33,043 bases of DNA from assembly GCA_014804785.1 (NCBI GenBank), contig JAAUZD010000052.1, forward strand, positions 1 through 33,043. Reading direction: 5' to 3'. The notes beneath the pieces were generated by a model. The model was not told the DNA's origin and ran no database searches. It saw only the letters and a list, made by a program, of their open reading frames with translations. Both the position numbers and the translations under genes were made by a program. Source of the DNA: Lachnospiraceae bacterium (GTDB lineage Bacteria > Bacillota > Clostridia > Lachnospirales > Lachnospiraceae). Within the stretch, counting starts at the first letter, position 1; each line of letters opens with the position of its first letter. Positions 1-33,043 of the stretch are shown here, piece by piece.

Positions 1-222
1 GTAGGAAACGACAACCCTTATCTGACAACATTCTTGAAGCATAAGAATGTAACAAGCCTTGACCGTGGGCTTTTGGTGGAACTGATTGACACTATATACG
101 TCCACGAAAACAATGAGATTACAATTCAATTTAACTTTGCCGACCAACACAAGCGGATTGTTGAGTTTATCGAAAATAACCAACATAACCTTGTACTGAT
201 AAAGTCCAACAACGCCGTATAA
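1..222 (+). CDS. Large serine recombinase, C-terminal end (partial)
   Basis: The frame is open from base 1, so only the last 73 codons of a longer gene are present. The visible residues (GLLVELIDTIYVHEN, then FNFADQHKRIVEFIENN) match the C-terminal DUF4368-type tail of TndX/TnpX-like large serine recombinases of Clostridia, which move integrative elements and mobilizable transposons. The catalytic N-terminal resolvase domain and zinc-ribbon region would lie to the left of the window. The gene stops about 50 bases before the element meets a disrupted ABC-transporter gene, the usual place for the recombinase of such an element. Family assignment rests on the tail alone but is fairly secure. Confidence 0.85.
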   Translation, partial: VGNDNPYLTTFLKHKNVTSLDRGLLVELIDTIYVHENNEITIQFNFADQHKRIVEFIENNQHNLVLIKSNNAV

Positions 223-278
223 CGATTAGCGGCGTGTTGGTATCAACTTTTTAGGCAAAGTTGTCTATAAATCTATGC
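223..278. mobile_element. Right end of the serine-recombinase element and its junction with chromosomal DNA
   Basis: Between the recombinase stop and the broken ABC gene there is only about 50 bases of non-coding sequence. The minus-strand ABC reading frame is family-like up to the codons for GPNGA and then meets a TAG stop at 273-275, so the chromosome/element boundary lies at about 273-280. The exact crossover dinucleotide cannot be fixed without the other end; in this recombinase family it is commonly GA. The element itself extends to the left, outside the window. Confidence 0.6.
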
Positions 279-479
279 ACCATTAGGTCCAATAAAGCCC
301 ACAATCTCCCCCCGCTTTATCGAAAAGCTAACGTCATCGACCGCTTTTTTTACCTCATACTTTCTGTTAAAAAGATGCTTTACCGTAGCCAACATACCAT
401 TCTCACGTTTTGCGATTTTGTAATATTTCTTTACTCCCTGAACCTCAATTATATTTTCCATGTCAGCCATGACCTCCAT
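273..479 (-). pseudogene. ABC transporter ATP-binding protein, N-terminal fragment cut at Walker A
   Basis: About 68 residues remain, ending EIVGFIGPNGA followed at once by a stop. An intact ATPase continues GKS/TT, so the gene ends in the middle of the P-loop, exactly where the serine-recombinase element begins. The preserved part (ENIIEVQGVKKYYKI, then KAVDDVSFSIKRGEIVGFIGPNGA) is typical of ABC-2 type exporters of the daunorubicin/DrrA group. The start at 479 is chosen because GGAG lies 7 bases upstream; an ATG at 494 is also in frame. Its promoter is intact. The rest of the gene is presumably at the far end of the element, so this is an insertion-disrupted gene rather than old decay. Confidence 0.8.
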
Positions 480-542
480 ATAGATTCTCCACAAACCATC
501 CTTATGTTAAACAAACGCCGCCACACTTTCGCAAGCCAGCTT

Positions 543-571
543 ATTGTATATAAAAAAATCCCACACGTCAA
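543..571 (-). promoter_or_regulatory. Promoter of the disrupted ABC gene
   Basis: On the minus strand TTGACG (571-566) and TACAAT (548-543) are separated by exactly 17 bp, a good sigma-A pattern about 65 bp upstream of the ABC start. The -35 box lies in the loop and right arm of the hairpin at 558-583, so promoter and hairpin overlap. Confidence 0.55.
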
Positions 572-583
572 TGAATGTGGGAT
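551..583 (-). terminator. Hairpin followed by T-run, minus strand
   Basis: Arms ATCCCACA (558-565) and TGTGGGAT (576-583) pair perfectly over 8 bp. On the minus strand they are followed by seven Ts, which is a rho-independent terminator shape. It sits downstream of a first terminator (635-670) and overlaps the next promoter, so it may isolate the ABC gene from readthrough. Confidence 0.6.
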
Positions 584-625
584 AAACTACTTTTGTACAG
601 GGATGAACAACAGCATGGTTTAATA

Positions 626-670
626 AAAAAGTAAAAACGGCTGACAGACACTTTCGTCTGCCAGCCGTTT
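626..670 (-). terminator. Terminator of the DUF4854 lipoprotein gene
   Basis: Arm AAACGGCTG (635-643) pairs with CAGCCGTTT (662-670), and CAGAC (645-649) pairs with GTCTG (656-660), around a short loop. On the minus strand the stem is followed by a T-rich stretch. It begins about 28 bp after the lipoprotein stop codon. Confidence 0.8.
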
Positions 671-698
671 ATGTGGTTTACTGTTTTGCTCCGCACTG

Positions 699-1292
699 TT
701 ACTGTGCTTTGAATTCCTTCTCAGCAAGTACACCGTCATCAGAATCCGTGTAGCGCACTATATATGTACAGGTTCCAGGATCCTGGTTAAGTGCTTCATC
801 AAAAGAAGCTACAACGGCCTCAAACACAGCTGAACTCGCATCCAGTGCATCAGAAAGCTGAGCCTTTGCCTCATCGGTAATCAAACTGCTATCCTCAAAC
901 TTGCAGGTCATGGTAAGCACATTTCCTTCGACTTCAACAGAGAGGCTCATCCCCTCCTGACTCATGCTCTCAAAATAAGCATCCAGATCAGATTTGATAG
1001 CGGGATCATTGTAGTAATCCTCCAGAGTTACATAAGCCCCTGTGTCATCTGCAGAAGCATCTGCTTCGGGTTCAGCTTCCATCTCAGCACTGTCATCGCC
1101 AGCAGTATCTTCTGTTTCTGTTTCTGTTTCTACTTCAACTTCTACTTCATCTTCGGAACCAGCGTCTTCTGTTGCTGCACTTGTTTCCTCATTTGTCTTT
1201 GCATCATCATTGGAACCGCCACATGCAGTTACAGATAATGCCAGCGCCATAACGGCTGCACATGCAATTGTTTTCAGTGTTCTTTTTTTCAT
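699..1292 (-). CDS. DUF4854 lipoprotein
   Basis: A 197-residue exported lipoprotein. It has a charged start (MKKRTLK), a hydrophobic stretch and a lipobox ending SVTAC near residue 24, so it should be anchored to the outer face of the membrane. Residues about 28-85 are an extremely acidic linker made of Glu/Asp/Thr/Ala, including alternating EV and ET pairs. The folded part (about 87-197, beginning YVTLEDYYNDPAIKSDLDAYFES) matches the DUF4854 domain common in Lachnospiraceae lipoproteins of unknown role. It is monocistronic: strong promoter at 1421-1449, leader of about 120 bases, own terminator. The domain is repeat-poor, so it is not an obvious adhesin; function unknown. Confidence 0.85.
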   Translation of the reverse strand: MKKRTLKTIACAAVMALALSVTACGGSNDDAKTNEETSAATEDAGSEDEVEVEVETETETEDTAGDDSAEMEAEPEADASADDTGAYVTLEDYYNDPAIKSDLDAYFESMSQEGMSLSVEVEGNVLTMTCKFEDSSLITDEAKAQLSDALDASSAVFEAVVASFDEALNQDPGTCTYIVRYTDSDDGVLAEKEFKAQ

Positions 1293-1420
1293 AATAGTTC
1301 TCCTTTTCTGATTTTCTCCTCACTTTCGCGGATGAACCGTGAAAGAATTTTCATGAAAAAAACCCCGCGAATATTCTGCCACGGTGTATCTTCACGAATG
1401 TGTTCCTCACACGATGCATT

Positions 1421-1449
1421 ATTTTACACTTCATCCTTCAATTTGTCAA
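1421..1449 (-). promoter_or_regulatory. Sigma-A promoter of the DUF4854 lipoprotein gene
   Basis: TTGACA (1449-1444) and TAAAAT (1426-1421) with a 17-bp spacer, close to full consensus. The predicted transcript starts near 1414 and leaves a leader of about 120 bases. The leader holds a hairpin with arms CTTTC..CGG and CCG..GAAAG, just before the ribosome-binding site AAGGAG. Confidence 0.8.
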
Positions 1450-1528
1450 TTGTTTATTTACTTCATTAATGTTCTTAACTTTTTCTTAATATATGCCATG
1501 TCTACCAACATTCGAAAAAATTATCATC

Positions 1529-2869
1529 TCAACAAACTTCCACATTCACCGTCCTTACATATCGTCGTAAAGGATACTCACCGTCATGCGCTTCTCCAAA
1601 GAAAGAATCCGACATCTTCCCCACAGAAGTGACCCGCGCTACCCCGCAGTCCGCCATGCGCTCTGTCAGTTCCCTGCGTTTATTCTGCGGGCACAAAAGC
1701 CCCGCCGTCTGCAGGTATCCCTTATTCCTGCGCAGTACATCCATCATCATTTCCGATGGCAGACACTTGACCAGACAATTCCCAAGCATCTCAGACAATT
1801 CCAGTTCCATATCCTCACAGGCTGTCAGGCTGCAATTTCGTCCGGCAAAAAGCTGCCTTTCCGTAAGTTCTTCCCCTGCAATGATCTTCTGCAGCGTCTC
1901 GCAGTAACATTTCATAGAGATCTCCGCACGCATCCCCGCCGACTTTGCCGGAAATTTCAATGCCGCCTGTTCCAAATAGGGGAGAAACCTGTTGCAAAAA
2001 TCCTTTACCCCTTCCAAACTTGACTGATCTAAGTAAATTACCTGACAAGAACTGCAAAGAACCTGCCGGGTAGATACAATATGCTCCGCCAAAGCCCGTA
2101 ATTCCTCATCAAGTATCTCTTCTTCTATTTCATCTAAACCGGAAAGATAAGCAAAACTCAGCTTATGTCCCCACTCAATCAGCCTGACGCCTGCAGGTGC
2201 AAAACGCCTTACCGCTGCCACCGCCTCATCACCGCCCCATACCACGATTCCGTCACTCATCCCCGCCATAGCGCACATGGCATCTAAATCGGTAGAAGGC
2301 GTATCGAATACATAAAGGAACTCTGCAAGCGAAGGCTCTATTTCTAAAAGTTCCTGCAAGATTTCTATGGATAACCCCTGGTCTGCCTGCGGCAGTTTTA
2401 AGATATTGATATTCCCTGTAAGCAGCCCTTCCAGCACACTGAAAACAGGAAGTCCTTCCCTGTTCCCTGCCGCAATGTGAAAAAGTGTCCCCAGCGGATA
2501 AATATAAGTATCCACTGCATCCATCCCGCTTCCCTGCCTGCCTTTTATTGCCTGCCCATTCAGAAACGGTCCCTTAAGCTCCCCTAATTCGACCTCAAGC
2601 CTGTACTCTATGCTTTCCCGGTTCGCCATGGCAACCACCGTCCGGATCTGCTCCTCCATCGCCTCTATACCAAGCTGGGCAATCTTTTCCTTATATATGC
2701 CGGCTTCCAACTTTTGCCCAATCATATCCACTGCGCCAATAACCTTGGAAATATCCAGCCGTTTACGAGCACGGGTATCATTGATGTCTTTTTCCATCCT
2801 GCCAAGCAGTCTCGCCTGCTGCGATGTTTCGTACAATTTACCTTTATAAAGTATCATGTTCTTCCTCAC
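1529..2869 (-). CDS. LuxC-family acyl-CoA reductase
   Basis: The 446-residue protein matches the LuxC acyl-CoA reductase family (PF05893), an aldehyde-dehydrogenase-fold enzyme that reduces an activated fatty acyl group to an aldehyde with NADPH. Family features in order: a poorly conserved N-terminus, YPLGTLFHIAAGN (residues 124-136), the nucleotide-binding region GNINILKLP (152-160), and TRQVLCSSCQ (267-276). Cys272 in the last corresponds to the acyl-accepting cysteine of the family motif CSSPQ; here the proline is replaced by Cys275. It is the last gene of an operon, 25 bases after the LuxE-like gene, the usual partner that supplies the acyl group. No luxA/luxB luciferase is present, so the product is not for light. 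Likely physiological product: a long-chain or aryl aldehyde, inferred only. Confidence 0.85.
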   Translation of the reverse strand: MRKNMILYKGKLYETSQQARLLGRMEKDINDTRARKRLDISKVIGAVDMIGQKLEAGIYKEKIAQLGIEAMEEQIRTVVAMANRESIEYRLEVELGELKGPFLNGQAIKGRQGSGMDAVDTYIYPLGTLFHIAAGNREGLPVFSVLEGLLTGNINILKLPQADQGLSIEILQELLEIEPSLAEFLYVFDTPSTDLDAMCAMAGMSDGIVVWGGDEAVAAVRRFAPAGVRLIEWGHKLSFAYLSGLDEIEEEILDEELRALAEHIVSTRQVLCSSCQVIYLDQSSLEGVKDFCNRFLPYLEQAALKFPAKSAGMRAEISMKCYCETLQKIIAGEELTERQLFAGRNCSLTACEDMELELSEMLGNCLVKCLPSEMMMDVLRRNKGYLQTAGLLCPQNKRRELTERMADCGVARVTSVGKMSDSFFGEAHDGEYPLRRYVRTVNVEVC

Positions 2870-2894
2870 ATATTCCTAAAAACTGCCGCAATCT

Positions 2895-4016
2895 TTACTT
2901 CTTTAAATAAGCCGCTGCCCCTGCCGCACAGGTCTGAATATCCTGAAACCCTATGCGTCCTATGATTTCCAGATAAGGCGACTTGATGCCGCAGCCGCAT
3001 TCTTCTCCCTCATGAAGCACCCCCAGATCATCGGTCATAATGCTTAAGATCGGTGTTGCAAGCGTCATAGGCGTAATCAGGTTCACCAGCCCCACCTGCC
3101 CTGTTTCCACGGGCTTTAAGGTATCTACATCCCGTATGATTACCCGGCTGTATACCGGCACATGGAAATGATGATTTGGGCAGTCACAGTACAGAATCGG
3201 ATGCTCCACAGCGCCAAAGAATTCTATCACTTCCGATTCCTTCACTCCCAGAATTTTCTCCGCCAGCCCATACAAAGTCTTTTTATCTACCTGCTCTGTG
3301 TAAAACTGCTTCCAGCCGCCGCCCAGAAGGATTTTAGACCCTTTAGGAAGCACCACCTTAACCTTTTGTTCCTCCATCTTTTGCAACACAAAGTATAAAT
3401 AAGAAGGAAATCCCATAAACCGCACCGGGAAACGTCCCTTGCTGTGCTTTACGATTGCCGCAATCACCCCGTCTAAATCTGATTCATAGGCTCCATCCTT
3501 CACCCGCAAAGCAAAGGTCCTACTGAGGGCTGGAGTGAAAAGCGTTGCACCGTATGCAGTTTTCGTCACTGCCGTCTCATTTCCTTTGTGGGGCTTATAA
3601 CCAAGCACAATATAATGAGCCGGGCAAATAGAAAACAAGCTCCGCCATTTCCCTACACGCAAGACCATCCTAAGACCGTTCCACAAGCCTCCAAACTCAA
3701 ACCCAATCCGGCTGAACTTCCCCTTAGTGCCGGAAGATGTTGCCTGTATCAGCATCCTTCTTTTTGACATGGAAAAAAGAGTGTGGTTCTTGAACACCCA
3801 GGTCGGCAAAAAGGGCAGCCTTTCTATATCTTTACTTTCCTTTAAATCCTCCGGCGAAAAATGAAAATGCTCTAAAATTTTCCGGTAGGATTCGCAATGG
3901 TCATACTGAAAACGGCAGTTCTCCCTCACTGATGCAAGGAATAAATCTTCCGTTTCCTTTACCGCAAAAGGATCCTTCCATCCAAAAAGCCTCTTTCTAT
4001 ATTTTATTATTTTCAA
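2895..4016 (-). CDS. LuxE-family acyl-protein synthetase (acyl-activating enzyme)
   Basis: The family is LuxE/acyl-protein synthetase (PF04443): it adenylates a fatty acid and passes the acyl group to a cysteine and then to LuxC. Visible motifs are LPFLPTWVFKNHTLFS, SSGTKGKFSRIGFE (the nucleotide-binding SSGTxG, about residues 94-107), the ECGCG...PYLEIIGR segment typical of the C-terminal adenylation subdomain, and a cysteine near the C-terminus. Start choice: the frame is open back to an ATG at 4106, but that would overlap the ABC gene by 71 bases and add a basic extension not expected in the family. A TTG at 4016, just after GGGAG, gives a normal N-terminus (about 373 aa). The RBS-to-TTG distance is short, so the start is not certain. 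Confidence 0.82.
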   Translation of the reverse strand: MKIIKYRKRLFGWKDPFAVKETEDLFLASVRENCRFQYDHCESYRKILEHFHFSPEDLKESKDIERLPFLPTWVFKNHTLFSMSKRRMLIQATSSGTKGKFSRIGFEFGGLWNGLRMVLRVGKWRSLFSICPAHYIVLGYKPHKGNETAVTKTAYGATLFTPALSRTFALRVKDGAYESDLDGVIAAIVKHSKGRFPVRFMGFPSYLYFVLQKMEEQKVKVVLPKGSKILLGGGWKQFYTEQVDKKTLYGLAEKILGVKESEVIEFFGAVEHPILYCDCPNHHFHVPVYSRVIIRDVDTLKPVETGQVGLVNLITPMTLATPILSIMTDDLGVLHEGEECGCGIKSPYLEIIGRIGFQDIQTCAAGAAAYLKK

Positions 4017-4035
4017 TTTCTCCCAGCTTCTTTCC

Positions 4036-4965
4036 TCATATTTTGTGCGGTACTTCGCTCTTATGCCTATATATCTTTTTAATCGCTTCTTCCAAATCCG
4101 GTTCAAACAGCCTTATATCGCTGAATTTACATTTTTCCATAAGGTGCCTCATGATTTGGGCTGTCTCTATCTTTTGTTTATCGTAATCAATCGTCAGCAC
4201 GTCTCCATCCACACTGTACTTCTCCAAAGGAAGATCCTCAAAATCCGGAAGTTTGTCCTCTATCCTGACTTCCATCCGGTAAAGCGGCGAGAGTATCTCC
4301 ATGATACGCTCCACCTTTCCGTCAAAGATAATCCTTCCTGCATCAATCAGAATCACTCTCTCACACAGCGTTTCTACTTCTGTAAGATTATGACTTGTAT
4401 AAATGATTGTAGCACGCTTCTCATTTCTATACTTTTCAAAGAACTGCATAATTCTATTTTTTATGGAAATATCCAGACCAATCATCACTTCATCAAGCAA
4501 TAATATCTTTGGCTGCGTAAGCAGCGCGTATACCAATTCGCACCTCATTCTTTCTCCTACAGACAAAACTCCTGGTGTCTTGTCCATAAATGCTTTGATT
4601 TCAAACATTTCTGCCAGTTCTTCGATTCTGCTTTCAGCGATTCGCCGATCAATCCGGTACATGCTGACGCAATTGTCAAAAGAATCCTTCACTTTATGCG
4701 TTTCCCACATCTGAGACCTTGTCCCTGATACATACGCCAGATCCCTAAGTAAGCTCTTTTCTTCAATTATACATTCCGCTCCTCCAGTCCTGATGAATCC
4801 GGAATCCGGTTTGATCATTCCAACGATTGTATCAAGCAGGGTCGTTTTCCCTGCACCATTTAATCCGATGATTCCTACCGTTTCATTTTCCGCGATATGA
4901 AAGGATATATCCTTCAGCACTTCTCTTCCAGATAAGGTTTTGCATACATTCTTTAATACAATCAA
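4036..4965 (-). CDS. ABC transporter ATP-binding protein without a partner permease
   Basis: A complete 309-residue ATPase: Walker A GLNGAGKTT (34-42), an unusual signature LSVGE (134-138) in place of LSGGQ, Walker B ILLLDE (154-159) and the switch histidine in TSHN (His192). The C-terminal ~90 residues form the extra domain seen in ABC-2 type ATPases such as those of the DrrA/NatA group. These ATPases normally work with a membrane permease, but none is encoded in this operon. It lies between the histidine kinase (23 bases upstream) and LuxE (19 bases downstream). Possible roles are export of a LuxC/LuxE product with a permease encoded elsewhere, or a regulatory ATPase. The first is an inference from context. 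Confidence 0.88.
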   Translation of the reverse strand: MIVLKNVCKTLSGREVLKDISFHIAENETVGIIGLNGAGKTTLLDTIVGMIKPDSGFIRTGGAECIIEEKSLLRDLAYVSGTRSQMWETHKVKDSFDNCVSMYRIDRRIAESRIEELAEMFEIKAFMDKTPGVLSVGERMRCELVYALLTQPKILLLDEVMIGLDISIKNRIMQFFEKYRNEKRATIIYTSHNLTEVETLCERVILIDAGRIIFDGKVERIMEILSPLYRMEVRIEDKLPDFEDLPLEKYSVDGDVLTIDYDKQKIETAQIMRHLMEKCKFSDIRLFEPDLEEAIKKIYRHKSEVPHKI

Positions 4966-4988
4966 CAGCCATCACCACCTGTGGTTTT

Positions 4989-5771
4989 TTATACATGGTC
5001 AAACAGCATGACACTTACAATAAACATTTCTTTCTTCTCATAAATATCTATATTACCATTATATTTTTCCGTAATAGCTTTAATCTGCTTCATGCCATAT
5101 CCATGTCCCGGTTCTTCCTTGGAAGATTTCAGTTCCGGATTATTCTTCAAAACAGACTCGTCAATACTATTTTTTACCGTTATAACATCAATTCCCTTCC
5201 TTGAAGATATATCCACCTCAAGTCGCTTCTTCCTAGAATTTAGTGCTGCACAGATTGCATTATCCAGCATATTATTAAGCAATGCTGAAAAATCCACACT
5301 CTCCATATACGCAAAAGGCAGGTTCTCTATCTCGACCTTGATTTCCACTCCCTGTTCCTTTGCTCTGGAAAGTTTGCTGTTGATAATATAACTTAGTAAG
5401 GAATTGCCGACATTGACATAGGTGTACATCCTGTTCAGCTTATCTAAAATCTCTCCTGCATACTGTCTGGCTTTCTCTGTTTTGTTCTCCTCAAGATAAG
5501 AAAGAATTACCAGCGTGTGGTTCTTCATGTCATGCTTCAACAATCTGATTTGCTGCTGTACCTTTTTGATTTCATCAGCCATCTCCTGCTGCCTGTCATA
5601 ATCGTACTTTATATCCGATAAACTTTTTTCCAGATCCAGATTATCCGCCACATACCGTGTAAGCTCTCTATCCAGTTCCTTGTATTTTATTTTATCAGCT
5701 TTTCTCTTCTTTGCCCCTTTCATCAGCAAAATTCCCTGAATTATTACAATTACTGTAAGAATGATATACAT
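4989..5771 (-). CDS. GHKL sensor histidine kinase with a minimal membrane part
   Basis: A 260-residue kinase of the AgrC/GHKL type. Residues 2-19 form a single membrane segment; residues 20-78 are a charged coiled coil. The phosphoacceptor is His80 in LKHDMKNH, the N-box is NNMLDNAICAAL (about 165-176) and the G-box is GHGYGMKQI near residue 225. AgrC-type kinases normally have a six-helix sensor domain of about 200 residues; this one lacks it, so it cannot sense an autoinducer peptide by itself and probably reads the membrane or a partner protein. The gene starts 5 bases after the response-regulator stop and is co-transcribed with it. Confidence 0.9.
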   Translation of the reverse strand: MYIILTVIVIIQGILLMKGAKKRKADKIKYKELDRELTRYVADNLDLEKSLSDIKYDYDRQQEMADEIKKVQQQIRLLKHDMKNHTLVILSYLEENKTEKARQYAGEILDKLNRMYTYVNVGNSLLSYIINSKLSRAKEQGVEIKVEIENLPFAYMESVDFSALLNNMLDNAICAALNSRKKRLEVDISSRKGIDVITVKNSIDESVLKNNPELKSSKEEPGHGYGMKQIKAITEKYNGNIDIYEKKEMFIVSVMLFDHV

Positions 5772-5776
5772 GCTAT

Positions 5777-6499
5777 TTACTCACTTTCCAGCCGAAGTAT
5801 TTCAAGAATCCTTTTTCGCACATCTTTTTCATAGCTTCTGCCTATAGGAAGCGCCATGCTTTCATTCCCCAGCTTTAGTTGAATCTCTGTACTCTTTAAT
5901 TTTTCAATGTATCCGGCATTCACCAGATAGCCCTTGTGACACCTTATAAACCCTTTGCCGTAAAGTTTATTTTCGATATTCGTCATGGTTTCTCTTATGC
6001 GAAGCTTATCATTTCTAAGTTGCAGCACAAGATAATTTCCTTCCGCTTCAATGTAAATAATGTCTTTAAGCAGTATTCTGCTAAGTTCCTGACCTTTCTG
6101 GATTACCAATTCCTGCTGATTCTCAAGCAGTTCCTTATGAACCCGCTTTGCCAGTTCATCCAATTCTTCATCCATATGTGTTTTCCTGATAAAACCAAAC
6201 GGTCTGTACGCAAAAGTCTGATAAACCAATGCATCATGACTGGTTACAAAGATCAGAATCGTCTTCCACTCCTGTTCGTTAACATATCCGGCGATATCCA
6301 TTCCGCTGTAATATGGCATATCTATATCAAGAAACAGCACATCTATCCTTTCAGTTTGAATGCGCTCCATCAATTCCCTTGCATCATCAATGCAGGTGTA
6401 CTTAGCTGACATGTTATTTTCATCAAAGCAAGTCCAGACTTTCTTGTATATATCATTCAGAATCTCTTTTTCATCATCACAGATTACTATATGATACAT
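5777..6499 (-). CDS. LytTR-family response regulator (AgrA-like)
   Basis: The 240-residue protein begins with a receiver domain (MYHIVICDDE, phosphoacceptor Asp58 in LFLDIDMP) and ends with a LytTR DNA-binding domain (about 140-235, with IIYIEAEGNYLVL and IRCHKGYLVNAGYI). It pairs with the GHKL kinase encoded 5 bases downstream. LytTR regulators typically bind two short direct repeats about one to two helical turns apart. Its start overlaps the end of the 92-aa gene by 23 bases, showing tight coupling. Likely target: its own operon, including the LuxE/LuxC genes; no binding site could be fixed with confidence. Confidence 0.92.
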   Translation of the reverse strand: MYHIVICDDEKEILNDIYKKVWTCFDENNMSAKYTCIDDARELMERIQTERIDVLFLDIDMPYYSGMDIAGYVNEQEWKTILIFVTSHDALVYQTFAYRPFGFIRKTHMDEELDELAKRVHKELLENQQELVIQKGQELSRILLKDIIYIEAEGNYLVLQLRNDKLRIRETMTNIENKLYGKGFIRCHKGYLVNAGYIEKLKSTEIQLKLGNESMALPIGRSYEKDVRKRILEILRLESE

Positions 6500-6755
6500 T
6501 TTCTATCGCCCTCCACTTACTGCCAGGACGTTCCAGTTCCGCAATGAACATCTCCGCAATATCTGACGGTCCGCTCCACCATAGCTTAGAATCCTCCTCA
6601 TATAATAACCTGCCAGTTTGCGAAGCCACAAATATAGGTAATAACTCTGTAGGTTTCAGATGCATATCTTCGGCAAGTTCATCCACTACCATCATTACCA
6701 TTAAATCAATCGCATTTTTCTTTTTCTCTTCTGTAGTCACTTTTTCTATATCCAT
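6477..6755 (-). CDS. 92-aa protein of the DUF3791/DUF3990 neighbourhood, unknown function
   Basis: A small acidic/hydrophobic protein, MDIEKVTTEEKKKNAIDLMV at the start and SKLWWSGPSDIAEMFIAEL in the second half. From memory, short proteins with a similar (S/T)KLWWxGPS motif occur beside DUF3791 and DUF3990 genes in gut Firmicutes; I could not verify this here. It overlaps the DUF3990 remnant upstream by 10 bases and the response regulator downstream by 23 bases. No membrane segment or catalytic motif is seen. Confidence 0.65.
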   Translation of the reverse strand: MDIEKVTTEEKKKNAIDLMVMMVVDELAEDMHLKPTELLPIFVASQTGRLLYEEDSKLWWSGPSDIAEMFIAELERPGSKWRAIENVSYSNL

Positions 6756-6877
6756 ACCTGCTCACTTTCTACAAATGCAAGGCAACTCAGCGCTCCATCT
6801 GTTCTAAAACAAAATTGATCCCGAAGTCGTTCCGGAAGCAATAAGCCAATACATATGTCATCCACTAGTTTAGGCAT
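6746..6877 (-). pseudogene. DUF3990 C-terminal remnant (43 codons)
   Basis: A 43-codon frame begins at an ATG that overlaps the DUF3791 stop codon (ATGCCTAA) and ends inside the start of the next gene. The peptide contains LRDQFCFRTDGALSCLAF, which resembles the conserved C-terminal end of DUF3990 proteins (normally about 150-180 residues, usually beside DUF3791). The N-terminal 100+ residues are missing. It could still be translated by coupling to DUF3791, but cannot hold a complete domain. Confidence 0.5.
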
Positions 6878-7094
6878 TACCTGTCACTCCTTTGCTTTTA
6901 AGATATGTCGCAACATCTTCTAATACTGCTTCATCGCCTTCCACATGGAATATGCCAAAGCATTCCTCAATATAGTGTAAAACACCATACTGCTCAAACA
7001 ATTCAGCAATTACCTCTATCGGCTTATTCCATTCTTCGCTCGCAAGCCTCATAATCCTTGTCTGCATATATATGATTTGCTGTCTTTCATTCAT
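6870..7094 (-). CDS. DUF3791 family protein
   Basis: 74 residues with the pattern of DUF3791: a helical N-terminus, then ELFEQYGVLHYIEECFGIFHVEGDEAVLEDV. DUF3791 proteins usually sit directly upstream of a DUF3990 gene and the pair is often treated as a toxin-antitoxin-like module; that is family context, not proven here. A GGAGG site precedes the start by 6 bases. It is the first gene of the tight operon running to the LuxC-like gene, with no further gap above 26 bases. Confidence 0.8.
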   Translation of the reverse strand: MNERQQIIYMQTRIMRLASEEWNKPIEVIAELFEQYGVLHYIEECFGIFHVEGDEAVLEDVATYLKSKGVTGNA

Positions 7095-7154
7095 ATTAAG
7101 CCTCCAGCTTTTGAATTACATTTACTTTCTTCACCCAACAATGTTCCTAATTAA

Positions 7155-7895
7155 TCAATCTAAAAACCCCAGATATTCATCAAATATATTAAAGAGCATA
7201 TCCCCAGAACACACAGGAATCTCTGCAGTAGTATCTTTCATCTGAATATACTTAAAAAGGTCGTGCGCTCTCGTAAGCACCAGTACCGGTATCACGTCAT
7301 AATCCGGTCCAAACAGCACTTCCTGATAAGCACTATACTTTGCTGCCTGTAAGACCTCTTCCTCTTCTATCTTATCATTCATTTTAAATTCCAGGGAAAA
7401 TACATATTTCTCTGTAATGACAAGCACGTCCGCATAAATCCTAATAAAGCGGGACTTTTTGATGCGAAGCTCAAAGGCAATCTCCCAATCCTTGCAGCCA
7501 ACTTCTTCCAGATCATTAAATAATGCCCGCATCGTTTGCGCTGTATCCTGAAACGAGTGAAAAAGCCCTCTGGTATCGTTCAAATTACGGCCTATTCGTA
7601 TGCATCCGGACTTCAATGCTTCAAACCATTCACTTTCCTCCAAGTCAAGGAACTCCTGAACGGTGGAATAATAACCGCAGAAATCCTCCAGTCCCCTGTG
7701 TGGTCTCCTCTGACGGATATATCCATGCCAGTTATAACCCTCGTCGCAATAGCATAGTTCATGCATGTAGGGAGATGCATACAGATAGTGATTGATGAGT
7801 CCCTTGTCTTTCTTTAATTTCCGCGCTATTTCTCTTGCCTTTATGCCGTCACTGCTACAGATCAAAGCATAAATATCTCTTTCGATTATGTCCAT
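7155..7895 (-). CDS. Predicted winged-helix protein with a PD-(D/E)XK nuclease domain
   Basis: The N-terminal ~60 residues (IYALICSSDGIKAREIARKL) form a winged-helix-like segment. The C-terminal half carries a restriction-endonuclease-fold signature: Asp156 in YADVLVI, Glu169 and Lys171 in SLEFK, then Gln183 and Tyr187 in QAAKYSAY. This D...ExK...QxxxY pattern resembles the N-terminal nuclease domain seen in some DUF2075 helicases and in RecB-like nucleases. At 246 residues there is no ATPase part, so it is a stand-alone protein. Possible roles are defence against foreign DNA or DNA repair. The family name is not recognised; the fold call is an inference from motif spacing. Confidence 0.6.
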   Translation of the reverse strand: MDIIERDIYALICSSDGIKAREIARKLKKDKGLINHYLYASPYMHELCYCDEGYNWHGYIRQRRPHRGLEDFCGYYSTVQEFLDLEESEWFEALKSGCIRIGRNLNDTRGLFHSFQDTAQTMRALFNDLEEVGCKDWEIAFELRIKKSRFIRIYADVLVITEKYVFSLEFKMNDKIEEEEVLQAAKYSAYQEVLFGPDYDVIPVLVLTRAHDLFKYIQMKDTTAEIPVCSGDMLFNIFDEYLGFLD

Positions 7896-7956
7896 CTCTA
7901 AAACTCTCTTATCATTTCCATGATGAAATCACTATAAGCATTTACATCAAACAGAT

Positions 7957-8370
7957 TCATAATACCATGATTAAAGTCCCTGCTCCAATCAGAATGCATC
8001 CTATCAAAGATTTTGCCGTAAATTCTTCATGCAAAAATACAAATGCCATCACCAGCGTAATCACAACGCTCAATTTATCAATCGGCACCACTTTTGAAGC
8101 ATCCCCCAACTGCAGGGCGCGATAGTAACATAACCATGATGCGCCCGTTGCCAGACCAGACAAAATCAAAAAAATCCAGCTTTTCTTACTGATATCGGAT
8201 ATGCCGCTCTGCGCATGTGTCAAAAAGACCATTCCCCACGCCATAATCACGACTACCACCGTTCTTATCGCCGTTGCCAGATTAGAGTTCACTCCGTCAA
8301 TTCCAACTTTTGCCAGAATCGATGTCAATGCCGCAAAGATTGCAGACAATAAAGCAAACAGAAACCACAT
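7957..8370 (-). CDS. EamA/DMT-superfamily small membrane transporter
   Basis: A 137-residue protein made of one EamA unit with about five membrane helices: WFLFALLSAIFAALTSILAKVGI, the arginine-bearing segment AIRTVVVV, FLILSGLATGASWLCYYRAL and VITLVMAFVFLHEE. Conserved EamA features are TSILAKVG and the C-terminal LHEEFTAKSLIGCILI. Single-unit EamA proteins act as dimers and export small metabolites; the substrate is unknown. The start at 8370 is chosen because GGAGG lies 6 bases upstream; an in-frame ATG at 8391 lacks a site. Confidence 0.85.
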   Translation of the reverse strand: MWFLFALLSAIFAALTSILAKVGIDGVNSNLATAIRTVVVVIMAWGMVFLTHAQSGISDISKKSWIFLILSGLATGASWLCYYRALQLGDASKVVPIDKLSVVITLVMAFVFLHEEFTAKSLIGCILIGAGTLIMVL

Positions 8371-8403
8371 ACCTCTCCTCCAAAATACCATTCCAAATCG
8401 ATG

Positions 8404-8844
8404 CTACTTATCCAGCCACTGGATAAAAGCAGTCTTATCAGAACTGTTATATCCTGCATTTCTATAAAAACCTAGGGTTTTTGCCTCTTTAGAGCTTGTA
8501 AGCAGCATCATTTTATAACAATTATTTTCCTTGGCAATTTCCTTTGCATAGTTTAAGCACAGAGTCGCCAGCCCCTTTCCCCGGTAATCCCCATGTGTGA
8601 CCACATTTTCAATGAATGCATAGGGTCTTACATTTCTTGTCAGGTTCGGGATTATGACGCACACGCAGGAAGCAACGATTCTGCCATCCATTTCGCAGAC
8701 AATCAAATGATGATTCACATCATTTATGATTTGATCCCATGTTGAATTTAGGTGCTTAGTTTCTTCCGGTATATCTGTTTCATGAAGATATAAATATAAA
8801 CTCAATATTTCCTTCAAATCATTCTGACATGCTTCTCTAATCAT
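8404..8844 (-). CDS. GNAT-family N-acetyltransferase
   Basis: 146 residues of the GNAT fold: MIREACQNDLKEILSLY at the start, the central strand AFIENVVTHGDYRGKGLA whose RGKGLA is the acetyl-CoA pyrophosphate loop (motif A), and the C-terminal GFYRNAGY typical of motif B. The acceptor is not predictable. It ends 33 bases before the EamA gene, so the two are probably co-transcribed. Confidence 0.88.
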   Translation of the reverse strand: MIREACQNDLKEILSLYLYLHETDIPEETKHLNSTWDQIINDVNHHLIVCEMDGRIVASCVCVIIPNLTRNVRPYAFIENVVTHGDYRGKGLATLCLNYAKEIAKENNCYKMMLLTSSKEAKTLGFYRNAGYNSSDKTAFIQWLDK

Positions 8845-8890
8845 GTCTCATAGTCCCCCTAACTTTCCAGCGTACAGTAACAATCCAAAT

Positions 8891-9307
8891 TTATGCTTTC
8901 TTATCAAATGAAGGTGTAATCTCACTATCCGGCATTTTTATAAATGTTTCTTTATCGTTATGGGGAAATAGCAACTCCATATATAAATTTCCCAGCAAGC
9001 TCTTTACTTTGTCAACATCAACATTCGTAACGGGAAAATCATTAAACTCCAGACGTTTTAAATTCTCCAGAATTTTCTCTATATTCTGCCGGTCAGAAGG
9101 TTCTGACTCCGTTTCATCATTTGAAGATGCTGAGGAGATTGGCTCCATAATTGATTTTGTTTCAGGAATGTTGTATACAACATTTTTACATGTTTTCGCA
9201 AAACATTCCGGATCATACTCTGCCAGATATCCCAGTTCATCCATAGTCAGGTTTTTTTTATTATGTATCTTTAGATATATATTAACAAGATGAGTATTTT
9301 TTCCCAT
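8891..9307 (-). CDS. 138-aa protein of unknown function
   Basis: Start at 9307 is fixed by a perfect AGGAGG with a 6-base gap; a longer frame to 9403 runs into the insertion-sequence end and is rejected. The N-terminal part (MGKNTHLVNIYLKIHNKK, then LGYLAEYDPECFAKTCKNVVY) is compact and conserved-looking. The middle is a polar, low-complexity linker rich in Ser/Glu (about residues 55-75). The last third ends SLLGNLYMELLFPHNDKETF. No transmembrane segment or enzyme motif. The IS200/IS605 copy begins 84 bp upstream, so the native promoter may have been displaced. Function unknown; it might be an accessory gene of some mobile element, but this is a guess. Confidence 0.65.
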   Translation of the reverse strand: MGKNTHLVNIYLKIHNKKNLTMDELGYLAEYDPECFAKTCKNVVYNIPETKSIMEPISSASSNDETESEPSDRQNIEKILENLKRLEFNDFPVTNVDVDKVKSLLGNLYMELLFPHNDKETFIKMPDSEITPSFDKKA

Positions 9308-9390
9308 AGTTGACCTCCTGCACGGCATGCCTCCCTTATCATATCTGCCCTGCATCAGCTTCCGATTCATTGCTACAATTATAATCTGTT

Positions 9391-9500
9391 GTGAACCACC
9401 CATTGTCTAAAGCCAATGGACTTCCTGCTTCATCAACCTCGTAACCTACTGTCTCCACAGGCGTTAATTCGGGCAGTCCCTGCCCTATATAACATTTCTC
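9391..9500 (-). ncRNA. Candidate omega RNA (reRNA) scaffold of TnpB
   Basis: In IS605 elements the guide RNA of TnpB is made from the tnpB 3' end and the right end of the element, with the guide taken from flanking DNA. Here the stretch after the tnpB stop holds a GGGCAG/CTGCCC hairpin (9471-9485), a CTGT/ACAG hairpin (9449-9460) and the terminal palindrome (9400-9419). This is the expected layout. The guide would be read from bases just below 9391, which lie upstream of the 138-aa gene. The 5' end may extend into tnpB. Confidence 0.45.
9400..9419. repeat. Right-end palindrome of the IS200/IS605 element
   Basis: CCATTG (9400-9405) pairs with CAATGG (9414-9419) around TCTAAAGC. TnpA of this family recognises such single-strand hairpins at the element ends. 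Confidence 0.7.
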
Positions 9501-10604
9501 TTATGCTGTCTGCCGTAACCCTTCCGCTAAAATATTCTTTGCTGCATTGATATCCCTGTCGTGTATTGCCCCGCAAATTGGACATGTCCACTCCCTTACT
9601 GATAAATCTTTTATATCTGCGTTCTGATAACCGCAGGCTGAACATAATTGACTGCTGGCATAGAATGTATCTGTCTTAATATACTTCCGCCCATTCCATT
9701 CTGCCTTATACTCTAACTGCCGTGTTAATTCGTACCATGATGCATCCGATATGGATTTTGCCAGATGATGGTTTTTTACCATGTTCTTTATCTGTAAATT
9801 TTCTGAAACTATCACTTGGTTTTCGCTGATAATCTCATGGGAAATTTTATGTAGATAATCTTTTCTGGCATTTCTTATCTTCTCATGACAAACGGCTATT
9901 TTCTTTTTCTGCCTGCTATAATTTCCGCTCCCTTTTTCTTTATGTGATAACTGTCTTTGCAGTTTTGCAAGTTTTCTCTCATATTTCTTTATTGTTTTTG
10001 GATTCCCATATTTTGTGCCATCTGATGTGATGCACAAATCCTTAACCCCTAAATCCAAACCTGTATTTCTATCTGTATGCGGCAGTTCTTCTTGCTCCGT
10101 TTCCACAAGAATAGAAACATAATATTTGCCACTTGGAACCTGTGAAACTGTCGCTGACTTTATCTGTCCCCCAAATTCCCTATGGAGTTTTGCCCTTACT
10201 TTCTTTAACTTTGGCAGTTTTATCTTTCCGCCCTCAAAATCTGCCGCAATATTTCCGTTTGTGAAGTTTGTTGTATAAGATTTATGGTTGTTATGCTTGC
10301 TTTTGAATTTCGGATAGCCTGCATGTTCTTTGAAAAATTTCTGATATGCCGTATCCATGTTATAAATAGCATTCGTAAGGGCAAATTTGTCTGCTTCTTT
10401 CAGCCATTCGTATTCCTTCTTTAACTCTCTGTTGCAGTAATTATTACAGTCTGTTTTACTGGCCGGTTTATTTTCTTTTTCGTAAGCTTCTTTCCTATAT
10501 GCCAATGTCTGGTTATAGACAAAACGGCAGCAGCCAAATGTTTTCGCAATCTGCACCTTCTGCTCATTATTTGGATATATTCTGTACTTATATGCTTTTA
10601 ACAT
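9501..10604 (-). CDS. tnpB: TnpB, RNA-guided endonuclease of an IS605-type element
   Basis: 367 residues, full length for TnpB. The N-terminal region [15 protein letters not shown] is the usual start. The split RuvC catalytic residues are all present: Asp184 in [10 protein letters not shown], Glu268 in [11 protein letters not shown], and an Asp in [12 protein letters not shown] (349 or 351). The zinc ribbon has cysteines 321, 324, 341 and 344 (CSACG...CPICG). TnpB uses an omega RNA from the element end to cut DNA next to a short target-adjacent motif and favours retention of the element. It is the only intact gene of the element, so it may persist through homing or by acquired cellular use. 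Start context and frame are clean. Confidence 0.95.
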
Positions 10605-10670
10605 TCGTTCTCACCTTTCTTCTACGCTCCGGTCGGCGCAGAGCCAACGTCCACAGGACGTTGTGCGCCC

Positions 10671-11067
10671 CTAGTTTTCTATATATTTCCGCAGCATTTC
10701 CCCGGAAACATTACCTGCACTGCACGCAAAGTACCCATCTGTCCAGAAAGTGTGTTCTTTCCAAAAATGTTTTCCGGGATAATCTGGGTATCTTTCCAAA
10801 ATATGATATGTCGTATAACTCTTTATCAGATTTACGATTTTACTGACGGACATTGTTGGTTCTGTTTCTATCATGTAGTGGATGTGGTCTTTATCAGTTT
10901 CCATATATCCGATAATTACATGATGTTTCGACATATCTCGTACGAAAGCTGCTTTATATCATCCGATATCTGCTTTGAAATAAGAAGTTTTTTCTGTATT
11001 TGCTTACAAAAATTACGTGGTATTGTAATAAATACTTGTGTCTGTTTTTAGATTTCCATGTTCCCAT
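10671..11067 (-). pseudogene. tnpA: TnpA, IS200/IS605 Y1 transposase with two frameshifts
   Basis: The remains of a ~132-aa HUH transposase. It starts at an ATG at 11067 (MGTWKSKNRHKYLLQYHVIF), continues through VSKYRKK, then changes frame twice. One missing A in the run near 10991-10996 and one near 10961-10965 would restore a continuous protein that joins to ISDDIKAAFVRDMSKHHVII. The HUH motif (HIH in TDKDHIHYMIE) and the probable catalytic Tyr near the C-terminus (MLRKYIEN) are preserved in the final 88-codon open piece (10671-10934). The region is therefore recently inactivated, or the two base losses are sequencing errors in A-runs. Confidence 0.85.
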
Positions 11068-11108
11068 AACGTAAGTATAACACAAACCGCCACTTTGGGC
11101 TACCTTAA

Positions 11109-11130
11109 CCCACCGTCTAAAGCCAGTGGG
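11109..11130. repeat. Left-end palindrome of the IS200/IS605 element
   Basis: CCCAC (11109-11113) pairs with GTGGG (11126-11130); the intervening CGTCTAAAGCCA is nearly the same as at the right end, showing both ends belong to one element. Confidence 0.65.
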
Positions 11131-11181
11131 ATTGCGGTAGCCATTTTTTCAACAGGAATTCAATTCCTAAAAGGGCAATTT

Positions 11182-11285
11182 CTTATTCCGGCATTATAAA
11201 AATTTCCATTGACTCTAACGTTACGTCATAGCGTACGATATAAAAAAAAGAAAGTTCAAAATGGAATGAGCATTTCCGGAATAAG
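11182..11285. repeat. 10-bp perfect inverted repeat enclosing the MerR promoter
   Basis: CTTATTCCGG (11182-11191) and CCGGAATAAG (11276-11285) are exact inverted copies 84 bp apart and enclose the promoter of the MerR gene. They may be an operator pair or a trace of an older insertion. Confidence 0.55.
11209..11239 (+). promoter_or_regulatory. MerR-type promoter with 19-bp spacer
   Basis: TTGACT (11209-11214) and TACGAT (11234-11239) are 19 bp apart, the over-long spacing that MerR-family activators correct by twisting the DNA. The spacer holds the partly dyad sequence CTAACGTTACGTCATAG. It lies about 70 bp upstream of the MerR gene, consistent with autoregulation of that gene and the one behind it. 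Confidence 0.7.
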
Positions 11286-11310
11286 TTAAACAAGTACAGG
11301 AGAGTTAAAC

Positions 11311-12039
11311 ATGCGCACAGTACATGAAGTAAGTAAACTCACAGGGATAAGCGTCCGCACCCTTCACCATTATGATGCGATTGGTTTATTAAAGCCCACC
11401 CAGACAACAGAATCAGGCTATCGCTTATATGATGATGCGGCAATCAGGCGCCTGCAGAATATTTTAATGTTCCGCGAATTACAATTTCCGCTAAAGGAAA
11501 TCAAGGAAATTCTTGACAGCCCAGCTTTTGATCCTACAGAGGCACTGGCACAGCAAATCAAATTATTGGAGTTGCGGCAAAAACATATTGAAAAACTTAT
11601 TATTCTTGCCCGTGAAATTCAAAGCAAAGGAGTAACAACAATGAATTTTGAAGTTTTTGACAAGAGTGATATTGAACAATATAAAGCAGAGGCTAAAGCC
11701 AAGTGGGGAAAAACACAAGCATATCAAGACTACACGAAAAAATCAGCAACACAATCTGACGATGAACAAAATGAGATAGCTAACCAGCTATTGGGCAAGT
11801 TTTCCGAACTTGGAGCGCTTCGGCATTTACCGCCTACTACAAAAAAGGTGCAGGAAAAAATATCTGTTCTGCAAAAATTCATCACGGATAACTACTATGT
11901 ATGCACCAATGAAATCCTTAATGGATTAGGGCAAATGTATGTAGGTGATGAACGCTTTAAGAAAAATATTGACAAGGCAGGCGGAGACGGTACTGCTGAA
12001 TTTGTTAGTCAGGCTATTTCTGTGTATTGTTCGCATTAA
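11311..12039 (+). CDS. MerR-family regulator with a TipAS antibiotic-binding domain
   Basis: 242 residues. The N-terminal 70 form a MerR winged helix (VHEVSKLTGISVRTLHHYDAIGLLKP), followed by a dimerisation helix (about 75-110). The C-terminal half (about 115-240, with KWGKTQAYQDYTKKS and YVGDERFKKNIDKAGGDGTAEFVSQAI) is the TipAS fold, which binds thiopeptides and other small molecules. Regulators of this group activate resistance or detoxification genes through promoters with long spacers; such a promoter lies upstream. The next gene begins 13 bases after the stop, so it is a likely target. AGGAG precedes the start. Confidence 0.92.
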   Translation: MRTVHEVSKLTGISVRTLHHYDAIGLLKPTQTTESGYRLYDDAAIRRLQNILMFRELQFPLKEIKEILDSPAFDPTEALAQQIKLLELRQKHIEKLIILAREIQSKGVTTMNFEVFDKSDIEQYKAEAKAKWGKTQAYQDYTKKSATQSDDEQNEIANQLLGKFSELGALRHLPPTTKKVQEKISVLQKFITDNYYVCTNEILNGLGQMYVGDERFKKNIDKAGGDGTAEFVSQAISVYCSH

Positions 12040-12052
12040 GGAGGAGTCTATT

Positions 12053-12961
12053 ATGATTGTGAAGAGTGTATATTCACCGGATGTTTACAGAAAAATAATG
12101 AATGCGAATCAGGATAAAAAGGATGATATATATCGCTACGAATTGATGCTCCCTTTTAAGGGCAAATGGAATTGCTATCATATCCCCATCAAAGCGTCTA
12201 AAGAAGGTGCTTATGATATTATCATGGCGAATAACAGGATGGGGCTTTTTCCTCCGTCCAAAGTGAATTTGACGACAGAGGATTGGATCGAAGCCATTTC
12301 TGATCAGAATTTGTGGGATGCCTGTCATAAATCCATCGAAAACGCCCTGGAACGCTTTATCAGCAAGGGCATTGAACTCAAAGTTCAGGAATATTTGTTT
12401 TCTATTTTTTTGGCAGATCCAGAGAATGCTTATACGAAAATGAATGAGGGCTATTGTGGAGACGGCGGCATTCCCGGCTTCGTGATGGGATGGCTGATTC
12501 CAAATGAAAAAAATCTGAGAAAGCTCCCTGCCGCGCTTGCACATGAAACAAATCATAATGTCAGATACCAGTTCATCAAATGGACGAACGACATAACCCT
12601 CGGCGAGATGCTTGTGGGAGAGGGTTTGGCTGAGAACTATGCTACGGCAATACATGGCGAAGAATTTCTCGGACCATGGGTGAGCAAAACAGATCCCGAA
12701 CTATTACCGCTGATAAAAGAAATCATCCATGACGGTCTAAATGCAACGGGCTTTGAAAACATTACAGCCTATTTGTACGGTGATAAAATGGCGAGAATGC
12801 AATGCTTTCCTGAAGTAGGTCTGCCCTATTGTACGGGATATGCCGTCGGGTACCATCTAATCAAATATTATCTGCAAAAAACCGGTATCAGCATTGAGGA
12901 AGCTACTATTCTTTCCCATGAAGAAATATTGAAAGAGGTTGAAGAATTTTGGGAAACATGA
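12053..12961 (+). CDS. DUF2268 putative zinc-dependent protease
   Basis: 302 residues from the ATG preceded by AGGAGG (8 bases upstream); a longer frame from 11945 lies inside the regulator gene and is rejected. The protein carries the gluzincin-like motif HETNH (His164, Glu165, His168) followed by GEGLAENYATAIHGEE, whose glutamate is the probable third zinc ligand. The family (DUF2268, HExxH) is predicted to be a zinc protease; substrates are unknown. The C-terminal part PYCTGYAVGYHLIKYYLQ is typical of the family. It is co-transcribed with the MerR-TipAS regulator, so it may act in response to an antibiotic or other small-molecule ligand. This is inference from context. Confidence 0.85.
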   Translation: MIVKSVYSPDVYRKIMNANQDKKDDIYRYELMLPFKGKWNCYHIPIKASKEGAYDIIMANNRMGLFPPSKVNLTTEDWIEAISDQNLWDACHKSIENALERFISKGIELKVQEYLFSIFLADPENAYTKMNEGYCGDGGIPGFVMGWLIPNEKNLRKLPAALAHETNHNVRYQFIKWTNDITLGEMLVGEGLAENYATAIHGEEFLGPWVSKTDPELLPLIKEIIHDGLNATGFENITAYLYGDKMARMQCFPEVGLPYCTGYAVGYHLIKYYLQKTGISIEEATILSHEEILKEVEEFWET

Positions 12962-12981
12962 TGTTAGCCTCACAATATGTA

Positions 12982-13010
12982 TTGACATTTTGTGACTACC
13001 AATGTAGACT
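12982..13010 (+). promoter_or_regulatory. Promoter of the frameshifted membrane-protein gene
   Basis: TTGACA (12982-12987) and TAGACT (13005-13010) with a 17-bp spacer. The -10 box lies inside the left half of the double operator at 12994-13032. Confidence 0.65.
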
Positions 13011-13032
13011 ATTATTGTCTACATTGGTAGTC
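12994..13032. promoter_or_regulatory. Double operator of the BlaI/MecI/CopY type
   Basis: GACTACCAATGTAGAC (12994-13009) and its exact inverse GTCTACATTGGTAGTC (13017-13032) are separated by 7 bp. Each half is itself a partial palindrome CTAC....GTAG, like the operators bound by BlaI/MecI-family repressors. It covers the -10 box and the transcription start, so binding should shut the promoter. No BlaI-family gene is present in the window. A role as a transcript hairpin is also possible but there is no T-run. Confidence 0.55.
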
Positions 13033-13076
13033 GCGTGAATGGTTCATTGCTACGTTCAGAAAAGGAGCTTTTATTT

Positions 13077-13740
13077 ATGGAAACCAAAAATGGTACATTC
13101 TTTTCACCTATGAAAATGACTTTGATTACCTGGGCTGTCATATCATTTGATGCCATTGCGGCAATTCCCTTTATAAACCAGATTGCGGCAATGGCATTGT
13201 CCCTACTTGTATGGTTATTAGGTGCAGCCGGCATACTCCGCATAATAAGGAAGCAAAACAGTCAGCTGTGCTATTATAAGAACAGCCCTTTTGCCAGTGC
13301 CGATCACATGACTTTATTCTTTGTTCTTACAGGCGGAATCAGCATTGCTGCCAGTAATTATTTCTATGGCGGATTATCTCCTCTGTTTGTCAGAGAATTT
13401 CTAAATGGCTATTTGTTATACACCATAAGAAATCTGCTTTATTATCCTGCGGAGGTTCTGTTAATGCTGGAATTACTGATATGTGCCCAAAAAGGCGGCG
13501 AATTAATGACCCAAACGCGTCATATCTCACCCTGCCGGCTTGAAAAAACAAAAATCTCCGCTTCCTTGGGGTGCATTTGCGTTGTTTGTAATGTGGGGGC
13601 TGCCTCATATATTTTATCATGGCCCCGTGGATGGAATGATATCCGCTCTACGTGCATTTATTTACTGTATTCCCTTTTACACATCCGGTAAAAATATCAA
13701 GACAAGCTATATCAGTATGCTGATTTTATGGCTCCTATAA
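13077..13740 (+). pseudogene. Frameshifted polytopic membrane protein
   Basis: The first frame begins METKNGTFFSPMKMTLITW (AAGGAG 9 bases upstream; an in-frame ATG at 13035 touches the operator and is rejected) and has about five membrane helices. Around 13540-13550, in the A-rich stretch CTTGAAAAAACAAAAATC, it loses frame. The rest of the protein (LPWGAFALFVMWGLPHIFYHGP, then GKNIKTSYISMLILWLL) continues in another frame up to 13740. One extra A in the run would explain it. Shape resembles small multi-helix proteins of the CPBP/uncharacterised group, with the conserved-looking LPWG..WGL.H segment now out of frame. Likely inactive unless the indel is a sequencing error. Confidence 0.7.
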
Positions 13741-13775
13741 TGCCTTGCGGTAAATGTTGTTATCCCGTATTTTTG

Positions 13776-13815
13776 AAAAAATCTACAATAGGCAGCTATT
13801 TTCCGTAGCTGCCTA
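13776..13815 (-). terminator. Hairpin ending the downstream abi-associated RNA copy
   Basis: TAGGCAGCTA (13789-13798) and TAGCTGCCTA (13806-13815) pair perfectly over 10 bp. Reading on the minus strand the stem is followed, after 7 bases, by six Ts. It lies directly after the second 51-bp repeat. Confidence 0.6.
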
Positions 13816-13866
13816 CCCGCTAATGGAATATTTGGATTCGGGCACTACCCACGCCTTCCTACGGTC
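13776..13866 (-). ncRNA. Candidate abi-associated small RNA, copy B (downstream of the HEPN gene)
   Basis: Bases 13866-13816 (minus) match copy A at 48 of 51 positions. TATAAT (13878-13873) lies 6 bases before GACCGTAGG, placing a transcript start at the repeat edge, and the repeat ends at the hairpin 13789-13815. Hand folding gives GGCGT paired with GTGCC, GAAT with ATTC, and a closing CCG with CGG. Relative to copy A the change A to G in the first stem keeps a pair (U-A becomes U-G). No open reading frame of note. A conserved RNA motif called abiF RNA has been described beside AbiF genes; membership is likely but unchecked. Confidence 0.6.
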
Positions 13867-13895
13867 GTAATTATTATATTCACATACAAATCTAT
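13867..13895 (-). promoter_or_regulatory. -10-like box of RNA copy B
   Basis: TATAAT (13878-13873) preceded by TTTGTATGTG, a string shared with the promoter of copy A. No good -35 box is seen, so strength is uncertain. It begins just after the abi stop codon. Confidence 0.5.
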
Positions 13896-13900
13896 TATCC

Positions 13901-14854
13901 CTACAAGGACAATATTCTTTCATATAAATCTTTCCAGTTTGCTGACAAAATATTCATCTTATATATATCCACTTTCGTCTCAGATATAAGTTTATCTAAT
14001 TCCTTTGCCAACATATCCGCATCCTTATGTGGCAATATTTTCTTTAACGCATACAATCTTGAATATAGATTCGTATTATCTGGAAGAACATCTGCACTGT
14101 CCCTATTGTCCGGTATTACCACAGAAGAAGTCATGCCTACCAGCATAGAGTGATGTGCACAGTAATTTCTAAGATTTCTGACCGCATCCAGCCATGTATC
14201 CATCTGCTTTGTTACTTCCTTTTTGTAATTATTCCCCGGATATGTATAACCCAATACTTCCTTTCGCAAATCACCACGCAGATACGAATACAGCATTACT
14301 ATGGTCCCCATTTCAAAATATGAAAACGCTACCCACACAGGCAATACATTATTTTGACGGGTTCCTCCTCTACGATACTCTTTCAATTCTGGATGTTTGA
14401 CCACATCTCTTCTCAACTTTTCTTCATCATTTGTTAAGCCGACAAAAAACTTTGCATTAAAAAATGATACATTCCTATTTCTGGTCTTTTTATCCTTCTC
14501 ACTCTTGGTAGGTGTATAGTATTGCCTGTTCAAATAGAAGCCTGCATCTCCGGTCTTTAACGAAACCGCATTAGCAATCACACTCTTAAAATAAACCTCT
14601 GCCTTCTTGCAATACTTAAATAGCAACAATCTCAGTTGCACATCAAAATCGTAAATTGCAAAGAATACTTTTGTATCAGCCTTACTCCCAAACACATTTA
14701 CCTGTGTTAAAAGATATTTTCCATAACGACTTGCTCTAAAATACCCTGCATATCCAAGAAAATCTCGCATCTTTTTTCTTTGCCGGAAGTTCACATATTT
14801 TTTCATCAGCATAACCTGATTTTCCAAATCTATTGGCAATTCAGTATTTGGCAC
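13901..14854 (-). CDS. AbiF/AbiD-type abortive infection protein (Abi_2 family, HEPN)
   Basis: About 317 residues of the Abi_2 family (PF07751). The N-terminus LPIDLENQVMLMKKYV, the FLGYAGYFRASRYGKYLL segment and the FFAIYDFDVQLRLLLFKYCKKAEVYFKSVIANAV core are typical. The HEPN ribonuclease motif Rx4H is present: Arg232 to His237 in LRNYCAHHSM (numbered from the GTG at 14863). The family stops phage infection; related work has linked AbiF to an RNA antitoxin and to the ancestry of Cas13. The start at 14854 (GTG, AAGG 8 bases upstream) is preferred to the GTG at 14863, whose site is too close. It is flanked by two near-identical RNA-like repeats, one with a terminator just before this gene: the architecture of an RNA-toxin system. 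Confidence 0.85.
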   Translation of the reverse strand: MPNTELPIDLENQVMLMKKYVNFRQRKKMRDFLGYAGYFRASRYGKYLLTQVNVFGSKADTKVFFAIYDFDVQLRLLLFKYCKKAEVYFKSVIANAVSLKTGDAGFYLNRQYYTPTKSEKDKKTRNRNVSFFNAKFFVGLTNDEEKLRRDVVKHPELKEYRRGGTRQNNVLPVWVAFSYFEMGTIVMLYSYLRGDLRKEVLGYTYPGNNYKKEVTKQMDTWLDAVRNLRNYCAHHSMLVGMTSSVVIPDNRDSADVLPDNTNLYSRLYALKKILPHKDADMLAKELDKLISETKVDIYKMNILSANWKDLYERILSL

Positions 14855-14876
14855 TCGTAACACCTTCCTTCATAGT

Positions 14877-14904
14877 AAAAAAAAAGAATGGATATACCAT
14901 TCTT
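14877..14904 (-). terminator. Terminator between RNA copy A and the HEPN gene
   Basis: AAGAATGG (14884-14891) pairs with CCATTCTT (14897-14904); on the minus strand it runs straight into nine Ts. It sits 23 bases before the abi start, so it should end most RNA transcripts and let a minority read into abi, as in type III toxin-antitoxin loci. Confidence 0.85.
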
Positions 14905-14960
14905 AATCCCGCCAATGGAATATTTGGATTCAGGCATTACCCACGCCTTCCTACGGTCTA
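14877..14960 (-). ncRNA. Candidate abi-associated small RNA, copy A (upstream of the HEPN gene)
   Basis: The 51-bp unit (14958-14908, minus) starts GACCGTAGGAAGGCGTGGG and ends CCATTGGCGGG, followed by the intrinsic terminator at 14877-14904, giving an RNA of about 80 bases. Stems by eye: GGCGT/ATGCC with loop GGGTA, then GAAT/ATTC, closed by CCG/CGG. It has a proper promoter (14966-14994). Position and structure fit an RNA antitoxin that holds the HEPN protein inactive. Confidence 0.65.
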
Positions 14961-14965
14961 TAATT

Positions 14966-14994
14966 AGACTAGCACATACAAAACAAAACTTCAA
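14966..14994 (-). promoter_or_regulatory. Promoter of RNA copy A
   Basis: TTGAAG (14994-14989) and TAGTCT (14971-14966), 17 bp apart, place the start about 7 bases downstream, at the first base of the repeat unit. The spacer holds TTTGTATGTG, also present before copy B. Confidence 0.6.
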
Positions 14995-15017
14995 CCACTT
15001 TTTCAAAAAAATAATGG

Positions 15018-15155
15018 CTATGTAGTTGACGGTTCAACTTCCGTCTCATTAGCTGTAACTTCCTCCGATACATCAGGACACTCCACCCAAATGTTGTTAT
15101 ACCGTATTTGGGGGAGAAATCTCCTAAACTTTTTCGCCAAATCATACGATATATA
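15018..15155 (-). other. Short open stretch resembling a gene end (possible remnant)
   Basis: A 46-codon open stretch without an ATG reads YDLAKKFRRFLPQIRYNNIW and then an acidic tail EEVTANETEVEPSTT before a stop. Composition is protein-like, so it may be the C-terminal scrap of a gene broken when neighbouring elements arrived. The family is not recognised and chance is not excluded. Otherwise 14995-15244 shows no gene. Confidence 0.25.
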
Positions 15156-15244
15156 TTATAACAAAAGGTTCATGAACACGGTACACTATTGAAATACGCA
15201 TCCAAGGAGGGATTGTCGCAGCAAAAGGATTTTCAGGTATTTTT

Positions 15245-15475
15245 ATGGTGCATTCAGTAGATGCTGTTCCTAAGGTTGGCAAAGTAAAGCGTGACCAGCA
15301 GAATGCTTCTTATTCTGAATCCGGAAGCCAGAGTTCCAATGGTTCTTTCGCAAAAGTATTAGAGCATGCCAAAAAAGAAACTCTGAATTCTTCCATGGAT
15401 TGCCACACCACCACTTATGGTCGTGACAGCAGGATACAGACTTTCTTCTATCAGCCAAGGGAATATCACTTCTGA
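15245..15475 (+). CDS. 76-aa hypothetical protein
   Basis: Begins MVHSVDAVPKVGKVKRDQQ and ends TTYGRDSRIQTFFYQPREYHF. The polar, Ser/Asn-rich middle followed by an aromatic C-terminus (TYGRDSR....REYHF) recalls small uncharacterised Lachnospiraceae proteins, but I cannot name the family. AAGGAGG lies 35 bp upstream and a weaker AGG 7 bases upstream, so the true start is uncertain. The gene ends in a strong bidirectional terminator, which supports it being transcribed. Confidence 0.55.
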   Translation: MVHSVDAVPKVGKVKRDQQNASYSESGSQSSNGSFAKVLEHAKKETLNSSMDCHTTTYGRDSRIQTFFYQPREYHF

Positions 15476-15502
15476 AAGTCAAATGTCCAAACGAGAACGT
15501 TC

Positions 15503-15552
15503 AAAAAGAGACTGCGTAAGATGCCTTGCAGCATTTTATACAGTCTCTTTTT
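15503..15552. terminator. Bidirectional terminator between convergent genes
   Basis: AAAAAGAGACTG (15503-15514) and CAGTCTCTTTTT (15541-15552) form a 12-bp perfect stem with T-runs on both strands. It serves the 76-aa gene on the plus strand and the DUF5722 operon end on the minus strand. Confidence 0.9.
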
Positions 15553-15577
15553 CTATCTGCATCTTATAAACCACTTA

Positions 15578-17236
15578 TTACTGTACCACCCCTGTACCGG
15601 ATCTCGTCCATAAAATATTCTGGCTGATCATCTGATCGATATCCATTCCAATGATTTCAGATGCCCTTTCTTTGGCTGCCGCCTCATTAGCAGTCCCCAG
15701 ATCCTTATAGATTGCATAAGCAGGCTTCTTATTTCCGCTCAGGTCACACAATCCAAGCGCCAGATGGCTTTCCATCTCATGGGCGTCATCCGTGTGACGG
15801 AATAAGATAAAAGCATCAATATCCGGTATAGAAGCTGCTTTCAGATAGCCGTATGCAATGGACGCTTCCTGCGCCTCAGTTCCGAAATCAGAAGTATATC
15901 CAATCTCTGCAATAGAAATGCTTCTCACCTCTCCGGAAGGATTTAAAAACTGTTTCTGATGCATATAGTCAATCAGAATGTCAATATTCTGCATAGTAAT
16001 ATACGGTGTCGTAATGCTTTCCTTTACCCATACTGCCGGTCCGTTCCACGCATAAGGGTCATACAGCGGAGAGTTGTATGGATGGAAAGAAAGGCTCCAG
16101 TCTATGTTGCCCTCCCGGATCATATAATAATTGAACTGGTCCAAATACTCCTTTGCCAGAAAGCTCCCCGGATTAGATTTGCGGTTCCACTCCTGATCTA
16201 TGGAATTGTAAATTCTCACGTTGGCATTCATGCTCTTCATTTCATTATAAATGATGCGGAACGCCTTGACATAGTTATTTACATTATAATCCAAAGATGA
16301 GGAATTGCTGTACCACCATGACGTCCGGGCATTTACCTCATTGCCTATGATCCAGTTGTCAACCTGTCCATATTCAAATCTGCCTGAATAACGCTGTCCC
16401 AAAAATGCACCGATTGCTTTCAAATGATTGGTTCCGGATGCATCCGCCACATTAAGGGCGCATCCCTCCCAGACACCTTCCCTTGCGGATGGATGAACTA
16501 AATCCTTTGAATAAAGTCCTTTTCCGCCATTTAAAATCACCATTGTAACCTGCATTCCATAGCTGTTAAAGGTCCGTACTGCCCCATCATAATTTTTGAT
16601 CATCTCGCCGTCAAAATAATAGGTCTGTCCATTATATTCAAAGGGAATCGCTCCCGGAACAGACTCCGCAGAACATATATCATCCAGATGCATATTATAA
16701 ACTACCTGCTGAATGCCAAGATCCTGCAGGTCTCCATTCGTAATCTTATTGATCTCCGGCAGAATTCCCTTGATTCCGGTGTTCATACGCGGGGATGTCA
16801 GTGTGGCAAGGGCTTCCGGATTCGTAATATAATGTTCATCACTTACCTGATACATCTGTCCATTGCGCTTCACTGCTACAAGAAATTTACGACTCAAATT
16901 TGATTCTGCCGTATTATAATTCAGCGGAAAACTTACTGAGACTGAAGTTCCCGCATTCACCACCGCTACAATATCCCCTGCAGTTCCGTCCAGATAAACT
17001 TCATCCGCATAAACATAGAATTTTCCATCATCACTTGCGGGAATACTGCCCGTTTTGATATGGCACACAACATCCGTCCCCGAAATCAGGCAGGAATCGA
17101 TTGCCACGCTCCGCCCTGCAGCTTCCGCACACAGCGGCTTGCCGAAAAACGCTGCCATACTCCCTATCATCAATATGATGGCAGCTGTCGCTGCCATCAT
17201 TCTTGTCATTCGTTTCTTACCTTTATTCATTTGCAT
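15578..17236 (-). CDS. Secreted DUF5722 glycoside-hydrolase-like protein
   Basis: 552 residues from the ATG at 17236, 7 bases after the DUF5692 stop; a longer frame to 17332 would overlap that gene and is rejected. A signal peptide (TRMMAATAAIILMIGSMAAFF, cleavage near AEAAG) shows export without a lipobox. Residues ~40-140 form a beta-rich domain; the rest resembles a TIM barrel of the DUF5722 family. Two glutamates fit clan GH-A catalysis: Glu300 in IIGNEVNART (acid/base) and Glu444 in SIAEIGYTS (nucleophile). No carbohydrate-binding module or cell-wall anchor is evident. It is the last gene of the hypB-hypA operon, an unusual partner for metal-enzyme maturation. Substrate unknown. Confidence 0.8.
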   Translation of the reverse strand: MQMNKGKKRMTRMMAATAAIILMIGSMAAFFGKPLCAEAAGRSVAIDSCLISGTDVVCHIKTGSIPASDDGKFYVYADEVYLDGTAGDIVAVVNAGTSVSVSFPLNYNTAESNLSRKFLVAVKRNGQMYQVSDEHYITNPEALATLTSPRMNTGIKGILPEINKITNGDLQDLGIQQVVYNMHLDDICSAESVPGAIPFEYNGQTYYFDGEMIKNYDGAVRTFNSYGMQVTMVILNGGKGLYSKDLVHPSAREGVWEGCALNVADASGTNHLKAIGAFLGQRYSGRFEYGQVDNWIIGNEVNARTSWWYSNSSSLDYNVNNYVKAFRIIYNEMKSMNANVRIYNSIDQEWNRKSNPGSFLAKEYLDQFNYYMIREGNIDWSLSFHPYNSPLYDPYAWNGPAVWVKESITTPYITMQNIDILIDYMHQKQFLNPSGEVRSISIAEIGYTSDFGTEAQEASIAYGYLKAASIPDIDAFILFRHTDDAHEMESHLALGLCDLSGNKKPAYAIYKDLGTANEAAAKERASEIIGMDIDQMISQNILWTRSGTGVVQ

Positions 17237-17243
17237 ACCACTT

Positions 17244-18281
17244 CTACTCTGCCCTTTCCATTGCCAGTTTGAAATCCTTCTGATCTGTAAAGATTTCGTT
17301 GGTGTAAGGGTTCTTGTTCTGTGCCTTTGCACGTTTTAAGATTACCGCAAACACTGCAAGATTTACTACAATAGAGATGATGGAAATAATTCCCTGTGCT
17401 GTAGGATTTGCCGTCGTCGGCATTGCCTCTCCAAGCGCTGCTGCCGCTCCGCCCGCTCCATACACAGATGATACCGTGGTAAAACGACTGCCATCCTGGA
17501 ACAGCGGGAATACCTGTGCAAACATGCACCATAATGCCAATGTATGGGCACGGTTCTGAATCCAGCCGCCCTTATTCCAAAGCGCATTAGCAACCGTAGG
17601 CGCCAGCAGAAGGGCAAATCCACAATACCATGCGTGAGTAGGAAGATTCAGATAAGTATACTGGAAATTCCAAATATCATAAGCCAGGATAAAGCACCAT
17701 GTCATATCCGGCCAGAGCATATCCTTTTTATCTTTGGAGGAATAAATTCCCCACCAGCCGGTCATACACACAATGTTGATAAGACCTGCAATACCGTTTA
17801 AGATATTCCACCAGCCGCCGTAAAGCCATACACCTTCGGAGGATTTCCACCAGCCTCCCATGATATTTCCGGCTCTTATCACAGATTCAAAATCAGATAC
17901 CACAGCAATCAGGATATTGATTGCAACAATCACAAAGGGGAATACCTTAAAAGCATGGGATTTGCCCAGCTTTCCCCAATGATATTTGATGATCATAAAT
18001 CCAATACAGCCTGCCAGCGCAGCATACAGCTTCGCATAATGGAACCAGCTGTTCATATGCACATAGGTCTGATTATTCAGCGCCCACTCCGCCCCCTGCG
18101 CCGCTCCTACATAAATAGAAATAAAGTAAACAGTCAAAATCGCAGGAATTACAAAAAAACAAATGCTGCCTCCAACTTTTGTACGCCGGGCAATTTCATT
18201 CATCACAATGAGCCCTACAAACACCATGACCCAACCTAAGATCTGCCACATTGTTCTTCCATCATAAATCTGAAAAATCAT
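17244..18281 (-). CDS. DUF5692 family polytopic membrane protein
   Basis: 345 residues with about nine hydrophobic helices (for example ILGWVMVFVGLIVMNEIA and FPFVIVAINILIAVV). Conserved-looking, Trp/Gly-rich loops such as MGGWWKSSEGVWLYGGWWN and DMTWCFILAYDIWNFQYTYL lie between helices, and the C-terminal ~30 residues are a soluble charged tail. I recognise the DUF5692 family but know of no assigned function. It lies 21 bases after hypA and 7 bases before the DUF5722 gene. A role as a transporter or as a membrane partner of the flavoprotein is possible; neither is shown. Confidence 0.8.
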   Translation of the reverse strand: MIFQIYDGRTMWQILGWVMVFVGLIVMNEIARRTKVGGSICFFVIPAILTVYFISIYVGAAQGAEWALNNQTYVHMNSWFHYAKLYAALAGCIGFMIIKYHWGKLGKSHAFKVFPFVIVAINILIAVVSDFESVIRAGNIMGGWWKSSEGVWLYGGWWNILNGIAGLINIVCMTGWWGIYSSKDKKDMLWPDMTWCFILAYDIWNFQYTYLNLPTHAWYCGFALLLAPTVANALWNKGGWIQNRAHTLALWCMFAQVFPLFQDGSRFTTVSSVYGAGGAAAALGEAMPTTANPTAQGIISIISIVVNLAVFAVILKRAKAQNKNPYTNEIFTDQKDFKLAMERAE

Positions 18282-18302
18282 ATTCTCTCCCTCCTTATCA
18301 TT

Positions 18303-18647
18303 TTAGTATACTTCTATTTCCTTAATATTAAATTCATTCCCCTGCAAAAGCCAGGTATCCGGACTTTTGCAGTGGGGACAAATTTTTCCATATTGCACAG
18401 TGGGATAAGTCTGACCGCACCCCTCACAGTAAGTGACTGCGGGAAGCTGCTCCACAATAAGCTGCGCCTGCGCAAACAACTCCCGCTTCTTAATCGCCCA
18501 TTTCCAGCAGTTTTGCAGATAAGACTCAATCACTGTGGACACCTCGCCCAACTCAAGAACTACCTTTGAGATGCCCTTTACCTGATTCTCCTCGGCAACC
18601 TTTTCCAGATTATCCATAATATGAAATACTACTCCCAATTCATGCAT
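18303..18647 (-). CDS. hypA: HypA nickel metallochaperone
   Basis: 114 residues, normal length. The N-terminal MHE carries the nickel-binding His2. The zinc site is made by Cys74, Cys77, Cys90 and Cys93 (CEGC....CPHC). HypA hands nickel, with HypB, to [NiFe]-hydrogenase large subunits, or in some bacteria to urease. The start codon lies 3 bases after the stop of the flavoprotein gene, so translation is coupled. No hydrogenase or urease gene is in the window. Confidence 0.93.
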   Translation of the reverse strand: MHELGVVFHIMDNLEKVAEENQVKGISKVVLELGEVSTVIESYLQNCWKWAIKKRELFAQAQLIVEQLPAVTYCEGCGQTYPTVQYGKICPHCKSPDTWLLQGNEFNIKEIEVY

Positions 18648-18650
18648 AGC

Positions 18651-21437
18651 TTAATCCTTCTTCGGCGCAAATTTGACTTTCAAAGACTGTTTGATCATAT
18701 TGGGCAGCACATATTTCAGTTTATCCTCAGATTTCACCATTTGGGAACATCCCGGCAATTCCCTGTGCAGAGTGATTGCATCAAATACGCACTTCGTGGT
18801 ACAGATACCGCATCCAATACACTTGTTAGGATCTACTACGGATGCACCGCAGGAAAGGCACCGTGACGTCTCCGCTTTTACCTGTTCTTCCGTCAGCGTA
18901 TGAGACAGATCCCGGAAACTGCGCATCTGTGCTTCCTCCGCCCTCTCAGGTCTTTGCCTGTCGGTATTGTCATAGCTGGCAATGTAGATATCCTCTTTAT
19001 CCAGTTCTATAAAATCTCTCCGGTTTCTGCCGATTGTCAGGGTACAATGTTCATGCACAAAGCGATGCAGAGAAATTGCGCCTTCTCTTCCCGCAGCAAT
19101 GGCATCTATTGCAAACTTCGGTCCGGTATAAACGTCTCCGCCTACAAAGATATCCGGCTCTGCAGTCTGATAAGTCAGCCTGTCTGCCATAGCGCTTCCA
19201 TTGAGGCGAAGTTTCATTTTCGTGCCCTTTAAAAGATTTCCCCAGATAACTTCCTGTCCTACACTGAAGATTACACTGGAGCAGGAAACCGTCATGGTAT
19301 CTTCTTCCTCATAAAGCGGTGCAAATCTATGATTCTCGTCAAATACACGGGTACACTTCTTAAATACCACGCCCACAGCCTTTCCGTTTTCTGTCAGGAT
19401 TTCTTTCGGTCCCCATCCGTTGTTAATGGCAACCGCCTCCTGTGTGGCTTCCAGAATCTCTTCACGGCTTGCAGGCATCTCGTCCCTGCTCTCTAAGCAG
19501 AACATGGAAACCTTTCCCTGTCCGCAGCGGGTGCTGGTCCTTGCCGCATCAATGGCAACATTTCCCCCTCCGATGACGATGACATCTCCGCCCAAGTCAA
19601 AGCTTTCCTTCGCTCCGGCTTCCTTAAGAAATTCCACTGCCGTGTATACCCCTTCGGCATCCTCACCGGGAACTCCTGCCTTTCTGCCGCCCTGACATCC
19701 AATGGCAACATAAAATCCCTTGTATCCCTGCTCGCGGAGCTGGGCAATCGTAACGTCCTTTCCTACCTCAACACCGCACTTGATTTCAACACCCATGGCT
19801 TTGATTACATCGATCTCCGCTTCTATCAGATCCTTCTCCAATTTGTAGGAAGGAATTCCATAGGTCAGCATACCGCCGGGCTTTTCATTTTTCTCAAATA
19901 TAGTAGGCTTATAGCCCTTGTCAGCCAGAAAATATGCACAGGAAAGCCCCGCAGGACCCGCACCGATAATGGCAATCTTTTCATCAAAATGTCCCTTTAA
20001 GGAGGGAACCGTAGGCTTGGGAATATAACGGGTCTCCGCTTTCAAATCTCTCTCAGCCACAAAGCGTTTCACCGCATCGATCGCAACTGCCTCATCCAGC
20101 GTAGCGCGGGTACAGGCATCCTCGCAGCGGCGGTTACAGATACGCCCACAGATTGCCGGCAGCGGATTATCTTTTTTAATCAGCGCAAGGGCTTCCTCAT
20201 AGCGTCCTTCTTTTGCCAGCTGAAGATATCCCTGTATTGCTATATGGGCGGGACACGCAGTTTTACAAGGCGCGGTTCCGGTATCATAACAGTTGATCCG
20301 GTTCACATCTCGGTAATTATGGGTCCACATATGCTCCCCCCACTTCTGTTCCTGGGGAAGAGGCATCTTAGGATATGTAACCTCACTGCCATCCTTCTTG
20401 CAGAGCTTCTGTCCCAGCTTCACCGCCCCTGCCGGACATGCCTCCACACATTTGCCGCAGGCAACACATTTGCTCTTGTCTACCTTTGCCACATAAGCAG
20501 AACGCGACATGTTGGGCGTGTTGAAAAGCTGTGAGGTGCGCAGTGCATAACACACATTTACATTACAGTTACAGATGGCAAAAATCTTATTTGCACCGTC
20601 GATATTGGTAATCTGATGGACAAAACCATTGTCCTCTGCCTGTTTGAAGATCTCAAGTGCTTCCTCTCTGGTGATATAGCGTCCATCCTTCTGAGTCTCC
20701 ACCACATAATCCGCCATATCGCCTACTGCTATACACCATCCCTCCGGGTCATCCCCGCATCCTTCATCATGATGCAGCCGGGAACGGCGGCAGGAACAAG
20801 GGCTTGCCGCGTACTTGCCCTCATATTTGGTAAGCCAGTAGGAAATATGCTCCAAGTCAATGGACTCGCTTTCCATCTCAATTGCCTTTTCTACAGGGAT
20901 AACGTGCATGCCTATGCCGTTTCCCCCTTCCCCTACAAAGGGTGTCACATGCTCAAGGGGGAGCCTTGACATATGCTCAAAAAATAAGGTGACTTCCGGG
21001 TTCTTTTCCATGACCGCGCTGTTCATGTTAAAAAATTCCGCCGACCCCGGCACGAACATGGGCAGAATATACTGCTTCTCATGCTGAGGATTCTCCCAGT
21101 TATATTCCAGGATACCTTTCACGGACATCTCCTGAAGCTTTGGCTCAAGTTCTTCTTCCGGCATGCCGGTAAGCTTCACCATCTCCTTTAGCGTTTTCGG
21201 CTTTCTGACCCCCATTTTCAGTGCAATTTCAGCTTCCTCATCCGTGACTACTCCCGCGAGTCCCCAATACTCCGGATCATCCTGTGTGATCTTTTTAAGC
21301 CCCAGCTTCTGCGGAATCCTGTCTGTTATCATCTTTCCCAGCTTCACGATGCTTTCGCGGGGCGGTCCGCTGTGGTCCGGCTGATGCTCGGGATAAACAT
21401 AATCCGGATATAGTTCTTTGTCTAACGTTTTCTTCAT
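18651..21437 (-). CDS. 928-aa iron-sulfur flavoprotein (GltD/NfnB-like oxidoreductase fusion)
   Basis: Order of parts: residues 1-130, a helical/winged-helix-like region (VVTDEEAEIALKMGVRKPKTLKEMVKLTG); 200-300, a cysteine-rich segment (CSCRR, CGDD, ICNCNVNVCY); ferredoxin motif CVACGKCVEACP (324-335); a GltD-type Fe-S domain CKTACPAHIAIQGYLQLAKEG with CGRICNRRCEDAC (391-442); FAD site IAIIGAGPAGLSCAYFLA (488-505); NADPH site VIVIGGGNVAIDAART (619-633); a further CLSCG and ferredoxin motif CIGCGICTTKC (about 860-885). The layout is that of pyridine-nucleotide-dependent electron-transfer enzymes feeding ferredoxin. Placed between hypB and hypA, it may serve a nickel redox enzyme encoded elsewhere; the true substrate is unknown. 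Confidence 0.88.
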   Translation of the reverse strand: MKKTLDKELYPDYVYPEHQPDHSGPPRESIVKLGKMITDRIPQKLGLKKITQDDPEYWGLAGVVTDEEAEIALKMGVRKPKTLKEMVKLTGMPEEELEPKLQEMSVKGILEYNWENPQHEKQYILPMFVPGSAEFFNMNSAVMEKNPEVTLFFEHMSRLPLEHVTPFVGEGGNGIGMHVIPVEKAIEMESESIDLEHISYWLTKYEGKYAASPCSCRRSRLHHDEGCGDDPEGWCIAVGDMADYVVETQKDGRYITREEALEIFKQAEDNGFVHQITNIDGANKIFAICNCNVNVCYALRTSQLFNTPNMSRSAYVAKVDKSKCVACGKCVEACPAGAVKLGQKLCKKDGSEVTYPKMPLPQEQKWGEHMWTHNYRDVNRINCYDTGTAPCKTACPAHIAIQGYLQLAKEGRYEEALALIKKDNPLPAICGRICNRRCEDACTRATLDEAVAIDAVKRFVAERDLKAETRYIPKPTVPSLKGHFDEKIAIIGAGPAGLSCAYFLADKGYKPTIFEKNEKPGGMLTYGIPSYKLEKDLIEAEIDVIKAMGVEIKCGVEVGKDVTIAQLREQGYKGFYVAIGCQGGRKAGVPGEDAEGVYTAVEFLKEAGAKESFDLGGDVIVIGGGNVAIDAARTSTRCGQGKVSMFCLESRDEMPASREEILEATQEAVAINNGWGPKEILTENGKAVGVVFKKCTRVFDENHRFAPLYEEEDTMTVSCSSVIFSVGQEVIWGNLLKGTKMKLRLNGSAMADRLTYQTAEPDIFVGGDVYTGPKFAIDAIAAGREGAISLHRFVHEHCTLTIGRNRRDFIELDKEDIYIASYDNTDRQRPERAEEAQMRSFRDLSHTLTEEQVKAETSRCLSCGASVVDPNKCIGCGICTTKCVFDAITLHRELPGCSQMVKSEDKLKYVLPNMIKQSLKVKFAPKKD

Positions 21438-21510
21438 ACCTTCCTCCCTTGTAAAATTATTTATATTTATAAAAACTATTAAAAAATTCCTATAATCATT
21501 CTGCGTTTTG

Positions 21511-22185
21511 CTATTTAGTCATGTGCCAGCTTCTTACTTCTTCCCCAAGCCATTTGCTCCAGTCTTCTATCCCCTCTCCGGTCTTTGCGCAGATAGGAAT
21601 AATCTTTGCATTGGGATTGCGCATGCGGATGTACTCCTTACACTTCTCCAGGTCAAAATCAAAGTAGGGCATTACATCTATTTTATTGATCAACACCACA
21701 TCGCAAATCGTGAACATCAGCGGATATTTCAGCGGCTTATCATCTCCCTCCGGCACAGAAAGAATCATAGCATTCTTAACTGCTCCTGTGTCAAACTCCG
21801 CCGGGCAGACAAGATTCCCTACGTTTTCGAGGATTGCCAGTTCTACGTCATCTGTTTGCAGTCCTGCCAGCCCCTGCCTGGTCATTTCCGCATCAAGATG
21901 ACACATGCCTCCTGTGTGAAGCTGAATCACCTTCGCCCCTGCCCCTGAAATAGTCTGCGCATCCACATCCGAATCAATATCCGCCTCCATAACTCCAATC
22001 TTAAACGTATCCTTTAATGCTTCAATGGTGCGCATCAGCGTCGTAGTCTTTCCGGCGCCGGGAGATGACATCAGATTTAAAAGAAATACCCCCTTTTCTT
22101 TCAAATCCTGCCTCAAAAGATCGGCCTGCCTGTCATTGTCCGCAAAAACACTCTGCTTGATTTCTAAAACTCTCACTTCTCTCAT
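21511..22185 (-). CDS. hypB: HypB GTPase for nickel insertion
   Basis: 224 residues. P-loop SSPGAGKTT (40-48), the metal site Cys95-His96 in GGMCHLDAEM with Cys127 in NVGNLVCPAE, and the guanine-specificity motif NKID (167-170). The short N-terminus lacks the histidine-rich or CxxCGC nickel-storage stretch of some HypB proteins. It delivers nickel with HypA, using GTP hydrolysis as a gate. It is the first gene of a five-gene operon; 73 bases separate it from the flavoprotein gene. Confidence 0.93.
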   Translation of the reverse strand: MREVRVLEIKQSVFADNDRQADLLRQDLKEKGVFLLNLMSSPGAGKTTTLMRTIEALKDTFKIGVMEADIDSDVDAQTISGAGAKVIQLHTGGMCHLDAEMTRQGLAGLQTDDVELAILENVGNLVCPAEFDTGAVKNAMILSVPEGDDKPLKYPLMFTICDVVLINKIDVMPYFDFDLEKCKEYIRMRNPNAKIIPICAKTGEGIEDWSKWLGEEVRSWHMTK

Positions 22186-22248
22186 GGATGCACCTCGCTA
22201 ACTTTTCTATATGCAGTCAACTCCTTTGCACCACCTATATCATCTAAA

Positions 22249-22437
22249 TTAAGCTGCATATAACTCTATCTCTTCTTTCTTAATATTATAATAAAATGGA
22301 TATGACCTAAGCCATCTATTAAAATGATCCGAATTCTTGACGATTGGCATTATTGTTATATCATTATCAAAATAATATTCAAATGTCGCATCAGAAAGAA
22401 GTCGTCCCTTTTTTCTGATTTCTTCCTTCTCCCACAC
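22249..22437 (-). pseudogene. C-terminal remnant of a nucleotidyltransferase-domain protein
   Basis: 62 codons beginning at a GTG. GRLLSDATFEYYFDNDITIM and IVKNSDHFNRWLRSYPFYYN, ending IKKEEIELYAA, resemble the last half of small nucleotidyltransferase (MNT-type) proteins. The catalytic GSxARG...SDID part is absent, and the sequence upstream is not recognisable as it. Such proteins usually pair with a HEPN partner; none is adjacent. The remaining parts of the 22186-22578 interval hold a promoter-like sequence and nothing else clear. Confidence 0.5.
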
Positions 22438-22454
22438 GCATTCCCTTTTTATTT

Positions 22455-22483
22455 AGTATATCCATTCCCAAGACCAAAATCAA
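22455..22483 (-). promoter_or_regulatory. Probable promoter before the hypB operon
   Basis: TTGATT (22483-22478) and TATACT (22460-22455) with a 17-bp spacer. It precedes the nucleotidyltransferase remnant and, 260 bases further, hypB. No nickel-responsive operator or riboswitch was recognised between them. Confidence 0.45.
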
Positions 22484-22578
22484 GTCGTACCGAGTTATAA
22501 ATAAGGTCCTCTCATCTACATCATATATCTAATGCCACATAATATATATAGCATTATTTTCGGCTCAAAATCTTTTCC

Positions 22579-25077
22579 TTAGTTTTCAGGAATATCACAA
22601 AATATTTCACAATCAAACCATGATGCAGCTCTGTCCAACGCGTCGGCTTTTTCCTTATCTTCTGCACTATCTTCCTCCTGATTCCCGAGAATTTCAATAA
22701 TGTCCATACAAACAAGCTTTCCGTCTTGTACGGCAAGGACATAAATGACTTCCTTATTGGTAAATCGACTCGTGTCCTCATGATATTCTGTCTGTTTTAT
22801 CTGGAAAAGCAGTTCATCTTCCCCATCCTCATTATAATCATACAGTGCAAACCGTTTGTGTGGTTCCGTAAATTCCGCTGCATAAATCTCCTCATCAAAG
22901 AACCCCAGTTTACTGCTTTTTCCCTTCTCTGTAAAAGGGTTTTCCACCGTCAGATTATGATACAGGAATTCTTGATATAAATGCGGCAGGAAAAGGCTCT
23001 GTAAATAGCCTCTTACATTTATTGTCTTTTCAATCTCAAATTCCATATAATAACACTTATTTGTATTGTTCAGTATTCCGCTTGCCATTCCTTTTATCAC
23101 ACCTTCCTTCTGGTTTTCCTCCTTTGAAAAAGAAACATCTAAATTAGAAAACAAGCTTTCCCCCTCTTTCACCGGAATTCCGTAAATTTTTGCCAAAAAT
23201 TCATTGATTTCCTCAGCATCCATCACTAATTTTTTTGATAAATACGGATTTCTCCTTAAATCAATCCTGTTTATCAGGGGATTTTCTTTTTCCTCCAAAA
23301 TCCATATCGCATCCCACTCCTGATCGATAAGATAATCCGCCAGAGGATAAATGACTTCCTCAACCTCAGGCGTTAACAAATAAATGCCTTTTTTGTCAAC
23401 ACTGTCATAAGAATAGACAATCAGTTGATCTTCTTCATACCAGCAGATACAATCAGACAGCAAAATTTCCCGGCTGGTGTTCCCCTCTTCCTTGACAGTA
23501 AAGCTTTCCGGCACTTCAAGGGGTATGGTCGAAGCCATGTTTTTTTCCATATCAGCATATATATCATCTATGGAGACCTGTTTCCATTCCTCCCCTAATC
23601 CGTATGAGTTCTGCCTCTTTATGTAATAGCATATTTCCCCCTGCTTATAAGCGGCAGCATAAAAATCCGAAATATAATAATAGTCTGCCACAGGACATCT
23701 AAGGAGACTACTGACATTCTTTTTTGTTTCTGCTGTCCATGGGTAAGACCGCCTCTCCAACTCCAAACCAGAGTTCTCTACTGCACTTTTCAACAGTTCA
23801 TTCGGATTGTCATCCTTTGCCTGCTCTATCCAGCGAGCCATTCCACTGCCATAGGCTTCCCCGTCCTCAGGATAATTGCCGCCATCCTGCCACCACCTTT
23901 CATCAAAAGGATTCCATGGGTCATAAACCGCAGGATATTCATTTTTCTCATATCCATACTCTGTGAATGGGAAAAGCCTTGGCTCAAAAAACTCTTCATC
24001 TATTTTCATACTTTCCTGGGGACTTACATAATACCCGTAGCCCTCTCCCTCCTGCTCACATCTGGCGGCATACACGCAGTAAGAACCGTTTTTATAGTCA
24101 TTTACATAGTTGAGAAGGGGAAAATCCCAATGAAAGCCATAAGATTCCTTCTTGTCAACCACTACCTCCCCTTCTCTGAATCCTAAATGAATCCTGACTC
24201 CGCCCTTCCATGAAGAAGCTGACGCATACCCCAGTGTCGGAAGGAGCTGCGTGCCGTCCGACGCAAGGATATCTGTATATCCGCCCCGGAAATTTGCATT
24301 TTTTGATAAAATACTAAACTGTCCGTTATCCTCTTGCGCAATAACATATAATGCGCCAGAATTACTCATCGAGTGATTGCACGTCTCCACATAAGCAAAC
24401 ATTTCCTTCTTTCCATCACCCGTTATATCATAAAAAGTTATATTTTCTAACTGATAGGGAAGGTCTGCCTGCTCCAGTTCCACCACATTTCCCTGAAACA
24501 GATCGCCAGAAACGGCCAAAAGCCTCTTCTCAAGGGTGATTCCGTATTCCTCTGTTTTCGGTAGATCAGCATAATAATCCTCTATCCCAGATTCTTCACT
24601 TTCTAACCAAAGAGGCAGTCCATAATCATCAAAATCCGTCGCCTTGTATATGACACTTCCACCTTCCACTTCTTCTTCACAAAAAAACTCATTTTCCCGG
24701 TCCGTATCTCTAAGATATCCCTTATTTTCCTCATTATAAGTATAAGTAACACTGTAAGAGGGAGCTGTATATCTTTTTCCTCTTATTCCCCTATAAGTGC
24801 AGTTATCAAAAACAGCTATCACCGTATTTTCATCTATTCTCTGCCATGTTCCCCTATCCACGTTTCTACATCCATAATGGACTACCTGTCCGTCAGGGGA
24901 AAAGCAGGTCCGGTAAAGGGTCACCCATTCATCCAGTTCGGATTCAAAATAAGTGCCCCTTATATTTCTCCATGTCCCCACAATAGGGTCTGCCTGTTCT
25001 TCATATTCCGGCGTTGCAGTAAGCAAACTCAATGCCATATACACTGCACCGCCTATCAATGTTATCAATTTCTTCAT
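22579..25077 (-). CDS. 832-aa exported protein of unknown function
   Basis: It starts MKKLITLIGGAVYMALSLLTA, a signal peptide or N-terminal anchor. The first domain (ADPIVGTWRNI, residues ~30-115) looks like the lipocalin-like GTW domain of secreted proteins. Two loops resemble integrin/EF-type calcium sites: YDITGDGKKEMFAYVE (near residue 225) and YDYNEDGEDELLFQIK (near 770), which in VCBS/FG-GAP-like proteins report on the state of the protein. The middle is acidic and rich in aromatic residues, with no enzyme motif found. It is monocistronic, with an unusual upstream region (repeats at 25187-25219). A role at the cell surface is likely; function unknown. Confidence 0.75.
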   Translation of the reverse strand: MKKLITLIGGAVYMALSLLTATPEYEEQADPIVGTWRNIRGTYFESELDEWVTLYRTCFSPDGQVVHYGCRNVDRGTWQRIDENTVIAVFDNCTYRGIRGKRYTAPSYSVTYTYNEENKGYLRDTDRENEFFCEEEVEGGSVIYKATDFDDYGLPLWLESEESGIEDYYADLPKTEEYGITLEKRLLAVSGDLFQGNVVELEQADLPYQLENITFYDITGDGKKEMFAYVETCNHSMSNSGALYVIAQEDNGQFSILSKNANFRGGYTDILASDGTQLLPTLGYASASSWKGGVRIHLGFREGEVVVDKKESYGFHWDFPLLNYVNDYKNGSYCVYAARCEQEGEGYGYYVSPQESMKIDEEFFEPRLFPFTEYGYEKNEYPAVYDPWNPFDERWWQDGGNYPEDGEAYGSGMARWIEQAKDDNPNELLKSAVENSGLELERRSYPWTAETKKNVSSLLRCPVADYYYISDFYAAAYKQGEICYYIKRQNSYGLGEEWKQVSIDDIYADMEKNMASTIPLEVPESFTVKEEGNTSREILLSDCICWYEEDQLIVYSYDSVDKKGIYLLTPEVEEVIYPLADYLIDQEWDAIWILEEKENPLINRIDLRRNPYLSKKLVMDAEEINEFLAKIYGIPVKEGESLFSNLDVSFSKEENQKEGVIKGMASGILNNTNKCYYMEFEIEKTINVRGYLQSLFLPHLYQEFLYHNLTVENPFTEKGKSSKLGFFDEEIYAAEFTEPHKRFALYDYNEDGEDELLFQIKQTEYHEDTSRFTNKEVIYVLAVQDGKLVCMDIIEILGNQEEDSAEDKEKADALDRAASWFDCEIFCDIPEN

Positions 25078-25141
25078 CGCTATTTTCTCCTTATCCTATT
25101 TCTAAGGAAGCGTTGATCAAATCACCGTTTCCCTAACACTA

Positions 25142-25162
25142 ATTGCCAGCAGGACTGGCAAT
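25142..25162. promoter_or_regulatory. Palindrome between the 832-aa gene and its repeat cluster
   Basis: ATTGCCAG (25142-25149) and CTGGCAAT (25155-25162) are exact inverted copies around 5 bases. On the minus strand it lies between the triple repeat and the gene, so it is either an operator or a leader hairpin. Confidence 0.5.
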
Positions 25163-25186
25163 CACACATTTTTATCATAAAACAGG

Positions 25187-25219
25187 CTTGCATCATTCTT
25201 GCATCATTTTTGCATCAAA
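25187..25219 (-). repeat. Three tandem 11-bp repeats upstream of the 832-aa gene
   Basis: CTTGCATCATT occurs twice in a row (25187-25197, 25198-25208), followed by the near copy TTTGCATCAAA (25209-25219). Eleven-base spacing puts them on one face of the helix. A TATGAT box follows on the minus strand (about 25173-25178), so these may be an activator site; binding protein unknown. Confidence 0.65.
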
Positions 25220-25249
25220 TATGCTACATTTCATTTCTAAAAACACACC

Positions 25250-25303
25250 AAAAAAGGAACTGTTGCGCTGATAGATTATCTATCTACCTTTGCAACAGTT
25301 CCC
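25250..25303 (-). terminator. Terminator of the 251-aa gene
   Basis: GGAACTGTTGC (25256-25266) pairs with GCAACAGTTCC (25292-25302) over 11 bp. The loop contains the inner palindrome GATAGATTATCTATC. On the minus strand six Ts follow. It begins about 13 bases after the stop codon. Confidence 0.88.
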
Positions 25304-25315
25304 TGTAAATGCAAA

Positions 25316-26071
25316 CTATTTAAAAAAATGACTAAATACATCTTTGACCAATTCATTTATTGTTTTACTTGCATATTTCTCATCAACAGCTTTTTTTGCC
25401 ATCTTCATTTTCATGTAAATATCCATTGCTACATCCTTCTGTTCCGTCACAAGCCTTGGTTGATTTTCCAGTTGACGCTGTGTGTTTAAAATGGCTCTTT
25501 CTGCATCCTCACCGGCCTTTATTCCATAATTTACATAACCATCTAACACATAACTATAAAAATCAAATGCCTTATCTAATGCTGCCAGTTCCTCTTCTTC
25601 CGTCACTTTACGCCAATCGTCCTTGGTCGAGCCATCATCAGCTAATACCCAATACTCTCTAGTTCCCTGCTCATATCCTTTCTTTATCTCATCATACATT
25701 GTGGCATATACAGTTAAGCAATTCTTTGCCCAATCTTCTAACGACTCCCCTGCCTCTGCATTTAATTTAAGCAGCCTCTTATGAAAATCTGCTTCCATTC
25801 CATGAGCCGGATCCATTACAATCTTATCACCATATTCTCTCATTTTGACTAAAGAATCTAAATCAACCGTCTCATCCTGCTGCCCCATCTCCTGTACACT
25901 TTTTCTGTAAGCTTCTATTCCTTCATCAGAAAAAGTAACTTTCACGGAAATATCTCCTTCCGTTTTATCAAAAAAAGAAGCTTGCGCATCTTTAGTTGAT
26001 TGCACATTGTTGCTTTGAACATTATCGACTGCATTAGTATTAATAAAGTTATTTTGTACTACTATTTTCAT
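25316..26071 (-). CDS. 251-aa protein of unknown function
   Basis: Start at 26071 is supported by GGGGG 7 bases upstream. The first 25 residues are Asn/Gln/Val-rich and low in charge (MKIVVQNNFINTNAVDNVQS), followed by an acidic helical protein (ISVKVTFSDEGIEAYRKSVQEMG; LKLNAEAGESLEDWAKN). No signal peptide, membrane helix or catalytic motif is seen. Short cytosolic proteins beginning with a polar patch then a beta motif xVTFSDEG are common in Lachnospiraceae, but I cannot name the family. It has a promoter at 26239-26267 and its own terminator. Confidence 0.7.
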   Translation of the reverse strand: MKIVVQNNFINTNAVDNVQSNNVQSTKDAQASFFDKTEGDISVKVTFSDEGIEAYRKSVQEMGQQDETVDLDSLVKMREYGDKIVMDPAHGMEADFHKRLLKLNAEAGESLEDWAKNCLTVYATMYDEIKKGYEQGTREYWVLADDGSTKDDWRKVTEEEELAALDKAFDFYSYVLDGYVNYGIKAGEDAERAILNTQRQLENQPRLVTEQKDVAMDIYMKMKMAKKAVDEKYASKTINELVKDVFSHFFK

Positions 26072-26086
26072 TCTGTTTCCCCCCGA

Positions 26087-26230
26087 TTAATTAACATAAT
26101 CATAATAATTATAGTTAAAGGTCATCGTATATGGCTGGAAATAACTAATATAGCTAGATCCTTGTGCCCACTGATAAAAGCAATTATACTCTGCAATATC
26201 TACCAGTACATCATCATATGCAATCGATAA
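26087..26230 (-). other. Open leader stretch without a start codon
   Basis: The leader between promoter and the 251-aa gene is open in one frame for about 46 codons (ending NYNYYDYVN before the stop) but has no ATG/GTG/TTG start and no ribosome-binding site. It reads like a protein end, perhaps a scrap of a gene lost to the neighbouring rearrangement. It is probably not translated. Confidence 0.2.
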
Positions 26231-26236
26231 CTACTA

Positions 26237-26282
26237 TTATTATAAATGATAACAATATGAAGAACAACCAAAATCTTCAAGC
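26237..26282 (-). repeat. 46-bp promoter-containing direct repeat, left copy
   Basis: Matches the copy at 32472-32517 at about 40 of 46 positions, with the central 25 bases identical. On the minus strand it contains TTGTTC (26267-26262), a 17-bp spacer and TATAAT (26244-26239), a complete sigma-A promoter for the 251-aa gene, plus about 15 conserved bases upstream of the -35 box that may be an activator site. Confidence 0.7.
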
Positions 26283-26301
26283 CTTTCAGTCAATTATCTA
26301 C

Positions 26302-28152
26302 TTATTCCTTATCATTTGAAGCGGACAGCAATGTCATCGGCTCCATTTGTAAAATTCGGTTCGTGTTATACATCATCATACCTGTTCCCGTAACAGTCAG
26401 GAACAAAGCACACATCCCAAAAACAAGAAACGAAGCAGCAATATCATTCTTTTCATCTACCTCATTTTTTACATCTAATACATTCACATTGCTATAAGTC
26501 ATATCATAAGCAGTCTGGTAAAAGTCCTTCTGGGAAATGCGGTCGGCAAACACTGCACCCAGAGTGCATCCCCAAAAACTGCCTGCCAGCAGAATCAAAA
26601 GCATCCCTGTCATCAAAGACATCCGGCAGCTTCCTTTTGAAACACCCATACAGCGTTCAATGGCAATTCTTTTCTTCTGTTTTGCTATAAACAGGTGATT
26701 AAACAGAAGCAGCAGGAAAATGCTGATACTAAGTCCAATGCTGCAAAGGAGGATCGACATAGATTTCATCTGATCAATCCCGCTTTTTAATTCACGATAC
26801 CCTCTATCATAAAAAGTGATATCCAAATCTGTAATGCCTTGTTTCTCCCATTCTTCCATAAATTTATCAATACTTCCGTTTGGTATCTGGAAAGAAGTGG
26901 TGCTCCCTTTCATAGGTCCGTAAGCTAAAATATTGCAGCTATCACGATTTTGAATGGAATTCATCGGTACGATCATCTCGTCCCCTGCCATTTGATAGCT
27001 TCTCGAAATCTCTGCCGAAACCGTATCATAAATACCTACAATCTTATATGTACTCTCTTCAAAGACTGCCGGCACCTCACCATCCGCATTTAAAAAATTA
27101 AAGCCAAATCCTTGGGTACCATCAATCCCATAATTCCTGCTGGCCGTATCTTTGGCATTTGTATAATACAAAGCAGTGTGAACCATATCGCCTATGGACA
27201 GCGCATTGTTTTGTGCAAATGTTCGGGAAACCAGACACACCTTTTCTCCTGTTTCATACTCCTCCTGTGAAATATCATTTCCTTCACAGATATAAGCATC
27301 CCCCTGATAAAAGGGCATGAGCAGCATTGTTGCCCCTGTTCCGGTTACCGGAAAGGTCTTACTTGGCAGAGACAGCCCATCGGAATAATTTAAGTACCGC
27401 CTTCCCTCCTCCGACTGATAAAATCCGGGAACCACTTCATAATATGCTAAAGGCTCCTTAAGGATATCCTCCATTATCTCGCCATTTTCAGTATACTGGG
27501 AAGTCCCAAGAGGATTTGGAGCATATTCCATTGTTCGCATCACATTCTCTATATGTCCGCCGTGAATTTCCCCAATCCATGCCAACTCCGCAATATAAGT
27601 TTTATCCTTAAATAAGGGGAGGGGATTATCATTGGTATGATCGCAAAACCATATATAGTTGCCTTCCAGATTTTGATCTCCATTTAAGATCTTAGTCACA
27701 TGGACTTGTACCGACTCATCAGGAATACAGTCTTCTACAGGCGAAAATTCTGCAATGATAACCATAAAATTCGCATTATCGGAACAAACCAGCTGGTATT
27801 CTGGTGCATAAGAGGCATAATGACTCCTTTTTTCAGGCTTCCTGATATATTCAGCGCCCTCAAACTGTAGGACTGAAACCGGATACACATAAGCATACTG
27901 TGCGCTCTGGTAGATTTCGTAATCTTTCCGCGCTGCATCCCATTCCATATCCTGGCTGATAGAATCCGGCTTTTGCTCCACAGTTCCAATTGTGAAAAAG
28001 GAAGCTTCATATTCTTTTAAATTTTGATTACTTCTAAGCCATAGATTGGCTCCGATAGTCAGCAAAGCCCCGGAACATACAATCAGCAGTAAAAATACAA
28101 AAGTTTTTACAGGTGTACGAAGCATCTGTCTAATACTGTTCCTAACAATCAT
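26302..28152 (-). CDS. FtsX/MacB-type ABC transporter permease
   Basis: 616 residues. Membrane segments: one at about 15-37 (FVFLLLIVCSGALLTIGANL), then three at the C-terminal end (MSILLCSIGLSISIFLLLLF; MLLILLAGSFWGCTLGAVF; ASFLVFGMCALFLTVTGTGM). About 420 extracellular residues lie between, as in MacB and FtsX permeases that do not carry substrate across themselves but drive a periplasmic or cell-surface step. Its ATG overlaps the stop of the ATPase gene by the ATGA junction, showing translational coupling to a gene that has become defective. Confidence 0.85.
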   Translation of the reverse strand: MIVRNSIRQMLRTPVKTFVFLLLIVCSGALLTIGANLWLRSNQNLKEYEASFFTIGTVEQKPDSISQDMEWDAARKDYEIYQSAQYAYVYPVSVLQFEGAEYIRKPEKRSHYASYAPEYQLVCSDNANFMVIIAEFSPVEDCIPDESVQVHVTKILNGDQNLEGNYIWFCDHTNDNPLPLFKDKTYIAELAWIGEIHGGHIENVMRTMEYAPNPLGTSQYTENGEIMEDILKEPLAYYEVVPGFYQSEEGRRYLNYSDGLSLPSKTFPVTGTGATMLLMPFYQGDAYICEGNDISQEEYETGEKVCLVSRTFAQNNALSIGDMVHTALYYTNAKDTASRNYGIDGTQGFGFNFLNADGEVPAVFEESTYKIVGIYDTVSAEISRSYQMAGDEMIVPMNSIQNRDSCNILAYGPMKGSTTSFQIPNGSIDKFMEEWEKQGITDLDITFYDRGYRELKSGIDQMKSMSILLCSIGLSISIFLLLLFNHLFIAKQKKRIAIERCMGVSKGSCRMSLMTGMLLILLAGSFWGCTLGAVFADRISQKDFYQTAYDMTYSNVNVLDVKNEVDEKNDIAASFLVFGMCALFLTVTGTGMMMYNTNRILQMEPMTLLSASNDKE

Positions 28153-28590
28153 TTTGACCTCACCTCAAACAGCCTGCCGTCCTGCATTCTTAAGACCACA
28201 TCGGACGCATCTGCGACGATTTCATTATGGGTGACGATAATAACCGCCTTCTTTTCTTCCTGTGCCATTTTCTTCATCAAATCAATGATAATCTTTTCAT
28301 TCTCACTGTCCAGATTTCCGGTTGGCTCATCCGCCAGAAGAATCTGTCATGCGGTATTCATCCCGATTGATAAGAGACATATCCTTATTTTCTACCAGAA
28401 TCTTTCCCGATGTAGGCAGCTCCATCCCAGCTAGCAGGGACAAAAAGGTGCTTTTGCCACTGCCGGACTTTCCAATAATCGAATACATCAATCCCGTCTG
28501 AAAGCTACAGGACACATCTGAAAGCGCCTGTGTTATCTGGTATTTGGAACGATACTCATAACTTACATGTTCTGCTCTTATTATCTCCAT
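28149..28590 (-). pseudogene. MacB-type ABC ATPase with internal deletion
   Basis: The first 80 codons are normal: MEIIRAEHVSYEYRSKYQ, Walker A GKSGSGKST (about 39-47), up to LINRDEYR. There the sequence jumps: the next recognisable stretch is ILLADEPTGNLDSEN (Walker B), out of frame by one, and it then runs normally (VIIVTHNEIVADASDVV) to a stop overlapping the permease start. Some 75 residues containing the Q-loop, the helical subdomain and the LSGGQ signature are missing. The junction is at about 28346-28352. Without signature and Q-loop the protein cannot hydrolyse ATP normally, so the exporter has no working ATPase from this locus. Confidence 0.85.
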
Positions 28591-28599
28591 AGTTTCCTC

Positions 28600-29805
28600 C
28601 TACTGTGCCGCAAACAGTAATTGCATCGTACTTCTTTTGCCTGTGCGCAAAAGTGCTACTGTGCAACCTGCCATATACGGAACAGCAATCATTGCGTCAG
28701 AAAATAAAACCGTGCTTATATTTTGAAACAACAGGCATATCGCATCTCCAATTAGGAAACCTGTCAAAATTAGGCACAATTGCTCTGTCCATAAGATTGC
28801 CATGCACTTGAGCGTACTGCTTCCCATCGCCCTTATCAAAGCAAACTCTCGAACCCTGCTATCCATCAACAATGTGCTGACAATATAAGCCACTCCCAAT
28901 ATAGTGAGACATATAATGCCAAGAAAGCTCTCAAATATCTGTATCGTCTTTTGAAGCTTGTCTGCCATTGAAACAAAAACCGTGTCTCTCACGTTCAAAG
29001 CACACCCCTCAAAAGAATCATTTGCCATCACATTCCTTTCCATAAGTCCCAGTGCTTTCATTTCAGCTTTAAAATCGTTAAGCGCTAACGGATCTGCCAC
29101 ATAAAAGGAAAAGTGCGATGGTTGAAAAGGAACATTCTCTCGCGCATAACTTTCCCTCAAAAGTCCGATTGGAATTAAAATATCAGGAGGCATTGCACCC
29201 ACACCCTCAGCCACAATATCCATTTCTCCCACAATCGTAACATTTAAAATTTCCAAGGGATAACAGTGGATTCCCTCTTCATCATTGTAATCATAATAAT
29301 ATAAATTCAGCGGAATTTCCTGCCCCCTTTTCCACTGCTGCTTTTTCATCAAAGCACTGCTGACAATACATTTCGCATCTGATGACTGAAAAAAGGAATC
29401 CTCCCCTTGATTTAACTCCAGATTCTCCCAAGTAAGCCCCGGTACTGCTTCCATGCAGCTGACTCCCTCTACAGACAGTGTTAACATCTCTCTCCTTTCT
29501 TCATCCGGGAAATCACCGATGCCTCCCATCATCCGGATTCCATATGCCGCATCCTTTACCTGTGAAGAGGTGATAAGGCTCCCGGCTAATACCTCATCAA
29601 TCCAAATGCCTGTGCTTTTTGAACCATTCAAATTTGTAATCTGGCAGTACACCGGCATCACTTCCGGCAAATTCATAAGCTGATTCCGATTACTCTGCAT
29701 ATTTCCAAGATAGATATTGACAGCAGTTACTAAAAAGGTACAGACCAGTATGGTGATAAGGCTTTTCTTTTTGTTACGGGCTATGTTCCTAGCTATTATA
29801 TACAT
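28600..29805 (-). CDS. FtsX/MacB-type ABC transporter permease, second copy
   Basis: 401 residues. N-terminal membrane helix (SLITILVCTFLVTAVNIYL, ~15-35), a long extracellular region of about 240 residues, then helices IIICLTILGVAYIVSTLL, EQLCLILTGFLIGDAICLLF and MIAVPYMAGCTVALL. The juxtamembrane motif DSRVREFALIRAMGSS is the hallmark of the FtsX domain. It lies 9 bases before the ATPase remnant. Two different permeases with one ATPase fits a heterodimeric exporter or a cell-envelope peptide-response system. Confidence 0.85.
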   Translation of the reverse strand: MYIIARNIARNKKKSLITILVCTFLVTAVNIYLGNMQSNRNQLMNLPEVMPVYCQITNLNGSKSTGIWIDEVLAGSLITSSQVKDAAYGIRMMGGIGDFPDEERREMLTLSVEGVSCMEAVPGLTWENLELNQGEDSFFQSSDAKCIVSSALMKKQQWKRGQEIPLNLYYYDYNDEEGIHCYPLEILNVTIVGEMDIVAEGVGAMPPDILIPIGLLRESYARENVPFQPSHFSFYVADPLALNDFKAEMKALGLMERNVMANDSFEGCALNVRDTVFVSMADKLQKTIQIFESFLGIICLTILGVAYIVSTLLMDSRVREFALIRAMGSSTLKCMAILWTEQLCLILTGFLIGDAICLLFQNISTVLFSDAMIAVPYMAGCTVALLRTGKRSTMQLLFAAQ

Positions 29806-29855
29806 TTCGTTTCTCCCGATTGATACAACTCTGCTTCAGCAACTTTTGTACTTCC

Positions 29856-29884
29856 ATTTTCCATTGTTTCCGTACAATTGTCAA
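29856..29884 (-). promoter_or_regulatory. Possible promoter before the permease genes
   Basis: TTGACA (29884-29879) and GAAAAT (29861-29856) at 17 bp. The -10 box matches consensus at 4 of 6. It would give the transporter genes a start of their own, about 50 bases before the permease. Confidence 0.35.
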
Positions 29885-29920
29885 TCCAGTTATAAACAGA
29901 CCAACATTATATTTGCAAAC

Positions 29921-29953
29921 CAAAAGACACACCTGAAACATATCAAGTGTGTC
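29921..29953 (-). terminator. Weak terminator after the solute-binding protein gene
   Basis: GACACAC (29926-29932) pairs with GTGTGTC (29947-29953), followed on the minus strand by only four Ts. It would separate the lipoprotein pair from the transporter genes. The interval 29806-30049 has nothing else clear. Confidence 0.45.
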
Positions 29954-30049
29954 AAAAACAGCTATATGACCTGAACACCAAATCTGCCGATAGTTTGGCA
30001 AATTTCTTTGAAGATAACTGTACAGCAACTGTCCATATAAACAAAAATT

Positions 30050-31360
30050 CTAATGTGACTTTTCACTGACATATATTGATACTCTTCTTTGTATAATCTC
30101 TGTAACTTCTTCCAGTGTTTTATCACCACAAAAATAACTGTCTGCCTCTTCCTGAATAATATGATACAGCTTCCGGTCATTGGCAGCACATATGGTTGCA
30201 GAATCTATCATATCCATCAGTCTTTCTGTCTGCTCTTTTGTAAGACAATAAATATCTACAGGATTATTATCATCTGCAAATAACACCTGGCTTTTCACAA
30301 CTGGTTGTCGATTTCCCTTTTCATCCACCTCATATTCCGGTGTCAGACTCTCCTTGAGTTTCTGCTCCATGACGCCACGGCTAATAGAAAGTTCATGTTC
30401 TTTTTGGTAATCCTCGTCAAGGTATTGACATATGAACTCCCAACCAATCTCTTTGTATCTGCTGCCTATACAGATGGCAAGCATCGGTGCATTTGGCTCA
30501 ATCACAGTCCCGCATACTCCTTCTACCGGAAAACCAATATAAGAAATATCCGTATCATCAAAAATATATTCTGCACTGCTAATCCCATATATTCCACTTA
30601 TGTTCAACGGTATTATAAGCGCACCTCCATCAAGAAAGGTCTGCTTCACAGAAAAATCCTCTTCAAGATGCAACGTGTCAGGAAACATATTACAAAAAGC
30701 AAGCACCTGCTGGAATTCTCTCTGATTGAAGTTACATGTACCATTTTCCCAGTCAATATAGTATTCCATGCTTCCTGTAAGGATAGCTCCTAAGACGTCT
30801 CTTTTCGTCTCTCCCGGGTACAATATGGTTCCCTCGTTTTTTCTCTGATAACATTCTATCATTTCCTGAATATTCCAACAATCACGCCCCCCTAATGCTT
30901 CCTTACTGCCCGCAAAAGTCCGTAAGGAAAAACTCACAGGCATAGCATACAAATTACCTTCATAGCAAAATGAATCCAATACATTAGTAAAATAAATCTC
31001 CTGTCGTTTTTCTGCTTCCGCCTCTAAATATGGCATCAAATTTTCAGTATAGCCGCCTACAACATCACTGAATGTATAATCGCTCCCAAAATCGATAAGA
31101 TCTGGTCCCTTACCAGACATAATTTCTCTCTGTAATCTGGAAATTCCGTCTTCCTCAAGTTGCCAGGATCTTTCATAACACCGCACTTCAATCTGATAAT
31201 CCTCATGGGTCTGGTTAAACAAAGCAACCTGTTCCTTAAGTTCCGAAGTTTCCTGAAAAGTAACAAGCACAAGTACTGTGGGTTCCAGACTTTCCTTTAT
31301 ACCACATGCTGACAAGCATAATGTAATTATTATTATGAATCGTAGCATTCCTTTTCTCAT
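30050..31360 (-). CDS. Extracellular solute-binding lipoprotein (family 1 type)
   Basis: 436 residues with lipobox LSACG (Cys19), so anchored outside the membrane. The opening TVLVLVTFQETSELKEQVALF, then GPDLIDFGSDY and FCYEGNLYAMPVSFSLRTFAG, are typical of the sugar-type family 1 binding proteins. In such systems the partner permeases are MalF/MalG type, but none is present; the nearby permeases are FtsX type. Its role may therefore be sensing or scavenging with a distant transporter. 30 bases after the other lipoprotein gene, so co-transcribed. Confidence 0.85.
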   Translation of the reverse strand: MRKGMLRFIIIITLCLSACGIKESLEPTVLVLVTFQETSELKEQVALFNQTHEDYQIEVRCYERSWQLEEDGISRLQREIMSGKGPDLIDFGSDYTFSDVVGGYTENLMPYLEAEAEKRQEIYFTNVLDSFCYEGNLYAMPVSFSLRTFAGSKEALGGRDCWNIQEMIECYQRKNEGTILYPGETKRDVLGAILTGSMEYYIDWENGTCNFNQREFQQVLAFCNMFPDTLHLEEDFSVKQTFLDGGALIIPLNISGIYGISSAEYIFDDTDISYIGFPVEGVCGTVIEPNAPMLAICIGSRYKEIGWEFICQYLDEDYQKEHELSISRGVMEQKLKESLTPEYEVDEKGNRQPVVKSQVLFADDNNPVDIYCLTKEQTERLMDMIDSATICAANDRKLYHIIQEEADSYFCGDKTLEEVTEIIQRRVSIYVSEKSH

Positions 31361-31390
31361 GTGATTTACTCTTTTTTCAAAATTATTTTC

Positions 31391-32413
31391 CTACCGGAAT
31401 ATAATAAAAACAATTTTTTCTCCTTCGTATACCATAAGGCACAAGCGCCCATCTCCTAAAAATCCACTATTTACAGCCGCTTCTCCCGACACCGGCAGTT
31501 CACTTATTGGCAGCCTCAATTCCACCGTATCTGCATCCAATTCATAAGTATATATGCCGCCATCTATGTTATAGATAAACAACTCTGTATCCGTCCCCGC
31601 AGTAAGAAGGCTATATTGCGTTCCAACATCAGGTAATTCAATCTGAATGTCTGCAGTACTGTCTTCCTGAAGCATTCCAAGCATATCTATTCCGTCTTCA
31701 TTACGATAAATATAATATATTTTCCCTGACCTGCCACCTCCAATTGCTTCTATCTCTCCACCACAGGATAGACGCATGTCCGCATTGCCATCTGGGCATA
31801 ACTTGATCATCTCTTCATGACTTTCAAAGTAATAGTTTCCTTCATAATCAATCGCTAAACAGAAAGGTCTTCTTTGCTCCGTGGCAAATACTTCTGAGAC
31901 ATCTATTTTCTTTTCAAGGGTTCCTTCTTTATCTATAATCCAAATATCACTTGTTTCATAAGTAATCTGATCCAGTTCTTCATCATTAATTTTAATTTTT
32001 TCTGTGCTCATTAACAACAGATGACATCTTTCCTGACTGTCCACAGTCATTCCAAATACCCTCATACTTTCCGGTATTTCAACAGGAAACTTAGAAATCC
32101 TATTACCTTCTTTTGGCATTCCGCCAATAAAGTAACTTCCATCTATAGGGTCTATTCCACAAATATATATCATTTCTCCGCCTGTGCAGAACACAGATTT
32201 CCTAAAAAAATCTCCTTCATAATCAACAATAGTCTCTTCATCTGATATTTCATAAGCGGGCACAATTACGTTGACAACTTCAATTTTCGCATCCTGTTCT
32301 GGATTTTGCCTTGTTTCCTGTATATCATTTGTTTCTTCTGTAATTTCATTGGTGCATGCCATCAAATATAGCGACATAATAAGTATAGCTAATATTTTCA
32401 CCTTTTTTTGCAA
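31391..32413 (-). CDS. Lipoprotein with probable beta-propeller fold
   Basis: 340 residues, lipobox LYLMAC (Cys20). After an acidic linker the protein shows repeating short beta units (GGEMIYICGIDPIDGSYFIGG; AIDYEGNYYFESHEEMIKLC; GKIYYIYRNEDGIDMLGML; ELFIYNIDGGIYTYELD), which fit a propeller of 6-7 blades. No catalytic residues. It is the first gene of an operon with the solute-binding lipoprotein, 55 bases after the predicted start at the promoter repeat. The two may form a surface sensor. Confidence 0.75.
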   Translation of the reverse strand: MQKKVKILAILIMSLYLMACTNEITEETNDIQETRQNPEQDAKIEVVNVIVPAYEISDEETIVDYEGDFFRKSVFCTGGEMIYICGIDPIDGSYFIGGMPKEGNRISKFPVEIPESMRVFGMTVDSQERCHLLLMSTEKIKINDEELDQITYETSDIWIIDKEGTLEKKIDVSEVFATEQRRPFCLAIDYEGNYYFESHEEMIKLCPDGNADMRLSCGGEIEAIGGGRSGKIYYIYRNEDGIDMLGMLQEDSTADIQIELPDVGTQYSLLTAGTDTELFIYNIDGGIYTYELDADTVELRLPISELPVSGEAAVNSGFLGDGRLCLMVYEGEKIVFIIFR

Positions 32414-32471
32414 TTCCCTTCTCCTTTTCTCATACCTGAATTATGGATTTCGTCATAAAGCATTGCTGCTT

Positions 32472-32517
32472 TTATTGTAAATGATAACAATATGAAGAAC
32501 AAGCGAAACCTTCAGGC
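32472..32517 (-). repeat. 46-bp promoter-containing direct repeat, right copy
   Basis: Contains TTGTTC (32502-32497), a 17-bp spacer and TACAAT (32479-32474) on the minus strand, a promoter for the propeller lipoprotein gene with a leader of about 55 bases. See the left copy at 26237-26282. Confidence 0.7.
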
Positions 32518-32545
32518 TGATATAAATAAGAGACGAATCAAAAAC

Positions 32546-33043
32546 TCATACTATCACCATGAAATTTATAATAGCTATGATCCATAAGTGAACTGGATAA
32601 AATATGTAAAAGAAATATTTGCTAAAATTCGTTTTTGGACCACGTTCTCCGCTGTATAATAAAATGAATGGGAACACCAGAAAATAAAATGGTTCACCAA
32701 ATGGCAAAAGAATCGCAAATACTTCTATTAGCGCATATCCCAAAAATCGAATTATCTTTTTATCACGAAAGAAATACTCTATAAATATAAAAGGTAGTAT
32801 GACAGTGCCCCATTCACCATAGAGGAAACCTATTATAAAGCAAAGCATTGAAAGCGCATATAAGCAGATACGCTCAATTGTTTGTTTATCCTTCCCCCAC
32901 TGTATGAGAGCTATAACAATTACCTCTAGTGTATTGACATGTTGATATTTAGATAAATTTTTCTTGTAATTATTGTCGTTTCGAGGTATAATAAAAGAAA
33001 CGGCGGTGATTCCTATGGCAAGACCTAAAAAACATATAATCAA
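32546..33043 (-). CDS. TraX-like membrane protein (partial, C-terminal part)
   Basis: The frame is open through the window edge, so the N-terminal part lies to the right. The 165 visible codons carry about four to five helices and end FFYIFYPVHLWIIAIINF, which matches the C-terminal FY.YP.HL signature of TraX proteins, a family first named for pilin acetylation in conjugation but common as acyltransferase-like membrane proteins in Firmicutes. No stop or start other than the terminal stop is visible. It reads toward the propeller lipoprotein promoter, about 30 bases from the repeat. Confidence 0.8.
   Translation of the reverse strand: MIICFLGLAIGITAVSFIIPRNDNNYKKNLSKYQHVNTLEVIVIALIQWGKDKQTIERICLYALSMLCFIIGFLYGEWGTVILPFIFIEYFFRDKKIIRFLGYALIEVFAILLPFGEPFYFLVFPFILLYSGERGPKTNFSKYFFYIFYPVHLWIIAIINFMVIV

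Follow-up and report, generated by a model that had tools for sequence, protein, structure and literature searches.

Among the closest described systems is AbiF–RCd22 of Clostridioides difficile phi027, in which an RNA gene lies upstream of the gene for an Abi_2 HEPN toxin, with a terminator before the toxin gene. According to the available part of the report (PMC12373285), the RCd22 RNA represses and neutralizes AbiF in cis and in trans, and also lowers abiF transcription in cis. Its stem structure is important, and two motifs of the Rfam abiF family (RF03085) occur in one upstream transcript; the same text names the repetition of the antitoxin motif inside a single upstream transcript as a key feature of type III systems. 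For PbAbiF–AbiFr (PDB 8vz6), the available part of a review does not mention a second RNA gene. AbiF is proposed there as an ancestor of Cas13 and its companion RNA as a foundation of crRNA (PMC12737573).

RNAs related to host defense occur also in phages. Phage PhiTE suppresses abortive infection by means of pseudo-ToxI, its own copy of a type III antitoxin RNA (PMC3475682, available part). The RNA anti-CRISPRs, or Racrs, are solitary viral mimics of a host defense RNA, in that case of CRISPR repeats and not of an AbiF antitoxin (PMC10651486, available part). An abiF sRNA of unconfirmed role is described for cyanophage S-CREM1 and for the genomes of three further phages (PMC9964418 and PMC12197685, available parts), and phage tRNAs may themselves be anti-defense (PMC10264068, available part). 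We found no earlier account in the literature of a twin RNA layout or of phage AbiF decoys; the original AbiF–Cas13 and the 2017 abiF-motif papers might hold one.

Here, we describe an abi locus in a stretch of 33,043 nt (the window) of a Lachnospiraceae bacterium (contig JAAUZD010000052.1 of assembly GCA_014804785.1; 57 contigs, 3.97 Mb). Like AbiF–RCd22, it combines an Abi_2 HEPN protein with an upstream RNA gene and a terminator before the toxin gene. It differs in having one motif per unit, in two units that flank the gene, and in giving no RF03085 match. Comparison of sequences makes it probable that the locus is an AbiF-type (Abi_2, HEPN ribonuclease) toxin–antitoxin system of the type III kind with its antitoxin RNA encoded twice.

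Organization of the locus

In the order of transcription on the minus strand, the locus contains promoter-like boxes, a 51-nt unit, a hairpin with a T-run, the abi gene, a TATAAT box, a second 51-nt unit, and a different hairpin:

14966..14994, minus strand: promoter-like boxes of the upstream RNA, read by eye as TTGAAG (14994-14989), 17 nt, TAGTCT (14971-14966), and 7 nt to the unit
14908..14958, minus strand: upstream RNA unit, 51 nt (81.4 bits with model R1; its row is part of the R1 training alignment)
14877..14904, minus strand: upstream terminator AAGAATGG-TATAT-CCATTCTT with T-run, nearly invariant in relatives
13901..14854, minus strand: abi gene (Abi_2/AbiF/AbiD, HEPN), preferred start GTG at 14854; the longest ORF begins at 14863
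14153..14170, minus strand: HEPN active-site motif RNYCAH (R-x4-H), read from the sequence
13873..13878, minus strand: TATAAT, the -10 box of the downstream RNA, with 6 nt between it and the unit, read from the sequence
13816..13866, minus strand: downstream RNA unit, 51 nt (79.9 bits with R1; its row is also part of the R1 training alignment)
13789..13815, minus strand: downstream terminator-like hairpin TAGGCAGCTA..TAGCTGCCTA; the hairpin is kept in relatives, its sequence is not

The spacing of the ribosome-binding site and the relatives suggest GTG 14854 as the likely start. The ORF 13901-14863 (minus strand) matches Pfam Abi_2 (PF07751) with E = 7.6e-34 and 118.1 bits (cut-off 25.6) over positions 2-182 of the 184 of the profile, and PADLOC assigns the protein to AbiD. 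It has the fold of PbAbiF (PDB 8vz6) at 20% sequence identity. All 13 aligned proteins, including that of the window, have R232 and H237, and the aligned relatives extend down to 50% protein identity. An Abi_2/AbiF protein with an intact HEPN Rx4H motif, as read in the first-pass annotation of this DNA, is confirmed by the Pfam match and by these two residues.

The two copies of the repeat (13816-13866 and 14908-14958, both on the minus strand) are identical at 48 of 51 positions (94%), the downstream unit starting 34 nt past the abi stop codon. In the 3.97-Mb assembly, BLAST gives above-noise matches to the unit at these two places only (the next matches have E >= 0.25), the covariance model finds the same two places only, and there is one Abi_2 gene. 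The earlier description of an abi gene between two near-identical 51-bp units stands.

A 21-bp direct repeat (window positions 13752-13772 and 15089-15109, 20 of 21 identical) brackets the entire RNA–abi–RNA cassette. Flanking direct repeats score beyond shuffled sequences in three of 16 loci, the window included, and a target-site duplication is thus not general. Downstream of the cassette, a plus-strand gene (about 13035-13775) appears by eye to be frameshifted or interrupted. Its open frame, for which no Pfam family was found, stops at 13691, and coding-like sequence with an in-frame stop continues to the 21-bp repeat. A gene for an IS605-type OrfB/Cas12f1-like TNB (TnpB-like) protein lies a few kb from the abi locus (9501-10604, minus strand).

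Covariation in the 51-nt units

The structure alignment contains 49 units (44 distinct) from both twin and solo loci. The outer stem CCGU/GCGG is paired in 99.4% of the cells and the second stem GGAA/UUCC in 97.2%. These two stems (CCGT/GCGG and GGAA/TTCC in the DNA) covary: changes on both sides occur in 26 cells, against a shuffled mean of 6.1 (none of 500 shuffles as high), and versions with the stems slid give at most 7. By this covariation, the 51-nt unit is a structured RNA.

Three drawings fit the innermost helix, the inner pairs of which hardly covary. One drawing has a flush GGC/GCC stem and, on the 3' side, a bulge containing CCAA; 99.2% of its inner-stem cells are paired, with no covariation in that stem. 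The 5-bp stem first drawn (GGCGT with ATGCC or GTGCC) keeps its GGC/GCC core, but of its outer pairs one forms in 37 and the other in 20 of the 44 distinct sequences (failing in 7 and 24), and it was rejected.

The two units of a locus are more alike than units across loci (0.868 vs. 0.786; permutation p 0.0004, with eight hand-picked representatives), as if both were fitted to the same protein.

Promoter-like boxes and terminators

A -10-like box recurs before the units of the relatives. In a scan 4-9 nt before the unit, the mean -10 score is 5.29 of 6 in the upstream copies of 17 loci (3.76 in shuffles) and 5.56 of 6 in the downstream copies of 18 loci (3.79 in shuffles); the shuffles are of the same 60 nt and, since the loci are related, the comparison carries no probability. 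In the upstream copy of the window, the scan favored TCTAAT, at a distance of 4 nt from the unit, and its total was at chance level: the best promoter score is 7 of 12, and the shuffled mean of the group is 6.98. Thus, the promoter-like boxes of the first-pass annotation hold as a recurrent -10-like box among relatives, but in the window's upstream copy they are no better than shuffles. The string TTTGTATGTG shared by the two boxes is real in the window but is not kept as a string in the relatives.

Each copy is followed by its own hairpin, and the two hairpins (14904-14877 and 13815-13789) differ in sequence, as had been noticed. The 24 nt that follow the upstream unit have a mean pairwise identity of 0.90 over 16 twin loci, and the terminator that they form stands just before abi. 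After the downstream unit, the identity is 38%, yet a hairpin still forms. With eight diverged representatives included, the values are 83% upstream and 30% downstream. The upstream copy therefore ends, as proposed, in a terminator directly before abi, and the arrangement of type III systems, in which a gene for a structured RNA immediately precedes the toxin gene with a terminator between them, is present. Repeats within one upstream transcript are absent, one unit being upstream and one downstream of abi. An antiterminator formed between ATATTCCATT of the unit and the terminator arm is not supported: the duplex (-6.5 kcal/mol) is equaled by a fraction 0.11 of shuffled arms.

The twin layout in related loci

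Relatives were sought by protein in 299 genomes of the family, of which five match, the window's own included. Further relatives come from viral contigs, from a one-genome-per-species collection (12 loci), and from G1071, a genome of another family. The loci closest by protein are mostly from Lachnospiraceae assemblies. Both flanks of abi are at least partly readable in 19 loci, with the duplicate records L007-L009, L065, L067, and L068 left out, as well as L014, which ends before its upstream side.

Both units are present in 18 of these 19 loci (the window, L010-L013, L015-L020, L022-L026, L063, and L087); in L022 and L025, the contig ends within the upstream unit. The duplication that had been looked for at other Abi_2 loci is therefore found, and the twin RNA layout is the rule in this AbiF clade. 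The remaining locus, L021, has abi with the upstream unit only. In L016, L024, and L026, in-frame stops occur in the abi range and both RNAs are intact.

In contrast, one RNA each is found in 13 canonical abiF loci (10 bacterial and 3 viral) that have an Abi_2 ORF and whose downstream side can be read; a search in them for a second copy at E <= 1 gave none.

Comparison with the canonical abiF RNA

The first-pass annotation had proposed the Rfam abiF model as a check on both repeats, and this search gave no match, either at the gathering threshold or at E <= 10. The whole window has no RF03085 match at gathering (37 bits) and the region 13700-15150 none at E <= 10; Rfam returned just two chance-level matches. 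R2, a model built on the canonical RNA, gives no match to the units of the window either. Since both RF03085 and R2 miss them, kinship with the known AbiF antitoxins rests on position and on a similar shape. Like the RF03085 RNA, that of the window lies upstream of Abi_2 and has an outer stem; in one of the drawings that fit, it would also share a short inner stem and, on the 3' side, a bulge with CCA. In the canonical RNA, the outer stem covaries, the flush stem is CGC/GCG, and the bulge contains ACCA; in the drawing for the window, the flush stem is GGC/GCC and the bulge contains CCAA. The stem structure that is important in RCd22, which acts in cis and in trans (PMC12373285, available part), has its counterpart in the covarying stems of the window RNA. 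Both RNAs also occur solo in viral contigs, some of them beside tRNAs. Because two narrow tests fail, the RF03085 score and the repeats in one transcript, the window RNA is not filed as RF03085.

Units without an adjacent abi gene

The unit model has matches in 13 of 397 genomes of the family and in 4 of 398 genomes drawn from the phylum, the own genome being counted in both. Two of the latter matches are weak (31 bits, L061/L079, and 24.5 bits, L062) and stay outside the solo counts, L061/L079 being kept in the unit alignment. Several matching genomes have a single unit and no abi. In one of them, a single-contig genome (L042/L069), the solo unit lies between a promoter region of the upstream type and a terminator of the downstream type (taggcagct..agctgccta); by its sequence, this locus could be either a recombination product of the two copies or an empty site. 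L046 and L051 resemble it by eye. In L047/L078, the upstream unit is retained and about 35 codons are all that is left of abi.

Nine solo loci of bacterial genomes or prophages have a gene on the same strand, about 17-550 nt upstream of the unit. That gene is of a toxin or defense type in four: PBECR4 (L069), PemK (L073), AbiEii (L074), and HIRAN/HipA (L077, the same locus as L064). In L075, an ORF6N gene is found one gene further away, and the adjoining genes of L070, L071, L072, and L076 gave no Pfam family. Four of nine, with no background rate to set it against, is a lead.

Thirteen viral or plasmid records contain a unit with no adjacent abi (L064, L066, L080-L083, L092-L096, L098, and L086, the last being the 603-kb Jeotgalibacillus plasmid CP009417). 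Chance matches can be rejected, with E values of 2.7e-9 to 4.8e-19 for the 13 records. Abi_2 is absent from 12 of them; in L096, it lies about 5 kb off. In the plasmid, 8 nt separate the unit from the tRNA before it, and the surrounding stretch has 21 tRNA calls; in L098, the unit lies between tRNA-Arg and tRNA-Tyr, and in L093, 66 nt from a tRNA. Three of 13 are within 100 nt of a same-strand tRNA, against 1.14 expected by random placing (12 of 2000 placings as high). In L077 (HIRAN/HipA cargo) and L096 (a 118-aa gene), the unit stands just before a portal gene (Pfam, PHROGs), and by eye before a portal-like gene in L092. By eye also, the start of a portal-like gene follows the entire twin cassette in L012 and L013.

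No promoter signal of their own was found at the viral and plasmid solo units (-10 score 3.77, against 3.38 in shuffles); these RNAs may, therefore, be cut from longer transcripts. No RF03085 match over the cut-off was found in ten records with the window-type RNA (seven solo, three with abi). In L066 and L083, both RNA types occur close together without Abi_2; both rows are part of the R2 training alignment. The noncoding region of the solo RNAs in L066 has a sub-threshold match to the F. prausnitzii HDV-like ribozyme (430-513, minus strand; 33.6 bits, gathering 44). Shortly after the solo unit of L081, there are sub-threshold 6A RNA matches (7712-7765 and 7790-7833, plus strand; 30.9 and 26.7 bits, gathering 41.2).

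The canonical RNA shows a similar viral occurrence. A pattern of the abiF core finds at least 120 stretches in viral contigs, of which 80 were examined; the core letters are fixed by the pattern, so that their conservation is no evidence. The outer stem, which is free in the pattern, has at least six contiguous pairs in 64 of the 80 (about 2.5% by chance). Abi_2 occurs in four of the 80 whole viral records (0 of 50 and 4 of 30) and is absent from 76. In these 76 records, 13 canonical RNAs lie within 100 nt of a same-strand tRNA, against 2.95 expected (none of 2000 placings as high). R2 matches 80 viral loci, 32 of which are also in its training set. Four viral contigs contain two canonical RNAs (L104, L133, L165, and L173), and the copies start about 50 nt apart in the last three. 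Canonical RNA with no Abi_2 ORF in the stretch examined is seen also in bacterial genomes (L028, L029, L030, L036, and L040).

Discussion

Comparison of the related loci shows two homologous structured RNAs that remain together in relatives with as little as about 50% protein identity; a hairpin follows each RNA, and a -10 box precedes it across the relatives. The window RNA likely works like an AbiF antitoxin, and the first-pass view of small-RNA units around a HEPN abi gene in a type III-like arrangement is partly supported.

Other readings of the twin layout were weighed. The 51-bp copies could be homology arms by which a terminator–abi–promoter–unit segment enters or leaves solo units through homologous recombination, the twin layout being mainly a by-product. 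The solo unit of L042/L069, which joins an upstream-type promoter region to a downstream-type terminator, fits such exchange, as do L046 and L051 by eye and the conservation of the inner terminator alone between loci. We regard this as unlikely: both copies persist in 18 of 19 loci, where they show compensatory changes and -10 boxes, features that arms could do without, the segment carries no gene besides abi, and flanking direct repeats go beyond shuffled scores in just three of 16 loci. It also seems rather improbable that the downstream unit is foreign to abi, a portable RNA gene placed 3' of toxin, defense, or phage cargo and serving as an anti-Abi RNA or another regulator. A toxin or defense gene does precede the unit in four of nine solo loci (with ORF6N one gene further in L075), and in prophage-like contigs the unit stands before a portal gene whatever the cargo, be it HIRAN/HipA (L077), the 118-aa gene (L096), or, by eye, abi itself (L012 and L013). 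But the four of nine lack a background rate, the preceding genes of L070, L071, L072, and L076 have no Pfam family, and units are more alike within than across loci.

A conserved terminator directly before abi and the lowering of abiF transcription in cis by RCd22 (PMC12373285, available part) would also suit an upstream copy that is a cis-acting attenuator only, with neither RNA acting in trans. This is very improbable, as the downstream copy has a -10 box of its own and lies where it cannot act as an attenuator of abi, and solo copies lie in 12 viral or plasmid records that have no Abi_2 to regulate. Against the preferred reading, an antitoxin RNA encoded twice, stand the missing RF03085 and R2 matches, the weak upstream boxes, the single copy of L021, the unsettled inner helix, the in-frame stops in three relatives, and the lack of support for an antiterminator.

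In such a doubly encoded system, the upstream RNA would be a transcribed leader that mostly stops at the conserved terminator, with occasional read-through into the toxin mRNA; the terminator would keep that mRNA rare relative to the RNA. With a promoter that leaves the toxin gene untranscribed, the downstream gene would make the same RNA independently of toxin transcription, and we propose that the toxin would thereby always meet antitoxin. Both RNAs would bind the HEPN protein and keep it inactive until infection lowers the RNA; the freed HEPN dimer would then cleave RNA, and growth would stop.

The solo AbiF antitoxin RNAs in phages are a wider lead, and a more interesting one than the twin locus. 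RNA in phage records without the toxin gene is found for both types (12 of 13 records for the window type, 76 of the 80 examined for the canonical type), many of the records being fragments and some perhaps prophages. By analogy with pseudo-ToxI, the solo viral RNAs are possible phage decoys, with which their occurrence without a toxin gene, partly beside tRNAs, is consistent. The RNA and the toxin are different in pseudo-ToxI, and its function was shown, after repeat expansion (PMC3475682, available part), whereas here function is inferred from occurrence. The solo RNAs could also be regulators of phage genes, or remnants. We advance as a tentative idea, with slightly less than even confidence, that phages widely carry stand-alone AbiF antitoxin RNAs, of at least two families unrecognized by each other's score and placed singly, side by side, or in tRNA arrays, as decoys that silence the host HEPN toxin, and that one AbiF lineage has its antitoxin RNA as an independent second gene behind the toxin.

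An AbiF lineage in which the RNA gene has gone from toxin leader to independent second gene would be a natural experiment in the passage from a cis antitoxin to a trans-acting RNA. Through the solo copies in phages, evasion of AbiF by RNA would be open to direct test and, if the idea is true, one more class of anti-defense RNA is present in some phage tRNA arrays.
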